Assembly: GCF_022808815.1 (NCBI RefSeq)
Contig: NZ_JAKZLC010000001.1
Span: 310,001-374,000 of the forward strand
Origin: Geothrix paludis
GTDB taxonomy: Bacteria > Acidobacteriota > Holophagae > Holophagales > Holophagaceae
DNA length: 64,000 nucleotides
Reading direction: 5' to 3'
This document shows, piece after piece, positions 1 through 64,000 of this stretch. How positions within the stretch are numbered: the stretch's first letter is position 1; the number at the start of each line of letters is the position of its first letter. The translations under genes and the position numbers were made by a program. The notes beneath the pieces were generated by a model. That model had not been told where the DNA came from, made no database searches, and saw nothing but the letters and a program-made list of their open reading frames with translations.

Positions 1-242
1 CGCAGGATCTCGCCCACGCTCACCTGGTTGCAGGGCCGCGTGAGGATGTAGCCGCCCTTGGGGCCGCGCACGCTGGCCACGACGCCGGCCTTCTTGAGCT
101 TGTTGAAGATCTGCTCCAGGAAGGGCAGGGATAGCTTCTGGCGTTCGGCGATCACATGCAGGGGCACCGGCTGGCCATGGCTATGGTGGGCCAGGTCGAA
201 CAGGGCCTGCATGCTGTACCTGCCTCGGGCCGAGATCTTCAC
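1..242 (-). CDS. Rrf2-family transcriptional regulator (partial)
   Basis: The reverse strand encodes the first 80 residues of an Rrf2/IscR-type DNA-binding regulator; the gene runs off the left edge. The start is GTG at 242, preceded by a GGAGAAA ribosome site. The protein opens VKISARGRYSMQALFDLA, the family's typical first helix. The recognition-helix region follows (LSLPFLEQIFNKLKKAG), then the wing motif VRGPKGGY. The family's cysteine cluster would lie beyond the window edge, so I cannot say whether it binds an iron-sulfur cluster. It is divergent from the thioredoxin-like gene at 328, and an imperfect palindrome lies between them, so autoregulation and control of the neighbour are plausible inferences. 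Family assignment is secure; the specific regulon is unknown. Confidence 0.88.
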   Translation of the reverse strand, partial: MKISARGRYSMQALFDLAHHSHGQPVPLHVIAERQKLSLPFLEQIFNKLKKAGVVASVRGPKGGYILTRPCNQVSVGEIL

Positions 243-272
243 GAAACTTTCTCCAGGTTCCAGGCTAGTATT

Positions 273-291
273 CTTGAGTGATTGAGTCAAG
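273..291. promoter_or_regulatory. Imperfect inverted repeat between the Rrf2 gene and its divergent neighbour
   Basis: CTTGA and TCAAG arms flank a 9-bp partly symmetric centre. The repeat lies between the divergent rrf2-type gene and the thioredoxin-like gene. It overlaps the -35 box of the rightward promoter at 282-310. Rrf2 proteins bind inverted repeats in such positions, so this is a candidate operator, by inference only. Confidence 0.4.
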
Positions 292-310
292 TTTATCGCA
301 AGGCTAGACT
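282..310 (+). promoter_or_regulatory. Sigma-70-like promoter for the thioredoxin-like gene
   Basis: TTGAGT, a 17-bp spacer and TAGACT match the -35/-10 consensus at four of six positions each. Transcription would start about 10 bases upstream of the ribosome site of the gene at 328. The -35 box falls inside the inverted repeat at 273-291. Confidence 0.42.
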
Positions 311-327
311 GGCATCCGGAGATTCCC

Positions 328-897
328 ATGAAAGCTGTCTTCCTGGTCCTAGGAACCCTGGGGTTGCAAGCGGAGCCGCCCGCGGTGCCGCCGCCGATTC
401 CGGCCACAACGCCGGGAGGCCTGCCCTGTGATGCCAAGGACCACCAGCCCCTGTTGCTGGGACCCACGACCGCGAAGGAGATCCTGGCCCACCGGGCCGT
501 CTTCCGGGACACGGTCGCGGGCATCCAGCTGCCGGCGGAGCTGACGGCCCGATGGAAGGCCGTGCGCCGCCCTCTCACGCTGGTCGCCGTCTTCGGATCC
601 TGGTGCGGCGACAGCCAGTACCAGCTGCCGGACCTGCTGGCCCTGGAAGCAGAGCCCAGTTCCTTCATCGAGGTCCACTACCTGGGCGTCTATCGGGACA
701 AGCTGCTCACGGAGGCCCAGTGGCCCAAGGGCTGCGCCCCCCAGCCGGTGGTCCGCGTGCCGACCTTCTACCTGTTCGCCACCCAGCCCGGGGGAGGGCA
801 GAAGCTGATGGGGACCGTGGTGGAGAATCCGCCCCGAGCCGGCGAGCGCATGGCGGAGGCCCTGGTGGAGTTGGTGGAAACCGCCGCCAAGGAATAG
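328..897 (+). CDS. Exported thioredoxin-like protein
   Basis: A 189-residue protein with a hydrophobic N-terminus (MKAVFLVLGTLGLQAE) that looks like a short export signal. A thioredoxin-type core begins near residue 80: TLVAVFGSWCGDSQ is the strand and active-site turn, and VPTFYLF, about 60 residues later, supplies the cis-proline strand. The active site reads WCGDS, so the second cysteine of a CxxC pair is missing. Classic dithiol exchange is therefore unlikely; the WCGDS form is known in thioredoxin-fold families of uncertain function. The start has a CCGGAG ribosome site. It may be a periplasmic thiol peroxidase or chaperone-like protein, but the substrate cannot be told. It is followed 40 bases later by the solute-binding gene, possibly on the same transcript. 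Confidence 0.7.
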   Translation: MKAVFLVLGTLGLQAEPPAVPPPIPATTPGGLPCDAKDHQPLLLGPTTAKEILAHRAVFRDTVAGIQLPAELTARWKAVRRPLTLVAVFGSWCGDSQYQLPDLLALEAEPSSFIEVHYLGVYRDKLLTEAQWPKGCAPQPVVRVPTFYLFATQPGGGQKLMGTVVENPPRAGERMAEALVELVETAAKE

Positions 898-937
898 ATT
901 TCAGTCCCACCGCGATCCGGCCGATGGAAGGGACACG

Positions 938-2512
938 ATGCCATGGCGTTCCCTTCTCCTGATCGTCTGCCTCTCCTGGGGCCTGGGCGCCGTTGAGCCC
1001 ATCCGGGTGGCGGTGGATGGCTGGACCACGCTGAACCCCCTCCTCATGACCCGGGACACGGATGGCGAGGCGGTGGACCTCGTCTTCGACCGCCTGGTGA
1101 CCATGAACGCCGAGGGGACCTTCATTCCTGGGCTGCTGCAGAGTTGGACCGTCCTCAAGGGGGGGCGGGAAGTCGTCCTCGACCTGCGCCCGGGCATGAC
1201 CTGGCAGGATGGCACCCCCATCGAGGCGGAGGATCTCGTCTTCACCTGGAAGGCGCTTCGGATGCCCCAGGTGCGGGCCATCGCCGATACGGCCGGCGGG
1301 GTGGCCTCCCTGGACCGCCTGGAAGCCGAGGGGCCCCTGCGAGTGCGCATCCACCTGGCCCGGCCCCGCGGCACGCTCCTCTCCGATCTCTACAACTTCA
1401 TTCCCGTGCCTCGGCGCCACTACCAGGTCGGCCCGAAGCCCCAGTCCGAACCCGTGAACTTCCAGCCGGTGGGTTCGGGCCCCTATCGGCTCGTCGGCAA
1501 AGCCACCACCACGCACCTGAGGCTGGAGCTCTGGCCGGCCTATCGCGGGGCCCACCCTGGTGTCTGGCCCGCCTTCGAGTTCATCGATTCGTCGGAGGAG
1601 ACGAACCTCGTCCAGGCCCTTCTGGAGCGACGGTACCACTACGCCCTGGTGAGGGCCCTGCCGCACTACCTGGTCCGGAAGGGCGCCCAGGGCGGGGGAC
1701 GCCTCCAGGCCTTCTCGGTGCCCCAGGCGGCCTTCGGGGCCTTCTTCCTCAACTGTGATCCCAAGCTGAGCCTGCTGGGCGATGTCGCGTTGCGCCAGGC
1801 CCTGGCGGAGCTGGTGCCCTGGCAGGAGCTGGCGCGCGCCCGGCGCTTCTTCCCGGCCCGGCTCGCCTCCGCCTTCTGGCCCCCCGAGAACTGGGCCCAC
1901 GACGACACCCCGCGACCGCTACCCCAGATCGGACGGGCCGAGGCGATCCTGGAGGCCGCCGGGTGGCGGATGGGCGCGGATGGAATCCGGCATGACGCGC
2001 AAGGCCGGCCCCTCAGCCTGGTGGCCTACGAGCAGAACACCTCCGTCAGCCGCAGCACGGCGCGCCTCCTCGCAGAGGAAGCGGCGAAGGTGGGCATGCG
2101 CATCGAGGTCCGGCGGCTGACCTTCGAGGCGCTCACGGAGAAGTCCACGAATCACGACGGGGACATCTGGTCGTACGGCTGGACGACTTCCCTGGATCCC
2201 GACGTGGATGCCCCCCTGTTCACCAAGGAGGGCTATCGCACCAAGGCGAACGTGAGCAGCTACCTGAATCCGGAGGTGGACCGGTTGTTCGAAGAGGGGC
2301 GCTACACGCTGGATCGGGTCTCCCGCCGGAAGATCTACCTGAAGCTCTCCGAGATCATCTGGCGGGACAAGCCCGTGATCCCCCTCAACTACATCCTGGT
2401 GAGGGTGCTGGCGGACGCCCGGCTACGCGGGGTGTCCTTCAATGTGCTCGGACAGGCCTACGGCTTCTGGCCCGGCAAGCGAGGCTGGAAGCTGGAGGAC
2501 GCCCAGCCTTGA
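938..2512 (+). CDS. ABC transporter substrate-binding protein, peptide/nickel (SBP_bac_5) type
   Basis: A 524-residue protein of the DppA/OppA family, the usual length for this class. Residues 1-18 form a signal peptide (LLLIVCLSWGLGAVEP). The mature protein has the family's landmark segments: DGWTTLNPLLMTRDTDGE at the ligand-cleft start, VLDLRPGMTWQDGTPIEAEDLVFTW near residue 95 (interrupted here only by description), and the C-terminal YLKLSEIIWRDKPVIPL segment. It would capture a peptide or similar ligand in the periplasm for an ABC importer. No permease or ATPase gene lies beside it, so either the transporter is elsewhere or the protein has a receptor-like role. The ligand cannot be inferred from the sequence. 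Confidence 0.85.
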   Translation: MPWRSLLLIVCLSWGLGAVEPIRVAVDGWTTLNPLLMTRDTDGEAVDLVFDRLVTMNAEGTFIPGLLQSWTVLKGGREVVLDLRPGMTWQDGTPIEAEDLVFTWKALRMPQVRAIADTAGGVASLDRLEAEGPLRVRIHLARPRGTLLSDLYNFIPVPRRHYQVGPKPQSEPVNFQPVGSGPYRLVGKATTTHLRLELWPAYRGAHPGVWPAFEFIDSSEETNLVQALLERRYHYALVRALPHYLVRKGAQGGGRLQAFSVPQAAFGAFFLNCDPKLSLLGDVALRQALAELVPWQELARARRFFPARLASAFWPPENWAHDDTPRPLPQIGRAEAILEAAGWRMGADGIRHDAQGRPLSLVAYEQNTSVSRSTARLLAEEAAKVGMRIEVRRLTFEALTEKSTNHDGDIWSYGWTTSLDPDVDAPLFTKEGYRTKANVSSYLNPEVDRLFEEGRYTLDRVSRRKIYLKLSEIIWRDKPVIPLNYILVRVLADARLRGVSFNVLGQAYGFWPGKRGWKLEDAQP

Positions 2513-2518
2513 CCCCGC

Positions 2519-3532
2519 TCAGAGCCGGTCGAAGTGGATGACCTCCACCTTGCCAGGCTTGCCCTTGGGGGCTTCCTCCCGCTCACGCTCGGGGCGGGGC
2601 TCGCGATGGGGCCTGGGCTCGGGCCGCGCTTCGGATTTCGCCTCGGCGTGATGCTTGGGTTCGTGCCGGCGAGGCTCAGGCTCGGGCCGAGGCGCGGGCT
2701 TCGGTGCTGGGGCGGGAGCCAGGCGGTCCCGGCCGGACCACACGGCGCCCACCTGCTTGATGCGGTCCACCAGCCGGGCGGGTTCCAGCACCTGGATGCC
2801 GTCGCCGAACTGCATGGCCCAGCGGGCGATGGCGCGGAGGTCCGTGGCCGTGAAGGTCACGAGGGCCTGGCCGTCGCCCTGTTCTTCGATCTTGAAGCGG
2901 GGGAAGGCCGGGGGCGCCTGCTTCACGGCGAAGACCCACTGCTTGAGCAGGGTGGCCTTCACGGCGATGGGCTCGCCGCCCAGCCAGCCGCCGATCTGGT
3001 TGGCGGGGGTGCCCTCGGCGTAGGGGCCCTGGGCCGCCCGGCCCACGCCCTCGACCTCGTTCACCTCGGCGAGGAGGTCCACCCGGTGGTGGCGCTCGGC
3101 GTTGTAGCGGCGATCCCAGCCCCACACGTACCAGGCCTGGCTGAGGGCGTCGAAGGTGAGCTGCCGGGGTTCGAAGGTGCGCGGCGCGTTGGCATCCGCG
3201 TCGGCGAAGATGAACTCCACGGCGCGACCCTCGCGGATGGCGGCGAGGAGGGCATCCACCAGGGCTGACGGCGCCGCGGCGGGCGCGGCCTTCTTCGCGA
3301 CCGGCTTCGGGGCCGGAGCGGCAGGGGCGATGGGCTCTGGCACGACCTCGACAGCCTTCGCGCCCTTGGCCTTCGCCGGGGCCTTGGCGGCCTTCTTGGC
3401 CTTGGGTTCGGTGGCCTCAGCCTTCTTGGCGGGGGCCTTCTTCGCAGGGGCGGCCTTCGCCTTGGGGGCGGGTTTCTCCACTCCGGCGGTTGCAGCGGTG
3501 GGCTTCTTTCGGGGGGTCTTGGTGACGGCCAT
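2519..3532 (-). CDS. WYL-domain protein with histone-H1-like and charged tails
   Basis: 337 residues in three parts. Residues 1-87 are almost only K, A, P and E, with repeats such as PAKKAPAKK and KAPAKAKGAK, like bacterial histone-H1 tails. Residues 88-165 match a WYL domain: a VEFIF strand, FEPRQLTFDALSQAWYVWGW and an RHHRVDLL strand. Residues 180-262 match the WCX extension (AVKATLLKQWVF, then RWAMQFGDGIQVLEP). The last 70 residues are rich in P, E, R and H. WYL proteins usually carry an N-terminal helix-turn-helix and sense nucleic-acid or nucleotide ligands; here the basic tail replaces it. A role as a non-specific DNA- or RNA-associated regulator is inference. The stop lies 6 bases from the convergent gene at 2512. 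Confidence 0.72.
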   Translation of the reverse strand: MAVTKTPRKKPTAATAGVEKPAPKAKAAPAKKAPAKKAEATEPKAKKAAKAPAKAKGAKAVEVVPEPIAPAAPAPKPVAKKAAPAAAPSALVDALLAAIREGRAVEFIFADADANAPRTFEPRQLTFDALSQAWYVWGWDRRYNAERHHRVDLLAEVNEVEGVGRAAQGPYAEGTPANQIGGWLGGEPIAVKATLLKQWVFAVKQAPPAFPRFKIEEQGDGQALVTFTATDLRAIARWAMQFGDGIQVLEPARLVDRIKQVGAVWSGRDRLAPAPAPKPAPRPEPEPRRHEPKHHAEAKSEARPEPRPHREPRPEREREEAPKGKPGKVEVIHFDRL

Positions 3533-3632
3533 GGGTTCGCGGCTCCTGGCCCATCATCGCCCATTCCGCCAGGGGCGGTCCATGCACAAATCCGCGGCGG
3601 CCATCCTGCCCGTCCGCGGCCATGCTGGAGGG

Positions 3633-4511
3633 ATGGGCCATCGCAACCTCCGCTTCGCCGCCGTCATGGGGCTCCACACGTTCATCTCCGCCGGCACGTA
3701 CCTCCTGGGGAAACCCGCCGCGGACGCGATCCCGACCCTGGCCCTGGGCCTGTTGCGCTTCCTCATCGCCGGCGCGGGATTCCTGATCCTGGCGCGGCTG
3801 CGGCACCTGGAGTTGTGGTCCGTGGCCCGGGCGGAATGGCGGACCTACCTGTGGGCGGGGTTCCTGGGCGTGACGCTGAACCAGCTGGCCTTCCTCGGGG
3901 GCCTGGCCTTCACGTTGCCTTCCCATGCGGCCCTGCTCTACGCGCTGACGCCCACGGTGGTTCTGCTGCTGGCCTGGGCCCGGGGTCAGGAGCGGCCTGG
4001 CCCGCGGAAGCTGGGTGGGCTGGCCTTGGCTTTCTCAGGCGTACTGGTGCTCTTCTCCGGCAAGGCGGGCGGCGCCCTGCCGCCCCGGTGGATCCTGGGC
4101 GACCTGCTGGTGCTGGTGGCGGTGATCGCCTGGGCGGGCTACACCGTGATGAGCCGGCCCCTGGTGCAGAGGGACGGGGCCCAGCGGGCCACCACCCTGT
4201 CCATCCTCTTCGGCCTCGCGATCTTCGCGCCCCTCGGGGCCCTGGGTCTCCCGGGTCTGAAGATGGCCACCGTCCCTCCCGTGGCCTGGGTGGGCCTGGT
4301 CTACCTCGGCCTGATGACCAGCGTGGTGTCCTACCTGCTCTGGTTCCACGCCCTCTCTATCAAGGAACCGAGCCGGGTGGCCATCGCCACCAACGGCCAG
4401 CCCGTGGCCACGGCCATCCTGGCCTGGATCGTCTATGGGCAGGCCATCACACCAGCCTTCGCAGTGGGTGCCGCGCTGGTGCTGGGAGGCGTGCTGCTGA
4501 CGCAGTTGTGA
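3633..4511 (+). CDS. EamA/DMT-family transporter
   Basis: A 292-residue integral membrane protein with about ten hydrophobic helices arranged as two EamA repeats (first repeat from HTFISAGTYLLGKPAAD, second from WILGDLLVLVAVIAWAGYTVMSRPL). This is the 10-TMS drug/metabolite transporter fold, usually exporters of amino acids or other metabolites; the substrate is not evident. The chosen start ATG at 3633 gives the usual family length. It has a GGAGG only one base upstream, so ATG at 3666 is an alternative. The open frame extends further upstream, but that part is antisense to the WYL gene and not hydrophobic. It converges on xerD, with 6 bases between stops. Confidence 0.83.
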   Translation: MGHRNLRFAAVMGLHTFISAGTYLLGKPAADAIPTLALGLLRFLIAGAGFLILARLRHLELWSVARAEWRTYLWAGFLGVTLNQLAFLGGLAFTLPSHAALLYALTPTVVLLLAWARGQERPGPRKLGGLALAFSGVLVLFSGKAGGALPPRWILGDLLVLVAVIAWAGYTVMSRPLVQRDGAQRATTLSILFGLAIFAPLGALGLPGLKMATVPPVAWVGLVYLGLMTSVVSYLLWFHALSIKEPSRVAIATNGQPVATAILAWIVYGQAITPAFAVGAALVLGGVLLTQL

Positions 4512-4517
4512 GGCCTC

Positions 4518-5453
4518 TCATCCACCGGATCGGGGATGGAGCTGATCGTAGAGTGCCCTCAGCCTCGCCTGGTGGACGTGAGTGTAGATCTGGGTCGTGC
4601 TGATGTCGGCGTGGCCGAGCATGGCCTGGACGGCGCGGAGGTCGGCGCCGTGGTCGAGGAGGTGCGTGGCGAACGCATGGCGGAGCACGTGTGGACTCAC
4701 GGCCTCAGCGCGAAGGCCCGCGGCGCGCGCGTAGCCCTTCAGCAGACGCCAGAGGTGCTGGCGCGTGAGGCCCTCGCCCCGCTGGCCCACGAACAGTTCC
4801 ACTCCTTTCGGCTTGAAGCCGGGGCGCAGCGCCAGCCAGGCGCGGATCCAGTGCTCGGCGCCCGCCCCGAAGGGGATCAGGCGCTCCTTGCGGCCCTTGC
4901 CCATGACCTTGAGGAAGCCCTCGTCCAGGAACACGGACAGGGCCGGGAGCTCGGCCAGCTCGGACACGCGCAAGCCCGAGGCGTAGAGCAGTTCCAGCCA
5001 GGCGCGGTCGCGCACGCCCAGGGGGGTGGTGGTGTCCGGCGCCTGAAGCAGGGCCTCCACCTGGCTTTCGCCCAGGGTGCGGGGGAGGATGCGGGGGGGG
5101 CGTGGCGGCTTGACCACCGCCTCGGGACCGGCCCCCTCGCCGCCTTCCATGCGCAGGAAGGACAGGAAGGCGCGCAGACTCGAACTCAGCCGGGCCAGGC
5201 TGCGCGGAGCCTTGCCCTCGGACTGCTGGGCCACCAGGAAGACCGTGAGGTGGTCCCGCGTGAGATCTGTGGGGGAGACCTCCCGGCCGCAGGCCCAGGC
5301 GGCCAGATGGTTCAGGTCCGAGAGGTAGCCCGAGGCCGTGTGGGGTGAAAGTCCCCGCTCCACCGCGAGGAAGGTGCGGAACTCCCGCAGGCTGGCGCCC
5401 CATCCCAGGGGCCATCCATGTTCGGGTTCTTCAAGGGTCTTGGGGCGGGGCAT
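4518..5453 (-). CDS. xerD: Tyrosine recombinase XerD
   Basis: 311 residues, the normal XerD length. An N-terminal SAM-like core-binding domain (residues 15-100, with FLAVERGLSPHTASGYLSDL) precedes the catalytic domain. The catalytic set is visible: R in ASGLRVSELAEL, K in GKGRKERLIPF, HxxR in HVLRHAFATHLL, H in MLGHADISTTQ and Y in IYTHV. The GADLRAVQAMLGHADISTTQIYTHV stretch (abbreviated) is XerD-like rather than XerC-like. With XerC it resolves chromosome dimers at dif during division. A second Xer recombinase of XerC character lies at 40321, so the pair is complete within this window. The start ATG at 5453 excludes an unrelated upstream extension. Confidence 0.88.
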   Translation of the reverse strand: MPRPKTLEEPEHGWPLGWGASLREFRTFLAVERGLSPHTASGYLSDLNHLAAWACGREVSPTDLTRDHLTVFLVAQQSEGKAPRSLARLSSSLRAFLSFLRMEGGEGAGPEAVVKPPRPPRILPRTLGESQVEALLQAPDTTTPLGVRDRAWLELLYASGLRVSELAELPALSVFLDEGFLKVMGKGRKERLIPFGAGAEHWIRAWLALRPGFKPKGVELFVGQRGEGLTRQHLWRLLKGYARAAGLRAEAVSPHVLRHAFATHLLDHGADLRAVQAMLGHADISTTQIYTHVHQARLRALYDQLHPRSGG

Positions 5454-5534
5454 GGGTCCATCCTCCACGGCCCTGGTCCCGGCGCAATCCTTCTGCCGGC
5501 GTCGGGGAGGGAGACGGGTGTCTTTACTCCGGGT

Positions 5535-5563
5535 TTGGACAACGGGGCAGGGGTGTGTTAGGG
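5535..5563 (+). promoter_or_regulatory. Possible acpP promoter
   Basis: TTGGAC, a 17-bp spacer and TTAGGG lie 29 bases before the acpP start. The -10 match is weak, but the position between xerD and acpP is right. Confidence 0.28.
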
Positions 5564-5591
5564 TTTCCAGGTTCGTTTGGAGGAGCCCACG

Positions 5592-5831
5592 ATGGCTGAT
5601 GTGCGTAAGAAGGTCATTGCGATCATTGCTGAGCAGCTGGCCAAGCCCGAAGATTCCATCTCCGAATCCAGCCACTTCGTGGACGACCTCGGCGCCGACA
5701 GCCTCGACACCGTCGAGATCATCATGGCCATCGAAGAGGCCTTCAGCCTCGAGATCCCCGAGAGCGAGCAGGAGAAGATCCGCACGGTGGGCGATGCCAT
5801 CGCCTACATCGAGAAGCACGCGAAGGCCTGA
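5592..5831 (+). CDS. acpP: Acyl carrier protein
   Basis: A 79-residue acidic protein. It carries the DSL motif in LGADSLDTVE; Ser37 is the attachment point for 4'-phosphopantetheine. It carries growing acyl chains in type II fatty acid synthesis in the cytosol. The start ATG at 5592 has an AGGAG ribosome site 6 bases upstream; an earlier in-frame ATG at 5577 lacks one and adds residues not found in the family. fabF follows, the usual acpP-fabF pairing. A terminator-like hairpin lies between them, which may let acpP be made in excess over FabF. Confidence 0.97.
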   Translation: MADVRKKVIAIIAEQLAKPEDSISESSHFVDDLGADSLDTVEIIMAIEEAFSLEIPESEQEKIRTVGDAIAYIEKHAKA

Positions 5832-5846
5832 TCCATCGCGATCGTG

Positions 5847-5890
5847 ACGTGCCGCAGCGCCCCCACGGCCCTGCGGCACGTTTGTTTTCC
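5847..5890 (+). terminator. Terminator-like hairpin between acpP and fabF
   Basis: ACGTGCCGCAG pairs perfectly with CTGCGGCACGT around a 13-base loop, followed at once by TTGTTTT. This has the form of an intrinsic terminator or attenuator. It ends 18 bases before the fabF start, so partial read-through is likely. Confidence 0.75.
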
Positions 5891-5908
5891 GTTCCAAGAG
5901 GTGAATCC

Positions 5909-7162
5909 ATGACCAGGACCGTCCAGCGTCGCCGCGTCGTCATCACCGGCATGGGGACCATCAACCCCTGCGGCCTCACCGTGCCCGAAACCTGGGACAA
6001 CCTGTTGGCGGGGAGAAGCGGCATCGGCCCCATCGACCGCTTCGACGCCACGGACTTCGCCTGCAAGATCGCGGGGCAGGTGAAGGGCTTCAACCCCGAT
6101 CCCTTCATCGACAAGAAGGAACAGAAGAAGATGGACATCTTCATCCAGTACGCCCTGGGCGCCGCCCATGAGGCGTGGGTGGATGCCGGGTTCGATCAGG
6201 TGCAGCTCACCAAGGCCGAGCGTGAAGTGTTCGGCGCGTATATCGGCAGCGGCATCGGCGGCCTCAGTACCATCTGGGACGAGGCCAACGGCTACCGAGG
6301 GCCCCGGCGCACCAGCCCCTTCTTCATACCCAGCCTCATCGTGAACATGGCCAGCGGCCAGGCCAGCATCAAGTACGGCCTGCAGGGGCCCAACAGCGCG
6401 GTGGCCACCGCTTGCGCCACGGGCGCCCATGCCATCGGCGACGCGGCCCGCCTCATTGCCTTCGGCTATGCGGATCGCATGATGGCCGGCGGCAGCGACT
6501 CCGTGGTGAACCAGCTCGGCGTGGGCGGCTTCGCCGCCATGCGGGCCCTCAGCACCCGCAACGACGAGCCCGAGCGCGCCTCCCGGCCTTTCGACGTGGA
6601 CCGTGACGGCTTCGTCATGGCCGAGGGCGCCGGCATCGTCATCCTCGAGGAGTACGAGCTGGCCAAGGCCCGGGGCGCCAAGATCTACGCCGAGGTCGCC
6701 GGCTATGGCATGAGCGGCGACGCCAACCACATCACCAGCCCGGCCCCCGAGGGCGAGGGTGGCCAGCGTGTCATGCGCGCGGCCATCAAGGATGCGGACA
6801 TCGCGCCCGAGGAAGTGGGCTACGTGAACATGCACGGCACCAGCACGCCCGTGGGCGACAAGCTGGAGTGCATGGCCATCCAGAAGGTCTTCGGCGACCA
6901 CGCGAAGAAGATCAAGGTGAGCAGCACCAAGTCCATGCACGGGCACCTGCTGGGCGCCGCCGGCGGCCTGGAGACCATCGTCGCCGTCATGGCCGTCAAG
7001 ACCGGGAAGATCCCTCCCACCATCAACGTGGACCACCAGGACCCCGAATGCGACCTGGACGTGACCGCGAACGCGGCGGGCAAGCTGGACTCCGAATACG
7101 TGATGAACAACGGCTTCGGCTTCGGAGGCACCAATGGGTGCCTGATCCTGCGGAAGGTCTGA
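5909..7162 (+). CDS. fabF: 3-oxoacyl-[acyl-carrier-protein] synthase II
   Basis: 417 residues, the standard length for KASII. The thiolase-fold catalytic triad is visible: Cys in VATACATGAHAIGDAARL, His in NMHGTSTPVGD and His in HGHLLGAAGGLE. The glycine-rich C-terminal NNGFGFGGTNGCLIL loop is also present. FabF condenses malonyl-ACP with acyl-ACP to extend fatty acids. The start ATG at 5909 has an AAGAGG ribosome site. The gene sits directly after acpP, its carrier substrate. Nothing in the sequence suggests a polyketide rather than fatty-acid role. Confidence 0.95.
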   Translation: MTRTVQRRRVVITGMGTINPCGLTVPETWDNLLAGRSGIGPIDRFDATDFACKIAGQVKGFNPDPFIDKKEQKKMDIFIQYALGAAHEAWVDAGFDQVQLTKAEREVFGAYIGSGIGGLSTIWDEANGYRGPRRTSPFFIPSLIVNMASGQASIKYGLQGPNSAVATACATGAHAIGDAARLIAFGYADRMMAGGSDSVVNQLGVGGFAAMRALSTRNDEPERASRPFDVDRDGFVMAEGAGIVILEEYELAKARGAKIYAEVAGYGMSGDANHITSPAPEGEGGQRVMRAAIKDADIAPEEVGYVNMHGTSTPVGDKLECMAIQKVFGDHAKKIKVSSTKSMHGHLLGAAGGLETIVAVMAVKTGKIPPTINVDHQDPECDLDVTANAAGKLDSEYVMNNGFGFGGTNGCLILRKV

Positions 7163-7209
7163 ACGGCAGGCCAATTCGCCGCGAAGATCGAAAGCAGAAC
7201 GGACCAAAA

Positions 7210-7308
7210 CACTCGCAGAGAAAAGTGGAGATGAGCGGAGATCGCGGAGGAGGAAGGCCTGCCTTTTCTCCGCAGTCTCCGTCCTCTCCGCGGTCCTCTG
7301 CGTGAGTG
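7210..7308. repeat. Intergenic inverted repeat built of GCGGAGA-like units
   Basis: CACTCGCAGAG at the left pairs with CTCTGCGTGAGTG at the right (imperfectly, with a 2-base bulge). Inside the arms, degenerate copies of GCGGAGA (left) and TCTCCGC (right) continue the symmetry. A T-rich run (7309-7327) follows, so in RNA it could act as a fabF terminator. The 195-base gap between fabF and uvrB otherwise holds no gene. Two other elements of the same layout but different unit sequence lie at 33997 and 59798. Confidence 0.7.
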
Positions 7309-7357
7309 GTTATTCTTTCTTTTTTTATTCGCGTCTTCGTGCTTTCCTTTTCTTCCC

Positions 7358-9409
7358 ATGGCCAAGGCAATCCCCTTCAAGCTCGTGTCGCCTTACTCCC
7401 CCGCCGGAGATCAGCCGGAGGCCATCGCCCAGCTGGTGGCGGGCCTCGAGCGGGGGGACCGGGCCCAGACGCTGCTGGGGGTGACGGGCTCCGGGAAGAC
7501 CTACACCATGGCCTCGACCATCGCCCGGGCCGGCCGGCCGGCGCTCATCTTCGCGCCCAACAAGACGCTGGCCGCCCAGCTCTTCAGCGAGTTCAAGCAG
7601 TTCTTCCCCGAGAACGCCGTCGAGTACTTCGTCAGCTACTACGACTACTACCAGCCCGAGGCCTACGTGCCCGAGCGGGACCTGTTCATCGACAAGGACG
7701 CGAAGATCAACGAGGAGCTGGAGAAGCTGCGCCTCAGCGCCACCCGCTGCCTGCTGGAGCGCCGGGACACCATCGTGGTGGCCTCCGTCAGCTGCATCTA
7801 CGGCCTGGGCGATCCCAGTTCGTATCTGAACCTGTCGGTGACGTTGAAGACCGGCCAGAGCATCGACCGCGCCATGCTGCTGCGGGATCTGGTGGCCATC
7901 CAGTACCAGCGCAACCACCTCAGCTTCGAGCCGGGCATCTTCCGCGTGCGGGGCGACGTGGTGGAGGTCTATCCAGCCTACGAGGATGTGGCCTACCGCA
8001 TCGAGCTGTGGGGCGACGAGGTGGAGCGGCTGTCGAAGATCGACCCCCTCCGTGGCGTGGTCATCGAGAAGCTGGACGAGCTCACCATCTGGCCCAAGAC
8101 CCACTACGTGACCCCCGAGGACAAGCTCAAGGCCGCCATCCGCGACATCAAGGACGAGCTGGAGGCTCGGGAGGAGGAATTCCGCGCCGCGGGCAAGATC
8201 GTCGAGCTCCAGCGCCTCCACCAGCGCGTCATCTACGACGTGGAGATGATGAAGGAGATGGGCCACTGCAGCGGCATCGAGAACTACAGCCGCTTCCTCG
8301 ACGGCCGCCAGCCCGGCCAGCCGCCTCACACCCTGCTGGACTACTTCCCCGAGGACTTCATCGTCTTCATGGACGAGAGCCACGTGGCCACCGGCCAGCT
8401 CCACGGCATGTACAACGGCGATCGCTCCCGCAAAACCACCCTCGTGGACTACGGCTTCCGCCTTCCATCCGCCCTCGACAACCGTCCTCTCAAATTCGAA
8501 GAATTTGAGAGCCGGGTCAAACAAGTGGTCTACGTCTCCGCGACCCCCGGCGACTACGAGCTGCAGCAGAGCGGCGGGGCCTTCGTGGAGCAGGTGGTGC
8601 GCCCCACGGGTCTCGTCGATCCCATCGTCGAGGTGCGCCCCGTGGGCACCCAGGTGGACGATCTGCTGGAGGAGATCCGCAAGACCGTGGCCCGGGACGA
8701 GCGCGTACTTGTCACCGTGCTCACCAAGAAGCTGGCGGAGCAGCTCACGGCCTACTACCAGGAGCTGGGCATCAAGGCCGAGTATCTGCACAGCGAGATC
8801 GACACCCTGGAGCGGGTGGAGCTGCTGAAGAACCTCCGGCGCGGCGTCTTCGATGTGCTGGTGGGCATCAACCTGCTGCGGGAGGGCCTGGACCTGCCGG
8901 AAGTCAGCCTGGTGGCCATCCTGGACGCGGACAAGGAGGGCTTCCTCCGCAACACCCGCAGCCTCATCCAGACCATTGGCCGCGCCGCCCGTCACGTGAA
9001 CGGCAAGGCCATCCTCTACGCCGACGTGATGACGGGATCCATGAAGCAGGCCATCGGCGAGACCGAGCGCCGCCGCCAGAAGCAGCTGGCCCACAACGCC
9101 GCCCACGGCATCACGCCCGAGACCGTGAAGCGCAACCTGGACGATGTCATGGGCGAGGCCCTGGCCCGGGAGTTCATCAACGTCACCAAGGAGGAGCAGG
9201 CTGCCGAGGAGCCGCTGCTCTACCTGGAGGACAAGGCCTTCGAGCGCGAGGTCGCCAAGCTGGAGAAGCGCATGAAGGAGCTGGCCTCGCAGATGAAGTT
9301 CGAGGACGCCGCGGAGCTCCGCGACCGCATCCTGCATGCCCGACGGGAGCGGCTGCTGGGCGCCGGCGATTCGCCCTTGGCCATGGCTTCCGGACCGGTG
9401 GTGGAGTGA
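7358..9409 (+). CDS. uvrB: UvrABC excision nuclease subunit B
   Basis: 683 residues, close to the usual 670-690. The Walker A motif GVTGSGKT is at residues 41-48; the beta-hairpin damage-clamp region [12 protein letters not shown] is near residue 92; the helicase motif with DESH is near 345; the [14 protein letters not shown] motif VI is near 540; and a C-terminal UVR domain ([30 protein letters not shown], given in part) is near 630. UvrB receives damaged DNA from UvrA and recruits UvrC in nucleotide excision repair. No Shine-Dalgarno is visible before ATG 7358, and the 5' region is pyrimidine-rich. The stop overlaps the next start as TGATG. Confidence 0.96.
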
Positions 9410-9789
9410 TGGACCGCAGCTTCCTGCCGTCCAGGACCTTCGCAACGTGCATGGCGGGGGCCTTCCTGGCCTCGGGAATCCCCTGGTGGCTGGCGCCCTA
9501 CAATCGCTTCACTTTCTCCCATCCCGCGGCCATCCTCGGCTTCCTGGCCTTCGTGGTGCTGGCGGCCTGGTTCGCCGGAGGGACGGAGCTGGGCTTCAGC
9601 CGCACCGTCCTGGCCGCGGGCGCGGCGGTGCCGGCGGCGGTGATCGTCCGGGTGATCGTGGCCACCGCGAAGGATCCGACCTCGCACAACCTGTGGCCCT
9701 TCGAGGTGGTCCTCACGGGCGCTTTCGCCTTCGGCCTGGCGGCGGGTGCCGCCCTGCTGGGTTTGCTGTTTCGTCGCCTGCTCCGCTGA
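9409..9789 (+). CDS. Small integral membrane protein of unknown function
   Basis: 126 residues with about four hydrophobic segments (around residues 10-28, 36-55, 65-85 and 100-122) and a basic end, LFRRLLR. I do not recognise a family. The start ATG overlaps the uvrB stop (TGATG), so it is translated from the same message by coupling. An in-frame GTG one codon earlier is an alternative. Its reading frame keeps the window's codon preference. Beyond a membrane location nothing can be said about function. Confidence 0.6.
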   Translation: MDRSFLPSRTFATCMAGAFLASGIPWWLAPYNRFTFSHPAAILGFLAFVVLAAWFAGGTELGFSRTVLAAGAAVPAAVIVRVIVATAKDPTSHNLWPFEVVLTGAFAFGLAAGAALLGLLFRRLLR

Positions 9790-9819
9790 CCGGGGCCGCT
9801 CTCCCGCGGGAAGGCAGGC

Positions 9820-12366
9820 CTAGCGAAGCCCTTCGTAGAGGTAGAGCTCGGACAGCACCCGGCGGTAGGCGTAGGCATAGCCCCTGGCGTCCGGCGTGAG
9901 GAGGAAGTTGCTGACGGTCATCCCCGCGAGGTCTTCCGGGGCGATCTCCAGAAGCTTCTTCCGGGCGCCGGTGATGAGGTCGAGGTGCGTCACGGTGCAG
10001 GGCATCTCATGGAGGTCCACCACCCATAATCCCTTGCCATCGGGTGCCCACCGGACCACCCGTTCCAGGGGATGAAGGCCCGGGATGGGTTGGGACTTGC
10101 CGTCCTCCAGGGAGAGGATCCGGTCCTCCTGCTCGCTGATGCGGGTGGTGATGCGGCGCCCGTCCGGGCTGATGGGCTGCCCGAAGAACTGGTACCCCGG
10201 CGCGGTCAGGGACTCCGCTGGCCGGCCGTCCAGGGGGATGGCGAAGAGCCGGGTTCCCTCGCCGGAACGGTTGGCCTGCACGAGCAGGCGGCGGCCATCC
10301 GGGAACCAGCGCAGGCGGTGGATGGTCTCCAGGCCGGAGGAGGCTAGGGTCAGGACCTCCCCGGCCCCCGTCGGGAAGATCTGGATCTTGTTGCGGGTTC
10401 CGGGAGCGAGCGCCGCCACCCGGTGTCCATCGGGGCTGAGGATGGGGTAGGCGCCCTTGGCCAGCCGCACCGCCGGGCTTCCATCCGTCTTCCGCAGGTA
10501 GATGTCGTACTGGATTCCCGAACCTTCACCCTGCTCGTTGAAGATGAGGGTGGACCCGTCCGCGGAGAGATCCTGCACTAGGGACCAGTCCAGCCAGGAG
10601 AGCTCGCGTTCGCGGTCGGCGCCGGGCCGCAGGCTCTGGATGCCCGTGCGCATCACCTCCTTGGCGAGGAGCACGCGGCGCCCGTCGCGGGAGATGTCAT
10701 GGAGCGTGAGGGGGGCGGGCACATTCAGGACGAGCCGCGGTTCGCCTGAGCCGACGGCATAGAGGCCCCTGGCCACGCCGTGAGTGGCGGCCGTGAACCA
10801 GACCTCGTTTCCCTTCCAGGCCAGCCCCTGGATGCTGGGCCAGGCGCCGGTTAGGGGATGGCGGTTCCCCTGCCGGTCCACCACAACGGGATAGCCGGCA
10901 TCGTCTCCGGACACCGGATGCTCCAGGTAGGCGACCCGATCGCCCTTGGGCGAGACCCTGGGATGGCTGATCCATCCGGACGATTCGGCGATGGGGTGTC
11001 CCAGCGGGAACTCGAGGCGGGCCTTGCCGTCCGCGTTGCGGACCACCAGCAGCTCGGATCCGTCCGGGCTCCAGTCGGCGGCCACCACCTGCTCCATCAG
11101 GGCCCTCGGGGCGCCTCCCGCCAGGGGGACCACCCCCAGGGTGCCCCGCCACATCCAGCTCTGGATGGGGCGGCTGCCCAGGGCGATGGCGAGCTCCCCG
11201 GTGCGGGAGAGGCCCAGGAGATCCGCTTCGGGCAGCTCAAGGGTGCGGCTCTCGGGGCTGTCGGGGCGGGTGGAGTGGACCATGAGCGGTCCGCCAGACC
11301 AGGCGGCGCTGTAGAGCACCTCCTGGCCATCGGGGCTCAGCCGCGCGTTCCGGATCAGCCCCTGCCGGAAGGTGAGCCGCTTGAACGTGGGCGGTTCCCG
11401 GTGGTCCAGATGATGGCCGAGGCCGAAGCCCAGGCCTCCCAGGACCAGCGCGAGGGCCACCCAGCCCACCCGGCCCTGGAAGATCCGGGCCAGCCCCTGG
11501 AGCGTCACCCCCTTGCGCTGGAGCGCCGCCAGGCGCGACGCCAGCTGCTGGGCCGTGGGGAGGCGGTCTTCCGGATTCTTCTCCAGGCAATGCTTCAGGA
11601 GGTTGATGAGCTCGGGCGAATAGGGGCTGGGGGACGCGGTCCGCATCGGCGGCTCATCCTTGAGGATGGCGTTGAGCACTTCCACCGGCGACTCTCCGGA
11701 GAAGGCGCGGCGGCCGAACAGCATTTCGTACAGCAGAATGCCGCAGACGAAGAGGTCGGCCCTGGGATCCACCTCCCGCCCCCGGATCTGCTCCGGAGCC
11801 ATGTAGCCGACGGTGCCCATCATGGTTCCGACCTGGGTCTGGTGGCTCGTCTCGGGGCGCTGGATCAGGGTCTGCTCATCCAGCAGGGTCGGGAGCGCCT
11901 TCGACAGGCCGAAATCCAGGATCTTGAGGCGGCCGTCCGTGGTGATGAACAGGTTCCCCGGCTTCAGGTCGCGGTGGATGATCCCCCGCTCGTGGGTGGC
12001 GGCCAAGCCAAGGGCCAACTGGTGGGCCAGGTCCATGGCCTCATCGGGCGGGAGGGCCCCGCGCAGCAAGCGCTCATGGAGGGTCTCGCCCTCGAGGAGC
12101 TCCATGGCGATGTAGGGTGTCGCGCCTTCCGTGTCCCACCCGTAGATCGCCGGAAGGGCGGGGTGCTCGATGGCCGCCAGGGTCCGCGCCTCCTGCTGGA
12201 AGCGGGCCAGCCGCTCGTCGGCCTGGGCCGAGGCATGCCCCAGGACCTTGAGGGCCACGGGGAGCTGGGTGCGGGTATCCAGGGCACGGTAGACCTGCCC
12301 CATGCCGCCCAAACCGAGGGGAGACTGGATCTCATAAGGGCCAAGCCGGGTTCCGGGCGGGAGCAT
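9820..12366 (-). CDS. Membrane Ser/Thr protein kinase with C-terminal TolB-like propeller
   Basis: 848 residues. The kinase domain spans residues 11-275: glycine loop GLGGMGQVY, ATP lysine K40 in VALKVLG, catalytic loop HRDLKPGN (Asp133), DFG at 151-153 and GTVGYMAPEQ in the activation segment. A single transmembrane helix (VGWVALALVLGGLGFGLG) follows near residue 300. The remaining 530 residues contain repeated SPDG-type blades (LSPDGQEVLY, WSPDGSELLVV, SPKGDRVAYLE, SPDGHRVAAL, SPDGRRITTR) typical of TolB/WD40-like propellers. The sensor would face the periplasm and the kinase the cytosol. This architecture is common in Acidobacteriota. It lies 65 bases downstream of the M64 peptidase gene on the same strand. 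The ligand and phosphorylation targets are unknown. Confidence 0.9.
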   Translation of the reverse strand: MLPPGTRLGPYEIQSPLGLGGMGQVYRALDTRTQLPVALKVLGHASAQADERLARFQQEARTLAAIEHPALPAIYGWDTEGATPYIAMELLEGETLHERLLRGALPPDEAMDLAHQLALGLAATHERGIIHRDLKPGNLFITTDGRLKILDFGLSKALPTLLDEQTLIQRPETSHQTQVGTMMGTVGYMAPEQIRGREVDPRADLFVCGILLYEMLFGRRAFSGESPVEVLNAILKDEPPMRTASPSPYSPELINLLKHCLEKNPEDRLPTAQQLASRLAALQRKGVTLQGLARIFQGRVGWVALALVLGGLGFGLGHHLDHREPPTFKRLTFRQGLIRNARLSPDGQEVLYSAAWSGGPLMVHSTRPDSPESRTLELPEADLLGLSRTGELAIALGSRPIQSWMWRGTLGVVPLAGGAPRALMEQVVAADWSPDGSELLVVRNADGKARLEFPLGHPIAESSGWISHPRVSPKGDRVAYLEHPVSGDDAGYPVVVDRQGNRHPLTGAWPSIQGLAWKGNEVWFTAATHGVARGLYAVGSGEPRLVLNVPAPLTLHDISRDGRRVLLAKEVMRTGIQSLRPGADRERELSWLDWSLVQDLSADGSTLIFNEQGEGSGIQYDIYLRKTDGSPAVRLAKGAYPILSPDGHRVAALAPGTRNKIQIFPTGAGEVLTLASSGLETIHRLRWFPDGRRLLVQANRSGEGTRLFAIPLDGRPAESLTAPGYQFFGQPISPDGRRITTRISEQEDRILSLEDGKSQPIPGLHPLERVVRWAPDGKGLWVVDLHEMPCTVTHLDLITGARKKLLEIAPEDLAGMTVSNFLLTPDARGYAYAYRRVLSELYLYEGLR

Positions 12367-12431
12367 GGGAGTGGGAAGATTGTGGCTTTGATTAAAGAAT
12401 AATCCAAGCCGAACTTCCAGACCCGCGTCCG

Positions 12432-13814
12432 CTATTTTGCGTACTGCCGGATGACCCGCTCGATGGCGGCCCGGCACGCGGCGCAGAACCCGACCTCGTC
12501 GCGGGTGAACATGAGGCAGTCCTCCTGGCTTCGGAAGTAGCCCTTGGCCTCGTAGTTGGCGCCTTCGAAGGCGCCCACCTTCCCGCTGTGGGCGTCGGTG
12601 CCCAGGAGCTTCGTCTCGAAGACCTTCTCCCGCGCGAAGAGGGCGTCCATCTCGGACTCGGGCTTGTTCGCGGCACGGATGGCGCGGCGCTCCTTCTGGT
12701 AGGCGTGGCTGTGCGCTTCGAACTCGTCCTTCTTCCAGGGGGAGGGCAGGGGCACCCCGGGGCTGAGGAGGGCGCCCCACTTGGGCTGCTTCGGGTTGGC
12801 GGTGACGTTGGGCTCCCAGGGCTCCGGCCGCTCGGGGCTGTTGGTGACGGCCACATCGGAGGTGTAGTACTCGTCCGCCAGGCCCGCGAAGTGATGGCCG
12901 AACTCGTGCACGAACAGGTAGCCGATGGTGCTGTTGCCCGCGGAGGCTGTGCTGTAGAGGTTGTGGATGCCGCCGCCGCCGTAGGTCTCGGCATTGACGA
13001 GGATCTCCACGAACTCGTAGGGCGCCTGGGCGGCGACGTCGCGCCAGGTGCGGTTGTCGAAGGTCAGGACGTAGCGCTCGCTGCCGAAGGCGTCGTAGGT
13101 GGCGCCGAGCGGAGAGCGCTTGTGGACACCGGTGGAAGGCCGGGAGATGCCGCTCTCCTTCGCGGGCGGGCAGAGGGCCCACACGTTGAAGTCATTGCGA
13201 TGCTCCTTGAAGGGCGTCTGCTGGAAGAGCAGCTCCATGACCTTGCGCGCCTGCTGCTCGAACTTGCCGCGCTCCGCGGCCGTGTAGCCGTCGCCCAGGA
13301 TGAGGAAGTCCACCTTGTCCGCCGGATCGCCGGCCTTCTGGAGGGCGATGAGGGCACCGGCGTCCGGGGCGGGGGCCCGCTCGATGAGGGGGTCCTTCGG
13401 ATCGAGGTCGAAGGCCCAGAGGGTGCGGAAGGCGTTCCGGGCATCCCGCTTCTTCACCTGGACGCGCACCGGGGCCTCGGGCTGGGGGAAGCGCAGGGAT
13501 TCGGAGAAGCTCCGGCTGAGGGCCTTCGCCTCGTCCGTGGTCTCCCACTCGCCGAAGATGCTGGCGAAGCCACGGGAGTAGAGGAGCTTCCCCGTCGCTT
13601 TGTCGGCCACCTCGAAGCAGTACTTCCCGAGGTTGCTGTCGTCTAGGGCCTTGGCGAGGTCACCGGGCCAGGGCAGGGGCTCCAGCACCACGCGGTCCAC
13701 CCCGAAGCGTTCCGAGGCCGCATCCCCGGTGTGGCCGTAGTCCACCCGCAGGGTGCGGGGCGGGGCAGCCAGGCAGGCCAGGGCCGTGAGGGAGAACAGC
13801 AGGCGACGGATCAT
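12432..13814 (-). CDS. Exported M64 (IgA peptidase-like) zinc metallopeptidase
   Basis: 460 residues. The signal peptide is at 1-17 (LLFSLTALACLAAP). An N-terminal beta domain covers about 20-140. The peptidase M64 domain begins with FLILGDGYTAAER. The zinc site HEFGHHFAGLADE is at residues 303-315: two histidines and Glu of HExxH plus a downstream Asp in the metzincin-like third-ligand region. Cysteines near the C-terminus (FCAAC) could form a disulfide after export. M64 peptidases were first defined by a bacterial IgA protease, but most relatives are environmental and of unknown substrate. It is upstream of the Ser/Thr kinase gene on the same strand, so co-transcription is possible. Confidence 0.88.
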   Translation of the reverse strand: MIRRLLFSLTALACLAAPPRTLRVDYGHTGDAASERFGVDRVVLEPLPWPGDLAKALDDSNLGKYCFEVADKATGKLLYSRGFASIFGEWETTDEAKALSRSFSESLRFPQPEAPVRVQVKKRDARNAFRTLWAFDLDPKDPLIERAPAPDAGALIALQKAGDPADKVDFLILGDGYTAAERGKFEQQARKVMELLFQQTPFKEHRNDFNVWALCPPAKESGISRPSTGVHKRSPLGATYDAFGSERYVLTFDNRTWRDVAAQAPYEFVEILVNAETYGGGGIHNLYSTASAGNSTIGYLFVHEFGHHFAGLADEYYTSDVAVTNSPERPEPWEPNVTANPKQPKWGALLSPGVPLPSPWKKDEFEAHSHAYQKERRAIRAANKPESEMDALFAREKVFETKLLGTDAHSGKVGAFEGANYEAKGYFRSQEDCLMFTRDEVGFCAACRAAIERVIRQYAK

Positions 13815-13859
13815 GGGGGCACCTCGCCTTCGAGGATAGACTGGTCCGTGGAGATCCAA

Positions 13860-14159
13860 ATGCTCAGCTCGAAGCAGCGCCAGTTCCTCAAGGCCGAGGC
13901 CCATCACCTGAAGCCCGTCATGCATGTGGGCAAGGGCGGCGTGTCGCCGGCCCAGGCCGCGGAGCTGGACGTGATGGTGGACAGCCTCGAGCTGGTGAAG
14001 ATCAAGATCAACCAGAACAGCTTCGAGGACGAGGCCTCGGCCGCCGCGGCCCTGTGCGCCGCCGTGCCGGGGCTGGAACATGTCTGGACCATCGGCCACA
14101 CCATGCTGTTCTTCCGGCCCAGCCGCACCCACGACACGCGGTATCCTTTGCCCGCCTGA
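13860..14159 (+). CDS. yhbY: YhbY-family (CRM domain) RNA-binding protein
   Basis: 99 residues, the usual length of a stand-alone CRM domain. It begins with LSSKQRQFLKAEAHHLKPVMHVGKGGVS (in part), including the GKGG loop that binds RNA. It continues with LVKIKINQNS, the second family landmark. YhbY associates with pre-50S ribosomal subunits and helps ribosome assembly. The start ATG at 13860 has GGAG 7 bases upstream; the open frame further upstream is antisense to the M64 gene's start. It is divergent from the peptidase gene, with 45 bases between. Confidence 0.9.
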   Translation: MLSSKQRQFLKAEAHHLKPVMHVGKGGVSPAQAAELDVMVDSLELVKIKINQNSFEDEASAAAALCAAVPGLEHVWTIGHTMLFFRPSRTHDTRYPLPA

Positions 14160-14204
14160 TCCGAGCCTGGCACGCACCCCGAGGAGCCCGCAGAAGGAGT
14201 TCCG

Positions 14205-16301
14205 ATGCCCTACTTGTCATGGATGGAGGGGAGCCAGCCCTTCAGGCATGCCGTGGTGGAGGATCCCTGCGTCCTGGGCCGCGATTCCCTGGCCAGCGCC
14301 GTCGCGCAGCCGGCCCTCGGCACCGTTTCGCCGGCCCATGCGGCCCTGACCCTCTTGGGTGGCGTGTGGCATGTGAGGGATCTGGAATCGGCCAATGGCA
14401 CCATGCTGAACGGGGTTCCGGTGGACCCTTCCCAGGCCCACCCCCTGAAGAACGGGGACGAGCTGGTCCTCGGCTCCTGGCGGATGTCCTATACGGAGGG
14501 GTTCCCTGGGCTGGATGGGGTCACCTTCGCGGAACGGGTGGGAGACCTCTTCGACGAGATCCGGCTCCACCCGGAACGGGGCGACTGGTGCTTCGCCGAT
14601 CTGCAGCAGCTCTACCTCGCCACGGAGAGGCTGCTGGCGGAGGTGGATTCGGGCGACCTGGAGAGGGCGCTCCTGGAGGAATCCCTCCGCCTGACGGCAA
14701 GCGACCGTGGGTTCCTGGTCCTGCGGCACGAGCCGGGCGGCTGGCGCGCCGTCCACCATGTGGGTGCGGACGCGGCCGGGACCGTGCCGCCGCCTTCCGT
14801 CCTGGACTACGTGGCGAGGGAACACACGGCGGTCCTGTCCAATCAGCCTTCGGCGGACCCGAGGTTCGAACGGGCCGATCCGCTGGAGGCCGGGCCCGGC
14901 CCCTTCCTGTGCGCGCCCCTGAGGGTGGAGGGCCACGGCGTCTGCGCCTTGTACCTGGAGCGCGAACCCGGCGGGCGGCCCTTCAGCCGCCTCGAGCTGG
15001 CCACCCTCCAGGCCTTCTCCCGCCGCGGGGCCCTGGTGATCCACCAGGCCCGGCTCCAGCGGCGGGCCATCGACCAGGCGGAACAGCAGGGGGAGCTGCT
15101 GCGCCTCCGGAGTCAGGTGCAGCGCGCCGAGGAATGCCGGGGCGAGCTGTTCGCGGCCATGGCCGCGTCCTTTCGGCGCATCCAGAGCTGTGTCCAGGAG
15201 CTGCCCGAGGCGGCCGGCGGGGTTATCCGGTTCCAGCTCGAGCGGCTGTTCACCCTGCTGGACCAGGGCCCTTGCGATGACCCGGGCGGCGTGGCGGGCG
15301 GCCATCCCTTCGCTCTGGCCGCCCTGCAGGAGGAACTGGCCGGGCGCTGGGCCCCGCTCCTGGCCCTCCGCCAGGTCGAGTGGAGGGTCGCCCCGCCGCC
15401 GGACGGCGCTGCGTGGTGGCCGGAAGGTCCGCTTCTCCAGGCCCTGGACGGCCTGGTCGAGCCCCTGATCATGCAAGTGCCCCGCGGGGCCGAGGTCGCC
15501 CTCCAGTGGGAGCGCGAGCCGGGGTACCACGTGCTCAGGATCAGCCTCCCCGCCGTGGGGCGGAGCCCTGCCGACGGCTGGAGCCAGCGGGTCCTGAGGG
15601 AAGCGGGCCTCCGGTGGCGCTGGACGGACCGGGCGCTGGAGGTGCTCCTGCCCGAAGGGCCCGAGGACATGCCGGAGGAGCCCGCTCGGCCCCTCCTGGG
15701 CCTGGTCAGTGAAGACCTGGGCCTGGTGAGCCTGTTCCAGACGGTGGCCGAAGCGGGGGACCTGACGCTCCACCCCCTGGAGGCCGAGCCGCCCGCCCCG
15801 CCCCAGCCGATGTACCGGTTCCTGGTGATCGACGCCAAGGGCGACCAGGAGCCCGAAGGCACCATCCGCGCCTACCGGCGCCATCCGTCCTTCGCCACCA
15901 CGCCCATCCTGGTGGTCCGCTGCTCGGACGAGGACACGCAGCGCCTCATGGAAGCCGGCGCCACGGATTGGCTCGCCGACGGATTCCGCTGGGAGACGCT
16001 CCACCAGCGCCTCCGGGTTTTGCGGGGCCACACGGAGCTGAGGCAGAGGGCCCTGGCGGCCGAGCGCCTGGAATCGTTCCGCCAGATGGCCGGCACCCTC
16101 AAGCACGAAATCAACAACCCCCTGGCGGTCATCTCGATGCAGGTGGAGATGCTCCAGCGGAAATACCCCGAGGAGGCCAAGCTCGCCAAGATTGGCGAGA
16201 TGGTCGACCGCATCCAGGGCTTGGTGCAGGTGCTGCAGAGGATGCGGGAGACGCCCACGGAGGGCTATGCGGACGGGTCGAGCATCCTGAAGCTGGGGTA
16301 G
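14205..16301 (+). CDS. FHA-GAF-pseudokinase-receiver-DHp signalling protein
   Basis: 698 residues with an unusual domain order. Residues 1-95 are an FHA domain (LGRDSLASAV, then VRDLESANGTMLNG), which binds phosphothreonine. Residues 125-285 look like a GAF domain (ALLEESLRLTASDRGFLVL, then FLCAPLRVEGHGVCALYLE). A coiled stretch follows near 290-320. Residues 330-490 resemble a degraded histidine-kinase ATPase (LLQALDGLVEPLIM). Residues 540-615 resemble a degraded receiver (FLVIDAKGD, GATDWLADGF). At the very end, an H-box with His634 in LKHEINNPLAVI forms a dimerisation domain with no ATPase domain after it. It probably relays Ser/Thr-kinase signals into a two-component-like output; this is inference. 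Confidence 0.75.
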   Translation: MPYLSWMEGSQPFRHAVVEDPCVLGRDSLASAVAQPALGTVSPAHAALTLLGGVWHVRDLESANGTMLNGVPVDPSQAHPLKNGDELVLGSWRMSYTEGFPGLDGVTFAERVGDLFDEIRLHPERGDWCFADLQQLYLATERLLAEVDSGDLERALLEESLRLTASDRGFLVLRHEPGGWRAVHHVGADAAGTVPPPSVLDYVAREHTAVLSNQPSADPRFERADPLEAGPGPFLCAPLRVEGHGVCALYLEREPGGRPFSRLELATLQAFSRRGALVIHQARLQRRAIDQAEQQGELLRLRSQVQRAEECRGELFAAMAASFRRIQSCVQELPEAAGGVIRFQLERLFTLLDQGPCDDPGGVAGGHPFALAALQEELAGRWAPLLALRQVEWRVAPPPDGAAWWPEGPLLQALDGLVEPLIMQVPRGAEVALQWEREPGYHVLRISLPAVGRSPADGWSQRVLREAGLRWRWTDRALEVLLPEGPEDMPEEPARPLLGLVSEDLGLVSLFQTVAEAGDLTLHPLEAEPPAPPQPMYRFLVIDAKGDQEPEGTIRAYRRHPSFATTPILVVRCSDEDTQRLMEAGATDWLADGFRWETLHQRLRVLRGHTELRQRALAAERLESFRQMAGTLKHEINNPLAVISMQVEMLQRKYPEEAKLAKIGEMVDRIQGLVQVLQRMRETPTEGYADGSSILKLG

Positions 16302-16304
16302 GGG

Positions 16305-16330
16305 AGCTCTCAGCTCTCAGCTCTCAGCTG
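16305..16330. repeat. Tandem repeat of AGCTCTC at the end of the cyclo-ligase gene
   Basis: Three exact AGCTCTC copies plus a partial fourth. The stop codon of the leftward 5-formyl-THF cyclo-ligase gene lies within it at 16310-16312. A change in copy number would alter the last residues of that protein, since seven is not a multiple of three. Confidence 0.8.
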
Positions 16331-16867
16331 TCGGAAGCCGCGCTCGCTGAGGAGGGCCTGCACGGGCCAGTCGTGGGGGTCCACGGGGACGGGTAGGTGC
16401 ATCTGGGCCTCGAAGCCCACGCCCACAGTCAGGACATCTTCCGGCAGCTTCGCGAGGAGGGCGTCGTAGAAGCCGCGGCCGTAGCCGATGCGGTAGCCCT
16501 CGTCGTCGAACGCGAGTCCCGGGACGAGCAGCAGCTGCACCGGCGGAAGGAAGTGCTGGGCCAGGGCCGGCTCGAGGAGGCCCCAGTGGCCTTTCTCCAG
16601 GGGTTCCGTGCCCCAGGCCAGCCGCGGAGGCTGGGTTGAAGCCACTCTCGGGAAGAACCAGAGCCAGCCCGGATGGGCCGCCACCGCGGGGCGCAGGTCG
16701 ATCTCGGAGCCGAAGGGCCAGAAGGCTCCCACGCGGGTCAGGCGGCGGTCGCGGCAGAAGCGGTCGAGGTGGGTGGCGATGGCCGCGGACCAGTCGGCGC
16801 GGGATTCCGCCGGCAGCGCGTTCCGGCGGGCCTTGAGGTGGGCGCGGTACTCGGCTTTGGTTTCCAC
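16310..16867 (-). CDS. 5-formyltetrahydrofolate cyclo-ligase family protein
   Basis: 185 residues, usual for the family (MTHFS/YgfA). Visible landmarks are KAEYRAHLKARRNAL at the N-terminus (substrate and ATP contacts), FWPFGSEIDLRP, a VPGLAFDDEGYRIGYG segment, and the conserved GYGRGFYD glycine loop near residue 130. It converts 5-formyl-THF to 5,10-methenyl-THF with ATP in the cytosol, rescuing an inhibitory folate. In bacteria the gene often lies beside 6S RNA (ssrS), but I see no 6S-like RNA here. Its 3' end lies in a 7-base tandem repeat. Confidence 0.92.
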   Translation of the reverse strand: METKAEYRAHLKARRNALPAESRADWSAAIATHLDRFCRDRRLTRVGAFWPFGSEIDLRPAVAAHPGWLWFFPRVASTQPPRLAWGTEPLEKGHWGLLEPALAQHFLPPVQLLLVPGLAFDDEGYRIGYGRGFYDALLAKLPEDVLTVGVGFEAQMHLPVPVDPHDWPVQALLSERGFRQLRAES

Positions 16868-16935
16868 GCCTTCACCTCACCAGACCGGCGCCTGCCCCGT
16901 CAACGGAGTATCCTCGCACCTGGAGCGACGCCGCC

Positions 16936-18138
16936 ATGACCTCACGTTCCCTGCTGCTGACCCTCGCCGCCGGCTTGGCCCTCGGCGTCTTCCAGCCCGC
17001 CCGGGCGCAACCCGTGGACCAGAACCAGGTCCCCACCACTTCTCTGGTGCAGTCCGTTCCGGCGGAAACAGGCCTGGCGGATCCCACCTTGGCCTTTGCC
17101 AAGGATGCCTGGGTGGCGATGATCCGCGGAGCGAAGACCAGCGTGGATGCCGCGGAGTTCTACGTCACCAACCGTCCCGGCAGCGCCCTGGAGCCCGTGT
17201 TGGCGGAGCTGGAGAAGGCCGGGGCCCGCGGGGTGAAGGTCCGCTTCTTGCTCTCGGCGAAGATGCTCGACCAGGACCCCGCCTCGGTGGCCCGGATCCG
17301 GAACATTCCCGGCGCGGAGGTGCGGAGCTTCGACCTGGCCGGCGTCTCCCGGGGCATTCTCCACGCCAAGTACTTCGTGGTGGATGGCCGCGAGGCGGCC
17401 CTGGGCAGCCAGAACTTCGACTGGCGGGCCCTGGAGCAGATCCATGAGCTGGGCGTCCGGACCACGGATCCCCGGATCGTCACCCGGCTCACGGAACTGT
17501 TCGCTCTCGACTGGGCCTTCGCCGGAAGCAGGAAACTGCCGGACCTTCCGGGCCGGTCCGTCCCCGTCCTCCGGCCCGACACGGAGCTGGTGGCCAGCCC
17601 GCCTTTCCTCACCCCGAAGGACATCCGGCCCGCCATCGATGCCCTGGTGGAGCTGATCGGCCAGGCGAGGCAGAGCGTGCGGGTGCAGCTGCTGACCTAT
17701 TCGCCCATCGCGGGACAGGACCGCTTCTGGCCGGTGCTGGACGATGCCCTGCGGGCCGCCGCGGTGCGGGGGGTCCATGTGCGCCTGATGGTGTCCGACT
17801 GGGTGCTGGGCGGCCGCGCCCTGCCGCACCTCAAGGCCCTGACGCTGATCCCCAACCTGGAGGTGAGGGTGGTTTCCATTCCCGAGGCCAAGGAGGGGCA
17901 CATTCCCTTCGCCCGCACCGTCCACAGCAAGTACCTGGTGGTGGACGGCATGCACCTGGCCCTGGGCACCAGCAACTGGGAGGAGAGCTACTTCACGGAT
18001 TCGCGGAACATCGAGCTCATCTTCCGGGACTCGCCCCTGGCCGCCCAGGCGGTGCGCATCCACGATCGCCTCTGGAACAGCTCCTACGCCTTCCCGCTGG
18101 ACCCGGCGAAGGTTTATGAAAAGCGGAAGGTGGACTAA
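16936..18138 (+). CDS. Exported two-HKD phospholipase D-family protein, PLD3-like
   Basis: 400 residues. The signal peptide is at 1-24 (LLLTLAAGLALGVFQPARAQ). There are two HKD active sites: HAKYFVVD (His143) followed by LGSQNFDWRALEQIHELGV, and HSKYLVVD (His330) followed by LGTSNWEESYFTDSRNIEL. The GSxNxDWR and GTSNWxxxYFT motifs are closer to animal PLD3/PLD4 and poxvirus envelope PLDs than to bacterial cardiolipin synthases. Members act as phosphodiesterases on phospholipids or on single-stranded nucleic acid ends. A periplasmic nuclease or lipase is therefore plausible; which one cannot be decided from sequence. It converges on mqnE, with 9 bases between. Confidence 0.87.
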   Translation: MTSRSLLLTLAAGLALGVFQPARAQPVDQNQVPTTSLVQSVPAETGLADPTLAFAKDAWVAMIRGAKTSVDAAEFYVTNRPGSALEPVLAELEKAGARGVKVRFLLSAKMLDQDPASVARIRNIPGAEVRSFDLAGVSRGILHAKYFVVDGREAALGSQNFDWRALEQIHELGVRTTDPRIVTRLTELFALDWAFAGSRKLPDLPGRSVPVLRPDTELVASPPFLTPKDIRPAIDALVELIGQARQSVRVQLLTYSPIAGQDRFWPVLDDALRAAAVRGVHVRLMVSDWVLGGRALPHLKALTLIPNLEVRVVSIPEAKEGHIPFARTVHSKYLVVDGMHLALGTSNWEESYFTDSRNIELIFRDSPLAAQAVRIHDRLWNSSYAFPLDPAKVYEKRKVD

Positions 18139-18147
18139 GCGGCCAAC

Positions 18148-19275
18148 CTAGACCTGGGCGTAGACGTTGTAGAGGTTGTCACGCTCCAGCGCCTCGAAGC
18201 CGGCGTCTTCGATGAGGCGCACCAGCTCGTCGCGCTTCAGGCCCTGGGGGGTCTTGGCGCCAGCGTCGTGGGCGATCTCCTCGGCGATGACGGTGCCATC
18301 CACATCGTCCGCCCCGTAGCTCAGGCCCGCCTGGGCCAGGCCCGGCGAGATCATCACCCAGTAGGCCTTGATGTGCGGGATGTTGTCGAGCAGCAGCCGG
18401 GCCACCGCGATCTCCCGCAGATCCTGGGTGCCCGTGGTCTCGTGGATGACGTGGGTGGCGCTCAGCTCGTTGTCCTCGTTCTGGTAGGCCAGGGGGATGA
18501 AGGCCAGGAAGCCCTGGTAGCCCGCCGCCTGGGAGCGATCCTGCAGGTCCCGCAGGCGCAGCAGGTGGTCCACGCGGTGGCGGGCCTCCTCGATGTGGCC
18601 GTAGAGCATGGTGCAGTTGGTGGGCAGGCCCTTGCGGTGGCAAAGGGCGGCGGTGTCCAGGTAGACCTGGGCGTCCTTCTTGCCGATGCAGATCTGCTCA
18701 CGCAGCTGCTCGTCGAAGATCTCCGCGCCGCCGCCGGGGCAGCTCTCCAGGCCCGCGGCCATGCAGCGGTCCAGGAAGGCCTCGGTGCTCAGGCCCGAAA
18801 TGCGGGCGTAGTAGTCCATCTCGATCATGGTGAAGACCTTGAGGTGGATGGACGGGAAGCGCGTCTTGATCTTGGTGAACAGGTCCTCGAAGTAGTCGAT
18901 CTTCAGCTTCGGGTTGTGGCCCGAGGTCATGTGCAGCTCGCGGACGCCGGCGTTCTCGGGCTTCTCCAGCTCGGCGATGATCTGCTCGGCCGAAAGAGCG
19001 TAGGCCCGGGGGTCGCCGGGCTTGGCCTGGAAGGCGCAGAACTGGCAGTGGGTGAAGCAGACATTGGTGTAGGACAGCCGGCGACTCATCACGTAGTAGG
19101 CCGCCCGGCCGTTCTTCTGGAGCCGCACATGGTGGGCCATGGCCCCGATGCCCGTGAGGTCGGGGCTCTCGTAGAGCAGCAGGCCGTCGTCAAAGGTCAG
19201 GCGCTCGCTGCGCAGCACCTTGTCCGCCAGGGGCAGCAGGCGCGAATCACGGATCTTCGAATGGAGTGACAACAT
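18148..19275 (-). CDS. mqnE: Aminofutalosine synthase (radical SAM)
   Basis: 375 residues. The radical-SAM cluster motif CFTHCQFC is near residue 73. The GLESCPGGGAEIFDEQLREQI segment (in part) and TNCTMLYGH are typical of MqnE in the MqnC/CofH superfamily. It joins 3-enolpyruvyl-oxybenzoate to S-adenosylmethionine to give aminofutalosine, a step of the futalosine route to menaquinone. MqnC is the main alternative, but the PGGGAEIF form and length favour MqnE. It lies 20 bases downstream of pyrD in a leftward gene run. The other futalosine genes are not in this window. Confidence 0.88.
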   Translation of the reverse strand: MLSLHSKIRDSRLLPLADKVLRSERLTFDDGLLLYESPDLTGIGAMAHHVRLQKNGRAAYYVMSRRLSYTNVCFTHCQFCAFQAKPGDPRAYALSAEQIIAELEKPENAGVRELHMTSGHNPKLKIDYFEDLFTKIKTRFPSIHLKVFTMIEMDYYARISGLSTEAFLDRCMAAGLESCPGGGAEIFDEQLREQICIGKKDAQVYLDTAALCHRKGLPTNCTMLYGHIEEARHRVDHLLRLRDLQDRSQAAGYQGFLAFIPLAYQNEDNELSATHVIHETTGTQDLREIAVARLLLDNIPHIKAYWVMISPGLAQAGLSYGADDVDGTVIAEEIAHDAGAKTPQGLKRDELVRLIEDAGFEALERDNLYNVYAQV

Positions 19276-19295
19276 CGAAACCTCGAACCACCAGT

Positions 19296-20321
19296 TTACC
19301 CGATGAGACGCAACCCTTCGTGGATGCGGTGCACGAGGCTGGGGCCCTCGAAGATGAGGGCGCTGTAGATCTGGGCCAGGGCTGCACCGTCGTCCAGGGC
19401 GCCCTGCACGTCCTCCGCGGATCCCAGGCCGCCGCAGGCCACCAGGGGCAAGCGGCCCCGCAGGGCGGTGAGGATGCGCTTCCGCACCTCTCGGGCCTTG
19501 GGCTTCAGGGGGGTGCCGCTGAGGCCGCCGGCGCCCTTGGATTCGACGAGGGTCCGGAGCGGTTCTGCCACGACGCCGCGATCCAACGTGGTGTTGGTGG
19601 CGATGAGACCGGAGATGCCGGAGGCCACGGCCACCTCCACGATGGCGTCCAGGTCCTCCGGGGCCAGATCCGGCGCCAGCTTCAGCAGCAGGGGCTGGCG
19701 CTCCAGACCCATCTCCTTGCGTAGATCCAACATGCCCGCCAGCAGGGGCTTCAGGGCCTCGGGCGCCTGGAGGTTCCGCAGGCCGGGCGTATTGGGACTG
19801 CTCACGTTGAGGGCGGTGTAGTCCACCACCGGCGCGATGAGACGGTAGGCCGCGCGGTAGTCATCCAGAGCCTGGGCCTCAGGTGTCTCCTTGTTCTTGC
19901 CCAGATTCCCGCCCACGATCAGGCCCGCGGGACGGCGTTTCAGGCGTCCGGCCACCACCTCGGCGCCCTCGCTGTTGAAGCCCATGCGGTTGAGGATCAG
20001 GCCCGCTTCGGGAAAGCGGAACAGGCGCGGCTTGGGATTGCCGGGCTGAGGGCGCGGCGTGACGGTGCCGATCTCCACGTGGCCGAAGCCGAGGCTCTGC
20101 CACAGGGGCAGCAGGGTCGCGCCCTTGTCCAGGCCCGCCGCCAGGCCCAGGGGCGTGGGAAAGTCCAGGCCGAAGGCGTGCCGGCCCAGCGTCGCGGGAT
20201 GCTTCGGCTTGGGCAGGCCAGGGAAGGCGCAGGCCACCGCTCCCAGCCGGAAAGCCAGGTTATGGGCGGTTTCGGGGTCGAGGCGGAAGAGCAGGGGCCG
20301 CAGGGCGGCGTACAGATCCAT
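19296..20321 (-). CDS. pyrD: Dihydroorotate dehydrogenase, quinone-dependent (class 2)
   Basis: 341 residues. Class 2 features are an N-terminal helical quinone-binding extension (LYAALRPLLFRLDPETAHNL), the FMN-barrel start LGLAAGLDKGA, and the catalytic serine in NVSSPNTPGLR. Cys in this position would indicate class 1. The phosphate-binding end LPLVACGGLGSAEDVQ is present. It oxidises dihydroorotate to orotate in pyrimidine synthesis and passes electrons to membrane quinone. The start ATG at 20321 overlaps the stop of the lipoprotein gene upstream (TGATG). Downstream is mqnE, which helps make menaquinone, its probable electron acceptor. Confidence 0.95.
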   Translation of the reverse strand: MDLYAALRPLLFRLDPETAHNLAFRLGAVACAFPGLPKPKHPATLGRHAFGLDFPTPLGLAAGLDKGATLLPLWQSLGFGHVEIGTVTPRPQPGNPKPRLFRFPEAGLILNRMGFNSEGAEVVAGRLKRRPAGLIVGGNLGKNKETPEAQALDDYRAAYRLIAPVVDYTALNVSSPNTPGLRNLQAPEALKPLLAGMLDLRKEMGLERQPLLLKLAPDLAPEDLDAIVEVAVASGISGLIATNTTLDRGVVAEPLRTLVESKGAGGLSGTPLKPKAREVRKRILTALRGRLPLVACGGLGSAEDVQGALDDGAALAQIYSALIFEGPSLVHRIHEGLRLIG

Positions 20322-20677
20322 CACTTCACCGAGACGGTGGCCGTGGCGGTGATCTCCGGGAAGTCCTCGCGGCGGACCTCCACGTGGTAGGTTCCGGCTA
20401 TGGCGGGGGCGGTGTAGAGGCCGGCGCCCGTGATGGTTCCCCCCTCCGGTTCCACCACGCGCCACCCAACGGGCTGGCGCATGTAGCGGACGCCCTCGGG
20501 GTAGTTGATCTCCGCCTGGAAGGTCTGGGTGGCGCCGCGGGCCAGGCTGACGGCCACGGGGCGGAGGCTCAGGGAAGGCTTGAAGGGCTCTTTGGGCTTG
20601 GCGGGCACGGTGTCCCCCGGGGCGGTGCAGGCGAGGGCCAGCAGGATGGGAGCGAAGGGCAGAGCGCGCATCAGCAT
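20321..20677 (-). CDS. Small lipoprotein with an Ig-like domain
   Basis: 118 residues. A hydrophobic N-terminus ends in a lipobox (LLALAC), so it is probably a lipoprotein. The rest (LSLRPVAVSLARGATQTFQAE, GLYTAPAIAGTYHVEV, ATATVSVK) has the strand pattern of a bacterial Ig-like (Big2-type) domain. This pattern is common in surface adhesin modules. Start ATG at 20677 has GAGG 5 bases upstream. The stop overlaps pyrD's start. The link to pyrD is probably positional only. Confidence 0.68.
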   Translation of the reverse strand: MLMRALPFAPILLALACTAPGDTVPAKPKEPFKPSLSLRPVAVSLARGATQTFQAEINYPEGVRYMRQPVGWRVVEPEGGTITGAGLYTAPAIAGTYHVEVRREDFPEITATATVSVK

Positions 20678-20684
20678 GGAAACC

Positions 20685-21347
20685 TCACACACCGGTCATG
20701 TCGGTCACGTGGTCCATCACCAGGGGCGGCTCCGTCCGGGCCTGGACCTCCTCCCGGGTGACCCCAGGGGCCACCTCCACCAGCCGCAAACCCTCGCGGC
20801 CCGGCACCACGTCGATGACGGCCAAGTCGGTGATGATGCGATGGACGCAGCGCTGGCCCGTGAGGGGCAGGCTGCACTTGCGGAGGATCTTGGGCTCGCC
20901 GTCCTTGCTGGTGTGCTCCATCACGACGACCACCCGCTTGGCGGAGGCAACGAGGTCCATGGCGCCGCCCATGCCCTTGACCATCTTTCCGGGGATCATC
21001 CAGTTGGCGAGGTTGCCCTCCATGTCTACCTGCATGGCGCCGAGGATGCTGAGGTCGATCTTGCCGCCGCGGATCATGGCGAAGCTGTCGGCGCTGCTGA
21101 AGAAGCTGGCGCCCGGCGCGGTCGTCACGGTCTGCTTGCCCGCGTTGATGAGATCCGGGTCCACCTCCTCCGGCGTGGGGAAGGGGCCGATGCCCAGCAG
21201 GCCGTTCTCACTCTGGAGGATGACCTCCATGCCCTCCGGGATCGCGTTGGCGATGAGGGTGGGGATGCCGATGCCCAGGTTCACGTAGTAGCCGTCGCGC
21301 AGTTCCTGCGCCGCGCGGCGGACGAGCTGATCGCGGGACAACGCCAT
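20685..21347 (-). CDS. scoB: 3-oxoacid CoA-transferase subunit B (orphan)
   Basis: 220 residues, the normal length for ScoB/AtoA. The catalytic Glu lies in [25 protein letters not shown] and [19 protein letters not shown] are family signatures. With subunit A it moves CoA from succinyl-CoA (or another acyl-CoA) to acetoacetate, via a glutamyl-CoA intermediate. Subunit A is normally the adjacent upstream gene, but here the upstream neighbour is an outer-membrane barrel gene. ScoA must be elsewhere or the subunit must pair with another partner. The start ATG at 21347 removes an unrelated upstream extension. Confidence 0.9.
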
Positions 21348-21393
21348 GCGGACCTCGAAAAGGGGAACCAGGATAGCGCAGGCGGCCGGGGCC

Positions 21394-22686
21394 TCAGAAG
21401 ACGCGGAAGCTCTGGAAGAGGCTGAATGTCCAGCCCCAGCGGACGGTGGAGCCTGGGATTTCGTCCCGCCGCGAGGCCAGGGAGGCTCCGATCCGGCCCG
21501 TGGGCGTGCGCCACTGGGCCTCGCCCTGGAGGAACCAGAACCCCGGGGTGAGGGGAGAGGCCGATGTGCCCCGCACACCGCGCAGGCGCCCTTGACCTTC
21601 GAGGAAGAGGGGCATGCCGAGCTCCACCGTCCGGGTGATGGCCTCGCGGCCGAAGGCGGCGCCCAGGGAGTCGCCAAAGGTGGAGGGGCCTGCGAGGTAG
21701 ATCGGCTGAGTGAAGGTTTCGGGATGATCCGACGGAGCGGCCCCGGCGTAATCGACTGCTAAATCCCAAAGGTCCCAGACCAGCTGGAACCCGCCGAGCG
21801 TGCGGGCCGGGGTCAGCGTGAGGGCCCGGCTGCCCGGGGCGGCGCTCCGGGACAGGTGGATGGCTGCGCCCCGAGCCCCGGCGAAGCGGGCCAGGGCGGG
21901 GATCCGCACCTTCACTTCCATCAGGCTCCAGGTCCGGGCGGACGAGGCGGGGGCCGCCCGACCGACAGAGTCCTCGCCGCCTTCCATCCGGACGGATCCG
22001 AGGCTGGCTTCCAGCACGGGGCCGAAGGCCGCCCGGAGCATGCCTCCGTAGAGCCACGGCCGGCGCAGATCCAGCCCGCCGGCCTGGGCGGCGAGACGGG
22101 CCTCGCGATCAGGGATCCAAGCGGGGATGGGGCGATCGGCTTCCAGTCGGCCGGCGAAGCCTTCGGCCCGCCAGCGCCCGAAGAGCAGCGAAGCCTCGGG
22201 GGTGCTCCATGAGAGGCGGGGCAAGGGGCGCGCGGCATCGCCCAGCAGGTCGCCACCCCCGAGCCCGGCTCCCCAGGCGAACGGCTGCTGTTCCAGGGCC
22301 AGCCGCCATCCGGATTCCCACCGGTAGGCGATCTCGGCGCGGAGAAGATAGCCGCGGGTCATCTCGCCGTCCCGCAGGCCCAGGGCCGTGGCGGCCACGG
22401 ACCAGCCCCCGCTGACGTAGCGGCCCTGCAGGCCCAGCCCCCAGCCCTGCACCGCCTGGCCCAGGCCCTCGCCCCCGACCAGCGGTGCGTACCGGCCCTC
22501 CGATCCCGCCCCTCCCAGGCCCACTTCCAGGGACGGGAAGGCCAGCGGCGGAAGGGGCTCCTCGCCGGTGGTCCAGGTCCGCTGGGCCTGTCTCAGGGTG
22601 GCCGCGCCATCCTGCAGCATCGGGGCCTGGGCGCACAGCCCGGTCGCCAGGCCCATTACCGCGAGGAGGAATGGCCAGCGCCTCAC
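21394..22686 (-). CDS. Outer-membrane beta-barrel protein (Wzi-like)
   Basis: 430 residues. The signal peptide is [14 protein letters not shown]. The mature protein is dominated by alternating aromatic/hydrophobic strands with glycine-rich turns and ends in SFRVF, the aromatic C-terminus recognised by the BAM machinery. The order of strands and the [15 protein letters not shown] loop recall capsule-assembly Wzi-type barrels; this is a tentative assignment. The GTG start overlaps the stop of the upstream cyclophilin-HEAT gene (GTGA), so translation is coupled. Wzi helps anchor capsule on the outer surface, but no capsule genes are adjacent apart from the glycan block at 24.6-29 kb. Confidence 0.65.
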
Positions 22687-24488
22687 GGCTCCAGCACCTT
22701 GACGGACACGATTCTCGCGCCCAGCTCGAGGTCATCGAGGATCTTCATGGCGGCGTCCAGGTCCTCCACCTCGCCCATCCGCGTGTATTTCCCCGTGAGA
22801 TGGGGCGTGGCGTTGGTGGTGATGAAGAACTGGCTGCCACCCGTGTCCTTCCCCGCGAGCGCCATGCCCACGCTGCCAGGGCCGTACCAATCGAGGCTGT
22901 CTTCGCAGCGGACCGTGTACCCGGGCCCGCCGTCCATGGTGTCGAAGGGCGAGCCCATCTGCACCACGAAGTCCGGGACCACCCGGGGCACCAGCCGGCC
23001 GTTGAAGTAGCCCTTCCTGGCCAGCAGGACGAGGTTGGCGATGTTCATGGGGGCGACGGCGGGGTCGAAGCGGAGCGTGATGTGGCGCTTTCCGCTCAGG
23101 GAAATGAGAAGTCGGAGGGGCTTGCGGCGCTCGGTGAGGCGGATGGCTTCCCTGAGGATCGCAGCGTCGGTCGTGGTGGGTTTTGGGGCTCTGGGCCAGG
23201 GTGTGGCGGGATCCAGCTTCACGAGGGCTTGATAGGCCTCCCAGCGGCAGGTCCAGTTGGGATGCTGCAGCCAGGGGCGAAGGTGGGCTTTCTGTTCTTC
23301 AGGGGGCAGCTTCCAGCGGGCATAGCTCTGGATCAGCGTCTGCTGAGGCTCGAACTGGGTGTCACTCCAGACGCGCCTGGTGAGGGCCTCGAGATCGGTG
23401 GGGGCCGATGGGAGGTCCTCAATGCCGGCGGCGCGGGCGGTGGCGTCCGCTCCTGCGAGGAGATGCGCCCGGACGAGATCCGCCCGGACCGGATTCTGGA
23501 TCCGCAGGGCGGGGAGAAGGGTGCCCATCAGGAGAGGGGTGGTGGCGCCGAAGGGAGCCTCCTGATCCATGAGCGTCCGCAGGCCGGGCAGGGGGGAATC
23601 GAGCTTGGCCAGGGCCTGGAATCCGTACCACCGGGCCAAGGGATGGGCCGCACAGGGCCAGGGGCCACCTTCCACGTTGAAAGCCTCCGCAGGCGCAGGC
23701 CTGGGCACGCCCTCGGCCAGCCTGGAGAGGATGCCCACGCAGGCCACGTCCAGCGTCGCCTGGTCGGGACGGGCAAGGCCGAGCCTGGCCCAGGCTGGGG
23801 ATTCCGGCGAGAGCGACGCGAACGCTTTCAGCGCCAGGTCCCGGCGCTGGGGCCAGGGCGCACGGTTCCACGCATCCATCAGCGCCAGAATGCTTCCGGG
23901 CGTGGCAGGCACCGGCGGCAGGAGCTCCTTCTCCTTTCCCGCCATCACCAGTCGCAGCCGGGCCGCCTGGGCGCGGACGGGGTCCACCTTGCCGGCCTTC
24001 TGGAGGGCATCGAGGAAGGCCTGGAGGCGGGGGGAGACCTCCGCGTCGTTCAGGCGCGCCGTGGCGAGGGACGCCTCCAGGTGCAGGTGTCTGGGCCAGG
24101 TGGCGGCATCCGCGGCGACGAGGCCATCGAGGGCCATGAGGGCCTTCGGACTCTTGAAGCGGTTCAGGAAGAACAGGGCGTCGAAGCGCTCCCGGGGTGT
24201 CCGCGCCTCGGCGGCCTTCGCCAGCCACAGCGCCTCCGTGGGGTGGTCGAGTTCCGGCGGCAGCAGAGCGGGCGCGCCGGGAGCCCCAATGCGACGGATC
24301 GTCCGTTCCAGGCGGGCCCGGTCCACCGGCGCCAGGGCCGCCTTCTGGGCATCCGTGAAAGCCAGGGGCTGCCGGGCCCATTCGGCCTGGATGGCGTCGT
24401 GACCGGTGAAGTGGGGGTCCTGGGCGAAGAGAGGCGCCACCGCGAGCAGACCGGCTGCCAGCCGGGGAAGGGGGAGGGCAAGGAGCAT
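22683..24488 (-). CDS. Exported cyclophilin-type peptidyl-prolyl isomerase with helical repeat domain
   Basis: 601 residues. The signal peptide is at 1-22 (LLAVAPLFAQ). Residues 25-420 are alpha-helical with a HEAT-like repeat pattern (for example FDALFFLNRFKSPKALMALD). The cyclophilin domain covers about 445-600: LVPRVVPDFVVQMGSP carries the catalytic Arg, GSQFFIT is the core strand and HLTGKYTRMGEV is the active-site loop. It would fold or hold proteins in the periplasm. It overlaps the beta-barrel gene by four bases, suggesting the barrel, or exported proteins generally, are clients; that link is inferred. ATG at 24488 is preceded by GAGGA. Confidence 0.85.
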   Translation of the reverse strand: MLLALPLPRLAAGLLAVAPLFAQDPHFTGHDAIQAEWARQPLAFTDAQKAALAPVDRARLERTIRRIGAPGAPALLPPELDHPTEALWLAKAAEARTPRERFDALFFLNRFKSPKALMALDGLVAADAATWPRHLHLEASLATARLNDAEVSPRLQAFLDALQKAGKVDPVRAQAARLRLVMAGKEKELLPPVPATPGSILALMDAWNRAPWPQRRDLALKAFASLSPESPAWARLGLARPDQATLDVACVGILSRLAEGVPRPAPAEAFNVEGGPWPCAAHPLARWYGFQALAKLDSPLPGLRTLMDQEAPFGATTPLLMGTLLPALRIQNPVRADLVRAHLLAGADATARAAGIEDLPSAPTDLEALTRRVWSDTQFEPQQTLIQSYARWKLPPEEQKAHLRPWLQHPNWTCRWEAYQALVKLDPATPWPRAPKPTTTDAAILREAIRLTERRKPLRLLISLSGKRHITLRFDPAVAPMNIANLVLLARKGYFNGRLVPRVVPDFVVQMGSPFDTMDGGPGYTVRCEDSLDWYGPGSVGMALAGKDTGGSQFFITTNATPHLTGKYTRMGEVEDLDAAMKILDDLELGARIVSVKVLEP

Positions 24489-24627
24489 GGATGAATCCTC
24501 GTGGTTTCGTCGGGAGGTTGTCAGTGGCTCTAAGTCTATGCGAATCCTGGAATAGTCATTGCCGATGTCCAGGTTATCCTGGGGGATCCACAGCCATGCC
24601 CCATCCAGACAGATCCGGAGTTTCCGC

Positions 24628-25713
24628 ATGTCCCACGCTGCCCCGACGGCCCGTACCGAGAAGGTTCAAGGGGAGGCTCCGGCCTGGTTGAAGGAGCTGG
24701 AGGCGGCCTCCAGACCAGCCTCCAGGAAGGGTGCCGGGCTGGGCCGGTGGATCTCCCGGCTGGTGGCCCGGGCAGCCATGCGTGGCGGACGGGATCTCGA
24801 TGCGGACCAGCCCCGGTTCAACGCGGCCCTGGTCGAGGGACTCCGGCATCTGTCGGCCACCGTGGACGAGTTGGTCTCCTTGCACCAGGCGGCCCTTCGG
24901 CAGCCGGACCATCCCCAGGGAGTGCAGGAGGCCCTCCGCACCCTCCGGGAGGATCTCCGCGCGCTCCAGCAGCGGATGCCTTCGGCCATCCCCGTCGTGC
25001 CCGTCGTGCGCGAGGACCAGCCTGAGGATCAGCGGTTCGCCCCGTACTACCGAGCCTTCGAAGATGCCTTCCGCGGAAGCGAGGCGGTGATCGAATCCCG
25101 GCTGGAGGTCTACCTTCCCCGTGTCCGGAAGGCCTTCGCGGGCCTCCAGGATCCTCTATGGCTAGACCTCGGCTGCGGCCGCGGGGAATGGCTCCGGGTC
25201 CTGGCCGGGGCCGGTGTCCGAGGCGTGGGCGTGGACGGCAATGCGGGCATGGCTGAGGCTGCCCGGGCCTCTGGCCTGGAGGTCCAGGTCGGAGACCTGA
25301 TGGACCATCTCCGCGGCTGCGAGGCGGGGAGCGTGGACGGGCTCAGCGCCTTCCACGTGGTCGAGCACCTGCCCTTGGATCTGCTCGTGGAACTGCTCCA
25401 GGAGGGATTGCGGGTGGTGAAGCCCGGTGGCCTCCTCATCCTGGAGACGCCCAATCCCGAGAACCTGCAGGTGGGAGCCCACACCTTCTACCTTGACCCG
25501 ACCCATCGCAGCCCGGTGCCGCCGGCCTTCCTGGCCTTCCTGGCCGCCCAGGTCGGGTGGAAGCAGGGGGACATCCTCCGGCTGCAGGCGGACGAGCGCG
25601 ACCTGGCGCGGGCGAAGCGCGCATGGCTGGGGAACAAGGCCCTCATGAAGGTCGCGGAGGGCCTGTTCGGGCCCAGGGACTATGCCCTGGTGGCGGTTCG
25701 TCCCCTGGCCTGA
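24628..25713 (+). CDS. SAM-dependent methyltransferase, glycan-associated
   Basis: 361 residues. An N-terminal helical part (1-135, with LRTLREDLRALQQRM) precedes a class I methyltransferase fold. Motif I is LWLDLGCGRGEWL near 178, the acidic loop is VGVDGN, and HVVEHLPLDLL is the substrate-side motif. The PNPENLQVGAHTFYLDPTHRSP segment (in part) is typical of methyltransferases in polysaccharide and O-antigen loci. It may methylate a sugar or lipid carrier and cap a chain. It is divergent from the cyclophilin gene and next to gmd. CCGGAG is 7 bases before ATG 24628. Confidence 0.82.
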   Translation: MSHAAPTARTEKVQGEAPAWLKELEAASRPASRKGAGLGRWISRLVARAAMRGGRDLDADQPRFNAALVEGLRHLSATVDELVSLHQAALRQPDHPQGVQEALRTLREDLRALQQRMPSAIPVVPVVREDQPEDQRFAPYYRAFEDAFRGSEAVIESRLEVYLPRVRKAFAGLQDPLWLDLGCGRGEWLRVLAGAGVRGVGVDGNAGMAEAARASGLEVQVGDLMDHLRGCEAGSVDGLSAFHVVEHLPLDLLVELLQEGLRVVKPGGLLILETPNPENLQVGAHTFYLDPTHRSPVPPAFLAFLAAQVGWKQGDILRLQADERDLARAKRAWLGNKALMKVAEGLFGPRDYALVAVRPLA

Positions 25714-25719
25714 ATTCCG

Positions 25720-26763
25720 TCAGCGGTACCCGGCGCGGGGCGCCTCGGCGTGGCCGGCTTCGCGGAGCACCTGCTCCTTCTGGGCCAGCTTGAGGTCCGA
25801 ATCCACCATCATCGCGGCCAGGGCCCGGATGTCGGTCTTGGGCTCCCAGCCCAGGATGCGCCGGCCCTTGGACGGATCGCCTTCCAGGTGGTCCACCTCG
25901 GCGGGACGGAAGTAGCGGGGATCGATCTCCACGTGCTTCTGCCAGTCCAGGTCCAGCCGCCCGAAGGTGAGGCCCAGGAAGTCGCGGATGCTGATGCTCT
26001 CGCCCGTGGCCACCACATAGTCGTCCGGCGCATCCTGCTGGAGCATGCGCCACATGGCCTCCACGTAGTCCCCCGCGAAGCCCCAGTCCCGCTTGGCGTC
26101 CAGGTTGCCGAGGAAGAGCTTGTCCTGGAGCCCCAGCTTGATGCGCGTGGCAGCCCGGGTAATCTTGCGGGTCACGAAGGTCTCGCCCCGACGCGGGCTC
26201 TCGTGGTTGAACAGGATGCCGTTGCAGGCGAAGAGGCCGTAGCTCTCCCGGTGATTGATCACCTGGTAGTGGGCGTAGACCTTGGCGCAGGCGTAGGGGC
26301 TGCGGGGCTCGAAGCGGGTGCCCTCGTGCTGCCGGGGCTTGGCGCTGCCGAACATCTCGGAGCTGCCGGCCTGGTAGAAGCGGATCTGCTTCTTCGTGTG
26401 CTTCATGTAGCTGCGGATGGCCTCCAGCAGTCGGATGACGCCCACGCCCACCACATCCACTGTGTACTCGGGTTGGTCGAAGCTCACGCGCACGTGGCTC
26501 TGGGCCCCCAGGTTGTAGACCTCGTCAGGCTGGATCTCGTCCAGCAGGTTCCGCAGGGCCCCGGCGTCGGACAGGTCGCCGTAGTGCAGGAAGAAGGCGG
26601 GATCCGGCGCCTCGCCCACGTGCAGGTGGTCGATGCGGTCCGTGTTGAAGAGGCTGGCCCGGCGCACCACGCCGTGGACCTGGTAGCCCTTCGACAGCAG
26701 CAGCTCGGCCAGGTAGCTGCCGTCCTGGCCAGTCACGCCGGTGATGAGTGCGGTCTTCTGCAT
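25720..26763 (-). CDS. gmd: GDP-mannose 4,6-dehydratase
   Basis: 347 residues, an extended short-chain dehydrogenase. The NADP-binding loop is [12 protein letters not shown] at 9-20; the catalytic triad includes the SSEMFG region and YACAK; the GDP-mannose site includes [14 protein letters not shown]. It converts GDP-mannose to GDP-4-keto-6-deoxymannose, the precursor of GDP-D-rhamnose, GDP-fucose and GDP-perosamine. The gene lies 71 bases after the reductase gene on the same strand, the likely next step. The C-terminal tail is rich in Ala, which is not notable. Confidence 0.95.
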
Positions 26764-26834
26764 GGGGTCCTCGAAGCGGAATCGTTCACTCTACCTTGCC
26801 GGATGGGAATGGAGAAATGGCGATCGCCGGAGGT

Positions 26835-27704
26835 TCACCGGGCGTGGGCGATGGCCTGAAGCGTGTCTTCGAGGCTGCGACGGGAAACCCAGCCCGTATC
26901 CGCCGTGAGCCGCGAGGGGTCGCCAACCAGTGTCTCCACCTCGGAGTTCGCAAACAGGGCCGGGCGATCCTCGCCGCAGGCCCTCAGCAGGCCGTGAACC
27001 AGCTCAGACACTTTGGTGGGTCGGCCAGAGCAAAGGTTCCAGATGGAGCCGCTGGGGGCGTCGACCTCCAGAAGTCGCAGGTAGGCGTCCATGGCGTCCC
27101 GCCAATCGAGGAAATCGCGGATGTCGTCGCGGCCCAACATGCGAATGGGATTCTCACCGCGACGGATGCGGTCCAGGAGCTCAGGCACCAGGAGGCCAGG
27201 GGCCATGCCTGGGCCGAGCTGATTGAAGGGACGCACAATGAACACCTTCAGGACCTTCCGGTGGCTCAGCGCCCACGTTTCCCCCAGGTGCTTGGAGAGG
27301 GCGTAGGGGTGGGTGGATCCCAGCGGATCCGTCTCCTTGAGGGGATGGTCGCTCGGCGCATAGACGAAGGCGCTGGAGGCGAAGATCGCGCGGCACCCTG
27401 GCGCCACCGCCGCCAAGTGGTCGAAGACTCGGGCGGTCATGCGCAGGTTGGCGAAGACCAGGTCCTGGGTCCAGTTCATGCCGGGAACGGAGTAGGCCGC
27501 CAGGTGGAAGGCCGCCTCCCAGGGGTGATCGCCGGGTAGCGGCAACGGATCCTGACCCAGGAGGTCCACGGCCCTGCAGCAAAGTCCGGGCGCTTCCTCG
27601 CTTCGGGCCCGGTCCCAGGATTCGACCTCATGGCCGGCTTCCAGGAGGCGCGAAATAAGGGCCCGCCCCACGAATCCGGACCCTCCGACCACCAGAACTT
27701 TCAT
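26835..27704 (-). CDS. NAD-dependent sugar epimerase/reductase, RMD-like
   Basis: 289 residues, an extended SDR. The nucleotide-binding loop VVGGSGFVGRAL begins at residue 4. The catalytic YALSK is near 140 (in HPYALSKHLGE). The RPFNQLGPGM segment matches the RMD-type GDP-4-keto-6-deoxymannose reductases, which give GDP-D-rhamnose. Its position directly upstream of gmd supports that role. A GDP-fucose synthase would also be possible, but its characteristic motifs are less clear. Start ATG at 27704 is chosen because GGAG lies 8 bases upstream; ATG at 27722 is an alternative. Confidence 0.8.
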   Translation of the reverse strand: MKVLVVGGSGFVGRALISRLLEAGHEVESWDRARSEEAPGLCCRAVDLLGQDPLPLPGDHPWEAAFHLAAYSVPGMNWTQDLVFANLRMTARVFDHLAAVAPGCRAIFASSAFVYAPSDHPLKETDPLGSTHPYALSKHLGETWALSHRKVLKVFIVRPFNQLGPGMAPGLLVPELLDRIRRGENPIRMLGRDDIRDFLDWRDAMDAYLRLLEVDAPSGSIWNLCSGRPTKVSELVHGLLRACGEDRPALFANSEVETLVGDPSRLTADTGWVSRRSLEDTLQAIAHAR

Positions 27705-27841
27705 GCGTGTGGCTCCATCCATACAGAGATGAATTCAAGGCGGCGGGGACCTGTCCTGCGCCGCGCCGTTCGAAAGGTGGGGAAATGCTAACATCAAGCT
27801 CTTTCAGCCCAAGGCGTGGGCGGATCACGGAGGGGAATTCG

Positions 27842-29068
27842 ATGCGCCTTGGCGTGTTCCACCCAGCTTTCGAGACGGTCGGTGGCGCCGAGCTTCTGGT
27901 GGCGGCCCAGGCGCAGCATTTCCGGGCTCAGGGCGCCGCGCCGGAGATCATCACCCTCGGGTTCGACGCCGATCGCTGGGGGGAGCGCCTGGCGGGAATC
28001 CCGGTGCATACGGTGGAGAAGCGGCATTGGACCGACGCCCTCTACGGATGGTCCCGGATGGCCAAGCTGCGGCGCCGCGGGCTTCGCGCCGCAGCGGCCC
28101 TGAAGTCATACGACCTGGTGATCGCGCACAACTTCCCGTCCAGCGCCATGCTGGGGGCGGCCCCCATCCGCGCCCGCAAGATCTGGCAATGCAATGAACC
28201 CCCGCGCGGAATCCACCGCCGCGAGGCGAACCCGGCCCTGGTGGCCAGGGTCCTGGCCTCGGGAGGAAGGGGCCCGGAGGAAGCCACCATCTTCTTCGCG
28301 AAGGATCTGGCGGCGCATGATCGGGCCATGGCGGGGAACACCGGCCTGCGGGCCCGCCACGACTACGACCTGGAGGTGGTGAAGGGCCTCGATCTCATCT
28401 ACGCCATCAGCGAGTTCAGCCGGGACAATGCCCGGCGCATCTACGGCCGGTGCCGGGAGGAAGTGATCTATCCCATCGTGCGGTTCCCCGAGGGTGGCCG
28501 GAACCGCGCGGGTCTGGAACGCTCCGTGCGCCGGGTGCTGGTCCACTCCCGCCTGGAGGTGCTGAAGAACATCGATACCGTCATCCGAGGATTCGCCCTC
28601 TTCCAGGCCGCCAGCCCGGTTCCCTGTGAGCTCCACGTGGTGGGGACGGGTCCCCTCCAGGAACGGCTGGAACAGTTGGCGGCCGCGAGCTGCAGGGCAG
28701 GGTCAGTCCGGTTCCACGGCTACCTCCCGGACGCGGAGCTCCGCCGCGTCTACGAAGCCTGCGACGTCCTGGCCCTGCTGACGCTGGATGAGCCGTTCGG
28801 CATGGTCTATCCGGAGGCCGCGGCCAAGGGGCTCCTCATGGTGGGCCCAGACCATGGCGGTCCCCTGGAGATCCTGGACGGGGGCAGGCTCGGGTGGGTG
28901 GTTGACGCCTTCTCCCCGGAGGCCCTGGCGGAAGCTCTGGCGCAGGTGTGGCGTCTCGACGACGCCGAAGCGGACCGGCGCCGGGAAGCCGCCGATCAGG
29001 CCTGCCGGGCCCGGTATGGCATCGAGGCCGTGGGCCCCCAGCTCATGGCACTTTTGTCGGAGGCCTGA
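27842..29068 (+). CDS. GT4-family glycosyltransferase
   Basis: 408 residues, a GT-B fold. It begins [24 protein letters not shown], the acceptor-side nucleotide motif. The C-terminal domain has [22 protein letters not shown] and the donor-binding [18 protein letters not shown], with the conserved ExxxxE-type pattern (E in EPFGMVYPE). It probably adds a sugar (perhaps rhamnose from the neighbouring gmd/rmd products) to a glycan at the inner membrane. GGAGGGG precedes ATG 27842. It diverges from the rmd-like gene. Acceptor and linkage are unknown. Confidence 0.85.
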
Positions 29069-29081
29069 ATTAGACTGGGGG

Positions 29082-30206
29082 ATGCTCTTCGATTCCCCCT
29101 CCTCCTTCGGCCGCACCTTCCGCATCGTCACCTTCGGCGAAAGCCACGGGGCGGCGGTCGGGGTGGTGATGGACGGCGTGAAGCCGGGGCTGCCGTTCGA
29201 CCTGGAGGCCATCCAGAAGGAGCTGGACCGCCGGCGCCCCGGCCAGTCGGACCTGGTGACGCCCCGGAACGAAGCGGATCGCGTGCAGGTGCTCAGCGGC
29301 GTATTCGAAGGGTGCACCACCGGGCACCCCATCGCGCTGGTGGTGTTCAACGAGAACCAGCGGAGCGGCGACTACAAGGCCATCTCGGACCTGTTCCGGC
29401 CCGGCCACGCGGATCTCACCTATGACCGCAAGTACGGGATCCGCGACCCGCGCGGAGGCGGGCGCAGCAGCGGCCGGGAGACGCTGGCCCGCGTGGCCGC
29501 CGGCGCCTGGGCCAGGCAGCAGCTTGCAGGCATGGGCGTGTCTGTGCGCGGCTTCAACCGCGAAATCGCGGGCATCGCCGGGGCCTCGGTGGATTGGGCC
29601 TTCGTGGAATCGAACCCCCTTCGCGTGGCCGACCCCGGGGCCTTCCCCGCCCAGCGCGCCGCCGTGGAATCGGCTCTGGCCGACGGCGACAGCGTGGGGG
29701 GCGTCTGCGAAGTGTGGATCGAAGGGCTGCCCGTGGGGCTGGGCGACCCCGCCTTCGGCAAGTTGGATGGGCTGCTGGCCCTGGCCTGCATGTCCATCGG
29801 CGCCGTGAAGGGTGTGGAGCTGGGCGCGGGCTTCGAGAGCGCCCGCCGCCGCGGCAGTGAGAACAACGATCCGTTGGGGCCGGACGGGCCCCTGAAGAAT
29901 GATGCCGGCGGCACCCTGGGCGGCATCAGCACCGGCGCTCCGGTGGTGGTGCGCCTGGCCGTGAAGCCCACCAGCTCGATCTCGAAGACCCAGAAGACCA
30001 TCGACCGCGACGGCCATGCGGCGGACATCTCCACGAAGGGGCGCCACGATCCCTGCATCGCGCCGCGCATCGTGCCGGTGGCGGAAGCCATGTGCGCCCT
30101 GGTGGTCTACGACGCCTGGCTCACCCAGCAGGCGCTTCGGGAGGGCTCGGTGGCGCCGCTGGCGGAATGGGACTGGCAGGCCATCGAGGAGATCTTCCGG
30201 GGATGA
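29082..30206 (+). CDS. aroC: Chorismate synthase
   Basis: 374 residues, the family length. Signatures are [18 protein letters not shown] at the N-terminus, the [14 protein letters not shown] segment, [19 protein letters not shown] (FMN and substrate binding) and [15 protein letters not shown] near the end. It makes chorismate from 5-enolpyruvyl-shikimate-3-phosphate using reduced FMN, the last common step to aromatic amino acids and folate. It lies 13 bases after the glycosyltransferase stop and 84 bases before hemA. Chorismate also feeds the futalosine pathway, whose MqnE is encoded at 18148. Confidence 0.96.
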
Positions 30207-30219
30207 TCGTTGTGATGAC

Positions 30220-30235
30220 CGCCACGTTCGTGGCG
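30220..30235 (+). terminator. Small hairpin after aroC
   Basis: CGCCAC and GTGGCG form a perfect 6-bp stem with a GTTC loop, 14 bases after the aroC stop. No T-run follows, so termination is doubtful. It may act as an attenuating or stabilising structure before hemA. Confidence 0.35.
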
Positions 30236-30290
30236 CCATGACGAACTGGTGACCTTGCCCGCTCAGGGCCAATTGACAATCGGATCCGAT

Positions 30291-31454
30291 ATGGAACCCG
30301 TCCTCCTCAGTTTCCACGCTCCCATCCACGATCTGGAGCAGGTGGCCCAGCATGTGGTGCGGGATGGCGTGCCGGCCCGCCTGCGGGACTGGCAGCGCGC
30401 CTCCGGTGCCCGGGAACTGGTGTACCTGGCCACCTGCCAGCGGGTGCTCTGGATGGTGTGGGGCGGCGATCCCGCCGCGCTGGATCCGGGACCAGGGGTC
30501 CGCCGCTATGAAGGCGAAGAGGCCTGGGTGCATCTGCTCGCCATGTCCGCGGGGCTGGAGTCCGCCAACCTGGGCGATCGTGAGATCCCCGGCCAGATGA
30601 AGGACGCCCTCGAGCAGGCCCGCCAGGTGGGCGTGGCCGGCGACGAGGCCCAGGCGGTTTTCGAGGACGTGATCCGCGAAGGCCAGCGGCTGCGGTCCCG
30701 CCTCGGTCTGGCCGACGGCAACGTCAGCGTGGCCACCGTGGCCCTCAAGCACCTCTGCGAGGGGCTGCCGGAGGGCTCGGCCATCGCCCTGGTGGGCGTG
30801 GGCCCCATGACCCAGTATCTGGCCGAGCGCCTGCCGGAGCGCGGCTTCAAGGTGTCCGTCGCCAATCGCACCAAGAGCAAGGCCCATGACCTGGCGGATC
30901 CTCTTGGTCTGGCGGTGGTGGATCTCCCCTTGCTTCAGCGCGACCCCGCTGGATTCCAGGCCATCGTGAGCGCCACGGCCGCGCCCGAGCCGATCTTCAC
31001 CCTGGATGCATGGCAGACCCTCAAGCGCCCCCTCCTCCGCATCCTCGACCTGGCCCTGCCGCCGGACTCCGAGCCCGGCCTGGAGCAGCTCCCCTGGGTC
31101 CATCGCGTGGACCTCTCCGCCTTCCTGGCCCAGACCGCCACGGCGCGGGCCCAGCGGGCCGAGGCGGCCACCAAGGCCGAGGCCTTCCTGGTGGGGGCCG
31201 CCGGTCGCTTGCGCCACCGCGCCCACGCTCGGGGCCACAAGCGCCACCTCGCCTCCGCCCAGGAGCGCCTGGATTCCGCCTGGGGCGCCTTGGAGGCCGA
31301 GGTGAAGGCCCTGGAAGATTCCATGCAGGGGCTGGACGAGGCCCAGCGCGAGGCCCTCAAGGAGATCCTGACCCGGGGGCGCACGCTGGCCTTCCGCGCC
31401 CTCATCCAGACCCAGCCCAAACCGGACCCGAACGGAGAGGCAACCAAACCATGA
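30291..31454 (+). CDS. hemA: Glutamyl-tRNA reductase, divergent
   Basis: 387 residues. The catalytic Cys49 lies in LATCQRV, where most family members have TCNR. The second conserved block reads NLGDREIPGQMKDA, where the usual form is LGExQILGQVK. The NADPH-binding loop LVGVGPMTQYLAERL and the VANRTKSKAHDLA strand are normal. The C-terminal dimerisation helices are present. It reduces glutamyl-tRNA to glutamate-1-semialdehyde, the first step of the C5 haem pathway. Position directly before hemC and presence of hemL in the same block leave little doubt about role. ATG 30291 has only a weak ribosome site. The stop overlaps hemC's start (ATGA). Confidence 0.85.
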   Translation: MEPVLLSFHAPIHDLEQVAQHVVRDGVPARLRDWQRASGARELVYLATCQRVLWMVWGGDPAALDPGPGVRRYEGEEAWVHLLAMSAGLESANLGDREIPGQMKDALEQARQVGVAGDEAQAVFEDVIREGQRLRSRLGLADGNVSVATVALKHLCEGLPEGSAIALVGVGPMTQYLAERLPERGFKVSVANRTKSKAHDLADPLGLAVVDLPLLQRDPAGFQAIVSATAAPEPIFTLDAWQTLKRPLLRILDLALPPDSEPGLEQLPWVHRVDLSAFLAQTATARAQRAEAATKAEAFLVGAAGRLRHRAHARGHKRHLASAQERLDSAWGALEAEVKALEDSMQGLDEAQREALKEILTRGRTLAFRALIQTQPKPDPNGEATKP

Positions 31455-32329
31455 AGCACGTCACCGTCGCCACCCGCGGATCCGCCCTGGCTGTGGGCCA
31501 GGCCGAGCCTCTGGTGAGGTTCCTCGAATCGAAGGGCTACGAAGTGTCCTGGCGGAAGTTCTCCACCTCCGGTGACCAGTGGCTCCAGGGCCCCCTGGAC
31601 AAGCAAGTGGGCGGGGGCTTCTTCACCAAGGAGCTGGAAGACGCCATGGCCGCCGGCGCGGCGGATCTCCTCATCCACAGCCTGAAGGATGTCTCGCTCG
31701 AGCGCCCCGCGGGCATCGTCTCCGCCTGCATCCCCAAGCGGGAGGACCCCTCTGACTGGCTGGTGATGCGGCCGGACGCGCCCGAGGATCTCACCATCGG
31801 CACCAGCGCCGTGCGGCGCGAGCGCGTGCTCAGCCAGCTCTTCCCCAAGGCGAAGTTCACCTGGATCCGCGGCAACGTCCAGACCCGCCTCCAGCGCGTG
31901 CGAGATGGCGTGCTGCGCGACGCGCCCATCCACGCCACCCTGCTGGCGGCCGCGGGCCTGAAGCGCCTGGGGCTCGACCTTTCCGGCCTCACGGTGCGGC
32001 CCCTGACGCCCGACGAGCTGCCCTCGGCGCCGGGGCAGGGGGCCCTGCTGGCCGAGGCCCGGGCCGACCGTCCTGATCTCGTGGAGGTCCTGGCCGAAGT
32101 CCACGATATCCTGACCGCCCGCTGCGTCACCCTCGAGCGCCAGGTCCTGGCTGGCATCGGCGGCGGCTGCCAGCAGCCCCTGGGCGCGCTGGCCACGCCA
32201 CAGGCGGACGGCAGCCTACTGCTTCGCGCGGCCTACGCGCCGGCCGGGGAGCTCCGCCGTGCCGAGGCGCGTGGCACGGATGACGCCGTCCTGCTGAAGA
32301 CCGTCCTCCAGGGCATCGGCCTGTCATGA
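31451..32329 (+). CDS. hemC: Porphobilinogen deaminase (hydroxymethylbilane synthase)
   Basis: 292 residues. Substrate-binding arginines lie in TSAVRRERVL and IRGNVQTRLQRV; a conserved Lys lies in HSLKDV. The dipyrromethane cofactor cysteine is in GGGCQQPLGA. It joins four porphobilinogens into hydroxymethylbilane. The start ATG at 31451 overlaps the hemA stop, and its own stop overlaps hemD's start by four bases (ATGA), so the three are translationally coupled. The sequence FTKELEDAM is the usual N-terminal substrate-site region. Confidence 0.96.
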   Translation: MKHVTVATRGSALAVGQAEPLVRFLESKGYEVSWRKFSTSGDQWLQGPLDKQVGGGFFTKELEDAMAAGAADLLIHSLKDVSLERPAGIVSACIPKREDPSDWLVMRPDAPEDLTIGTSAVRRERVLSQLFPKAKFTWIRGNVQTRLQRVRDGVLRDAPIHATLLAAAGLKRLGLDLSGLTVRPLTPDELPSAPGQGALLAEARADRPDLVEVLAEVHDILTARCVTLERQVLAGIGGGCQQPLGALATPQADGSLLLRAAYAPAGELRRAEARGTDDAVLLKTVLQGIGLS

Positions 32330-33015
32330 CCTCCACCGCCGCGCCCCGCCTGGCTCTGGCCAGGCCCGCCCAGCACCCGCTGGCGGATACGGTGCGCAAG
32401 GCCGGCTGGGAGCCCGTGCCCTATGCCTTCACCAGCCTGAAGGTCATGGCCCAGGCCCTCCCGATGCCATTCGAAGCGGCCCAGGCCTTCGTGGCCCTGA
32501 GTCCCGCCGGCGCCAAGGTCGCCTCCGCGGCCCTCCCAGCAGGGACGGTCTGCCTGCTCCAGGGGGCCGGCACGGCCGAGGCCCTGGGACGGGAAGACCT
32601 GGAGATCCACCTCCCCGCCGAGGCCCGGGCCGAGGCCCTGTGGGACCTTCTTCGCACCCGGTTCCCCGAGGGGGGCGACTTCATCCTGGCCCGGGGCGAA
32701 CGGAGCCGCGAGTACCTGGAAGCGGCGACCCGGGGAAGTGCCTGGCGGATCCATCCCTGGATCACGCACCGCGAGGTGGCCCGCGATCCTTTCCCGCCGC
32801 TGCCGGACGTGGCGGGCGTGCTGGCCCTGAGCCCCTTCCAGGCGGAGATCCTCGCGCCCATCGCCATCGGCGTGCAGCGCTTCGCCTGGGGCGAGGCCAC
32901 CGCTGAAGCCTTCGCACGGGCGGGTGCGCCCGCGCACGCCCACTGCGAGCCCAAGCCCAGCCTGCTCTGGGCCATGCTCGCGAAGCACCTGAAGAAGGAG
33001 GAATCCCCATGCTGA
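32326..33015 (+). CDS. hemD: Uroporphyrinogen-III synthase
   Basis: 229 residues of weakly conserved sequence, as is normal for HemD. It begins LALARPAQHPLADTVRKAGW and has the two-lobe pattern, with LALSPFQAEILAP near the C-terminal lobe. The identification rests largely on position between hemC and hemB and on length. It cyclises hydroxymethylbilane with inversion of ring D. The stop lies 7 bases inside hemB, and its start overlaps hemC by ATGA. Confidence 0.85.
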   Translation: MTSTAAPRLALARPAQHPLADTVRKAGWEPVPYAFTSLKVMAQALPMPFEAAQAFVALSPAGAKVASAALPAGTVCLLQGAGTAEALGREDLEIHLPAEARAEALWDLLRTRFPEGGDFILARGERSREYLEAATRGSAWRIHPWITHREVARDPFPPLPDVAGVLALSPFQAEILAPIAIGVQRFAWGEATAEAFARAGAPAHAHCEPKPSLLWAMLAKHLKKEESPC

Positions 33016-33986
33016 ACCGCTCCCGCCGCCTCCGCGCCAGCGCCGCCATGCGCAACCTGGTGGCCGAGACCGACCTGCGTCCGCGCCACCTCATCCAGGG
33101 CCACTTCGTGCAGCCCCAGCCGGGCCTGTCCGAGATCTCCAGCATGCCGGGCATCTTCAATGCCGGTGTGGAGGAGACGGTCCGTCAGGTGGAGAAGGAC
33201 TTGAAGATGGGCCTCACGAACGTGCTGCTCTTCGGCGTGCCCGAGGATGCCCTCAAGAGCGCCGATGCGGCCTATGTGAAGGACGCCCAGGGTGTGGTGC
33301 CGAAGACCGTCAGGGCCCTGAAGCAGGCCTTCGGCGCGGATCTCATCGTCATGACGGACGTCTGCCTCTGCGGCGCCACCAGCCACGGCCATTGCGGCCT
33401 GGTGGACGACGATGGCGTGGTGGTGAACGATCCCACGCTGCCGATCCTGGCGGAGATGGCCCTGCGCCATGCCGAGGCCGGCGCGGATGTGGTGGCCCCC
33501 AGCGACATGATGGACGGCCGAGTCACGGCCATCCGCGCGTTGCTGGACCAGCACGGCTTCACCCGGACCAGCATCCTCAGCTACGCCATCAAGCACTCCG
33601 GCGCCTACTACGGCCCCTTCCGCGAGGCCGCCCACAGCAGCCCCAAGTTCGGCGACCGGAAGACCTACCAGATGGATCCCCGCAACGCCCGTGAAGGCCT
33701 GCGGGATGCCCTGCTCGACATCGACGAGGGCGCCGACATGCTCATGGTCAAGCCCGCCATGCCGAACCTGGACCTCATCTGGCGCCTGCGCCAGGCCACC
33801 CTGGCGCCCATCTGCGCCTACCACGTGTCCAGCGAGTTCAGCAGCGTCAAGGCCGCCGACCGCCTGGGCTGGGTGAACGGCGACCAGCTGATGTATGAGC
33901 ACCTCATCGCCATCCGGCGCGCCGGCGCCGACATGATCGTCACCTACGCCGGCCGCGAGGCAGTCGAAAAGGGTTGGATTTCCTAG
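33009..33986 (+). CDS. hemB: Porphobilinogen synthase (5-aminolevulinate dehydratase)
   Basis: 325 residues. The zinc-type metal site is visible as DVCLCGATSHGHCG, with three cysteines. The Schiff-base lysines are in YAIKHSGAYYGPFR and MVKPAMPNLD. It condenses two 5-aminolevulinates to porphobilinogen. The start overlaps the end of hemD. The cysteine form indicates zinc rather than magnesium at the catalytic metal site. It is the last gene before a long inverted repeat that separates it from hemL. Confidence 0.96.
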   Translation: MLNRSRRLRASAAMRNLVAETDLRPRHLIQGHFVQPQPGLSEISSMPGIFNAGVEETVRQVEKDLKMGLTNVLLFGVPEDALKSADAAYVKDAQGVVPKTVRALKQAFGADLIVMTDVCLCGATSHGHCGLVDDDGVVVNDPTLPILAEMALRHAEAGADVVAPSDMMDGRVTAIRALLDQHGFTRTSILSYAIKHSGAYYGPFREAAHSSPKFGDRKTYQMDPRNAREGLRDALLDIDEGADMLMVKPAMPNLDLIWRLRQATLAPICAYHVSSEFSSVKAADRLGWVNGDQLMYEHLIAIRRAGADMIVTYAGREAVEKGWIS

Positions 33987-33996
33987 AAAGGAGCCA

Positions 33997-34098
33997 TCCA
34001 CAGATTTCACAGATTCACACAGATTGGACTGCTGAGATCTCCGATGCCTCCCGCCCTTAGTTGCTTTCTTAATCTGTGAAATCTGTGGAATCTGTGGA
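33997..34098. repeat. Intergenic inverted repeat built of CACAGATT units
   Basis: The left arm (33997-34025) holds three CACAGATT units; the right arm (34071-34098) holds three matching AATCTGTG units, separated by about 45 bases of unrelated sequence. The arms pair almost perfectly. It sits between hemB and hemL inside the haem block. The hemL ribosome site lies just after it. Confidence 0.85.
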
Positions 34099-34119
34099 CA
34101 GAAATCATTTGAGGTTTTC

Positions 34120-35376
34120 ATGAGCAACGACACCTTGTTCCAAGAAGCCCTGACGCACTTCCCCGGCGGCGTCTCCAGCCCCGTGCGCGCCTTCCGGGCC
34201 GTGGGCGGCACGCCCAAGTTCTTCAAGAAGGCCAGCGGCGCCTGGTTCGAGGACGAGGACGGCCAGAAGTTCCTCGACCTCTGCATGTCCTGGGGCCCGC
34301 TGATCCTGGGTCACGCCCACCCCGACATCCTGGCGGCCGTGACCGAGTCCATGCAGGAGGGCCTCACCTTCGGCGCCCCCAGCCGCCGCGAGTTGGCTCT
34401 GGCCCGCAAAATCAAGGAGATGGTGCCCTTCGTGGAGAAGATGCGCTTCGTGTCCTCGGGCACGGAAGCCGTCATGTCCGCCCTGCGCGCCGCCCGCGGC
34501 TTCACGGGCCGGGATCGCATCCTGAAGTTCGAAGGCTGCTACCACGGGCACAGCGATGGCCTGCTGGTGAAGGCGGGATCGGGCCTCATCACCTTCGGCG
34601 CCCCCACCAGCGCCGGCGTGCCCAAGGGCATCGCCGAACTGACCTCCGTGGTCACGCTGGACGACCTGGAGACCCTGGAGCGCACCTTCGCCGAGATCGG
34701 GAACGAGCTGGCCGCGGCCATCATCGAGCCCATCCCCGCCAACAACGGCCTGCTGCTCCAGCGCCCCGAGTTCCTCAAGCGGCTGCGGGAGCTCTGCACC
34801 AAGCATGGCGTGGTCCTCATCTTCGACGAGGTCATCAGCGGCTTCCGTGTGGCCCCCGGCGGCGCGGCGGAGCGCCTGGGCATCACGCCGGACCTGGCCA
34901 CCTATGGCAAGATCATCGGCGGCGGCATGCCCGTGGGCCTCTACGGCGGCCGCAAGGACATCATGGGCGTCGTGGCGCCGGACGGGCCCGTCTACCAGGC
35001 AGGCACGCTGTCGGGCAACCCCGTGGCCATGGCCGCGGGTCTCGCCACCATGGAGAAGCTGACGCCGGCCTTCTACGCGAGCCTGGAAGCCAATGCCGCG
35101 AAGTGGGCCGCGGCCTTCGAGGCCATCCCTGGCCTCCACTGCCCCCGCTACGGCAGCCTGCTCTGGCCCCTGTTCCAGGACGGTGTGCGCCGCAGCGACG
35201 CGGTGAAGGGCGAGGCCATCAGCACCTTCAACCGCCTGCACAAGGCCCTGCTGGGCCAGGGCGTCTACCTGCCGCCCAGCGGCTACGAAGTGGCCTTCCT
35301 CGGCGCCGCCCACGGCGAGCCCGAGCTGGCCCACTTCAAGCAGGCCGTGGCCGCCGTGGCCAAAGAATTCGCCTGA
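34120..35376 (+). CDS. hemL: Glutamate-1-semialdehyde 2,1-aminomutase
   Basis: 418 residues of the class III aminotransferase fold. The PLP lysine is in TYGKIIGGGMPVG; the cofactor ring contact is FDEVISGFR; the N-terminal region LTHFPGGVSSPVRAF is diagnostic for HemL. It converts glutamate-1-semialdehyde to 5-aminolevulinate, completing the C5 route started by HemA. GAGG lies 6 bases before ATG 34120. The gene follows the inverted repeat at 33997-34098, so it may have separate expression from hemACDB. Confidence 0.97.
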   Translation: MSNDTLFQEALTHFPGGVSSPVRAFRAVGGTPKFFKKASGAWFEDEDGQKFLDLCMSWGPLILGHAHPDILAAVTESMQEGLTFGAPSRRELALARKIKEMVPFVEKMRFVSSGTEAVMSALRAARGFTGRDRILKFEGCYHGHSDGLLVKAGSGLITFGAPTSAGVPKGIAELTSVVTLDDLETLERTFAEIGNELAAAIIEPIPANNGLLLQRPEFLKRLRELCTKHGVVLIFDEVISGFRVAPGGAAERLGITPDLATYGKIIGGGMPVGLYGGRKDIMGVVAPDGPVYQAGTLSGNPVAMAAGLATMEKLTPAFYASLEANAAKWAAAFEAIPGLHCPRYGSLLWPLFQDGVRRSDAVKGEAISTFNRLHKALLGQGVYLPPSGYEVAFLGAAHGEPELAHFKQAVAAVAKEFA

Positions 35377-35447
35377 TTTCCAAAGGCGCAGGCCACTTCC
35401 CCGCGCGCCTTCCCCGGTTTCTGTGATGACATGTTTTTGGTGATGTG

Positions 35448-36437
35448 ATGACCCAGCCCCTCCTCCGCGTCCTGAACGGCGAAGCCCTCGACAAGCCCCC
35501 GGTGTGGTTCATGCGCCAGGCCGGGCGGTTCCTGCCCGAGTACCGCGCCGTGCGGGCCAAGGCCACCTTCGAGCAGCTGCTCAACGACTCGGACCTGGCC
35601 GCGGAGGTGACGCTGCAGCCCATCCGCCGCTTCCCCCAGATCGATGGCGCCATCATCTTCAGCGACATCCTGGTGATCCTCGACGCCCTGGGCTGCGAGG
35701 TCACGATCCCCGAAGGCGGGCCCCGCATCGGCAAGACGCTGGACCAGATCGACATCGACCGGCCCCTGGACGAGAAGGTGTTCGAGCCGGTCTGCGAGGC
35801 CATCCGCAAGGTGAAGAAGGAGCTGCCCGCCAAGGTGACCATGCTCGGCTTCGCCGGCGCCCCCTGGACCCTGCTGGCCTACGGCATCGAGGGGAAGGGG
35901 AGCAAGTCCTGGGCGAAGGCCAAGGCCTTCCTCCACCAGGAGCCGGTGCTGGCCCGCAAGTGGCTGGACAAGCTGGCGGACGCCGCCGCCCGCCTGCTGA
36001 ACCTGCACATCGAGGCCGGCGCCCAGGGCGTGCAGCTCTTCGACACCTGGGCCGGGGAGCTGGACGCGGACGACTACGCGACCTTCGCTCTGCCCTCTGT
36101 GGAGCGCACGCTCTCCCAGGTGAGCGCGGCCCCGACGCTGTTCTTCGCCCGCACGGGCTACCTGCCGGACAGCCTCAACCAGCTGCCCTGCAAGGGGCTG
36201 GCCGTGCCCTGGCAGGTGCCCATCACCGAGGCCCGCCGTCGCTTCCCCAAGATGGTGCTCCAGGGCAACCTCGACCCCATCGCGCTGCTGGCCGGGGCGG
36301 ACACCGCCAAGCGGAAGGCCCGGGCCATCGTGGACGCCATGAAGGGCCACCCGCACATCTTCAACCTCGGCCACGGGCTCGTGCCCGAGACCGATCCCGC
36401 CGTGGTGGCCGCCGTCCTTGACGAGGTGAAGGCATGA
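35448..36437 (+). CDS. hemE: Uroporphyrinogen decarboxylase
   Basis: 329 residues. The diagnostic motif RQAGRFLPEYR lies near the N-terminus, with FSDILVILDALG, GFAGAPWTLLAYGIEG and the HGLVPETDP end. It removes the four acetate carboxyls of uroporphyrinogen III to give coproporphyrinogen III. ATG 35448 is used; an in-frame GTG one codon earlier is possible. A 71-base gap separates it from hemL, and the stop overlaps hemN's start (ATGA). Confidence 0.96.
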   Translation: MTQPLLRVLNGEALDKPPVWFMRQAGRFLPEYRAVRAKATFEQLLNDSDLAAEVTLQPIRRFPQIDGAIIFSDILVILDALGCEVTIPEGGPRIGKTLDQIDIDRPLDEKVFEPVCEAIRKVKKELPAKVTMLGFAGAPWTLLAYGIEGKGSKSWAKAKAFLHQEPVLARKWLDKLADAAARLLNLHIEAGAQGVQLFDTWAGELDADDYATFALPSVERTLSQVSAAPTLFFARTGYLPDSLNQLPCKGLAVPWQVPITEARRRFPKMVLQGNLDPIALLAGADTAKRKARAIVDAMKGHPHIFNLGHGLVPETDPAVVAAVLDEVKA

Positions 36438-37804
36438 ACCAGCTAGCTGACCTCATTCGCCGCTACGACCGCCCCGGCCCGCGCTATACGGGCTATCCCA
36501 TGCCGCCGGCCTGGTCCGACGACTTCCCGGAGCCCGAGGTCCTCTCGGCCCTGGAGCGCGCCGACGCCCGCAAGGACGAGGCCCTGTCGCTCTACCTGCA
36601 CATCCCTTTCTGCCCGCGTCGCTGCGCCTACTGCGGCTGCAACGTGGTGGTGAGCCCCCAGTACGATCCCGTGGAGGCCTACCTCGCCGCGGTGACGAAG
36701 GAGCTGGATCTCGTCTGCGCCCGCCTGAAGGACCGCCGCAAGGCCCTCCAGCTGCACTGGGGTGGCGGCACGCCCACCTACCTGAAGGCGGCGGATCTCA
36801 CGCGCACCTTCAACCTGTTCAAGGAGCGCTTCGAGTTCCAGCCCGGGGCCGAGATCGCCATCGAGGTGGATCCCACCTTCCTGGAGCCCGATCAGCTGCC
36901 GACGCTCCGCAAGCTGGGCTTCAACCGGGTGTCCTTCGGCGTGCAGGACCTGGACGAGAACGTGCAGGCCCTCATCACCCGCGGCCAGACCTGGGACCAC
37001 ACCCTGACCGCCATGAAGCAGTGCCGGGACCTGGGCTTTGAGGGCGTGAACCTGGACCTGGTCTACGGCCTGCCGGGTCAGACCATGGACACCTTCCGCC
37101 GCACCCTGGAGTCCACCCTGGAGCTGTCGCCGGACCGCATGGCCATCTACGGCTTCGCCTACCTGCCCAGCATCATGCCCTTCCAGCGGAGCATCCCCGC
37201 CGAGACGCTGCCCTCCCCGGATCTGCGCCTGGACCTGCTCCTTCTGGCCTCGGACATCCTGGAGAAGGCGGGCTACGTGGCCATCGGCATGGACCACTTC
37301 GCCCACCCGAACGATCCCATGGCCAAGGCTGTGAACGAAGGCCGACTCATCCGCAACTTCATGGGCTACGCCGTGGCTGCCGGCACGGACCTGGTGGGCT
37401 TCGGACCCAGCGCCATCTCCAACGTGGCGGGAGTCTACTCCCAGAACGAGAAGATCCTCGCCAAGTGGGAGCGAAGCATCACCGACGGCCACCTGGCGGT
37501 CCACAAGGGCCACCGCCTGTCCGAGGACGATGAGCTGCGTCGATGGGTCATCCACCACCTTATGGGCCACTTCGAATTGAAGTGGGACGACCTCAAGGCC
37601 AAGTTCGGCGTGGACGGCCCCGTCATGTTCGCCGATGCCGTGGCCCAGCTGGAGGAGGAAGTCTCCCAGGGCACCGTGGAGGTCCGGCCCGAGGGCATCT
37701 TCATCACCCAGCTCGGCCGGCGCTTCGTGCGCAACCTGGTGCAGCCCTTCGACGCCTACCTGGCCAAGCTCAGTGCCAAGACGCCTTTTTCCAGGACGGT
37801 GTGA
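36434..37804 (+). CDS. hemN: Oxygen-independent coproporphyrinogen III oxidase
   Basis: 456 residues, full HemN length. The RYTGYP motif is at 17-22. The radical-SAM cluster motif CPRRCAYCGC is near residue 58. HWGGGTPTYL and FGVQDLDENVQ are the SAM-site segments, and the C-terminal HemN domain is complete. This distinguishes it from shorter HemW proteins. It converts coproporphyrinogen III to protoporphyrinogen IX without oxygen, as in anaerobes and facultative organisms. It is the last gene of the haem block; no protoporphyrinogen oxidase or ferrochelatase gene follows in this window. Confidence 0.94.
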   Translation: MNQLADLIRRYDRPGPRYTGYPMPPAWSDDFPEPEVLSALERADARKDEALSLYLHIPFCPRRCAYCGCNVVVSPQYDPVEAYLAAVTKELDLVCARLKDRRKALQLHWGGGTPTYLKAADLTRTFNLFKERFEFQPGAEIAIEVDPTFLEPDQLPTLRKLGFNRVSFGVQDLDENVQALITRGQTWDHTLTAMKQCRDLGFEGVNLDLVYGLPGQTMDTFRRTLESTLELSPDRMAIYGFAYLPSIMPFQRSIPAETLPSPDLRLDLLLLASDILEKAGYVAIGMDHFAHPNDPMAKAVNEGRLIRNFMGYAVAAGTDLVGFGPSAISNVAGVYSQNEKILAKWERSITDGHLAVHKGHRLSEDDELRRWVIHHLMGHFELKWDDLKAKFGVDGPVMFADAVAQLEEEVSQGTVEVRPEGIFITQLGRRFVRNLVQPFDAYLAKLSAKTPFSRTV

Positions 37805-37813
37805 CGTCTGCCA

Positions 37814-37841
37814 TTGAATAGCTGACCACAGGGCCTACATT
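37814..37841 (+). promoter_or_regulatory. Sigma-70-like promoter for the phosphatase-like gene
   Basis: TTGAAT, a 16-bp spacer and TACATT lie just after the hemN stop. The predicted start would give a leader of about 100 bases before the gene at 37950, which includes a stem-loop. Confidence 0.45.
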
Positions 37842-37866
37842 AAGGACTGTGGAGACCCGCCCGCCC

Positions 37867-37893
37867 GGGCCTTGGCTCCGCAGCCGAAGGCCC
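37867..37893 (+). other. Leader stem-loop
   Basis: GGGCCTTGGCT pairs with AGCCGAAGGCCC around a CCGC loop (one bulge). It lies in the leader between the promoter at 37814 and the ATG at 37950. No T-run follows. It could end hemN messages weakly or affect the leader; I cannot tell which. Confidence 0.4.
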
Positions 37894-37949
37894 CTCCGGT
37901 GGTCTCCGCGAACCGGCCTGGACATCCAGGCGATCTCGCGGAGGGTTCC

Positions 37950-38456
37950 ATGTTCCGGACCATGCTTCTCCTGCTCCCGGCGCTCGTGCTCCAGGCCGGA
38001 GAGCCGGCCATCCCCAACTCGGTGGAAGTGCGCTCCGGCATCTTCGTCCTGAAGGGACCGCCCAATCCGGCGACCTGCGTGGCCATGAAGAAGGAGCACA
38101 TCACCCACGTCATCGACCTCCGCCGGGACGACGAGCCTGATCTGGACTGCGAGTCCGAGTCCTCCCGCCTGCAGGATCTGGGCATCCACTACCTGCGGTA
38201 CGCCATCAGCAAGACGCCCCCCGCCGCGGACTTCGATTTCCTGAGGTCGGTCCTGCGGGACATGCCGAAGGGCTCGAAGGTCGTCATCCATTGCAGCAAT
38301 GGCAACCGTGCCGCCGCGGCCGTCTGCCCATGGTTGGTGCTCGACAAGGGCATGCCCGTGGCCGAGGCGATGCGGATCGCCACCGAAGCCGGCATGAAGG
38401 CCCCGGAGACCCAGGAGGCGGTGCGGCGGTATCTGGCCCGTCAGGGCCGGACCTGA
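37950..38456 (+). CDS. Exported phosphatase-like protein (DUF442/beta-lactamase-hydrolase-like)
   Basis: 168 residues. The signal peptide is MLLLLPALVLQAGEP. A fold related to dual-specificity phosphatases follows: HVIDLRRDDEPD near 50 is the general-acid loop region and VIHCSNGNRAAAA the signature loop. The loop is CxxxxR rather than the CxxxxxR of true tyrosine phosphatases, which fits the DUF442/rhodanese-related group. A GAGGG ribosome site precedes ATG 37950. It would act in the periplasm; the substrate is unknown. Confidence 0.75.
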   Translation: MFRTMLLLLPALVLQAGEPAIPNSVEVRSGIFVLKGPPNPATCVAMKKEHITHVIDLRRDDEPDLDCESESSRLQDLGIHYLRYAISKTPPAADFDFLRSVLRDMPKGSKVVIHCSNGNRAAAAVCPWLVLDKGMPVAEAMRIATEAGMKAPETQEAVRRYLARQGRT

Positions 38457-38462
38457 ACCGGT

Positions 38463-40289
38463 TCAGATCCTGGGTTCCTGGTACATCGCCTCGATCTGCT
38501 TGGCGTACATCTCATTGATGACGCGGCGCTTCACCTTCAGGGAAGGGGTGAGCTGGCCGCCTTCGAGGGTCATCTCCTCGGAGAGGAGGGTCATCTTCTT
38601 GATGCGCTCGTAGTTCGAGAGGCGCTCGTTGATCCGCTCGACGCGGCTGCCGACCTTGGCGTACACCAGGGGGTTCTGGATGAGGTCGGCGTGGCTCTTG
38701 AAGGTGATCTTCTTGTAGCCGGCCCAGCGGACCAGGCTGTCGAAGTTCGGCACGATGAGGACGCTGATGAAGTTCCGCTTGTCGCCGATGAGCACGGCCT
38801 GGGAGATGTATTTGTCCACCTTGAGCATGTTCTCGATGGGCTGGGGGGCCACCTTCTTGCCGCCGCTGGTGACGATGAGCTCCTTCTTCCGGTCCGTGAT
38901 GTAGAGGCGCCCCTGGTCGTCGAGGTGGCCGATGTCGCCGGTGTGGAAATAGCCGTCCGCGTCGATGGCCTCCCGCGTGGCCGCTTCGTTGTTCCAGTAG
39001 CCCACCATGATGTTCGGCCCCTGGCACAGGATCTCGCCGTCTTCCGCGATCTTCACGAAGGGACGTCCTTCCCATTCCTGGTAGAGCGGCCTTCCCACGC
39101 AGCCGGGAATCACGTCGCCCAGGCGGTTCACGGTGATGACGGGACTGGTCTCGGTCAGCCCGTACCCTTCGAGGATGGGCAGTCCGATGATCCAGAAGAA
39201 CTCCATGATCTTGCCGCCCAGGGGCGCGCCGCCGCTGATGGCGATCTTCAGGCGCCCACCGGTGCGCTGGCGGATCTTCTCGAAGACCACGGCCTTGGCG
39301 GTGCGGTACCACATGCCCTTCCAGGAAGGCGGTTCCTGGCCCTTCATCAGGTAGGGCACGGCCTGGCGGCCCGCCAGCATGGCCCAGTGGAAGATCAGTC
39401 GCTTGATGAAACTGCCCGCCGACACCGTGTCGTAGATCTTCGCGAAGATCTTCTCGTAGATGCGCGGGACCGAGGCCATGAGCGTGGGCTTGACCTCCAG
39501 CATGTCGGCCGCCACGGTGGCGACGCTCTCGGCGTAGTAGATGGAGGCGCCGGCGTGGAACCACAGGAAGTGGCCGGCCATGCGCTCGAAGATGTGGGTG
39601 AGGGGCAGGAAGCTCAGGGCCCGCTCGCCCTCTCCAATGTTGCTCACGGTGGCCCGGGAGGCGAGGACGTTGGAGACCAGGTTGCCGTGGGTGAGCATGG
39701 CGCCCTTGGGATCTCCGGTCGTGCCGGAGGTGTAGATGAGGGTAAGGATGTCCGAGGGCTTCCGCTGCTCGCCCCAGGTGCGGACCTCGGAACGGCGGGC
39801 CTCCATGGCCTCTCCTTCGCGCAGGAGGTCGGACCACAGGAACAGGGCGCGGCCCGTGTCCGCGGGCAACTCGCCGTCGATCAGGACCGCGGCCTCGAGG
39901 CGAGGAAGCTCGCTCCAGCGGCCCAGCACCTTGTCCAGCTGTTCGCGGGTGGAGCAGAGGGCCCAGCGGGCCTCGCTGTCCTTGAGGATGTAGGCGGCCT
40001 GTTCGGCGTTCAGCGTGGCGTAGATGGTGACGTCCGGGATGCCCTGGATGGCGCAGGCGAAGTCCGCGATGGCCCACTCCGGGCGGTTCTCCGACAGGAA
40101 GGCCACCCGGTCTCCGGCCTTGAGCCCATGGGCCGCCATGGCCAGCGCCAGCCGCTCGACCCGGGCCACCACCTCCGCATGGGAAATGGGCACGTAGACC
40201 CCGTTCTGTTTGGACGCCAGGGCATCCGGAAGATTCCTCTCCGCAGCGGCATAGAAAAGCTGGGCAATGGTCTCTACTGGCTGCGCCAC
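38463..40289 (-). CDS. Long-chain acyl-CoA synthetase (FadD15-type)
   Basis: About 608 residues of the ANL adenylating superfamily. The ATP/AMP motif YTSGTTGDPKGAM is near residue 170; GYGLTETSP is the A5 motif; YFHTGDIGHLDDQGRLYITDRKKE (in part) is the A8 hinge. It activates fatty acids as acyl-AMP and then acyl-CoA at the inner membrane. The start is chosen as GTG 40289, because TGGAG lies 5 bases upstream and the protein then begins at the family's usual point. ATG at 40322 is the alternative and would overlap the divergent xerC start. The stop lies 6 bases from the upstream gene's stop, convergent. Confidence 0.9.
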   Translation of the reverse strand: MAQPVETIAQLFYAAAERNLPDALASKQNGVYVPISHAEVVARVERLALAMAAHGLKAGDRVAFLSENRPEWAIADFACAIQGIPDVTIYATLNAEQAAYILKDSEARWALCSTREQLDKVLGRWSELPRLEAAVLIDGELPADTGRALFLWSDLLREGEAMEARRSEVRTWGEQRKPSDILTLIYTSGTTGDPKGAMLTHGNLVSNVLASRATVSNIGEGERALSFLPLTHIFERMAGHFLWFHAGASIYYAESVATVAADMLEVKPTLMASVPRIYEKIFAKIYDTVSAGSFIKRLIFHWAMLAGRQAVPYLMKGQEPPSWKGMWYRTAKAVVFEKIRQRTGGRLKIAISGGAPLGGKIMEFFWIIGLPILEGYGLTETSPVITVNRLGDVIPGCVGRPLYQEWEGRPFVKIAEDGEILCQGPNIMVGYWNNEAATREAIDADGYFHTGDIGHLDDQGRLYITDRKKELIVTSGGKKVAPQPIENMLKVDKYISQAVLIGDKRNFISVLIVPNFDSLVRWAGYKKITFKSHADLIQNPLVYAKVGSRVERINERLSNYERIKKMTLLSEEMTLEGGQLTPSLKVKRRVINEMYAKQIEAMYQEPRI

Positions 40290-40320
40290 AATGACTCCAG
40301 ACACTTGGGGATGTGTGGAC

Positions 40321-41241
40321 ATGGTAGCAGGGAAGGGCGCGGCACCGCTGGGGGAGGGCATCCAGGCCTTCCACCTGGAGCAGCGCGCCCGGGGCGTGTC
40401 ACCGCACACCGCTCGCGCCCAGATGGGTGATCTGGACAAGCTGTTGGACCACGCCGTCCGCTGCCAGTGGGGTGGCTGGGAGGTGAGCCCGCGCACGGTG
40501 CGGGGCTTCGCGCTGGAGCTGGGGGACCGGGGGCTGGATCCCGCCAGCCAGGCCCGCGTCCTCTCGACGGCCCGCACCTTCTTCCGTTGGCTGTGGGAGA
40601 CCCGGCGCATCTCGAAGAACCCCGCCTCGGGTCTGCGGAACCCCAAGCAGCCCAAGAGGCTGCCCGCCTTCCTCACGGAGGGTGAGAGCCAGGCCCTGCT
40701 GGACCTCCCGCCCGCGGTGGACTTCCCCTCGGCGAGGCTGGCCTGCCTGCTGGAGCTGCTCTACGCCTCGGGCCTGCGCGTCTCCGAGCTGGTGGGCCTG
40801 GACCTGCAGGATCTGCTCATGGAGCAGCGGACGCTGCGGGTGCTGGGCAAGGGGCGCAAGGAGCGCCTGGTGCCCTACCACGCGCAGGCGGCGGCCATCC
40901 TGGATGCCTACCTGGGGTTAAGGTCCGCCTTCCTCGCGCAGAAGGAACTGCCCCCGAGCCCGGCCCTCTTCCTCAACCAGCGGGGCGGCAGGCTCACGCC
41001 CACCAGCGTGCGGGCCCTGCTGCGGTCGGCCCTCGAGGCGGCGGCGGTGCGATCGCGGGTGAGCCCCCATGCCCTTCGGCACAGCTTCGCCACGCACCTG
41101 CTGAACCGCGGGATGGACCTGCGCGCCATCCAGGAACTGCTGGGCCACGCAAGCCTGAGCACCACCCAGCGCTACACTCATCTGGGCCTGGAAGAGCTGG
41201 CCCGGACCTACGAAAAGGCCCATCCCCGGGCGAAAGGCTAG
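40321..41241 (+). CDS. xerC: Tyrosine recombinase XerC
   Basis: 306 residues. The catalytic set is R in ASGLRVSEL, K in GKGRKERLVPY, HxxR in HALRHSFATHLL, H in LLGHASLSTTQ and Y in RYTHLG. The DLRAIQELLGHASLSTTQRYTHL form (in part) is XerC-like. It works with XerD (gene at 4518) on the dif site to resolve chromosome dimers. The start ATG at 40321 has GGGGA 9 bases upstream. It is divergent from the acyl-CoA synthetase gene, whose alternative start it would overlap. Confidence 0.87.
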   Translation: MVAGKGAAPLGEGIQAFHLEQRARGVSPHTARAQMGDLDKLLDHAVRCQWGGWEVSPRTVRGFALELGDRGLDPASQARVLSTARTFFRWLWETRRISKNPASGLRNPKQPKRLPAFLTEGESQALLDLPPAVDFPSARLACLLELLYASGLRVSELVGLDLQDLLMEQRTLRVLGKGRKERLVPYHAQAAAILDAYLGLRSAFLAQKELPPSPALFLNQRGGRLTPTSVRALLRSALEAAAVRSRVSPHALRHSFATHLLNRGMDLRAIQELLGHASLSTTQRYTHLGLEELARTYEKAHPRAKG

Positions 41242-41251
41242 GAGCTTCCCC

Positions 41252-41938
41252 ATGACATTCGTCATTCCCGCCCCCACCGCACCGACGCTTCCGGTCGTGG
41301 ATACCGACGGCCAGTTTCCCGTGCGCAGGGTCTACTGCGTGGGTCGGAACTACGCGGACCACGCGCGGGAGATGGGCGGGAATCCGGACCGGGAGCCTCC
41401 GTTCTTCTTCGGTAAGCCGTCGGATACGGTGGTGCCGCGCGGCGGTGACATCGCCTACCCGCCCCTCACCTCCAACCTGCATCACGAGGTAGAACTGGTG
41501 GTGGCCCTGGGCGGCGGTGGACGGGACATCCCCGCGGAGAAGGCCCTGGCTTGCGTCTACGGCTATGCCGTGGGCATCGACCTCACCCGCCGGGACCTCC
41601 AGGCCAAGTTCAAGGACAAGGGCCAGCCCTGGGAGATGGCCAAGGGCTTCGACCAGTCGGCGCCCGTGTCCGCGGTGATGCCGGCCTCGCGCTGCGGCCA
41701 TCCGGCCATCGGCGCCATCTGGCTGGCCGTGGACGGCGCCGACCGCCAGCGCGGCGATCTCTCCCAGATGACCTGGAACGTGGCGGAGGTGATCGCCCAC
41801 CTCTCCACCTATGTGGCCCTGGCGCCCGGCGATCTCATCTTCACGGGCACGCCTTCGGGCGTGGGGGCGCTGGTGCGCGGGAACCGCGTGACCTGCGGCA
41901 TCGAGGGCGTCGGCGACCTGGCGATCACCCTGATCTGA
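41252..41938 (+). CDS. Fumarylacetoacetate hydrolase-family protein
   Basis: 228 residues, the size of YcgM/FAHD1-type acylpyruvases. The metal-site HHEVELVVALG carries the conserved glutamates, and YAVGIDLTRRDLQ plus GKPSDTVVPRG match the core barrel. TGTPSGVGAL is near the C-terminus. Members hydrolyse acylpyruvates or decarboxylate oxaloacetate; substrate cannot be assigned. It follows xerC by 10 bases and converges on the DUF4388 gene. Confidence 0.87.
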   Translation: MTFVIPAPTAPTLPVVDTDGQFPVRRVYCVGRNYADHAREMGGNPDREPPFFFGKPSDTVVPRGGDIAYPPLTSNLHHEVELVVALGGGGRDIPAEKALACVYGYAVGIDLTRRDLQAKFKDKGQPWEMAKGFDQSAPVSAVMPASRCGHPAIGAIWLAVDGADRQRGDLSQMTWNVAEVIAHLSTYVALAPGDLIFTGTPSGVGALVRGNRVTCGIEGVGDLAITLI

Positions 41939-41945
41939 TCTCGAA

Positions 41946-42764
41946 TCAGGGTGCCGGCCGCACCTTCACGTGGGCGCCTTCGGAGAGCCCCCAGGCCTGC
42001 ATCAGCTCCCGGGGGATGGCCACGTGCTTCTCGGCGAGCCCGGGCATGAACTCCACCCGCTCCACGGCGGGCCCCTTGGGCCAGATGACCCTCAGGTTGC
42101 TGACCCCGTGGCGGTAGGGGCCGAGGACGGTCCACCAGCCTTCCATGGCGGCCGGAAGGCCGAGGTGGTCGCCTTTCTTGAACAGGCCGGTCTTCAGCTC
42201 GGCGACGGTGACATGGGCGTCCGGCTCCAGCACTTCGAGGCGGCCGGCCTCCTTGAGCAGGGAGGCCGCCTGCAGCACGGTCACATCGTTCTGTCCCGTG
42301 GCGGCCATGATGTCCTGAAAGTCGCGGTAGCCGTCGAAGAAGGGCATGACCCGGCGATCCTCAGCGAACACCTTGATGCCCTCAAGGAGCTGAGGCGGAC
42401 GCAGGGTGGGCCAGGGCACCGCCGTGAGCCTGGGGAAGATGCCATGCAAGCGGCGGCGGCTGTCCTGGAGACGCGCGGAGTCCATGAGCAGATCCGGCAC
42501 CGTGCGGCGGATCGAGGCCGGGGCCTGGATCTGGGTGGCGAGGAACTCGAAGTGGCCGGTCACCCATTCCAGGATCTCGAAGGCGGCCGTCTCGCCCCGC
42601 GCCGCCACGGTCTCGGCGTGGATCACCTCGCCACCGGAGAAGTAGAGCACGCCGCTGATCTTTCCCGAGGTGACCTGGAGCATGCCCGTCTTCCGGTTGG
42701 CGTGCAGGAGCTGCGCCACATCGGTGAGGGAAATGCTCTCCAGGGTACCGCGGAGATTGCTCAA
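41946..42764 (-). CDS. DUF4388 (PATAN-like) protein with an AbrB-like C-terminal end
   Basis: 272 residues. The DUF4388 domain covers 1-95: LRGTLESISLTDVAQLLHANRKTGMLQV (in part) and ISGVLYFSGGEVIHAE are typical. These domains are known from regulators of motility and surface behaviour in delta-proteobacteria and Acidobacteriota. The last 40 residues (VAIPRELMQAWGLSEGAHVKV) resemble a SpoVT/AbrB strand pattern; this is tentative. The start is TTG at 42764, overlapping the pdxJ stop as TTGA. GGAGG within pdxJ is the ribosome site. An ATG start would remove the first half of the domain. Confidence 0.72.
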   Translation of the reverse strand: MSNLRGTLESISLTDVAQLLHANRKTGMLQVTSGKISGVLYFSGGEVIHAETVAARGETAAFEILEWVTGHFEFLATQIQAPASIRRTVPDLLMDSARLQDSRRRLHGIFPRLTAVPWPTLRPPQLLEGIKVFAEDRRVMPFFDGYRDFQDIMAATGQNDVTVLQAASLLKEAGRLEVLEPDAHVTVAELKTGLFKKGDHLGLPAAMEGWWTVLGPYRHGVSNLRVIWPKGPAVERVEFMPGLAEKHVAIPRELMQAWGLSEGAHVKVRPAP

Positions 42765-43489
42765 GGCCTGGCCTCCGCCATGGCGGCCAGCATCTCCTCC
42801 ACAGACCGTTCCAGGCCCACGAGCACCGCCCGTCCGATGAGGCTGTGGCCGATGTTGAGTTCCTCGATCTCGGGAATCGCGGCGATGGGTCCCACGTTCT
42901 GGAGGGTCAGGCCGTGCCCGGCGAGGATGCGCAGGCCCAGCCGGCTGCCCAGACGGGCCGCGTCGCGGATCCGGCCCAGTTCCAGTGTCGGGTCGGAATC
43001 CATGGGCAGGTCGCTGTAGATCCCCGTGTTCAGCTCCACCGCGTCGGCCTCCAGCTTGGCGGCCATCTTCACCTGGTCCAGCACGGGATCCACGAACAGG
43101 CTCACATGGATCCCCGCGCTGCGGAGCTCCCGCATGACCGGGCGCAGCATGCCCTGGAGGAAGATGGCGTCCAGGCCTCCCTGGGTGGTGAGTTCCTCCC
43201 GGCTTTCGGGCACCAGGGTCATCCAGGAGGGCCGGAACGGGACCACCGCTTCCAGAGTCTCCGGCGTCGCGGCGCATTCCACGTTCAGGGGGATAGCGAG
43301 AACCTCCTTCAGGACGCGGAGGTCACGGTCCTGGATGTGGCGGCGATCGCTCCGGAGATGCACGGTGATGCCGTGGGCCCCGGCGCTCTGGGCCAGCAGG
43401 GCCGCCGCCACGGGTTCGGGTTCGTGGCCGCCGCGGGCCTGCCTGAGGGTGGCCACATGGTCGATATTCACGCCAAGCCTGAGGTTCAA
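42761..43489 (-). CDS. pdxJ: Pyridoxine 5'-phosphate synthase
   Basis: 242 residues, the family length. Signatures are LGVNIDHVATLRQARGG, HLRSDRRHIQDRD, NVECAATPE and the end ELNIGHSLIGRAV. It condenses 1-deoxyxylulose-5-phosphate with 3-amino-2-oxopropyl phosphate to pyridoxine 5'-phosphate. The start codon is TTG at 43489, preceded by TGGAG. No in-frame ATG near the start fits the family. Its stop overlaps the TTG start of the DUF4388 gene, so the two are translationally coupled. Confidence 0.94.
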   Translation of the reverse strand: MNLRLGVNIDHVATLRQARGGHEPEPVAAALLAQSAGAHGITVHLRSDRRHIQDRDLRVLKEVLAIPLNVECAATPETLEAVVPFRPSWMTLVPESREELTTQGGLDAIFLQGMLRPVMRELRSAGIHVSLFVDPVLDQVKMAAKLEADAVELNTGIYSDLPMDSDPTLELGRIRDAARLGSRLGLRILAGHGLTLQNVGPIAAIPEIEELNIGHSLIGRAVLVGLERSVEEMLAAMAEARP

Positions 43490-43588
43490 TGCGGGCTCCA
43501 GTAGCTGATGCCTCTTAGCTTACCCTCCAATCGGCCGCGGAAAGGCCGAGCGTGAATTTCAAAAAAAGGAGTTGAAACATTCATTTTT

Positions 43589-43605
43589 GGAACCATGCTT
43601 GTTCC
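43589..43605 (+). promoter_or_regulatory. Inverted repeat directly before the dioxygenase start
   Basis: GGAAC and GTTCC arms flank 7 bases; the right arm ends at the base before ATG 43606. The repeat lies in an unusually AT-rich stretch between pdxJ and this gene. A hairpin in RNA could affect initiation, or a dimeric regulator could bind the DNA. Confidence 0.4.
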
Positions 43606-44388
43606 ATGGCTGACTCCCCGCTTCTCCCCACCCTGTTCCTCGCCCACGGATCACCCATGCTGGCCCTGGAAGGAGGCGCCTGGGGCAAGGCCGTGTCCGC
43701 CCTCGGCCTCCGATTGCCGCCATTGAGGGGCATTCTCGTCTGCTCCGCCCACTGGGAGGCGGCGGGGCCGATGCACCTCTCATCTGCGAAGAGGCCTGGC
43801 GTCATGCATGATTTCGGTGGGTTCCCGGAGGAGCTCTACACCCTCGACTATCCGGCTCCGGGATCCCCCGAATTGGCCGCCGAAGCCGCCGGCCTCCTGA
43901 ACACCGCGGGCCTGGAGGCGGAGCTCGACGATCACCGTCCCCTGGATCATGGCGCCTGGGTGCCCCTGCGGTACCTGGCCCCCGGCGCGGAAGTTCCCGT
44001 GGTGCAGCTCTCGCTACCCCGGCCCCGGACCCCGGAAGGGCTCCTGGCCGCAGGCCGGGCCCTGGCTCCCCTACGGCGATCCGGCGTGCTTATCCTGGGC
44101 AGTGGGGGCGTGGTGCACAACCTCCGCCGCCTGGATTGGCAGGATGCTTCCGCCCCGCAGCCCTGGGGCCTGGCCTTCCAGGCCTGGGTGCGCGGCCGCC
44201 TGGAAGCCGGGGACCTCGAGGCCCTCGCGGACTGGCGGAAGGCGCCTGGTGCGACGGAATCCGTGCCCACCTCTGAGCATCTGGACCCCCTGTTCGTGGC
44301 CGTCGGCGCGGCTGGATCCGTGCCCGAGCCGGTCTTCGAAGGCTGGCAGCTGGGCAGTCTCAGCCTGGAGAGCTACCTGTTCGCTTGA
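43606..44388 (+). CDS. LigB-family extradiol ring-cleavage dioxygenase (YgiD/DODA-like)
   Basis: 260 residues. The metal ligands fit the YgiD group: His in LAHGSPML, His in CSAHWEA, His in DHGAWVPL. GVLILGSGGVVHNLR is the C-terminal family block. Relatives open catechol rings such as DOPA and need Fe(II) or Zn(II). The E. coli homologue YgiD makes betalamic-type products from DOPA. No aromatic-degradation genes are nearby, so the substrate is unknown. ATG 43606 has no strong ribosome site but ends an inverted repeat; GGAG is further upstream at about 43568. Confidence 0.88.
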   Translation: MADSPLLPTLFLAHGSPMLALEGGAWGKAVSALGLRLPPLRGILVCSAHWEAAGPMHLSSAKRPGVMHDFGGFPEELYTLDYPAPGSPELAAEAAGLLNTAGLEAELDDHRPLDHGAWVPLRYLAPGAEVPVVQLSLPRPRTPEGLLAAGRALAPLRRSGVLILGSGGVVHNLRRLDWQDASAPQPWGLAFQAWVRGRLEAGDLEALADWRKAPGATESVPTSEHLDPLFVAVGAAGSVPEPVFEGWQLGSLSLESYLFA

Positions 44389-44403
44389 AGGCTGCGGCAG
44401 GCC

Positions 44404-45534
44404 TCAGCCCATGGTCTTCCTGAAGCGCCCGGCGGCCAGCAGCAGCATGATGGTTCCGAGGGCGGTCAGGGCCAGCATCTGGGGCCAGAGCACCTCCAGG
44501 CCCAGCCCCTTCAGGAATACGCCCCGGATGATGACGAGGTAGTACCGCAGGGGATTCAGGTAGGTGAGCAGCTGCACGATCTTGGGCATGTTGGCGATGG
44601 GATAGACGAAGCCCGAGAGCATGAAGGCGGGCAGCATGAAGAAGAACGCCGTCATCATGGCCTGCTGCTGGGTGGAGCTCACGGTGGAGATGAAGAGGCC
44701 CACGCCCAGGGTGCTCAGCAAGTACAGGCCCGTGCCGAGGAAGAGGACCGGCGGGAAGCCCAGCATGGGGACCCGGAACCAGAAGACGCTGATGAGCGCG
44801 ATGAGGGCGACATCCACGAAGCCGATGGCCGCGAATGGGATGGTCTTGCCGAGGATGAACTCCAGCCGCCCGATGGGCGTGACCATGATCTGCTCCATGG
44901 TGCCCACCTCCCGCTCGCGCACGATGGACATGCTGGAGAGGATGATCGAGAGCACGGCCACGAGCATGGCCAGGACGCCCGGCACGAAGTAGTTGCGGCT
45001 GTCCAGGTTGGCGTTGAACCAGGCGCGGGAAGCCAGGGCGACGGGTTCGGCGTCCAGGCGCACGCCGGCCGTGCGGGCGAAGCGCTGCTCCAGGAGCGAC
45101 CGGTTGAAATCCGCCGAGATCCTGGACGCATAGCTCAGCGCCACGCTGGCCGTGTTCGAGTCCGAGCCGTCCAGGAGGAACTGGGCCTGGGCGCTGCCGC
45201 CTCCGGACAGGGCCTCGGCGAAGCCCCGGTTGAGCCGCAGCACGGCCTTCGCCTCCCCCGAATCCAGCACCTTCTGGATCTCCGGTTCCGAGGCGATCCG
45301 CCGGACCACATCAAAGCACCCCGAGCCCTCGAAGCGGGCGATGAGGTCGCGGGTGGCGGGGGTGCGGTCCAGGTCGTAGACGGCCATGGGCACATGGCGC
45401 ACGTCCGTGTTCACCGCGTAGCCGATGATGATGGTCTGGGCCACGGGCACGACGAACAGGACGGCCCGCATCCTCGGGTTCCGGAGGACCTGGATGAACT
45501 CCTTGACGAGCATGTGGTAGAGGCGTTCAAGCAT
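44404..45534 (-). CDS. ABC-2 type permease (YbhR-like)
   Basis: 376 residues. A first membrane helix (LFVVPVAQTIIIGYAV) precedes a large periplasmic domain (residues 45-175, with LLDGSDSNTASVAL). Five helices follow, with REREVGTMEQIMVTPIGRLEFILGK (in part), the ABC2_membrane_3 signature. It is the last gene of the efflux operon and matches E. coli YbhR in position and type. It forms the pore with the other permease. The separation from it is only 9 bases. Confidence 0.86.
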   Translation of the reverse strand: MLERLYHMLVKEFIQVLRNPRMRAVLFVVPVAQTIIIGYAVNTDVRHVPMAVYDLDRTPATRDLIARFEGSGCFDVVRRIASEPEIQKVLDSGEAKAVLRLNRGFAEALSGGGSAQAQFLLDGSDSNTASVALSYASRISADFNRSLLEQRFARTAGVRLDAEPVALASRAWFNANLDSRNYFVPGVLAMLVAVLSIILSSMSIVREREVGTMEQIMVTPIGRLEFILGKTIPFAAIGFVDVALIALISVFWFRVPMLGFPPVLFLGTGLYLLSTLGVGLFISTVSSTQQQAMMTAFFFMLPAFMLSGFVYPIANMPKIVQLLTYLNPLRYYLVIIRGVFLKGLGLEVLWPQMLALTALGTIMLLLAAGRFRKTMG

Positions 45535-45543
45535 GGTCGATCC

Positions 45544-46686
45544 CTAGGCCAGGCGCTTCTTGAAGCTGCGGATGGCGGAGAGGAGCATCAGGGCGCCGAA
45601 GGCGACCATCAGCAGGCACTCGGGCCACAGCTCCGCGAGCCCGGTCCCTTTGAGGTAGAGGCCCCGCAGGAAGGCCACGAAATAGCGGGCGGGGATCAGG
45701 TAGGTCACCACCTGCAGGGCCTTGGGCATGTTGGCGATGTCGAACATGAAGCCCGAGAGCAGGAAGGCCGGAAGGAAGGTGGCCACGAAGGCGAACTGAC
45801 TGGCCAGGAGCTGGCTCTTGGCCTTGGCGCTGATGAGGATGCCCAGGGAGAGCGCTCCCACCAGATAGATCGCGGACACGGCGAACAGGAGCAGCAGGCT
45901 GCCCCGGATGGGCACGTCGAACAGGAAGCGGCCCGCCAGCACGGAAAGCAGCATGTCCACCATGCCGACGGCGAAGTAGGGCGCGAGCTTGCCCAGGATC
46001 AGCTCGCTCCCCCGGATTGGCGTGGAGATGAGCTGCTCCATGGTGCCTGTCTCCCACTCCCGGGCCACCGTGAGCGAGGTGAGCAATGCCGTGATGAGCA
46101 TCATGATCACGGCGATGAGCCCGGGCACGATGAAGATCCGGGACTCCATGTCCGTGTTGAACCACGCGCGGAACCGCAGGTCCAGGGGCAGGGCGGGGGG
46201 GCGCCCCGTGATGCGCCGGGTCTTCTCCACGAGGAGCTCCTGGGAGTAGTTCCGCACGATGGCCTCGGCGTAGGAGATGGCCAGGGTCGTGGTGTTGGCG
46301 TCGCTGCCATCGGTCAGGATCTGAACCTGGACCTTCCGGCCGGAGGCGACCCGGCGTCCGAACTCGACGGGAAGCACCACCGCCATCATCGTCCGTCCCC
46401 GGGCGAGGTCGCCCTCCACCTCCCCGTAGGAGCCAGGCCGAGCCACGACGGAGAAGTAGCGCGATCCCTCGAAGCGGCTCACCAGCTCCCGGCTCTGGGG
46501 CGTGCGGCTCTGGTCCCAGACCGCGAGGGGCACCCGGTCCAGGTCCATGGTCAGGGCGTACCCGAAGATCATCAGCATGACCATGGGCAGCACGATGGCG
46601 ATGCCCAGGGCGCGCGGGTCCCGCAGGACGTGGATGAACTCCTTGCGCGCCACGGCGCCGAGGCGGCGGAAGTTGAGGCCGCTCAT
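45544..46686 (-). CDS. ABC-2 type permease (YbhS-like)
   Basis: 380 residues with the same topology as its neighbour: helix near residue 30 (IVLPMVMLMIFGYAL), periplasmic domain (TDGSDANTTTLAI), then five helices including REWETGTMEQLISTPIRGSELILGK (in part). It corresponds to YbhS. Its start overlaps the second ATPase stop (ATGA). The two permeases share about the same layout, suggesting an internal duplication and a heterodimeric pore. Confidence 0.86.
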   Translation of the reverse strand: MSGLNFRRLGAVARKEFIHVLRDPRALGIAIVLPMVMLMIFGYALTMDLDRVPLAVWDQSRTPQSRELVSRFEGSRYFSVVARPGSYGEVEGDLARGRTMMAVVLPVEFGRRVASGRKVQVQILTDGSDANTTTLAISYAEAIVRNYSQELLVEKTRRITGRPPALPLDLRFRAWFNTDMESRIFIVPGLIAVIMMLITALLTSLTVAREWETGTMEQLISTPIRGSELILGKLAPYFAVGMVDMLLSVLAGRFLFDVPIRGSLLLLFAVSAIYLVGALSLGILISAKAKSQLLASQFAFVATFLPAFLLSGFMFDIANMPKALQVVTYLIPARYFVAFLRGLYLKGTGLAELWPECLLMVAFGALMLLSAIRSFKKRLA

Positions 46687-47657
46687 GCCTTGAACTCCTT
46701 TTGCGCGCCGTCGGCGCGATCGCGGGCCTCGATGAGGGACACGAAGACGTCCTCGAGGGAGGGCGTGATGCGCTCCACGGCGCCCACCTGAAAGCCGCCC
46801 TCTTCGAGGGACCGGCGGAGGCGGGGCGCGAGGGCCTCGGCGTCCTCCGTCATGAGGTGGATGTCCCGCCCGAACAGGGCCGCGTCCCGGACACCCGCCA
46901 CGGTCGCGGCCACGCCCAGGGCCTCATGGGAGCGGTCGCAGGCGACGCGCAGCACCTGGTCGGCCATGAGGCCGCCCTTCATCTCGCCCGGCGTCCCCAG
47001 GGCGACGAGCTCGCCCCGGTAGATGAGGGCGAGGCGGTCGCAGTACTCCGCCTCCTCCATGTAGTGCGTGGTGACGAAGACCGTGACCCCCTCGCTGGCC
47101 ATCTGGTAGATGAGATCCCAGAAGGAGCGACGGCTCAGGGGATCCACCCCCGACGTGGGCTCGTCCAGGAAGAGGACCCGGGGCTCGTGGAGCAGGGCGC
47201 AGCCCAGGGACAGGCGCTGCTTCCAGCCGCCCGGCAGGAGGCCCGTCCGGGTGCGGCGGTGCTCCTGGAGGTGGGCCATGTCCAGGACCCAGGCCTTCCG
47301 CTCGGCCTTCTTCTCCTTGGGCACCCGGTAGATGCCGCTGAAGAAGTCGATGTTCTCCTCTACGGTGAGGTCGTCGTAGAGGCTGAACTTCTGGCTCATG
47401 TAGCCGATGCTGCGCTTGATCTCCTCGCGCTGGGTGCGGATGTCGAGACCCGCCACCGTGCCCTGGCCGCCGGAGGGTTCCAGGAGCCCGCAGAGCATGC
47501 GGATGGTGGTGGACTTGCCGGCGCCGTTGGGCCCCAGGAAGCCGAAGATCTCGCCCTGGCGCACGTCGAGGCTGATGCGGTTCACGGCCACGAAGTCCCC
47601 GAACCGCCGCTCCAGGTCGCGCAGCGTGACGGCGAGCGTGCCCGGCACGGCGCTCAT
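46683..47657 (-). CDS. ABC transporter ATPase, second YbhF half
   Basis: 324 residues. Walker A is GPNGAGKST, Walker B LFLDEPTSGVDP, and the H-loop TTHYMEEAEYC. The signature motif is LLPGGWKQRL rather than LSGGQ, a departure also seen in the C-terminal half of E. coli YbhF. The start overlaps the first ATPase stop (ATGA), and the stop overlaps the next permease start. The last 80 residues (from DQVLRVACDRS) resemble the DUF4162-type tail of export ATPases. It powers export through the two permeases. Confidence 0.88.
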   Translation of the reverse strand: MSAVPGTLAVTLRDLERRFGDFVAVNRISLDVRQGEIFGFLGPNGAGKSTTIRMLCGLLEPSGGQGTVAGLDIRTQREEIKRSIGYMSQKFSLYDDLTVEENIDFFSGIYRVPKEKKAERKAWVLDMAHLQEHRRTRTGLLPGGWKQRLSLGCALLHEPRVLFLDEPTSGVDPLSRRSFWDLIYQMASEGVTVFVTTHYMEEAEYCDRLALIYRGELVALGTPGEMKGGLMADQVLRVACDRSHEALGVAATVAGVRDAALFGRDIHLMTEDAEALAPRLRRSLEEGGFQVGAVERITPSLEDVFVSLIEARDRADGAQKEFKA

Positions 47658-48574
47658 GCGGCACCGCTGGGCAGGGCCGAGGTGAAGATGTCCTCGAGGG
47701 TGGGCTCGATCACGTCCACACCATGGCAGGCGAGTCCCTCCACGCGCAGGATCGCCTCTACGCTGGAGCGTCCGCGATCCGCATCTTCGGCCAGGACGTG
47801 GATGCGATCCCCGAAGAGGGCCACATTTCCGATCTTTGCAGCGCGCAGGAGGACCGCGGCCCGCCGGGGAGATTCGCAGCGGACCTCCAGAAGGGCGCCC
47901 TGGAGCAGGCCCTTCACACCGTCCACGGTGTCGCAGGCCATGAGTCGGCCCTGGTGGAGCAGGCCGATGCGGTTGCAGCGCTCCGCCTCGTCCAGGTAGG
48001 CCGTGGAGACGAAGATCGTCACGCGCTCCTGCTGGAGCTGGTAGAGGATGCGCCAGAAGTCCCGGCGGGAGACGGGATCCACGCCGTTCGTGGGCTCGTC
48101 CAGGAAGAGGACCCGGGGCGTGTGGATGAGGGCGCAGGCGAGCCCGAGCTTCTGCTTCATGCCCCCGGAGAGGTTGCCCGCCAGGCGGCGCCGGAAGGGG
48201 GTGAGGTTGCTGAAGGCCAGCAGCCGCTCGAGGCGCTCGCCCCGGCCGGCCTTCGGGACTTCGTAGAGATCGGCGTAGAAATCGATGTTCTCCTGCACCG
48301 TCAGGTCCGGGTACAGGCCGAAGCGCTGGGCCATGTAGCCGATGCGATCCTTGATGGCCTCGGCATCCCGGACCGCGTGCAGCCCGTCGACCCAGGCCTC
48401 GCCCGAGCTGGGCTCGAGGATCCCGGTCAGCAGGCGCATGGTGGTGGTCTTGCCCGCGCCGTCCGGTCCGACGAGCCCGAAGATCTCCCCCTCCTCCACG
48501 GCCAGGCTCAGCTGGTCGAGGGCCACGAGGTCCCCGAATCGGCGCGTGAGCGCCTGGGTCCGGACGGTCTCCAT
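47654..48574 (-). CDS. ABC transporter ATPase, first YbhF half
   Basis: 306 residues. Walker A is GPDGAGKTTT, with the signature LSGGMKQKL, Walker B LFLDEPTNGVDP, and a STAYLDEAERC switch region. It matches the N-terminal half of YbhF, which in E. coli is one fused protein. The start ATG at 48574 overlaps the HlyD stop (TGATG); GTG at 48577 is an alternative. The C-terminal tail has IEPTLEDIFTSALP, a DUF4162-like end. Together with the next gene it would form a heterodimeric ATPase. Confidence 0.88.
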   Translation of the reverse strand: METVRTQALTRRFGDLVALDQLSLAVEEGEIFGLVGPDGAGKTTTMRLLTGILEPSSGEAWVDGLHAVRDAEAIKDRIGYMAQRFGLYPDLTVQENIDFYADLYEVPKAGRGERLERLLAFSNLTPFRRRLAGNLSGGMKQKLGLACALIHTPRVLFLDEPTNGVDPVSRRDFWRILYQLQQERVTIFVSTAYLDEAERCNRIGLLHQGRLMACDTVDGVKGLLQGALLEVRCESPRRAAVLLRAAKIGNVALFGDRIHVLAEDADRGRSSVEAILRVEGLACHGVDVIEPTLEDIFTSALPSGAA

Positions 48575-49566
48575 CACCGGCCGTCCAGGGAGATCTCGGC
48601 ATCCACAGGCATGCCGGGCTTGAGCTCCATCGCCGGGTTGGGGATGTCGATCTTGATGCGGTAGACCAGCTTCGTGCGCTCCCTGCTCGTCTGGACGCTC
48701 TTCGGCGTGAACTCGGCCTCGGAGGCGATGAAGGCCACGCGGCCCTCGTAGCGCTTCCCGGGGAAGGAGTCGGACGTGACGAAGGCCTTCTGGCCCACCT
48801 TCACCCGGCCCAGGTCGGCCTCCTCCACGTAGGCGCGCAGCCAGACCTGGCTGAGATCCGCCATCGTCACGACCGCCGTGCCCGGCGAGACGTACTCCAT
48901 GGGCTCGACGTTCTTGGAGAGGATCACGCCCGCGCTGGGAGCCGTGAGGGTAGCGTAGCCCAGCTGGGTCTGGGCCAGCGCCAGGGCCTGCTGGGCCTGG
49001 TCGTAGCGAGCGCGGGCCTGGTCGATATCTTCCTTCCGGGGGCCCTTCCGCACGAGGGTGTACTGCTGGTCGGCCTGCTGGACCTTGCCCCGGGCGGTCT
49101 CGAGGGCGGCCCGGCTGGCCTCGTAGTCGCGCACCGAGAGGATGCCCTTCTGCTGGAGGTCGCGGATGCGCGCCTCGTCGGGCTCCAGCCTCTGGAGGTC
49201 CGCCTGGGCCTGCTCAAGGGCGGCCTTGGACGCGGCGATCTCCTCCTTGCGGGATCCGGCCAGCATGGCGTCCAAGGCTGCCTTGGCCGTGGCGGCATCC
49301 GCCCGGCGCATGGCCACCTGCTGTTCCAGGTCCCGGGCGTCGAGCCGGGCCAGCAGCTGACCGGCCTGGACCGTCTGGCCCTCATCCACGGGGCGCTCGA
49401 TCACTTTCCCCGCCACCCGGAAGCTGGCCTCCACCTGGATGACTTCGATGTTTCCCGAGAGCTTGAGGCGGCTCTCCTGATGATTCCCGCAACCGGTGGC
49501 CAGGAACGCCGCTCCGCCGAGGAGAACCATCATGGCGATGGGAAGATGCCGGTCTGTCGGTCTCAT
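48574..49566 (-). CDS. HlyD-family membrane-fusion lipoprotein (YbhG-like)
   Basis: 330 residues. The N-terminus ends in a lipobox (FLATGC), so the protein is probably a lipoprotein. The lipoyl-like strand VAGKVIERPVDEGQTVQAGQLLARLD (in part) follows, then long coiled-coil helices (about 75-185), then the second lipoyl half TAPSAGVILSKNVEPMEYVSPG (in part) and a beta-barrel. It links the inner-membrane transporter to an outer-membrane exit duct. The start overlaps the tetR stop (ATGA). It corresponds to YbhG in position and domain content. Confidence 0.87.
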   Translation of the reverse strand: MRPTDRHLPIAMMVLLGGAAFLATGCGNHQESRLKLSGNIEVIQVEASFRVAGKVIERPVDEGQTVQAGQLLARLDARDLEQQVAMRRADAATAKAALDAMLAGSRKEEIAASKAALEQAQADLQRLEPDEARIRDLQQKGILSVRDYEASRAALETARGKVQQADQQYTLVRKGPRKEDIDQARARYDQAQQALALAQTQLGYATLTAPSAGVILSKNVEPMEYVSPGTAVVTMADLSQVWLRAYVEEADLGRVKVGQKAFVTSDSFPGKRYEGRVAFIASEAEFTPKSVQTSRERTKLVYRIKIDIPNPAMELKPGMPVDAEISLDGR

Positions 49567-50270
49567 GGACGGGTCTCCTTGATGGCGATGGGGTCTGCCT
49601 CAAGCTCGGGTAGGGGCGGCAAGGGGGCGAGCGGGTCCCGGGCGATGCCCCGCCAATACAGGTCGAACCAGACGTGCAGCCCGGTCTCCACGGCCTGGTC
49701 ATGGGGCAGCCCCATGAGACGGGGGAGCACGGTGGGCAGCAGGTCGAGGATCTCGAGATGCATCCTCGCGAGAAAGAAAGTGCCCAGCAGGGTATGGAGG
49801 TCCGCTCGCAGTTCCCCCCGCGAGATGCCCTGGTCGAGGATGCTCCGGATGGCTATCACGATGGGGCGGATCCGCACCTCGATGAGGCCCGAGAGTCCTT
49901 CGGCGCCGCGCACGATCTCGCCCCGGATGAGGGACCGGATCGCCGGGTCGGCCTTGAGGTGCCGGTGGTAGATCCGGACGACCTCCCAGAGCTTGAGGGC
50001 GGTGGAGCGCGGATCCCCGGGTGCCGCCACCGCCTCGAGCTCCTGGAGGATGGGCGGGAAGCGGCGGGCCAGCAGGGCGGTGAACATGGCCTCCTTGCTG
50101 TCGAAGTGGTAGTAGATCAGGGCCGGGTCGCAGCCGGCCTGCTTGGCGATGGCCCGCAGGCTGGCCGCCCGGAGGCCATCCCGGGCGAAGACCTCCTGGG
50201 CCGCATCCAGGATCCGGTCCGGGTCCATCCGGATGGGTTTGGGTCCGCGGGGGCGAGGGGCATGGGGCAT
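49563..50270 (-). CDS. TetR-family repressor (CecR-like)
   Basis: 235 residues. The N-terminal helix-turn-helix (residues 18-62) has ILDAAQEVFARDGLRAASLRAIAKQAGCDPALIYYHF (in part), the classical TetR form. The ligand-binding part begins after KEAMF; DUF1956-like length fits the CecR/YbiH group. It should repress the operon until a toxic ligand binds. ATG 50270 is used because GGAG lies 4 bases upstream; an ATG at 50300 would place the operator inside the gene. The stop overlaps hlyD's start. Confidence 0.88.
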   Translation of the reverse strand: MPHAPRPRGPKPIRMDPDRILDAAQEVFARDGLRAASLRAIAKQAGCDPALIYYHFDSKEAMFTALLARRFPPILQELEAVAAPGDPRSTALKLWEVVRIYHRHLKADPAIRSLIRGEIVRGAEGLSGLIEVRIRPIVIAIRSILDQGISRGELRADLHTLLGTFFLARMHLEILDLLPTVLPRLMGLPHDQAVETGLHVWFDLYWRGIARDPLAPLPPLPELEADPIAIKETRP

Positions 50271-50279
50271 GGGGCTCCA

Positions 50280-50297
50280 ATTCAACGAATGTTGAAT
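50280..50297. promoter_or_regulatory. Perfect palindromic operator upstream of tetR
   Basis: ATTCAAC, a 4-base centre GAAT, and GTTGAAT form a perfect 7-bp inverted repeat. It lies 10 bases before the tetR start, overlapping the leader. Autoregulation by the TetR protein is the likely role. Confidence 0.72.
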
Positions 50298-50363
50298 CAT
50301 GTGATCCGGGCCCGGGATCTGGCAAGCGTTATTTCATCACACGTGGAAATTTGAGCGGTACAT

Positions 50364-50395
50364 GATCAAGCCCCCGGGGGTCCAGGGGCTTGATC
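50364..50395 (-). terminator. Hairpin after rpoZ
   Basis: GATCAAGCCCC and GGGGCTTGATC pair perfectly over 11 bases around a 10-base loop, 15 bases beyond the rpoZ stop. No long T-run follows, so it could be a terminator or a 3' stabiliser. It also separates rpoZ from the tetR operon promoter region. Confidence 0.6.
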
Positions 50396-50409
50396 GCGAT
50401 CTCTGGTGA

Positions 50410-50694
50410 CTATTCGCCGGAGATGGGGACCACCGTGGTGTCCTCGATGGTGATGATCTCGGGCTCCTCGAAGGCGATGCGGTTCTCCTCGACCTCGGCC
50501 ATGGCCACCTGGCCCCAGAACGACGCGAGCTTGGGGGCATCCTGGGCCTGACCGTGCTTGTTCACGGGCACGACCACTTCGACCTTGGGGAAGGCGCCGC
50601 GCTGGAGCTGATCGCAGCGCTTGCCGGCCACGACGACAAAGCGGTACTTGTTGGCGATTTCTTCCGGGACACGGACGATGGTGCGCTGGGTCAT
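50410..50694 (-). CDS. rpoZ: RNA polymerase omega subunit
   Basis: 94 residues. NKYRFVVVAGKRCDQLQRGA matches the conserved omega core (KYxLVxxAxKRAxQL), with a long acidic end (IAFEEPEIITIEDTTVV). Omega helps assemble and stabilise the beta-prime subunit. rpoZ next to coaBC is a common arrangement, although here they are divergent. The start ATG at 50694 has GGAG 6 bases upstream. Confidence 0.82.
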   Translation of the reverse strand: MTQRTIVRVPEEIANKYRFVVVAGKRCDQLQRGAFPKVEVVVPVNKHGQAQDAPKLASFWGQVAMAEVEENRIAFEEPEIITIEDTTVVPISGE

Positions 50695-50713
50695 GGGCCA
50701 CTCCGAACCAGGA

Positions 50714-50742
50714 AGCATAACACCTGTGGCGCCATGGATCAA
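50714..50742 (-). promoter_or_regulatory. Sigma-70-like promoter for rpoZ
   Basis: Reading leftward, TTGATC, a 17-bp spacer and TATGCT lie 20 bases before the rpoZ start. The match and spacing are good. The region also separates rpoZ from the divergent coaBC. Confidence 0.55.
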
Positions 50743-50779
50743 CGAGCGTGGAGTAGCATGGAGCGTTCCAGGAGCCCCG

Positions 50780-51988
50780 ATGCAGATCATCCTCGGCATC
50801 CCGGGCGGCATCGCCGCCTACAAGTCCGCTGATCTGGCCCGGTTGCTGACCAACCAGGGCCATCGGGTCCGCTGCATCCTTACCGAGGCCGGCGCCCGGT
50901 TCATCACGCCGCTGACCCTCAGCAGCCTCACGGGCGAGCCCTGCTATGGGGCGAACCCCGACCAGGGCGAGTGGCGCGCCAACCCGAGCATCGAGCACAT
51001 CGAGCTGGCCCGCTGGGCGGATCTGGTGGCGGTGGTGCCCGCCACGGCCGACATCCTGGGGAAGGCGGCCAACGGATTGGCCTCGGACCTGCTCAGCACC
51101 GTGCTGCTGGCCACGAGGGCACCCGTCCTCTGGGCCCCGGCCATGAACACGGGCATGTGGTCCCACCCCGCCGTCCAGGCCAACCTCTCCCGGCTGCGCT
51201 CCTTCGGCCACGCGGTGGTGGACCCGGACGACGGCCTCCTGGCCTGCGGCGAGGAGGGATCGGGCAAGCTCGCCCAGGTGGACACCATCGCGGAAGCCAT
51301 CCTGATGCACGGTGCCGCCAAGCTCCGCAGCCTGAACGGGAAGAGGGTCCTCATCACCGCGGGGCCGACCCGCGAGGATCTGGATCCGGTGCGGACCCTG
51401 ACCAACCGCAGCACCGGCGCCATGGGGATCGAGCTGGCCAGGGCCTTCCGCGATGCGGGCGCCCAGGTCCAGCTGGTGCTGGGTGGGGATCTGCCGGCGC
51501 CTTGGGGGGTGGAGACGGCCCGGGTCCGCAGCGCGCAGGAGATGCTGGCCGCTTGCCAGGCCCGCTGGTCCGGGGCGGATGGCCTGGTGGGGGCCGCGGC
51601 GGTGGCCGATCAGCGACCAGAGACTTTTGCGCCCGAAAAGGTGAAGAAGGGGGAGGGGCCTGAAAACCTGGTCCTGGTCCGCACGCCGGACATTCTGGCT
51701 ACCTTGTCGGCCGCCCGGCGGCCCGGTCAGTGGATTCTCGGGTTCGCCGCCGAAAGCGAGAACCACCTCGCCCATGCCGCGGCCAAACTGCAAAAGAAGC
51801 AGCTGGATGGCGTGCTGGTGAACGATGTCCAGGGAGGACGGGCCTTCGGGGACCAGGCCAATACCCTGACCCCCGTCACCGCCCAGGGCCCCCAGGCTCC
51901 CATCGGCCCCCTGTCCAAGGATGCCTTGGCCCGGGCCGTGGTGCAGTGGTGGAGTCTCCAGATCGAGGGCCGGGGAACCGTTCAATAG
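50780..51988 (+). CDS. coaBC: Bifunctional phosphopantothenoylcysteine decarboxylase/synthetase
   Basis: 402 residues, standard for Dfp. The CoaC flavin domain (1-180) shows GIPGGIAAYKSADL, the catalytic His in SIEHIELARWAD, PAMNTGMW and the substrate-clamp cysteine in LLACGEEGSGKLA. The CoaB domain (about 187-402) begins VLITAGPTREDLDPVR, with NRSTGAMG, AAAVADQRP and KKGEGPENLVL. It makes phosphopantothenoylcysteine and decarboxylates it toward 4'-phosphopantetheine in CoA synthesis. GGAG lies 6 bases before ATG 50780. Confidence 0.96.
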   Translation: MQIILGIPGGIAAYKSADLARLLTNQGHRVRCILTEAGARFITPLTLSSLTGEPCYGANPDQGEWRANPSIEHIELARWADLVAVVPATADILGKAANGLASDLLSTVLLATRAPVLWAPAMNTGMWSHPAVQANLSRLRSFGHAVVDPDDGLLACGEEGSGKLAQVDTIAEAILMHGAAKLRSLNGKRVLITAGPTREDLDPVRTLTNRSTGAMGIELARAFRDAGAQVQLVLGGDLPAPWGVETARVRSAQEMLAACQARWSGADGLVGAAAVADQRPETFAPEKVKKGEGPENLVLVRTPDILATLSAARRPGQWILGFAAESENHLAHAAAKLQKKQLDGVLVNDVQGGRAFGDQANTLTPVTAQGPQAPIGPLSKDALARAVVQWWSLQIEGRGTVQ

Positions 51989-52006
51989 GCCTGAGCCGGT
52001 CCTCCC

Positions 52007-52450
52007 TCAGAGGGCCGGATCCATCCAGGGAAGCACCTCGCTGGGCCGCCCGGCGACCTCGCCCAGCCGTACGGCCACGACGACGATCCATCCGGGGGGC
52101 CGGTGGAGGGATTTCAGGTCCATGGTCAGCGCTTCGCCGGGCCCCGGCAGGTCCGGGCGCCGGCGCTCCAGCACCACCTCGCCCCGGTTGAAGACGTCTT
52201 CGGCGGTTGGCTTGGTCAGGCCGAGGGGCAGGTAGAGCACCCGCAGGGACTCCACACCCGCCAGCGGAACGCCGTTCACGTCAGTGGAAGGCAGCACCAG
52301 GCGGATCTTCCGGAGTCCCTCCAGCCGCGCTTCCATGGTCTGGGCCGCGGCCCGGGGCCTGGGGATGGGATCGCCCTTGCGCCCGCACTGGACTGTCAGG
52401 AGTCCGAGCGTGATGGCGAGCAGCGGGTTTGCTAGTCTGAAGAATCGCAT
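52007..52450 (-). CDS. Small lipoprotein with CGRKG lipobox region
   Basis: 147 residues. The N-terminus ends in a lipobox (LLTVQC) followed by GRKGDPIPRP, the pattern of small outer-membrane lipoproteins. The rest has a strand pattern suggesting an FN3/Ig-like domain (residues 45-145), with no clear family. It is divergent from accC and converges on coaBC. Function unknown. Confidence 0.65.
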   Translation of the reverse strand: MRFFRLANPLLAITLGLLTVQCGRKGDPIPRPRAAAQTMEARLEGLRKIRLVLPSTDVNGVPLAGVESLRVLYLPLGLTKPTAEDVFNRGEVVLERRRPDLPGPGEALTMDLKSLHRPPGWIVVVAVRLGEVAGRPSEVLPWMDPAL

Positions 52451-52484
52451 CGCCCACCATCATGCCCGAAGACGAGGCCCATCC

Positions 52485-53978
52485 ATGCCCGTGACCAAGA
52501 TCCTGATTGCGAACCGCGGGGAAATTGCAGTTCGCGTGATCCGTACCTGCCGCGAGATGGGGATTCCCACGGTGGCCGTGTACTCCGAAGCCGACCGGGG
52601 CGCCCTGCACGTGCGCATGGCGGATGAGGCCTACTTCATCGGCCCGGCCGCGGCCCGGGAGAGCTACCTGGTGCTGGAGAAGATCCTGGACGTCTGCAAG
52701 CGCAGCGGCGCCGACGCGGTGCATCCGGGCTACGGCTTCCTGTCCGAGAACGCCGAGGCTGCCCGGGCCTTCGAGGCCGCCGGCATCACCTTCATCGGAC
52801 CCCGCCCTGAGTGCATCGTGAGCATGGGCTCCAAGACGGCCGCCCGCGAGGTGGCCATCGCCGCGGGCTGTCCCGTGGTGCCGGGCATCCAGGAGACCAT
52901 GGCGGACGAGGAACTGCTCGTCGCGGCGCAGAAGATCGGCTTCCCCGTGATGCTCAAGGCCGCCATGGGCGGCGGCGGAAAGGGCATGCGACTGGTCCAC
53001 AAGCCCGAGGAGTTCGCCAGCTCCCTGGCCCGGGCCCGGGGCGAGGCCCTGTCCAGCTTCGGCGACGATTCGGTCTACGTGGAGAAGGCCATCGTCCAGC
53101 CGCGCCACATCGAGATCCAGGTCTTTTCCGACAAACACGGCAACCATGTCTACCTGCACGAGCGCGAGTGTTCCGTGCAGCGCCGCCACCAGAAGGTCAT
53201 CGAGGAGGCGCCCAGCCCCCATGTGACACCGGAGATGCGCAAGGCCATGGGCGAGGCGGCCCTGAAGGTGGCCCGGGCCGTGAACTACGTCGGCGCCGGC
53301 ACCGTGGAGTTCCTGGCGGACGCCGACCGCAACTTCTACTTCCTGGAGATGAACACCCGCCTCCAGGTGGAGCATCCGGTCACGGAATGGATCACGGGCC
53401 TCGACCTGGTGAAGTGGCAGATCCTCGTGGCCCGGGGCGAGAAGCTGCCCATGACCCAGGAGGAGATCCCCCTCAACGGATGGGCCATCGAGTGCCGCGT
53501 CTACGCGGAGGATCCAGACAAGAACTTCATGCCCAGCCCCGGGAAGATCACCTTCCTGCGCACCCCCAGCGGGCGCAACGTGCGCGACGACGGGGGCGTG
53601 TACGAGGGTGCCGAGGTGCCCATGTTCTACGACCCCATGATCAGCAAGCTGAGCACCTGGGGGCCGACGCGCCTGGAGGCCATCGAGCGCATGCGGGCGG
53701 CCCTGGGCGAGTACCGCATCGGCGGCATCCGCCACAACATCGCCTTCCACGAGACCCTCATGGAGTACGAGCCGTTCCGGGAGGGCGCCCTGCACACCGG
53801 GATGCTCGACAAGCCCTTCTGGAAGCGGAAGGGGCAGGGGCCGGACCTGAAGTTCGCCGTGGCGGCCGCCCTGCTCCGGGAACTGGAAACCGAGCAACGA
53901 CGCGCCGCCCAGCCCGCCGCCTGCGCCGACGGGAAACCGGACGCCTGGAAGCATTGGGGCCGGTTCAACCGGTTGTAG
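52485..53978 (+). CDS. Biotin carboxylase subunit of an acyl-CoA carboxylase
   Basis: 497 residues. The ATP-grasp landmarks are ILIANRGEIAVRVIRTCREMG (in part), the glycine loop KAAMGGGGKGMRLV, ERECSVQRRHQKVIEEAPSP and EMNTRLQVEHPVTE, with the biotin-carboxylase C-terminal domain to about 450. The extra 50 residues resemble the linker of PccA-type alpha subunits. It carboxylates biotin on the carrier encoded 10 bases downstream. AccC of fatty-acid synthesis is the alternative, but the carrier is not AccB-like in length. No carboxyltransferase gene is nearby. Confidence 0.9.
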   Translation: MPVTKILIANRGEIAVRVIRTCREMGIPTVAVYSEADRGALHVRMADEAYFIGPAAARESYLVLEKILDVCKRSGADAVHPGYGFLSENAEAARAFEAAGITFIGPRPECIVSMGSKTAAREVAIAAGCPVVPGIQETMADEELLVAAQKIGFPVMLKAAMGGGGKGMRLVHKPEEFASSLARARGEALSSFGDDSVYVEKAIVQPRHIEIQVFSDKHGNHVYLHERECSVQRRHQKVIEEAPSPHVTPEMRKAMGEAALKVARAVNYVGAGTVEFLADADRNFYFLEMNTRLQVEHPVTEWITGLDLVKWQILVARGEKLPMTQEEIPLNGWAIECRVYAEDPDKNFMPSPGKITFLRTPSGRNVRDDGGVYEGAEVPMFYDPMISKLSTWGPTRLEAIERMRAALGEYRIGGIRHNIAFHETLMEYEPFREGALHTGMLDKPFWKRKGQGPDLKFAVAAALLRELETEQRRAAQPAACADGKPDAWKHWGRFNRL

Positions 53979-53988
53979 GGAGGATGAG

Positions 53989-54510
53989 ATGAAACGCACC
54001 CTTCACATCGGCAAGGACTCCCACGATGTGGAACTCCTCCACCAGGACGGCGGCACCACGCTGGTCTGGGAAGGCCAGAGCCACCCCATCGACATCATCG
54101 AGCTCGAGCCGGGCTGCTACTCGATCATCCTGGAAGGCCGCTCCGTGGAGGTCCGCCTGGACCATGCCAAAGCGCCGGACCCGGACACCCACGCCTACCG
54201 GGCCATGCTCTACGACGGGGCCTATGAGTTCGCGCTCGTGGATCCCCGGCGGGCCCTCCTGTCCGCCAGCGGCGGGGCCGGAGCCGCGGGCGGCCTGCTG
54301 GTGGCCCCCATGCCCGGCAAGATCGTGAAGCTTCTCGTGAACCCGGGCGACCTCGTCCAGGAAGGCCAGACCCTCCTCGTCATGGAAGCGATGAAAATGC
54401 AGAACGAGCTGAAGGCCAGCACAAGTGGGACCGTCGCGACCGTGCATGTCCAGGAGGGCGCCACCGTGGAAACGGGGGCGTCGCTCATCACCGTGGCGCC
54501 CGAGGGGTGA
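53989..54510 (+). CDS. Biotin carboxyl carrier protein
   Basis: 173 residues. The biotin site EAMKMQNEL lies in the C-terminal lipoyl-type domain (VAPMPGKIVKLLVNPGDLVQEGQ upstream). The N-terminal 95 residues resemble the BT (BC-CT interaction) domain region of PccA alpha subunits. This suggests that the fused alpha chain of propionyl-CoA-type carboxylases is divided here into two genes. An AGGATGAG ribosome region precedes ATG 53989. Confidence 0.9.
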   Translation: MKRTLHIGKDSHDVELLHQDGGTTLVWEGQSHPIDIIELEPGCYSIILEGRSVEVRLDHAKAPDPDTHAYRAMLYDGAYEFALVDPRRALLSASGGAGAAGGLLVAPMPGKIVKLLVNPGDLVQEGQTLLVMEAMKMQNELKASTSGTVATVHVQEGATVETGASLITVAPEG

Positions 54511-54568
54511 CAGAGGGCTCGCCCCATACAGGGTCATAACCGAGTGCAGGAGGCCGCCATGCCGGTCA

Positions 54569-54594
54569 TCACCCTGGAGCCTACCCCAGGGTGA
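54569..54594 (+). terminator. Hairpin after the biotin carrier gene
   Basis: TCACCCTGG pairs perfectly with CCAGGGTGA around an 8-base loop, 58 bases after the carrier stop. There is no T-run, so it is a weak or factor-dependent terminator candidate. Confidence 0.5.
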
Positions 54595-54684
54595 CAAGGG
54601 CGGTCGATTCGGCCTGCTTGCTTGAGCTTCAAGGCATATTTGGCCGACCAATTCGCTTGGGACAGGCGGCCTGAAACGGTTATT

Positions 54685-54700
54685 TCACATCGCGCTGTGA
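54685..54700. promoter_or_regulatory. Inverted repeat TCACA-N6-TGTGA upstream of the OmpA gene
   Basis: TCACA, six bases and TGTGA form a perfect inverted repeat. The arms are like a CRP-family half-site, but their orientation is opposite to the classical TGTGA-N6-TCACA. A dimeric regulator could bind; no regulator is named. Confidence 0.33.
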
Positions 54701-54728
54701 TGCAATTAATGACACTCGAAACCCTCGT

Positions 54729-54752
54729 AAAAAAGGATCTAGATTCTTTTTT
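54729..54752. promoter_or_regulatory. A/T-flanked palindrome in the OmpA leader
   Basis: Six A, GGATC, TA, GATTC-type centre and six T form a 24-base palindrome with a single G-T mismatch, which pairs in RNA. The T-run at the end gives it terminator character on the + strand, and the A-run on the other strand. It could also act as an UP element. Confidence 0.45.
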
Positions 54753-54820
54753 TGTTGATGTAAAGGAAACTTCGAGACTAGGTTTATGGCGTGATGCGAA
54801 TCACCATTAGCGGAGGTAGC

Positions 54821-55927
54821 ATGAAAAAAACGCTCCTTTTCTTGCTGGCTGGAACGGCGATCACCCTCAGCGCCCAGCAGGGCCAGGCTTGGGTGATGGG
54901 ACACCTGGGCCAGACGGTGTTCGATAAAGACAAGAACTTTGGGACTCCCTTCGACCTGAAGGATCAGCTCCACTACGGTCTCGGCGTGGGCCACTGGTAC
55001 ACCGACCGCTGGGGCCTCGACCTGCGGGCCATCCACCAGGACCTGAAGGCCGACAAGATCCCTGGCGCGCCCACGGGCAATGAGACCCACCTGCTGCTCT
55101 CGGGGCTGTTCAACTTCCGGCCGGGCGCCGACAACTGGTACCCCTACCTGGCGGCCGGCCTGGGTGGTACGAACGTGGACAAGAACTATTCCCCCAGCGG
55201 GAAGGAGACCACCCGCTTCAACTTCCACGGCGGCCTGGGCGTGATGGGCCGGTTGGCGGACAACTTCATGCTGGACCTGAGTGCCAAGGCGGTGAGCGTG
55301 GAACTCCCCAAGTCCCGGATGGAGTACCTCGCGACCCTGGGCCTCGGCTACACCTGGGGCGGCGGCAAGAAGGCCGCGCCCGCTCCGCCGCCGCCTCCCC
55401 CGCCGCCGGCTCCCGAGCCGAAGCCTGAGCCCAAGCCTGAACCCGTGGCTCCTCCGCCGCCTCCCCCGGCCCCCGAGCCGCCCAAGGAAGTGGCCAAGCC
55501 CGTGCCGCCTCCGCCGGCCAAGATCGTCCTCGACGAGGCCGTGTTGCACTTCGCCAACGGCAAGGCCGATCTGGGCCCTGACGCCACCGCCGCCATCCGC
55601 AAGGTGGCCGACGGCCTGAAGGCCTATCCGGGCGACTACAGCCTGGAAGTCAGCGGACACACCTCCTCCACCGGCAGCAAGGCCGTGAACAAGGCCCTGG
55701 CCAAGCGCCGGGCCGACGCCGTGGCCAAGGTCCTGGTGGATTCCGGCATCCCCGCCGCCAAGGTCACCACCGTGGGCGTGGGCCCCGACAAGCCCATCGC
55801 CGACAACAAGACCAAGGAAGGCCAGGCCAAGAACCGCCGCGTCGAGATCGACGTGAAGGTGAAGGACGCCAAGGCCGAGGTTCGCAAGATCAGCACTGAG
55901 ACTGTGGACGTAGCCCCTAAGAAGTAG
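54821..55927 (+). CDS. OmpA-family outer-membrane protein with proline-rich linker
   Basis: 368 residues. The signal peptide is at 1-19 (LLFLLAGTAITLSAQ). An 8-strand barrel domain covers about 20-187, with LHYGLGVGHWYTDRWGLDLR and a YLATLGLGYTWGGG end. A proline-rich linker (about 188-228) with runs such as PPPPPPPPAPEPKPEPKP follows. The C-terminal OmpA domain (230-355) has LHFANGKADLGPDA and VSGHTSSTGSKAVN, and the NRRVEIDV motif; it binds peptidoglycan. The protein ties the outer membrane to the cell wall. CGGAGG precedes ATG 54821. A strong terminator follows. Confidence 0.93.
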   Translation: MKKTLLFLLAGTAITLSAQQGQAWVMGHLGQTVFDKDKNFGTPFDLKDQLHYGLGVGHWYTDRWGLDLRAIHQDLKADKIPGAPTGNETHLLLSGLFNFRPGADNWYPYLAAGLGGTNVDKNYSPSGKETTRFNFHGGLGVMGRLADNFMLDLSAKAVSVELPKSRMEYLATLGLGYTWGGGKKAAPAPPPPPPPPAPEPKPEPKPEPVAPPPPPPAPEPPKEVAKPVPPPPAKIVLDEAVLHFANGKADLGPDATAAIRKVADGLKAYPGDYSLEVSGHTSSTGSKAVNKALAKRRADAVAKVLVDSGIPAAKVTTVGVGPDKPIADNKTKEGQAKNRRVEIDVKVKDAKAEVRKISTETVDVAPKK

Positions 55928-55935
55928 CCACGGAA

Positions 55936-55970
55936 GGGCGGGGGCCTTGGGGTCCCCGCCCCCTTTTTGT
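55936..55970 (+). terminator. Intrinsic terminator after the OmpA gene
   Basis: GGGCGGGG and CCCCGCCC form a strong 8-bp stem around a 10-base loop, followed by CC and TTTTTGT. It lies 9 bases after the OmpA stop. Confidence 0.88.
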
Positions 55971-55984
55971 CTTGGAGGAACGCG

Positions 55985-56374
55985 ATGTCCCTGAAAGACG
56001 AATTCAAGGCCTTCATCATGAAGGGGAACGTGGTCGACCTGGCCATCGCTGTGGTCGTGGGCGGTGCCTTCGGCAAGATCGTCACCGCCTTCGTGGACGG
56101 GTTGGTCATGCCCCTGGTGAGCTATGTGCTGCCCGCCAACATCAAATGGGAAGAGTGGGTCCTCGGCAAGTTCCGCATCGGCGCCGTGCTGGGCGCCACC
56201 ATCAACTTCCTGATCATCGCCCTGGTGGTCTTCCTAGTCCTGGTCAAGTTCCTGGGCAAGTTCATGAAGAAAGAGGAGGCGCCGGCCGCCCCCACCACCA
56301 AGGAATGCCCGGCCTGCCTGGAGCAGGTGCCCCTCAAGGCCACCCGCTGCAAGCACTGCACCAGCCAGCTCTGA
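55985..56374 (+). CDS. mscL: Large-conductance mechanosensitive channel with C-terminal zinc ribbon
   Basis: 129 residues. The N-terminus [30 protein letters not shown] (in part) is the MscL gate helix TM1; TM2 is at 62-83 ([20 protein letters not shown]). The C-terminal end reads [18 protein letters not shown], a four-cysteine zinc-ribbon-like module in the cytosolic tail. The channel releases solutes on hypo-osmotic shock. ATG 55985 has TTGGAGGA upstream. Terminators lie on both sides, so it is a single-gene unit. Confidence 0.94.
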
Positions 56375-56395
56375 CCGATCGCCACCCAGCCAGCC

Positions 56396-56425
56396 AAAGG
56401 GCCCGGTTTCCGGGCCCTTTCCCTT
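56396..56425 (+). terminator. Intrinsic terminator after mscL
   Basis: AAAGGGCCCGG and CCGGGCCCTTT form a perfect 11-bp stem with a TTT loop, followed by CCCTT. It is 22 bases after the mscL stop. Confidence 0.85.
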
Positions 56426-56467
56426 GTAACCGCAGGGGTTCCCGTGGTGAACTGGGAGTTCAACCTC

Positions 56468-56489
56468 AGGGGCGCTCGGGTGCGCCCCT
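56468..56489 (+). other. Leader hairpin of ileS
   Basis: AGGGGCGC and GCGCCCCT form an 8-bp stem in the ileS leader, 20 bases before the start. A smaller TGAACT/AGTTCA hairpin lies at 56448-56462. I see no T-box conserved element, so a tRNA-sensing riboswitch is not supported. Confidence 0.4.
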
Positions 56490-56508
56490 CCGACGCACGA
56501 GGGCGCCG

Positions 56509-59301
56509 ATGAGCGAGCAGGCTCCGGTAAAAAAGTACTCGGTCTTCCTTCCCAAGACCGATTTTCCGATGAAGGCGGACCTGCCGCAGCGCGAGCCGAA
56601 GCGCCTGGAGCGCTGGAAGGCCGAGGGCCTGTACGCCCGCATCGAGGCCAAGCGCAAGGCCGACAACGCGGCCGGGAAGGGCAGGGGACGCGAGATCCTT
56701 CACGATGGCCCGCCCTACGCCAACGGCGCCATCCACATGGGCCACGCCCTGAACAAGATCCTCAAGGACGTAGTGGTGAAGTCCCGCTGGATGGAGGGCT
56801 ACGAGTCGCCCTACGTGCCCGGCTGGGATTGCCACGGCCTGCCCATCGAGCACGCGGTCGAGAAGGACCTGGGCCCCAAGCGCCGCGAGCTGAGCCGCGC
56901 CGAGTTCCTCCAGAAGTGCCGCGCCTACGCCCAGAAGTGGATCGACACCCAGCGCACGGCTTTCCAGCGCCTGGGCGTGCTGGGCGCCTGGGAACAGCCC
57001 TACGTGACCATGGATCCCCGCTACGAGGCGGAGACGGTGCGCCACCTGGCCAAGCTCTTCGAGAGCGGCTCCGTCACCCGCAAGCTCAAGGTCGTCCACT
57101 GGAGCTACGGCGCGCGCACGGCGCTGGCCGAGGCCGAAGTCGAGTACGCGGACAAGACCAGCCCCGCCATCACCGTGGCCTTCCCCGTGACGGACGCCGC
57201 GGCGAAGCACATGGAGCTGCCCACTCCGCTCTTCCTACCCATCTGGACCACCACGCCCTGGACCCTGCCCAGCAACCTCGCGGTGGCCATGCACCCGGAT
57301 CTTGAGTACGCCGTGGTCCGCGCCGATGGCCGCCACTACATCGTGGCGGTGACCCTGCGCGAGGACTTCGCCAAGAAGCTCGGGATGCCGCTGCACACGG
57401 TGGAGATCCGCAAGGGGAAGGAATTCCAGACCCTGGTGGCGCGCCATCCCTGGATCGACCGGGACAGTCCAGTCCTGTTGGGCGACCACGTCACGGCGGA
57501 CACCGGGACGGGCCTGGTGCACACGGCGCCGGATCATGGCGTGGACGACTTCAACCTGGCCCATCACCTGGGCCTGCTCCAGCTCGTGGGTCCCGATGGC
57601 AAGTTCCTGCCGGCCGTGAATGATCCCGAGCTGGAAGGGAAGAACATCTTCGACTGCAACCCCCTGGTGGTGGAGAAGCTCCGCCGCATCGGGGCGCTGA
57701 TCCACGAAGAGACGCTGACCCACAGCTACCCGCACTGCTGGCGCACCCGGACGCCCATCCTCTTCCGCGCCACCGAGCAGTGGTTCATCACCATGGACTC
57801 CGAGCTCAACGGGAAGGGCCGCAGCCTGCGGGAACTGGGCCTCGAAGGCGTCGAGCAGACCCAGTGGGTGCCCGCCCAGGGCCAGAACCGCATCTACGCC
57901 ATGATCTCCGGCCGTCCCGACTGGTGCATCAGCCGGCAGCGCGCCTGGGGCACGCCCATCACGGTCCTGCGCTGCGAGGCCTGCGGCGAGCCGCTGGTGG
58001 CCGACAGCATCTTCGAGGCCGCCGCCGCTGCCATCGAACAGGGCGGCATCGAGGCCTGGGCCAACCTGCCCGTGGAAGGGCTCGTGCCTGCGGGAAGCAC
58101 CTGCAAGTGCGGATCCACGGCCTTCCAGAAAGAAACGGACATCCTGGATGTCTGGATCGATTCCGGCGTCAGCGCCTCGGTGGTGTGCGAGTCCCATCCG
58201 GAGCTGAACCGCGCCGACTACGGGGACTTCATCTACCTCGAGGGCTCGGACCAGCACCGGGGCTGGTTCCACAGCTCGCTCCTCTTCAACCTCGCCGCCA
58301 CGGGCACCAAGCCCTACAAGCAGGTGGTCACCCACGGCTTCGTGCTGGACGGCAAGGGCCAGAAGATGTCCAAGAGCCTGGGCAACGTCATCACGCCCGA
58401 GGAGATCCTCAAGACCCTGGGCGCCGACATCCTGCGCTGGTGGGCCGCCAGCAGCGACTACAGCGAGGACATCCGCATCTCCAAGGAGATCCTCGACCGC
58501 AGCGCAGATGCCTACCGCAAGACCCGCAACACCCTGCGCTTCCTCCTGGGCGCGCTGGCGGACTTCGATCCCGCCCGCGACGCGGTGCCGGACGCGGAGC
58601 TGGCGCCTCTGGACCGCTGGGTGCTGGCCGCCTTTGGCCGCATGGCCAGGGAGGTCCGCGACGCCTACACCCGCTTCGAGTTCCATCGCGCCACCCAGGC
58701 CCTGCTGGGGTTCTGCCAGCTGGAGCTGTCGGGCCGCTACTTCGAGATCATCAAGGACCGCCTCTACTGCGACGCGCTGGATTCCCCCCGCCGCCGCAGC
58801 TGCCGCCAGGCCTGCTGGGTGCTGGCCAAGGGGCTCAGCAGCCTGCTGGCCCCGGTCATGAGCTACACCGCCGACGAAGCCTGGGAGCAGATCCCCGGGT
58901 GCGAAGGCAGCGTGCACGAGCAGCGGTTCCCCGAGATCGACGGCTGCGCCGCTGATCCCAAGTGGGAGAAGCTCTGGGTCGTGCGGGAGGCCGTGCAGGC
59001 CGCCATGGAACCCCACCGCGCCGCCAAGACCGTGGGCACCAGCCTGGATGCGGCCGTGGAGATCACCCTGGGCGGCCAGGCGGACTGGGACCTCCTGGAG
59101 GGCCTCGGCGAGCCGCTCGACGACCTCCTCGTCGTGTCTTCCCTCACCCGGATCGCCGATGCGAGCGCCGCCGCCCCGCTCGTCACGGTCACCCCGCATG
59201 ACGGCGAGAAGTGCCCCCGCTGCTGGAACCGCAAGGGCGGCCATGGCAAGGGCGAGGATTCGGCCCTCTGCGCGCGCTGCGCCACTGTGGTGGGGGCCTG
59301 A
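56509..59301 (+). CDS. ileS: Isoleucyl-tRNA synthetase
   Basis: 930 residues. The class I HIGH motif is present as GPPYANGAIHMGHALNK near residue 66, the KMSKS motif as GQKMSKSLGN near 625. The CP1 editing domain lies between, with WTTTPWTLPSN and DTGTGLVHTAPDHG. The C-terminal end has a CPRCW...CARC zinc-binding set (about 904-927). This is the bacterial type 1 IleRS. lspA follows with TGATG overlap, an arrangement found in many bacteria. Confidence 0.97.
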   Translation: MSEQAPVKKYSVFLPKTDFPMKADLPQREPKRLERWKAEGLYARIEAKRKADNAAGKGRGREILHDGPPYANGAIHMGHALNKILKDVVVKSRWMEGYESPYVPGWDCHGLPIEHAVEKDLGPKRRELSRAEFLQKCRAYAQKWIDTQRTAFQRLGVLGAWEQPYVTMDPRYEAETVRHLAKLFESGSVTRKLKVVHWSYGARTALAEAEVEYADKTSPAITVAFPVTDAAAKHMELPTPLFLPIWTTTPWTLPSNLAVAMHPDLEYAVVRADGRHYIVAVTLREDFAKKLGMPLHTVEIRKGKEFQTLVARHPWIDRDSPVLLGDHVTADTGTGLVHTAPDHGVDDFNLAHHLGLLQLVGPDGKFLPAVNDPELEGKNIFDCNPLVVEKLRRIGALIHEETLTHSYPHCWRTRTPILFRATEQWFITMDSELNGKGRSLRELGLEGVEQTQWVPAQGQNRIYAMISGRPDWCISRQRAWGTPITVLRCEACGEPLVADSIFEAAAAAIEQGGIEAWANLPVEGLVPAGSTCKCGSTAFQKETDILDVWIDSGVSASVVCESHPELNRADYGDFIYLEGSDQHRGWFHSSLLFNLAATGTKPYKQVVTHGFVLDGKGQKMSKSLGNVITPEEILKTLGADILRWWAASSDYSEDIRISKEILDRSADAYRKTRNTLRFLLGALADFDPARDAVPDAELAPLDRWVLAAFGRMAREVRDAYTRFEFHRATQALLGFCQLELSGRYFEIIKDRLYCDALDSPRRRSCRQACWVLAKGLSSLLAPVMSYTADEAWEQIPGCEGSVHEQRFPEIDGCAADPKWEKLWVVREAVQAAMEPHRAAKTVGTSLDAAVEITLGGQADWDLLEGLGEPLDDLLVVSSLTRIADASAAAPLVTVTPHDGEKCPRCWNRKGGHGKGEDSALCARCATVVGA

Positions 59302-59792
59302 TGCGCCGCCTGCTCTGGCTGCTGCTTCCCGCTTCGGTTCTCGCCGCGGACCTGGGTTCCAAGGCCTGGATCCTGGGCCTTCTGAAAGAAGGCGAGTCCC
59401 TGCCGGTCATCAAGGGATTCTTCTACCTGACCCTGGGGTTCAATCGCGGCGCCATCTTCGGCAGCCTGACTTGGATGCCGGAGCCCGTCCGGTTCGCGGT
59501 GTTCGGCCTCGCGGGCGTGGCGGCCCTGGCTTATTTCGGCAAGCACTTCCTGGCGGAGGCGACGTCCACCTGGGATCGCGTGGCCCTGGGCTTCATCCTC
59601 GGCGGCGCTCTGGGAAATGGCATCGACCGGCTCGTGAGGGGCGCGGTGGTGGACTTCCTCGACTTCATATTCGGTACTTGGCACTACTGGACCTTCAACG
59701 TGGCCGACAGCTTCATCCTCGTGGGGGCTGTCCTCTACGGGGTGCGGATGCTGATGGCGCCGAAAGCGGTGGATCCCCAGGCGAACGGATAA
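59301..59792 (+). CDS. lspA: Lipoprotein signal peptidase (signal peptidase II)
   Basis: 163 residues with four transmembrane segments. The catalytic aspartates lie in GNGIDRL and FNVADSFI. The N-terminal conserved region AADLGSKAW is present. It cleaves prolipoproteins after lipid attachment at the lipobox cysteine. The start overlaps the ileS stop. The lipoproteins in this window (20321, 48574, 52007) are its likely substrates. Confidence 0.95.
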   Translation: MRRLLWLLLPASVLAADLGSKAWILGLLKEGESLPVIKGFFYLTLGFNRGAIFGSLTWMPEPVRFAVFGLAGVAALAYFGKHFLAEATSTWDRVALGFILGGALGNGIDRLVRGAVVDFLDFIFGTWHYWTFNVADSFILVGAVLYGVRMLMAPKAVDPQANG

Positions 59793-59797
59793 AGGAT

Positions 59798-59880
59798 CTC
59801 CACGAAGGGCACGAAGGAAAGACAAGAACACGAATGGAAGCTCTTCGTGTGCAGGTTTTCTCTTCGTGCCCTTCATGGAG
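59798..59880. repeat. Intergenic inverted repeat built of CACGAAGG units
   Basis: The left arm CTCCACGAAGGGCACGAAGG pairs with the right arm ending CGTGCCCTTCATGGAG, nearly perfectly. Inner parts (ACACGAA and TTCGTGT) continue the symmetry. CTTTTTCTTT follows, so in RNA it could end the lspA message. It lies between lspA and the convergent DUF1028 gene. Confidence 0.85.
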
Positions 59881-59898
59881 GCCTTTTTCTTTAAGGAC

Positions 59899-60870
59899 CT
59901 ATTGAGCCTCGATGGCCTTCAGCAGGGCCGGGTCCTTGGGCAGCTGGTCCACCTCGGCGAGGCGCGGCACGAGGCGCTTCCAGAAGGGCTCGGCGGCGAA
60001 GACCTGCTTGAAGATGGGGAGGGCCTCCTCGCGCTTGCCGCTGGAGGCCAGGGCCACGGCCTGCCAGAAGGGCATCTCCCACACGCCGGGGGCCAGCTTC
60101 GCCGCAGCGGCGTAGGCGGCCTTGGCCTCGGGCCACTTGGCGGCAGTGACGTAGCCGTCGCCCTCGTCCATGAGGCGGTAGGCCCGGCGCAGCTGGATGA
60201 GGCGTCCCAGTTCCTTCAGGGGATCTGGATTGTCCTCCACGCGCAGGTCGAAGAGGCGGTCGTTCCAGGGCTGGCCCGAAGCCTTGCCCTTCACGACGAG
60301 GATGGCGGCGCTCTGCTGGCCGCGGATGTCGCCGCCCTCGGCCTGGGCTGCGCGGAGGGCCGCCAGCAGGCGATCTGCGAGGTCGCCCTGGGCGGTGCGG
60401 AAGGCCTTGGCCATGGCCGGCCAGACCGTGGCCCTGTCCATGAGGTTGGCCTCCACGGTGAAGCCCTCACCCACCTCGTGGCCTGCGGCCTGGATGCACT
60501 TGGAACCTGTGTGCGCGGCGGTGCGGCCCTGGGCATCCACCATGGCCACTTGGCGCACCTCGCGATCCGGATCCGCTGCCAGCAGGGCCTTCAGGGCCTC
60601 CGGCGCGGGCTTGCCGGCCTTCATGAGGGCCAGGCCCAGGGCGCCGTAGGTGGGATCAGTGAAGCTCTGCGTGGCCACCGCTCCCACGCCGGCCTCCGCC
60701 CAGGGCACGGACGACCCGACGGAGAACCAGTGGCTCTGGACGGCCACGCCCAGGTCTCCCGTGGCCGCGTCCCGCGCCACGATGGAGTAGGTGTGCACCG
60801 GGCGGCGGGGAACCTCGCCCGCGTGGGCGGGGAGCGCGAGCGACAGGAGGGCGACGGCGAACAGACGCAT
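59899..60870 (-). CDS. Exported DUF1028-family protein with a repeat tail
   Basis: 323 residues. The signal peptide is MRLFAVALLSLALPAHA. The DUF1028 domain covers about 25-220: HTYSIVARDAATGDLGVAVQSHWF, AVATQSFTDPTYG, QGRTAAHTGSKC and ANLMDRATVW. The family resembles N-terminal-nucleophile hydrolases, but activity is not established. The last 90 residues look like a TPR pair (YRLMDEGDGYVTAAKWPEAKAAYAAAAKL in part). It converges on lspA across the inverted repeat. Confidence 0.87.
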   Translation of the reverse strand: MRLFAVALLSLALPAHAGEVPRRPVHTYSIVARDAATGDLGVAVQSHWFSVGSSVPWAEAGVGAVATQSFTDPTYGALGLALMKAGKPAPEALKALLAADPDREVRQVAMVDAQGRTAAHTGSKCIQAAGHEVGEGFTVEANLMDRATVWPAMAKAFRTAQGDLADRLLAALRAAQAEGGDIRGQQSAAILVVKGKASGQPWNDRLFDLRVEDNPDPLKELGRLIQLRRAYRLMDEGDGYVTAAKWPEAKAAYAAAAKLAPGVWEMPFWQAVALASSGKREEALPIFKQVFAAEPFWKRLVPRLAEVDQLPKDPALLKAIEAQ

Positions 60871-60930
60871 GGGAACTCCGGTGGGATGGGGACGCCCACC
60901 ATCCTACCCCGTCACTGGTACGATGGTTCC

Positions 60931-61815
60931 ATGCGCCGCGCACTGGTCCTCGCCACCTTTTGCTTCATGCTGGGCGCGGCTCCACCGCCGGAGGCCTACC
61001 TCAAGACGGTGGATGCCTGGCATGCGGAACGCACGGCCCGGCTGGCGGCGGAGGACGGCTGGCTGACCCTGGTGGGCCTCGACTGGCTCAAGCCGGGCGA
61101 GAACACCCTGGGCACGGCGCCGGGATCGACGGTGCTGCTGCCGGAGGGGACCGCCCCCGCCCAGGCGGGCACGTTCGTGCTGGAAGGCGGCCAGGTCCGG
61201 ATCCGCCTCATGGCGGACAGTGGGATCCTCGTCAACGGGCAGGTCGTGGCTGAAGCCACGCTGAAGGCGGACGTGGACGGCAAGCCGGACCTGCTGCGGG
61301 CTGGGCGCATCACCTTCTACGTCATCCGCCGGGGGGACCGGTTCGGGATCCGGATGAAGGACCCGGAGGCGCCCGCACGCAAGGCCTTCCACGGCGTGGC
61401 GCGCTTCTCGGTCGACGCCGCCTGGCGCATCGAGGCGGACTTCCTGCCCTACGCGACGCCGCAGACGCGGGCCATCCCCACGGTGCTGGGCACCTCCGAA
61501 CCCATGACGGCGCCAGGCCTGCTACGTTTCAAGGTCAAGGGCCGGACCTACACCCTGGAGCCCGTCATCGAGGACCCGGCCCATCCCGAGCTGTTCATCA
61601 TCTTCCGGGATACCACCAGCGGGAAGGCGACCTACCCGGCAGGGCGCTTCCTGACCGCCGCCATGCCGAAGGACGGGAAGGTGGTGCTGGATTTCAACCG
61701 GGCCTACAACCCGCCCTGCGCCTTCTCCCACTTCGCCACCTGCCCGTTGCCGCCGAAGCGGAACGAGCTCCGCCTGGCGGTCCGGGCCGGTGAGAAGGAC
61801 TACGGCAGCCACTGA
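60931..61815 (+). CDS. Exported DUF1684-family protein
   Basis: 294 residues. The signal peptide is MRRALVLATFCFMLGAAPPPEA. The DUF1684 pattern is clear: DGWLTLVGLDWLKPGENTLG, then TYPAGRFL, VVLDFNRAYNPPCAFSHFATCPLPP and LAVRAGEKDY. The family's function is unknown. An upstream strand with FHA-like character (GSTVLLPEGTAP, SGILVNGQ) fills the middle. ATG 60931 lies 60 bases from the divergent DUF1028 gene. Confidence 0.87.
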   Translation: MRRALVLATFCFMLGAAPPPEAYLKTVDAWHAERTARLAAEDGWLTLVGLDWLKPGENTLGTAPGSTVLLPEGTAPAQAGTFVLEGGQVRIRLMADSGILVNGQVVAEATLKADVDGKPDLLRAGRITFYVIRRGDRFGIRMKDPEAPARKAFHGVARFSVDAAWRIEADFLPYATPQTRAIPTVLGTSEPMTAPGLLRFKVKGRTYTLEPVIEDPAHPELFIIFRDTTSGKATYPAGRFLTAAMPKDGKVVLDFNRAYNPPCAFSHFATCPLPPKRNELRLAVRAGEKDYGSH

Positions 61816-61917
61816 AGGATTAGGGAACGCCCCGGCACGGAATCCCGGCCACCGGTGAGCCTGGTTCTGTCTCCACGATAGATCGTAGGTTGGGCGTGAA
61901 ATAGGAAAATAGATGCA

Positions 61918-61945
61918 TTGATTGTTTTGGTGTGCGTGTTATCTT
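61918..61945 (+). promoter_or_regulatory. Sigma-70-like promoter for the small gene at 61979
   Basis: TTGATT, a 16-bp spacer and TATCTT lie in an AT-rich stretch, 34 bases before the ATG at 61979. Ribosome site and promoter both fit a separately expressed small gene. Confidence 0.48.
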
Positions 61946-61978
61946 CTGTTCAAACAGCCCAAAAAATCCGGAGGAACC

Positions 61979-62182
61979 ATGCCGCCCGGAAACACGCACG
62001 CCAAAGCACCCGCCAAGGTGGTCGAGAAGGTGACCGTCGAGGCCTGCATCGCCATCGCCCAGCGGGTCCAGCAGGCCCGCCTCGTCTCCGGCGATGAGGC
62101 CGGATCGGATGCCGCAGCCCTCATCGCCGAGGCCATGCGCCGCGAACTCCTGAAGGGGCAGCAGGAAGGCGCGGTCGTCTAG
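61979..62182 (+). CDS. Small protein of unknown function
   Basis: 67 residues, not of a family I know. It is basic at the start (NTHAKAPAKVVEKVTVE), with an amphipathic helical centre (ACIAIAQRVQQARL) and end. CGGAGG lies 6 bases before ATG 61979, and a promoter-like sequence lies upstream. These two signals support expression despite the short length. Confidence 0.6.
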   Translation: MPPGNTHAKAPAKVVEKVTVEACIAIAQRVQQARLVSGDEAGSDAAALIAEAMRRELLKGQQEGAVV

Positions 62183-62223
62183 CTCCCGTAGGCTCCCGGC
62201 GCCCCGTCCACGCCGAGGCTGGC

Positions 62224-62655
62224 TCAGACTCTGTATTCGTCAGCCCGCCAGGTCTGGATCCGCTTCTTGATGGCCTCGCCGTCGAGGTTCTCCTGGAGGG
62301 CTTCCCGCACGCGATCGGCCACTTCCGCGTCAGACGCGAAGCGGATGCCCACGAGCTGCCTGACGCTCAGCTCGGGAATGCGGGCCTTCAGGTCCTCGGG
62401 CAGGAGGCGGGCGAGGCGCAGCTGTTCCTCCAGGCGGATGAGGCGGTCCTGCACCCGGATGGCGTAGACGCGGGCTTTCAGGGCGAGGAGCGTTACGGCC
62501 AGGGCCAGGAGGGCGATCCAGAAGGTGGCCAGGGCCGGACGCCGGACGAAGGTGGTGATGGTGGCGACCACCGTCACCAGGAAGAAGGGGAGCAGAACGA
62601 AGTGGTACAGCGGATCGAAGCGGCGGTGGGTCGCGTAGGTCTGAGGCGCGGACAT
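62224..62655 (-). CDS. DUF6526-family membrane protein
   Basis: 143 residues. Two transmembrane helices (residues 17-37 and 45-62) are followed by a soluble part with QDRLIRLEEQLRL, QLVGIRFASDAEVADRV and IKKRIQTWRADEYRV, the DUF6526 pattern. Function unknown. The gene lies 24 bases after arfB on the same strand and converges with the small gene. Confidence 0.8.
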   Translation of the reverse strand: MSAPQTYATHRRFDPLYHFVLLPFFLVTVVATITTFVRRPALATFWIALLALAVTLLALKARVYAIRVQDRLIRLEEQLRLARLLPEDLKARIPELSVRQLVGIRFASDAEVADRVREALQENLDGEAIKKRIQTWRADEYRV

Positions 62656-62679
62656 GTCATCTCCCGGAAGGCTTCCAGG

Positions 62680-63105
62680 TTACTCCAGAGGTCCGCTCCG
62701 CCGCCGCTTGAGCGCCGAGGCCCGCTTCTTGGTCTCGAGACGGCGCTCCTTCGAGGCGCGAGTGGGTCGCGTGGCATGGCGGGCCACGGGCCGCACCAGG
62801 GCGGCACGGACGGCCGCGGCGGCCTTCTCCCGGGCGTCCTCCAGGTTCTTGAGCTGGTCGCGGGTGCGGTCGCTGACGACGATCCAGAGGCCCTCGGCGT
62901 CCAGGCGGTTCCGCTGGGCCAGGCGCAGGCGGAGCAACGCATCCTCGGGCAGGCCCTCGATGGCGCCGAGGTCGATGCGCAGCTCTACCTTGGAAGAGAC
63001 CTTGTTCACGTTCTGCCCGCCGGCACCCCCGGCCCGCACCGCCTTGAAGCGGATGGCGTCGCCGGGGATGCGGACGGTGGCGGTGACGGGGATGGGATCG
63101 GCCAT
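62680..63105 (-). CDS. arfB: Alternative ribosome-rescue factor B (peptidyl-tRNA hydrolase)
   Basis: 141 residues, the length of YaeJ/ArfB. The catalytic GGQ lies in RAGGAGGQNVNKVSSKVELRID (in part), with the basic C-terminal tail (KERRLETKKRASALKRRR) that enters the empty mRNA channel. It frees peptides from stalled ribosomes without a stop codon. Class I release factors are longer and carry a codon-recognition domain, which is absent here. Confidence 0.92.
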   Translation of the reverse strand: MADPIPVTATVRIPGDAIRFKAVRAGGAGGQNVNKVSSKVELRIDLGAIEGLPEDALLRLRLAQRNRLDAEGLWIVVSDRTRDQLKNLEDAREKAAAAVRAALVRPVARHATRPTRASKERRLETKKRASALKRRRSGPLE

Positions 63106-63126
63106 GAGGCGATCCTACCGCCCCTT

Positions 63127-64000
63127 TCAGCGCATGGCTTCCATGGGGCTGAGCCGCATGGCGCGGAAGGCGGGGTAGAGGCCGAACACCAGCGCCAGCG
63201 CCAGGGCCACGATCCAGGCGGTGATGAGGCCGACGGGATTCACCACCAGGCCGTAGGGGAAGCTGGCGGAGAGGGCCTGGCACAGCAGGCCGCCGGACAC
63301 CGTGCCCAGCAGGGCGCCGATGGCCGCCAGCACCACGGCCTCCAGCAGGAACTGGATGAAGATCTCGTGGTCCGAGGCACCCAGGGCTTTGCGCAGGCCG
63401 ATCTCGAAGCGGCGGTCGCTGAAGCTGATGAGCATGACGGACAGCACGCCCACGCCGCCCACCAGCAGCACGGTTCCCGCCAGGCTCAGCAGCACCACCG
63501 TCCAGCCGTGCATCTGCTCCAGGAAGTTCTGGTAGGCCTTGGCCGCCTCGGCGTCCAGGTCCACGATCTCGGCGTCCTCGATGCCGTGGTGGGCCTGGCG
63601 GACGCGGCTGAGGAGCATGGCCGACACCTCGCCCGCATCCTCGGCCCGGCGCAGCTTCACGGTGACCTGGGCCAGCTTGTGGGCAGGGTCCATGCGGTCC
63701 GTGTAGGCTTCCAGCGGGATGAGGATGCCGTTGGCGTCCGTGTAGTTCTCATCGTTGAAGATCTGGCCCGGCGCCTGGACGCCCACGATGCGGAAGGGCA
63801 CGCCCTCCACCACGAGATCGCGGCCCACGGGATCGGCGCCGCTGAAGAGCTTGGAGGCCAGGGTGGCGCCCACCACGGCCACCGTGGAGCGCCGTCGCTG
63901 ATCGTCCTCTGTGAGGTTGCGGCCCAGGCCGATGGGCCGGTTCATCCAGACCGCGTAGTCGGGGGTGACGCCCGTGACGAAGATGCGCTCGGTGTCCCCG
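63127..64000 (-). CDS. ABC transporter permease, MacB/FtsX type (partial)
   Basis: The C-terminal 290 residues of a MacB-like permease; the gene continues beyond the right edge. The periplasmic part has TPDYAVWMNRPIGLGRNL, VAVVGATLASKLF and FRIVGVQAPGQIF. Three transmembrane helices follow, with SVMLISFSDRRFEIGLRKALGAS (in part), typical of FtsX family. An ATG at 63945 lies inside the domain and is not the start. MacB-type proteins drive export or lipoprotein-related work with an ABC ATPase, which is not in the window. Confidence 0.88.
   Translation of the reverse strand, partial: GDTERIFVTGVTPDYAVWMNRPIGLGRNLTEDDQRRRSTVAVVGATLASKLFSGADPVGRDLVVEGVPFRIVGVQAPGQIFNDENYTDANGILIPLEAYTDRMDPAHKLAQVTVKLRRAEDAGEVSAMLLSRVRQAHHGIEDAEIVDLDAEAAKAYQNFLEQMHGWTVVLLSLAGTVLLVGGVGVLSVMLISFSDRRFEIGLRKALGASDHEIFIQFLLEAVVLAAIGALLGTVSGGLLCQALSASFPYGLVVNPVGLITAWIVALALALVFGLYPAFRAMRLSPMEAMR

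Follow-up and report, generated by a model that had tools for sequence, protein, structure and literature searches.

The C-terminal peptide of a WYL-WCX protein encoded in Geothrix paludis is under selection as strong as that acting on the folded core of the same protein, and this is the main new finding of the present analysis. The gene lies at 2519..3532 of the window (the whole 64,000-nucleotide stretch of DNA analysed) on the minus strand, as do all the features described below, and its open reading frame, 3532..2519 from ATG to TGA, codes for 337 aa; frame, Pfam and orthologues identify the product as a WYL-WCX protein that has no helix-turn-helix (HTH). Pooled over 990 Geothrix pairs, which are not independent of one another, dN/dS is 0.17 for an N-terminal cap, 0.15 for the WYL domain, 0.08 for the connector between the two domains, 0.14 for the WCX domain and 0.09 for the C-terminal tip; it is 0.48 for the N-tail (residues 12-85) and 0.25 for the C-tail (residues 268-322), values that depend on the alignment, unlike the placement of the tip, which is fixed by the C-terminal end. 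The connector (residues 161-188; 2969..3052) is the most constrained region, yet is modelled with low confidence by AlphaFold2.

The tip comprises residues 325-337 (KPGKVEVIHFDRL; 2522..2560) and ends in [DE][RK]L in 68/68 orthologues, and among the 45 copies from the genus Geothrix identity at each of the final ten positions is 82-100%, reaching 100% at six. A search of the genome for the tip peptide as a DNA pattern, which covered one stop codon and allowed up to 2 mismatches, returned a single match, the HTH-less WYL gene itself. The tip is preceded by a charged disordered C-tail (residues 266-324; 2561..2737) of 48-105 residues in the orthologues, which in some of the Geothrix copies contains RPERE-type repeats that vary. 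The description of the C-terminus as a highly charged tail, given in the sequence-only reading, is incomplete, as its final 9-10 residues form a conserved motif. The pLDDT of the tip block was 47 in a first AlphaFold2 model and 54-57 in a model from a deeper alignment, and with 59 of 68 orthologues aligned AlphaFold2 gave no confident placement of the tip on the core of the monomer. In BrxR of Acinetobacter a strap at the C-terminus lies across the WYL domain of the same protein and has been proposed to be a lid (PMC9122601), and by analogy the tip might act as a lid on the WYL domain of the Geothrix protein.

Both domains of the core proposed from the sequence were confirmed. The WYL domain, an Sm-like barrel (residues 90-160; 3053..3265), is matched by PF13280 at residues 92-157 (E 1.4e-8, 35.1 bits against a cut-off of 21.8), and the WCX domain (residues 189-265; 2738..2968) by PF25583 at residues 214-260 (E 1.3e-11, 45.1 bits against 23.9); both assignments combine Pfam with structure. 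In an AlphaFold2 model built on 27 orthologues (mean pLDDT 63.2, pTM 0.32) structure is confined to residues 90-265: residues 1-89, where blocks 1-80 have a pLDDT of 34-49, contain neither helices nor strands, and none occur past residue 265. An HTH precedes the WYL domain in >90% of WYL protein sequences, according to the available text of PMC6789036. Neither Pfam nor AlphaFold2 shows the N-terminal HTH of the HTH-WYL-WCX transcription factors (class A of PMC6789036): no HTH family is among the Pfam matches of the 337-aa protein at E<=1, NCBIfam gave zero matches to it at E<=1, and residues 1-90, where an HTH would have contradicted the sequence-only reading, contain none by either method. 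Seven codons separate the preceding in-frame stop from the ATG, and there is no ATG, GTG or TTG among them, therefore an HTH cannot hide in an upstream extension. Concealment of an HTH upstream or inside the N-tail is ruled out by frame, Pfam and AlphaFold2. Replacement of the HTH by a disordered basic tail, as claimed earlier, was seen in the orthologues read, by Pfam, AlphaFold2 and composition.

The N-terminal cap (residues 1-11, MAVTKTPRKKP; 3500..3532), defined by end-anchored columns, is kept in Geothrix and takes a basic MAPRK-type form in most other genera; it includes a [ST]P[KR][KR] motif. It is followed by a disordered tail rich in K, A and P (residues 12-87; 3272..3499), with a pLDDT mostly <50 and variable length and sequence. 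Residues 1-87 together contain 22% K, 35% A and 18% P, with a net charge of +16. A rule-based start was obtained for 62/68 orthologues (the other 6, one of them cut by a contig end, were omitted from N-terminal counts); in these 62 the K+A+P fraction ranges from 0.44 to 0.76 (median 0.63) and the net charge from +1 to +18 (median +11), with low values of +1 to +3 in three copies from other genera. Tail length is about 53-142 residues, an upper figure that may reflect a start placed too far upstream. The prospect that the tails vary freely is borne out for their lengths, their middle sequences and the N-tail charge, but not for the N-cap and the C-tip, which are constrained. These same data bear on an explanation in which the protein is a former WYL regulator whose tails are functionally neutral, GC-driven low complexity and whose folded core alone matters. 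The tail middles evolve fastest and RPERE-type repeats have expanded in part of the genus, as such an explanation would expect, but the two ends of the protein are constrained like the core and tails were found in the orthologues read with the relevant end intact, so that neutral tails appear quite unlikely.

The N-tail had been likened to linker histones, and the likeness is sound as regards composition (K/A/P-rich, basic and disordered), but nothing indicates common descent. Linker histone H1 is matched in its K/A/P-rich basic disordered tail by composition only; Pfam shows no linker-histone family at E<=1, and hence no H1 winged-helix domain, the folded part being WYL-WCX. A similarity search with the N-tail found itself alone at E<=0.01, although such a search may discount low-complexity matches. 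The bacterial H1-like proteins, AlgP and Hc2 among them, likewise have a lysine-rich basic tail or body, with repeats accounting for its variable length, and their descriptions in the available portions of the sources include no WYL core (PMC9239181, PMC2848022). The H1-like KPAA tail of AlgP binds DNA and is required for the spacing of polyphosphate granules, as stated in the accessible text of PMC9239181, and a comparable tether could be envisaged here, with the K/A/P tail holding the chromosome and the remainder a polyphosphate or PHA granule. Reading of the sequence shows no KPAA tandem array of the AlgP/PhaF kind, Pfam shows no AlgP/PhaF-type domain, the folded part is WYL-WCX and not the helical domain on which AlgP/PhaF carry their repeats, and none of seven window neighbours pointed to granule genes, all of which makes a tether highly improbable.

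By Foldseek, the best PDB matches to the core are DriD and PafBC, with 7tzv_A at E 8.7e-11. VIA gave 9cu3_B (Z 12.2, rmsd 9.8, 167 aligned), 6sj9_B (Z 12.0, rmsd 7.7, 158 aligned) and BrxR, 7qfz_D (Z 11.5, rmsd 3.2, 84 aligned); the large rmsd across both domains suggests that the model places them differently relative to one another. DriD of Caulobacter and PafBC of mycobacteria are ssDNA-sensing HTH-WYL-WCX activators with the same WYL-WCX fold and domain order as the Geothrix protein, in which most of their basic groove positions are matched. It differs from them in its missing HTH, in the loss of the equivalent of PafC R204, in long disordered tails at both ends and in the conserved C-tip. 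Within the groove R118, R123, R141, R142, R147 and H149 are kept in 68/68 orthologues, as is Y/F135. HMMER aligns R118, Y/F135, R147, R150 and L153 with PafC R171, Y186, R198, R201 and R204, respectively. According to the available text of PMC11804915, mutation of PafC R201/R204 together with PafB R211/R214 abolishes ssDNA binding, mutation of the PafB pair alone suffices, and PafB R181 and Y196 are also required. Judged from a constant offset of ten, PafB R181 and Y196 would equal PafC R171 and Y186. The two-arginine WYL signature of PafBC and DriD is not retained, with R150 in 60/68 orthologues and position 153 never R (0/68) but L, Q, A, F or I in 68/68. The groove is kept but altered compared with PafBC, therefore the ligand may differ.

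Tails of this kind are unusual in the genome and are not a generic feature of its high-GC DNA. Six-frame scans were made over 864 kb, consisting of the window and 40 further stretches and amounting to 25% of the 3.41 Mb genome. In 60-residue windows scored for K/A/P the HTH-less WYL protein ranked top at 0.82, with three other windows over the threshold: the C-tail of an RNase E/G family protein (0.78), a sodium:sulfate symporter (0.75) and a borderline window (0.60). The scan for R/P/E placed the C-tail of the WYL protein first (0.86), followed by Tex (0.76), the only other one taken as real; 15/17 rows of that scan look by eye like wrong frames of high-GC DNA and were not counted. The RNase E/G family protein, with its H1-like K/A/P C-terminal tail, is encoded at L118:16465-18852 (minus strand) of the same genome, and Tex, with an R/P/E-rich C-terminal tail resembling that of the WYL protein, at L124:1728-4235 (plus strand). 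Both carry S1 RNA-binding domains and are the only other nameable soluble proteins with comparable tails in the 864 kb. They lend some weight to a role on the RNA side, as an Hfq/Sm-like RNA binder or a degradosome accessory with tails that bind RNA or form condensates, as does the alignment of the WYL barrel with Hfq and Sm proteins (4juv_A, Z 8.7, rmsd 2.7, 63 aligned). However, Sm-like barrels generally align in this manner, a Z below ~8 can reflect no more than a similar arrangement, close relatives with solved structures are ssDNA binders, and elsewhere in the genome there is an Hfq-like match that falls short of its cut-off (25.9 bits against 27). An RNA-side role is rather unlikely on this balance.

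In a census of 93 genomes of the class, at a threshold of E below 1e-100, an orthologue was present in 45/47 genomes of the genus Geothrix, in 23/30 from other Holophagaceae genera and in 0/16 from two other families. Completeness is 80% and 58% for the two Geothrix-genus genomes that lack it; elsewhere in the family it is missing from 3/3 genomes of a genus whose genomes measure 0.9-1.2 Mb, from 3/4 of another genus and from one genome that is 81% complete. Across the phylum an orthologue was found in 37/396 genomes, all Holophagaceae, and three further genomes match weakly (E 3e-11 to 6e-7). The 57 loci in Holophagaceae include Geothrix terrae, campi, fuzhouensis, oryzisoli, fermentans, limicola and rubra as well as uncultured members. 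Two MAGs titled Bacillota and Deltaproteobacteria (L179, L183) carry the Holophagaceae protein, and their titles look wrong. Core identity is 84-99% inside the genus and 64-83% between genera. When seven window neighbours were followed through 38 loci, xerC/D, acpP, fabF and uvrB were common to many of them, several genera included, and therefore vertical descent is indicated. The gene is convergent with an SBP5 gene and divergent from an EamA gene in the window; at other loci the closest co-directional gene among those tested may be xerC/D, and EamA is not always in between. A function based on an operon was dropped, as the flanking genes are convergent or divergent and an operon was not established. 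A promoter and terminator scan of 2400-3800 gave none. Judged by titles and the starts of abstracts, none of the open-licence PMC papers listed on WYL proteins in connection with lysine-rich or disordered regions, Geothrix or Acidobacteria describes this protein.

There are four WYL matches in the genome, and the nearest to the HTH-less core, with 32% identity over the core, is an HTH-type protein encoded at C3:447084-448142 (minus strand). This paralogue, the nearest WYL-WCX relative found, has the IGGW connector motif in common with the HTH-less protein, but differs in having a stretch of ~180 residues ahead of its WYL domain in which HTH matches are weak (HTH_11 in 7/16 members, best E 0.0077), no K/A/P tail, lower conservation (its orthologues in other genera are 39-57% identical at full length) and a narrower spread. 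At E<=1e-50 it occurs in 47/47 genomes of the genus and in 12/30 of the other family genomes. Its N-terminus, MVRSTPRK (L062:3085-4143, minus strand), resembles the MAVTKTPRKK of the N-cap. The genus with 0.9-1.2 Mb genomes (G053, G100, G101) has neither protein. An HTH-less regulatory subunit that pairs through WCX with this HTH-bearing paralogue and modulates it, on the model of PafB and PafC, would accord with its closeness, its weak HTH matches, its presence throughout the genus and the description of PafBC, in the available text of PMC6789036, as a WCX-linked pair of modules. Against such a pairing, the two genes are unlinked, on contigs C1 and C3, and the paralogue is missing at E<=1e-50 from 12/23 family genomes outside Geothrix that carry the HTH-less protein, including G049 (97% complete), G052 (96%) and G105 (95%). 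The HTH-less protein is therefore not simply its subunit, obligate partnership is weakened and a subunit role is unlikely. HTH loss after duplication would be the likeliest origin of the HTH-less protein.

The architecture, the conservation, the absence of an HTH and the constraint on core, N-cap and C-tip point to a family-specific, vertically inherited WYL-WCX protein that lost its HTH or never had one, and that tentatively, with a chance a little short of even, acts as a nucleic-acid-binding adaptor. The Sm-like WYL groove would still bind nucleic acid or another phosphate-rich ligand, the basic N-tail would supply non-specific affinity for DNA or RNA, and the C-tail would be a flexible tether whose tip, ending in [DE][RK]L with a free carboxyl group, would dock on one partner protein; by analogy with PafBC, dimerisation through WCX is likely. 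Such an adaptor might bring its partner to nucleic acid, or answer a nucleic-acid ligand, without itself recognising a promoter. Spread, shared neighbourhood, core identity, constraint on both termini, the DriD/PafBC fold, the six groove residues kept in every orthologue and the tails of RNase E/G and Tex count for the adaptor. Counting against it are the lost R204 equivalent, the incomplete conservation of the R201 equivalent, the low N-tail charge of three copies and the undocked tip on the AlphaFold2 monomer, and the comparison with RNase E/G and Tex is weakened by a scan of a quarter of the genome and by the K/A/P window of the symporter. The earlier proposal of a non-sequence-specific nucleic-acid binder with a ligand sensor holds as regards the missing HTH and the real WYL core, but the function itself is deduced from composition and fold.

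SSB is likewise a small beta-barrel nucleic-acid binder with a variable disordered linker and a conserved C-terminal tip, although it belongs to another fold family and has another tip sequence. A hub of this type, in which WYL-WCX would hold single-stranded nucleic acid, the K/A/P tail would grip non-specifically and the linker would offer the C-tip to recruit an enzyme of repair, transcription or RNA processing, is a lesser possibility; if true, this WYL protein would be an architectural or recruiting factor and not a transcription factor. Here an HTH-less WYL member is conserved across the family, and better than its HTH-bearing relative; it has a tail at either end, and its C-terminal peptide is under constraint. 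The C-tip offers a direct bait to find the partner and, if it does recruit one, the role of WYL domains would extend past that of transcription factors.

Follow-up and report, generated by a model that had tools for sequence, protein, structure and literature searches.

Proteins that have a HisKA (DHp) domain and no HATPase are a recognised, little-studied kind. SMART held 1,556 of them among 42,417 HisKA proteins, about one in 27, and the HE/DxxN/T motif was present in 711 of these 1,556 (PMC3591291). A 2018 archaeal survey stated that experimental studies of such REC-HisKA proteins did not exist (PMC5847659). Phosphate transfer by degenerate kinases is known from PhyT and ChpT (PMC5898713, PMC3433190), and in ShkA of Caulobacter, an active kinase, c-di-GMP is bound by the pseudo-receiver (PMC7010744). 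The literature on FHA/GAF histidine kinases, or on the gene described here in Geothrix, yielded nothing specific. As far as we searched, neither the architecture of this protein, nor its tandem of a dead kinase and a live DHp, nor its clean natural deletion, nor its Lys signature has been described.

The window (the whole 64,000-nucleotide stretch of DNA analysed; G000:C1:310001-374000) belongs to a 3.4 Mb genome of Geothrix (Holophagaceae, Acidobacteriota). The frame at 14205-16301 of the forward strand is open throughout, with the stop codon ending at 16301, and encodes a protein of 698 aa with the order FHA, GAF, a degenerate DHp-CA-receiver module, an intact DHp and a short tail. A Shine-Dalgarno-like AAGGAG (14194-14199, forward strand, within GAAGGAG) was found ahead of the ATG at 14205, and the promoter and terminator scans gave nothing beyond the chance level. 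This ORF is a real gene, conserved across Holophagaceae. The named relatives were Geothrix, with G. terrae as the nearest (97%), and 45 full-length orthologs, from those found across the family, were used for the residue counts. Divergent full-length orthologs (L231 and L232, 38-40% identity) were found in metagenome-assembled genomes labelled Proteobacteria and Acidobacteria (SZAS), showing that the family reaches outside the genus Geothrix. The ortholog was broken into two frames in two other metagenome-assembled genomes (L043 of G024, 4875-6834, and L233), and these may be either real pseudogenes or assembly errors. A second FHA-GAF protein of the same genome (G000:C2:153358-154155) matched residues 37-295 at 28%.

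The FHA domain (residues 1-100; 14205-14504, forward strand) was detected by Pfam at residues 23-90 (5e-13), and the fold match of its AlphaFold model in VIA-align had a Z of 17.5. The phosphothreonine-binding residues of the GR...SxxH...NG pattern were present; G25, R26, S42 and H45 were kept in 45/45 orthologs and N69 in 44/45. The GAF domain (residues 148-282; 14646-15050, forward strand), which runs into a long helix in the model, corresponded to GAF_2 at residues 150-279 (8.5e-9), with a fold match of Z 15.8 obtained in the same way.

No Pfam model matched residues 290-610, and HATPase and Response_reg were absent by Pfam in all 45 full-length orthologs, each of which had FHA, GAF and HisKA. 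Since the plain Pfam and NCBIfam searches gave no Pfam match for this region, profile-profile and fold comparisons were used. When aligned by hhalign to profiles of the genome's own proteins, residues 283-490 matched the DHp-CA profile with a probability of 91% (E 1e-6) and residues 492-615 matched the receivers with a probability of 80% (E 1.5e-5). The best of 40 column-shuffled controls reached 1.0% (DHp-CA) and 1.7% (receiver), and the FHA and GAF segments gave a probability of at most 1% against both profiles. The AlphaFold pLDDT was 81 for the whole protein and 86 for residues 300-491. The fold search with the whole model was swamped by FHA, GAF and REC, and for this reason the dead kinase part was folded separately. 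Its model was a helical hairpin followed by a CA sandwich, and VIA-align matched it to the CA domain of ThkA (Z 13.7, rmsd 2.6, 126 residues aligned) and to DivL (Z 13.3, 186 residues aligned), the latter being among the top fold matches together with RetS. The modelled receiver matched KdpE and CpxR (AlphaFold and VIA-align, Z 15.8 over 115-121 residues).

According to these profiles and models, the middle of the protein contains every part of a hybrid kinase module, arranged in the normal order DHp-CA-receiver and present as degenerate folds. The initial annotation had proposed an FHA-GAF-pseudo-ATPase-pseudo-receiver-DHp protein with the reverse of the usual order, to be checked by profile searches of each segment. 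Its list of domains was borne out, FHA, GAF and HisKA by Pfam itself and the ATPase and receiver only by profile-profile and fold comparison. However, it had overlooked the degenerate DHp ahead of the CA-like stretch, and the supposed reversal is in fact a module of normal hybrid order to which an intact DHp was added.

The degenerate DHp (residues 300-354; 15102-15266, forward strand; hhalign and DHp-CA fold) has apparently been deprived of the H-box turn that carries the His, an event that we infer in its exact form from one profile alignment, in which the His-bearing HELR turn of the kinases faces a 4-residue gap. In the degenerate CA/ATPase domain (residues 362-488; 15288-15668, forward strand; hhalign, model, fold and residues) the N-box Asn pair was replaced by G416 in 45/45 and by P420 in 40/45 orthologs, and the AlphaFold model was devoid of a lid helix. 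The degenerate receiver (residues 495-612; 15687-16040, forward strand; hhalign, fold and residues) retained an invariant D543 and the acidic residues at 503-504, and had R572 in place of Thr and E/D592 in place of Lys. Because of the gap at the His turn, the loss of the N-box, the missing lid helix and the replaced Lys and Thr of the receiver, the module looks catalytically dead.

The terminal DHp is an intact helical hairpin (residues 617-683; 16053-16253, forward strand; Pfam, model and conservation), matched by Pfam HisKA at residues 626-675 (1e-7). Its His634 (codon 16104-16106, forward strand) lies within KHEINNPLA, a HExxN motif that was invariant in 45/45 orthologs, including H634, E635 and N638. 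The initial annotation was right in placing this H-box at the C-terminal end with no ATPase after it: His634 is followed by only 64 residues, with no HATPase in them, and the stop at 16301 leaves no continuation of the gene that could encode one. The last of these residues form a conserved tail, PTEGYADGSSILKLG (16254-16298, forward strand), predicted to fold into short strands, in which Y688, G691, S693 and I694 were invariant. Mean pairwise identity among the orthologs was highest for the terminal DHp (82%), as compared with the degenerate receiver (67%), GAF (59%), FHA (54%), the degenerate CA (44%) and the dead DHp (40%). A HATPase was found beside 31 of the 32 HisKA domains of the genome, as paired by their coordinates, and the terminal DHp was the sole exception. 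The protein therefore lacks the HATPase_c that a histidine kinase requires after its DHp, and has the conserved His in a HisKA domain and the missing HATPase that define the 'HisKA, no HATPase' kind.

The succession of sensors and a C-terminal, His-bearing, HATPase-less HisKA is that of the 'HisKA, no HATPase' or incomplete kinases (P2CS; PMC5847659; PMC3591291), but here a dead hybrid kinase and a receiver precede the DHp, the conservation is family-wide, the His is preceded by Lys, and the tail is fixed. As a kinase descendant with a dead ATPase and a presumably live, phospho-accepting DHp, it might work like Spo0B, ChpT and PhyT; in these proteins, however, the dead CA comes directly after the live DHp, whereas in our protein the dead CA goes with another DHp, itself dead, that comes earlier, and only the 15-residue tail follows the live one. 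The direct connection of receiver and DHp through a helix recalls LvrB and other Rec-controlled kinases (Rec-DHp-CA; weak match at residues 601-664), although in this case the receiver is degenerate and CA is absent after the DHp. The N-terminal FHA on a hybrid-kinase framework resembles the EspA-type FHA histidine kinases of Myxococcus, which gave the best NCBIfam match (1.1e-8), but there is no working kinase here, a GAF was recognised by Pfam, and the scores for EspA and EspC (33.7 and 22.4 bits) were below the equivalog cut-offs of 1400 and 1200. The degenerate receiver within a hybrid kinase is also a feature of ShkA (6qrj was the top Foldseek match), which unlike the present protein retains an active kinase.

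A short version of the protein (376-385 aa) was found in four Geothrix genomes, G. fermentans, G. campi, G. oryzisoli and G015. Residues about 295-612 had been lost in frame, and the GAF helix joined the DHp directly. The four genomes branched together (SH support 0.89) inside the genus, indicating that the loss of the dead module is derived and is most simply explained by one late deletion. Within this clade pN/pS was 0.16 for the DHp versus 0.41-0.48 for FHA and GAF; the catalytic His, the Glu and the Asn at His+4 of the DHp were kept, and key residues of the FHA were eroded (R26S, S42A, N64G/Q). The dead module is dispensable, and what must be kept is the DHp rather than the FHA or the dead kinase. 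The loss of the dead kinase and receiver and the strongest selection falling on the DHp together point to the DHp as the output. The gene is a family-wide case of an ATPase-less HisKA that comes with a natural deletion experiment, and the short version (378 aa, in cultured Geothrix) offers a small system for studying the role of such a DHp.

The reading that we prefer, and to which we give an even chance, is that the protein is a non-kinase phosphatase or phosphotransferase that acts on receivers in trans and is gated by FHA and GAF; we infer how it acts on receivers, which way the phosphate flows and what the signals are. The ancestor would have been a hybrid histidine kinase with FHA and GAF whose kinase activity was later lost, the first DHp, the ATPase and the receiver persisting merely as folds. 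The added C-terminal DHp, the sole intact two-component element, would dimerise, and its His634 and HExxN motif would work on phosphorylated receivers of other proteins, either removing the phosphate, as a phosphatase or sink, or handing it on by phosphotransfer in the manner of Spo0B, ChpT and PhyT. FHA, by binding phosphothreonine, and GAF, by binding a small ligand, would gate the DHp via the long helix, and the dead kinase and receiver would serve as an optional allosteric spacer. Against this reading, DHp domains isolated from their CA may be weak enzymes, and a purely structural partner surface could give the same conservation.

Other LKHEINNPL proteins found in a search of the genome collection had REC-DHp (L244, L251 and L254), GAF-DHp (L246) and membrane-DHp (L245, L247-L250 and L253) architectures. 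When 396 Acidobacteriota genomes were scanned without a filter, one PAS-DHp protein (L285) and 33 Holophagaceae matches were obtained, the latter one per genome and taken as orthologs from their family and position. ATPase-less DHps of the LKHEINNPL type with differing inputs occur in several phyla; Pfam found HisKA without HATPase in the scanned representatives L244, L246, L248, L251 and L285, and the HisKA scores of two further proteins, L175 and L171, were under the curated cut-off. Among the matches listed, 10 of the 11 non-ortholog LKHEINNPL proteins with readable ends stopped 62-80 residues past the Lys-His start, the exception (L252) being a full kinase, while 30/30 AHEINNP proteins extended over 200 residues further, like full kinases, and a DxGxG motif was present in 29 of them. 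The LKHEINNPL set had been chosen by its similarity to this DHp. Lys did not precede the His in any of 29 other HisKA domains whose H-box was read. This signature may help annotators to tell real kinases apart from such proteins, which often bear the label of histidine kinase.

In trees of 63-74 columns the ATPase-less DHps clustered with an SH-aLRT of 92 when the H-box was included, they were still grouped when it was masked (2 label changes versus about 14 in shuffled data), and the hypothesis of one clade was not rejected (p-AU 0.49); with only 63-74 aligned columns, a single clade is tentative. The REC-DHp protein L244 sits between a hybrid kinase, with overlapping frames, and a second kinase, and the REC-DHp protein L175 lies directly downstream of a kinase, an adjacency to complete kinases that fits a relay role. 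Holophagaceae also have an ATPase-less REC-DHp family of about 245 aa (L171-L174, L176, L179 and L180), with the H-box AHELAQPL, the tail YITKPYAxGRILDL and a weak Pfam HisKA match. This family aligned with our protein across receiver, DHp and tail, for which reason it is plausible that an FHA-GAF kinase and a REC-DHp protein became fused and that the kinase subsequently decayed. It is conceivable, though somewhat doubtful, that the terminal DHp represents a multi-phylum lineage of ATPase-less DHps not separated before, with LKHEINNPL, a short tail and varying inputs, specialised for acting on receivers in trans, and that such a module took over a Geothrix kinase, which decayed afterwards. The inputs of that lineage would, just as tentatively, be FHA-GAF, REC, GAF, PAS and membrane helices.

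It is unlikely that a separate CA protein or a heterodimer kinase phosphorylates His634 and that the DHp then feeds a response regulator. The H-box keeps E635 beside the His, and the CheA3/CheA4 pair and the EnvZ domains split in vitro are precedents for such an arrangement (PMC3591291). However, all 31 other HisKA domains have their own ATPase, the Lys before His634 differs from the usual A/S of kinases, and the nine unpaired HATPases that we read were LytS-like sensors, RsbW-like proteins and atypical kinases, with no obvious stand-alone CA among them. We also see little probability in a DHp that only dimerises or that inhibits another kinase, as RetS does with GacS, its His634 never being phosphorylated. 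The resemblance of the dead kinase part to RetS and DivL would agree with such a role, and the conservation of tail and surface hints at a fixed partner, but neither the orthologs down to 45% identity nor the short clade show any change in the His, the Glu or the Asn at His+4, residues that a mere scaffold could do without.

The initial annotation had suggested a possible bridge between one- and two-component signalling, with the FHA as a link to Ser/Thr phosphorylation and a membrane Ser/Thr kinase nearby. A precedent for FHA histidine kinases with links to Ser/Thr kinases is EspA of Myxococcus. The neighbouring kinase, with a PD40 propeller, is indeed present 1.8 kb away (9823-12402, reverse strand), behind an M64 peptidase; in two relatives (L034 and L046) the M64 gene is directly beside uvrB and the kinase is missing from this place, so that it was rejected on synteny as a conserved partner. 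The FHA residues kept in 45/45 orthologs make a link to Ser/Thr phosphorylation possible, but that the FHA binds this autophosphorylated neighbour and hands the signal to the DHp is very improbable, because the kinase is divergent, separated by another gene and not conserved in its place, and because the clade that retains the DHp loses the FHA residues.

The gene nearest upstream, at 45 bp, is yhbY (CRS1_YhbY RNA-binding, Pfam 8e-21; 13860-14159, forward strand), and the other neighbours are the M64 peptidase, in divergent orientation, and a 5-FTHF cyclo-ligase, in convergent orientation. This arrangement was largely kept across the genus, where no two-component gene was found as a conserved neighbour at the locus, and consequently no cognate receiver can be named. 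The M64 peptidase ORF (12435-14177 of the window, reverse strand) is too long by about 120 codons, which run antisense to yhbY, and its likely start, with the signal peptide MIRRLL, is near 13814.
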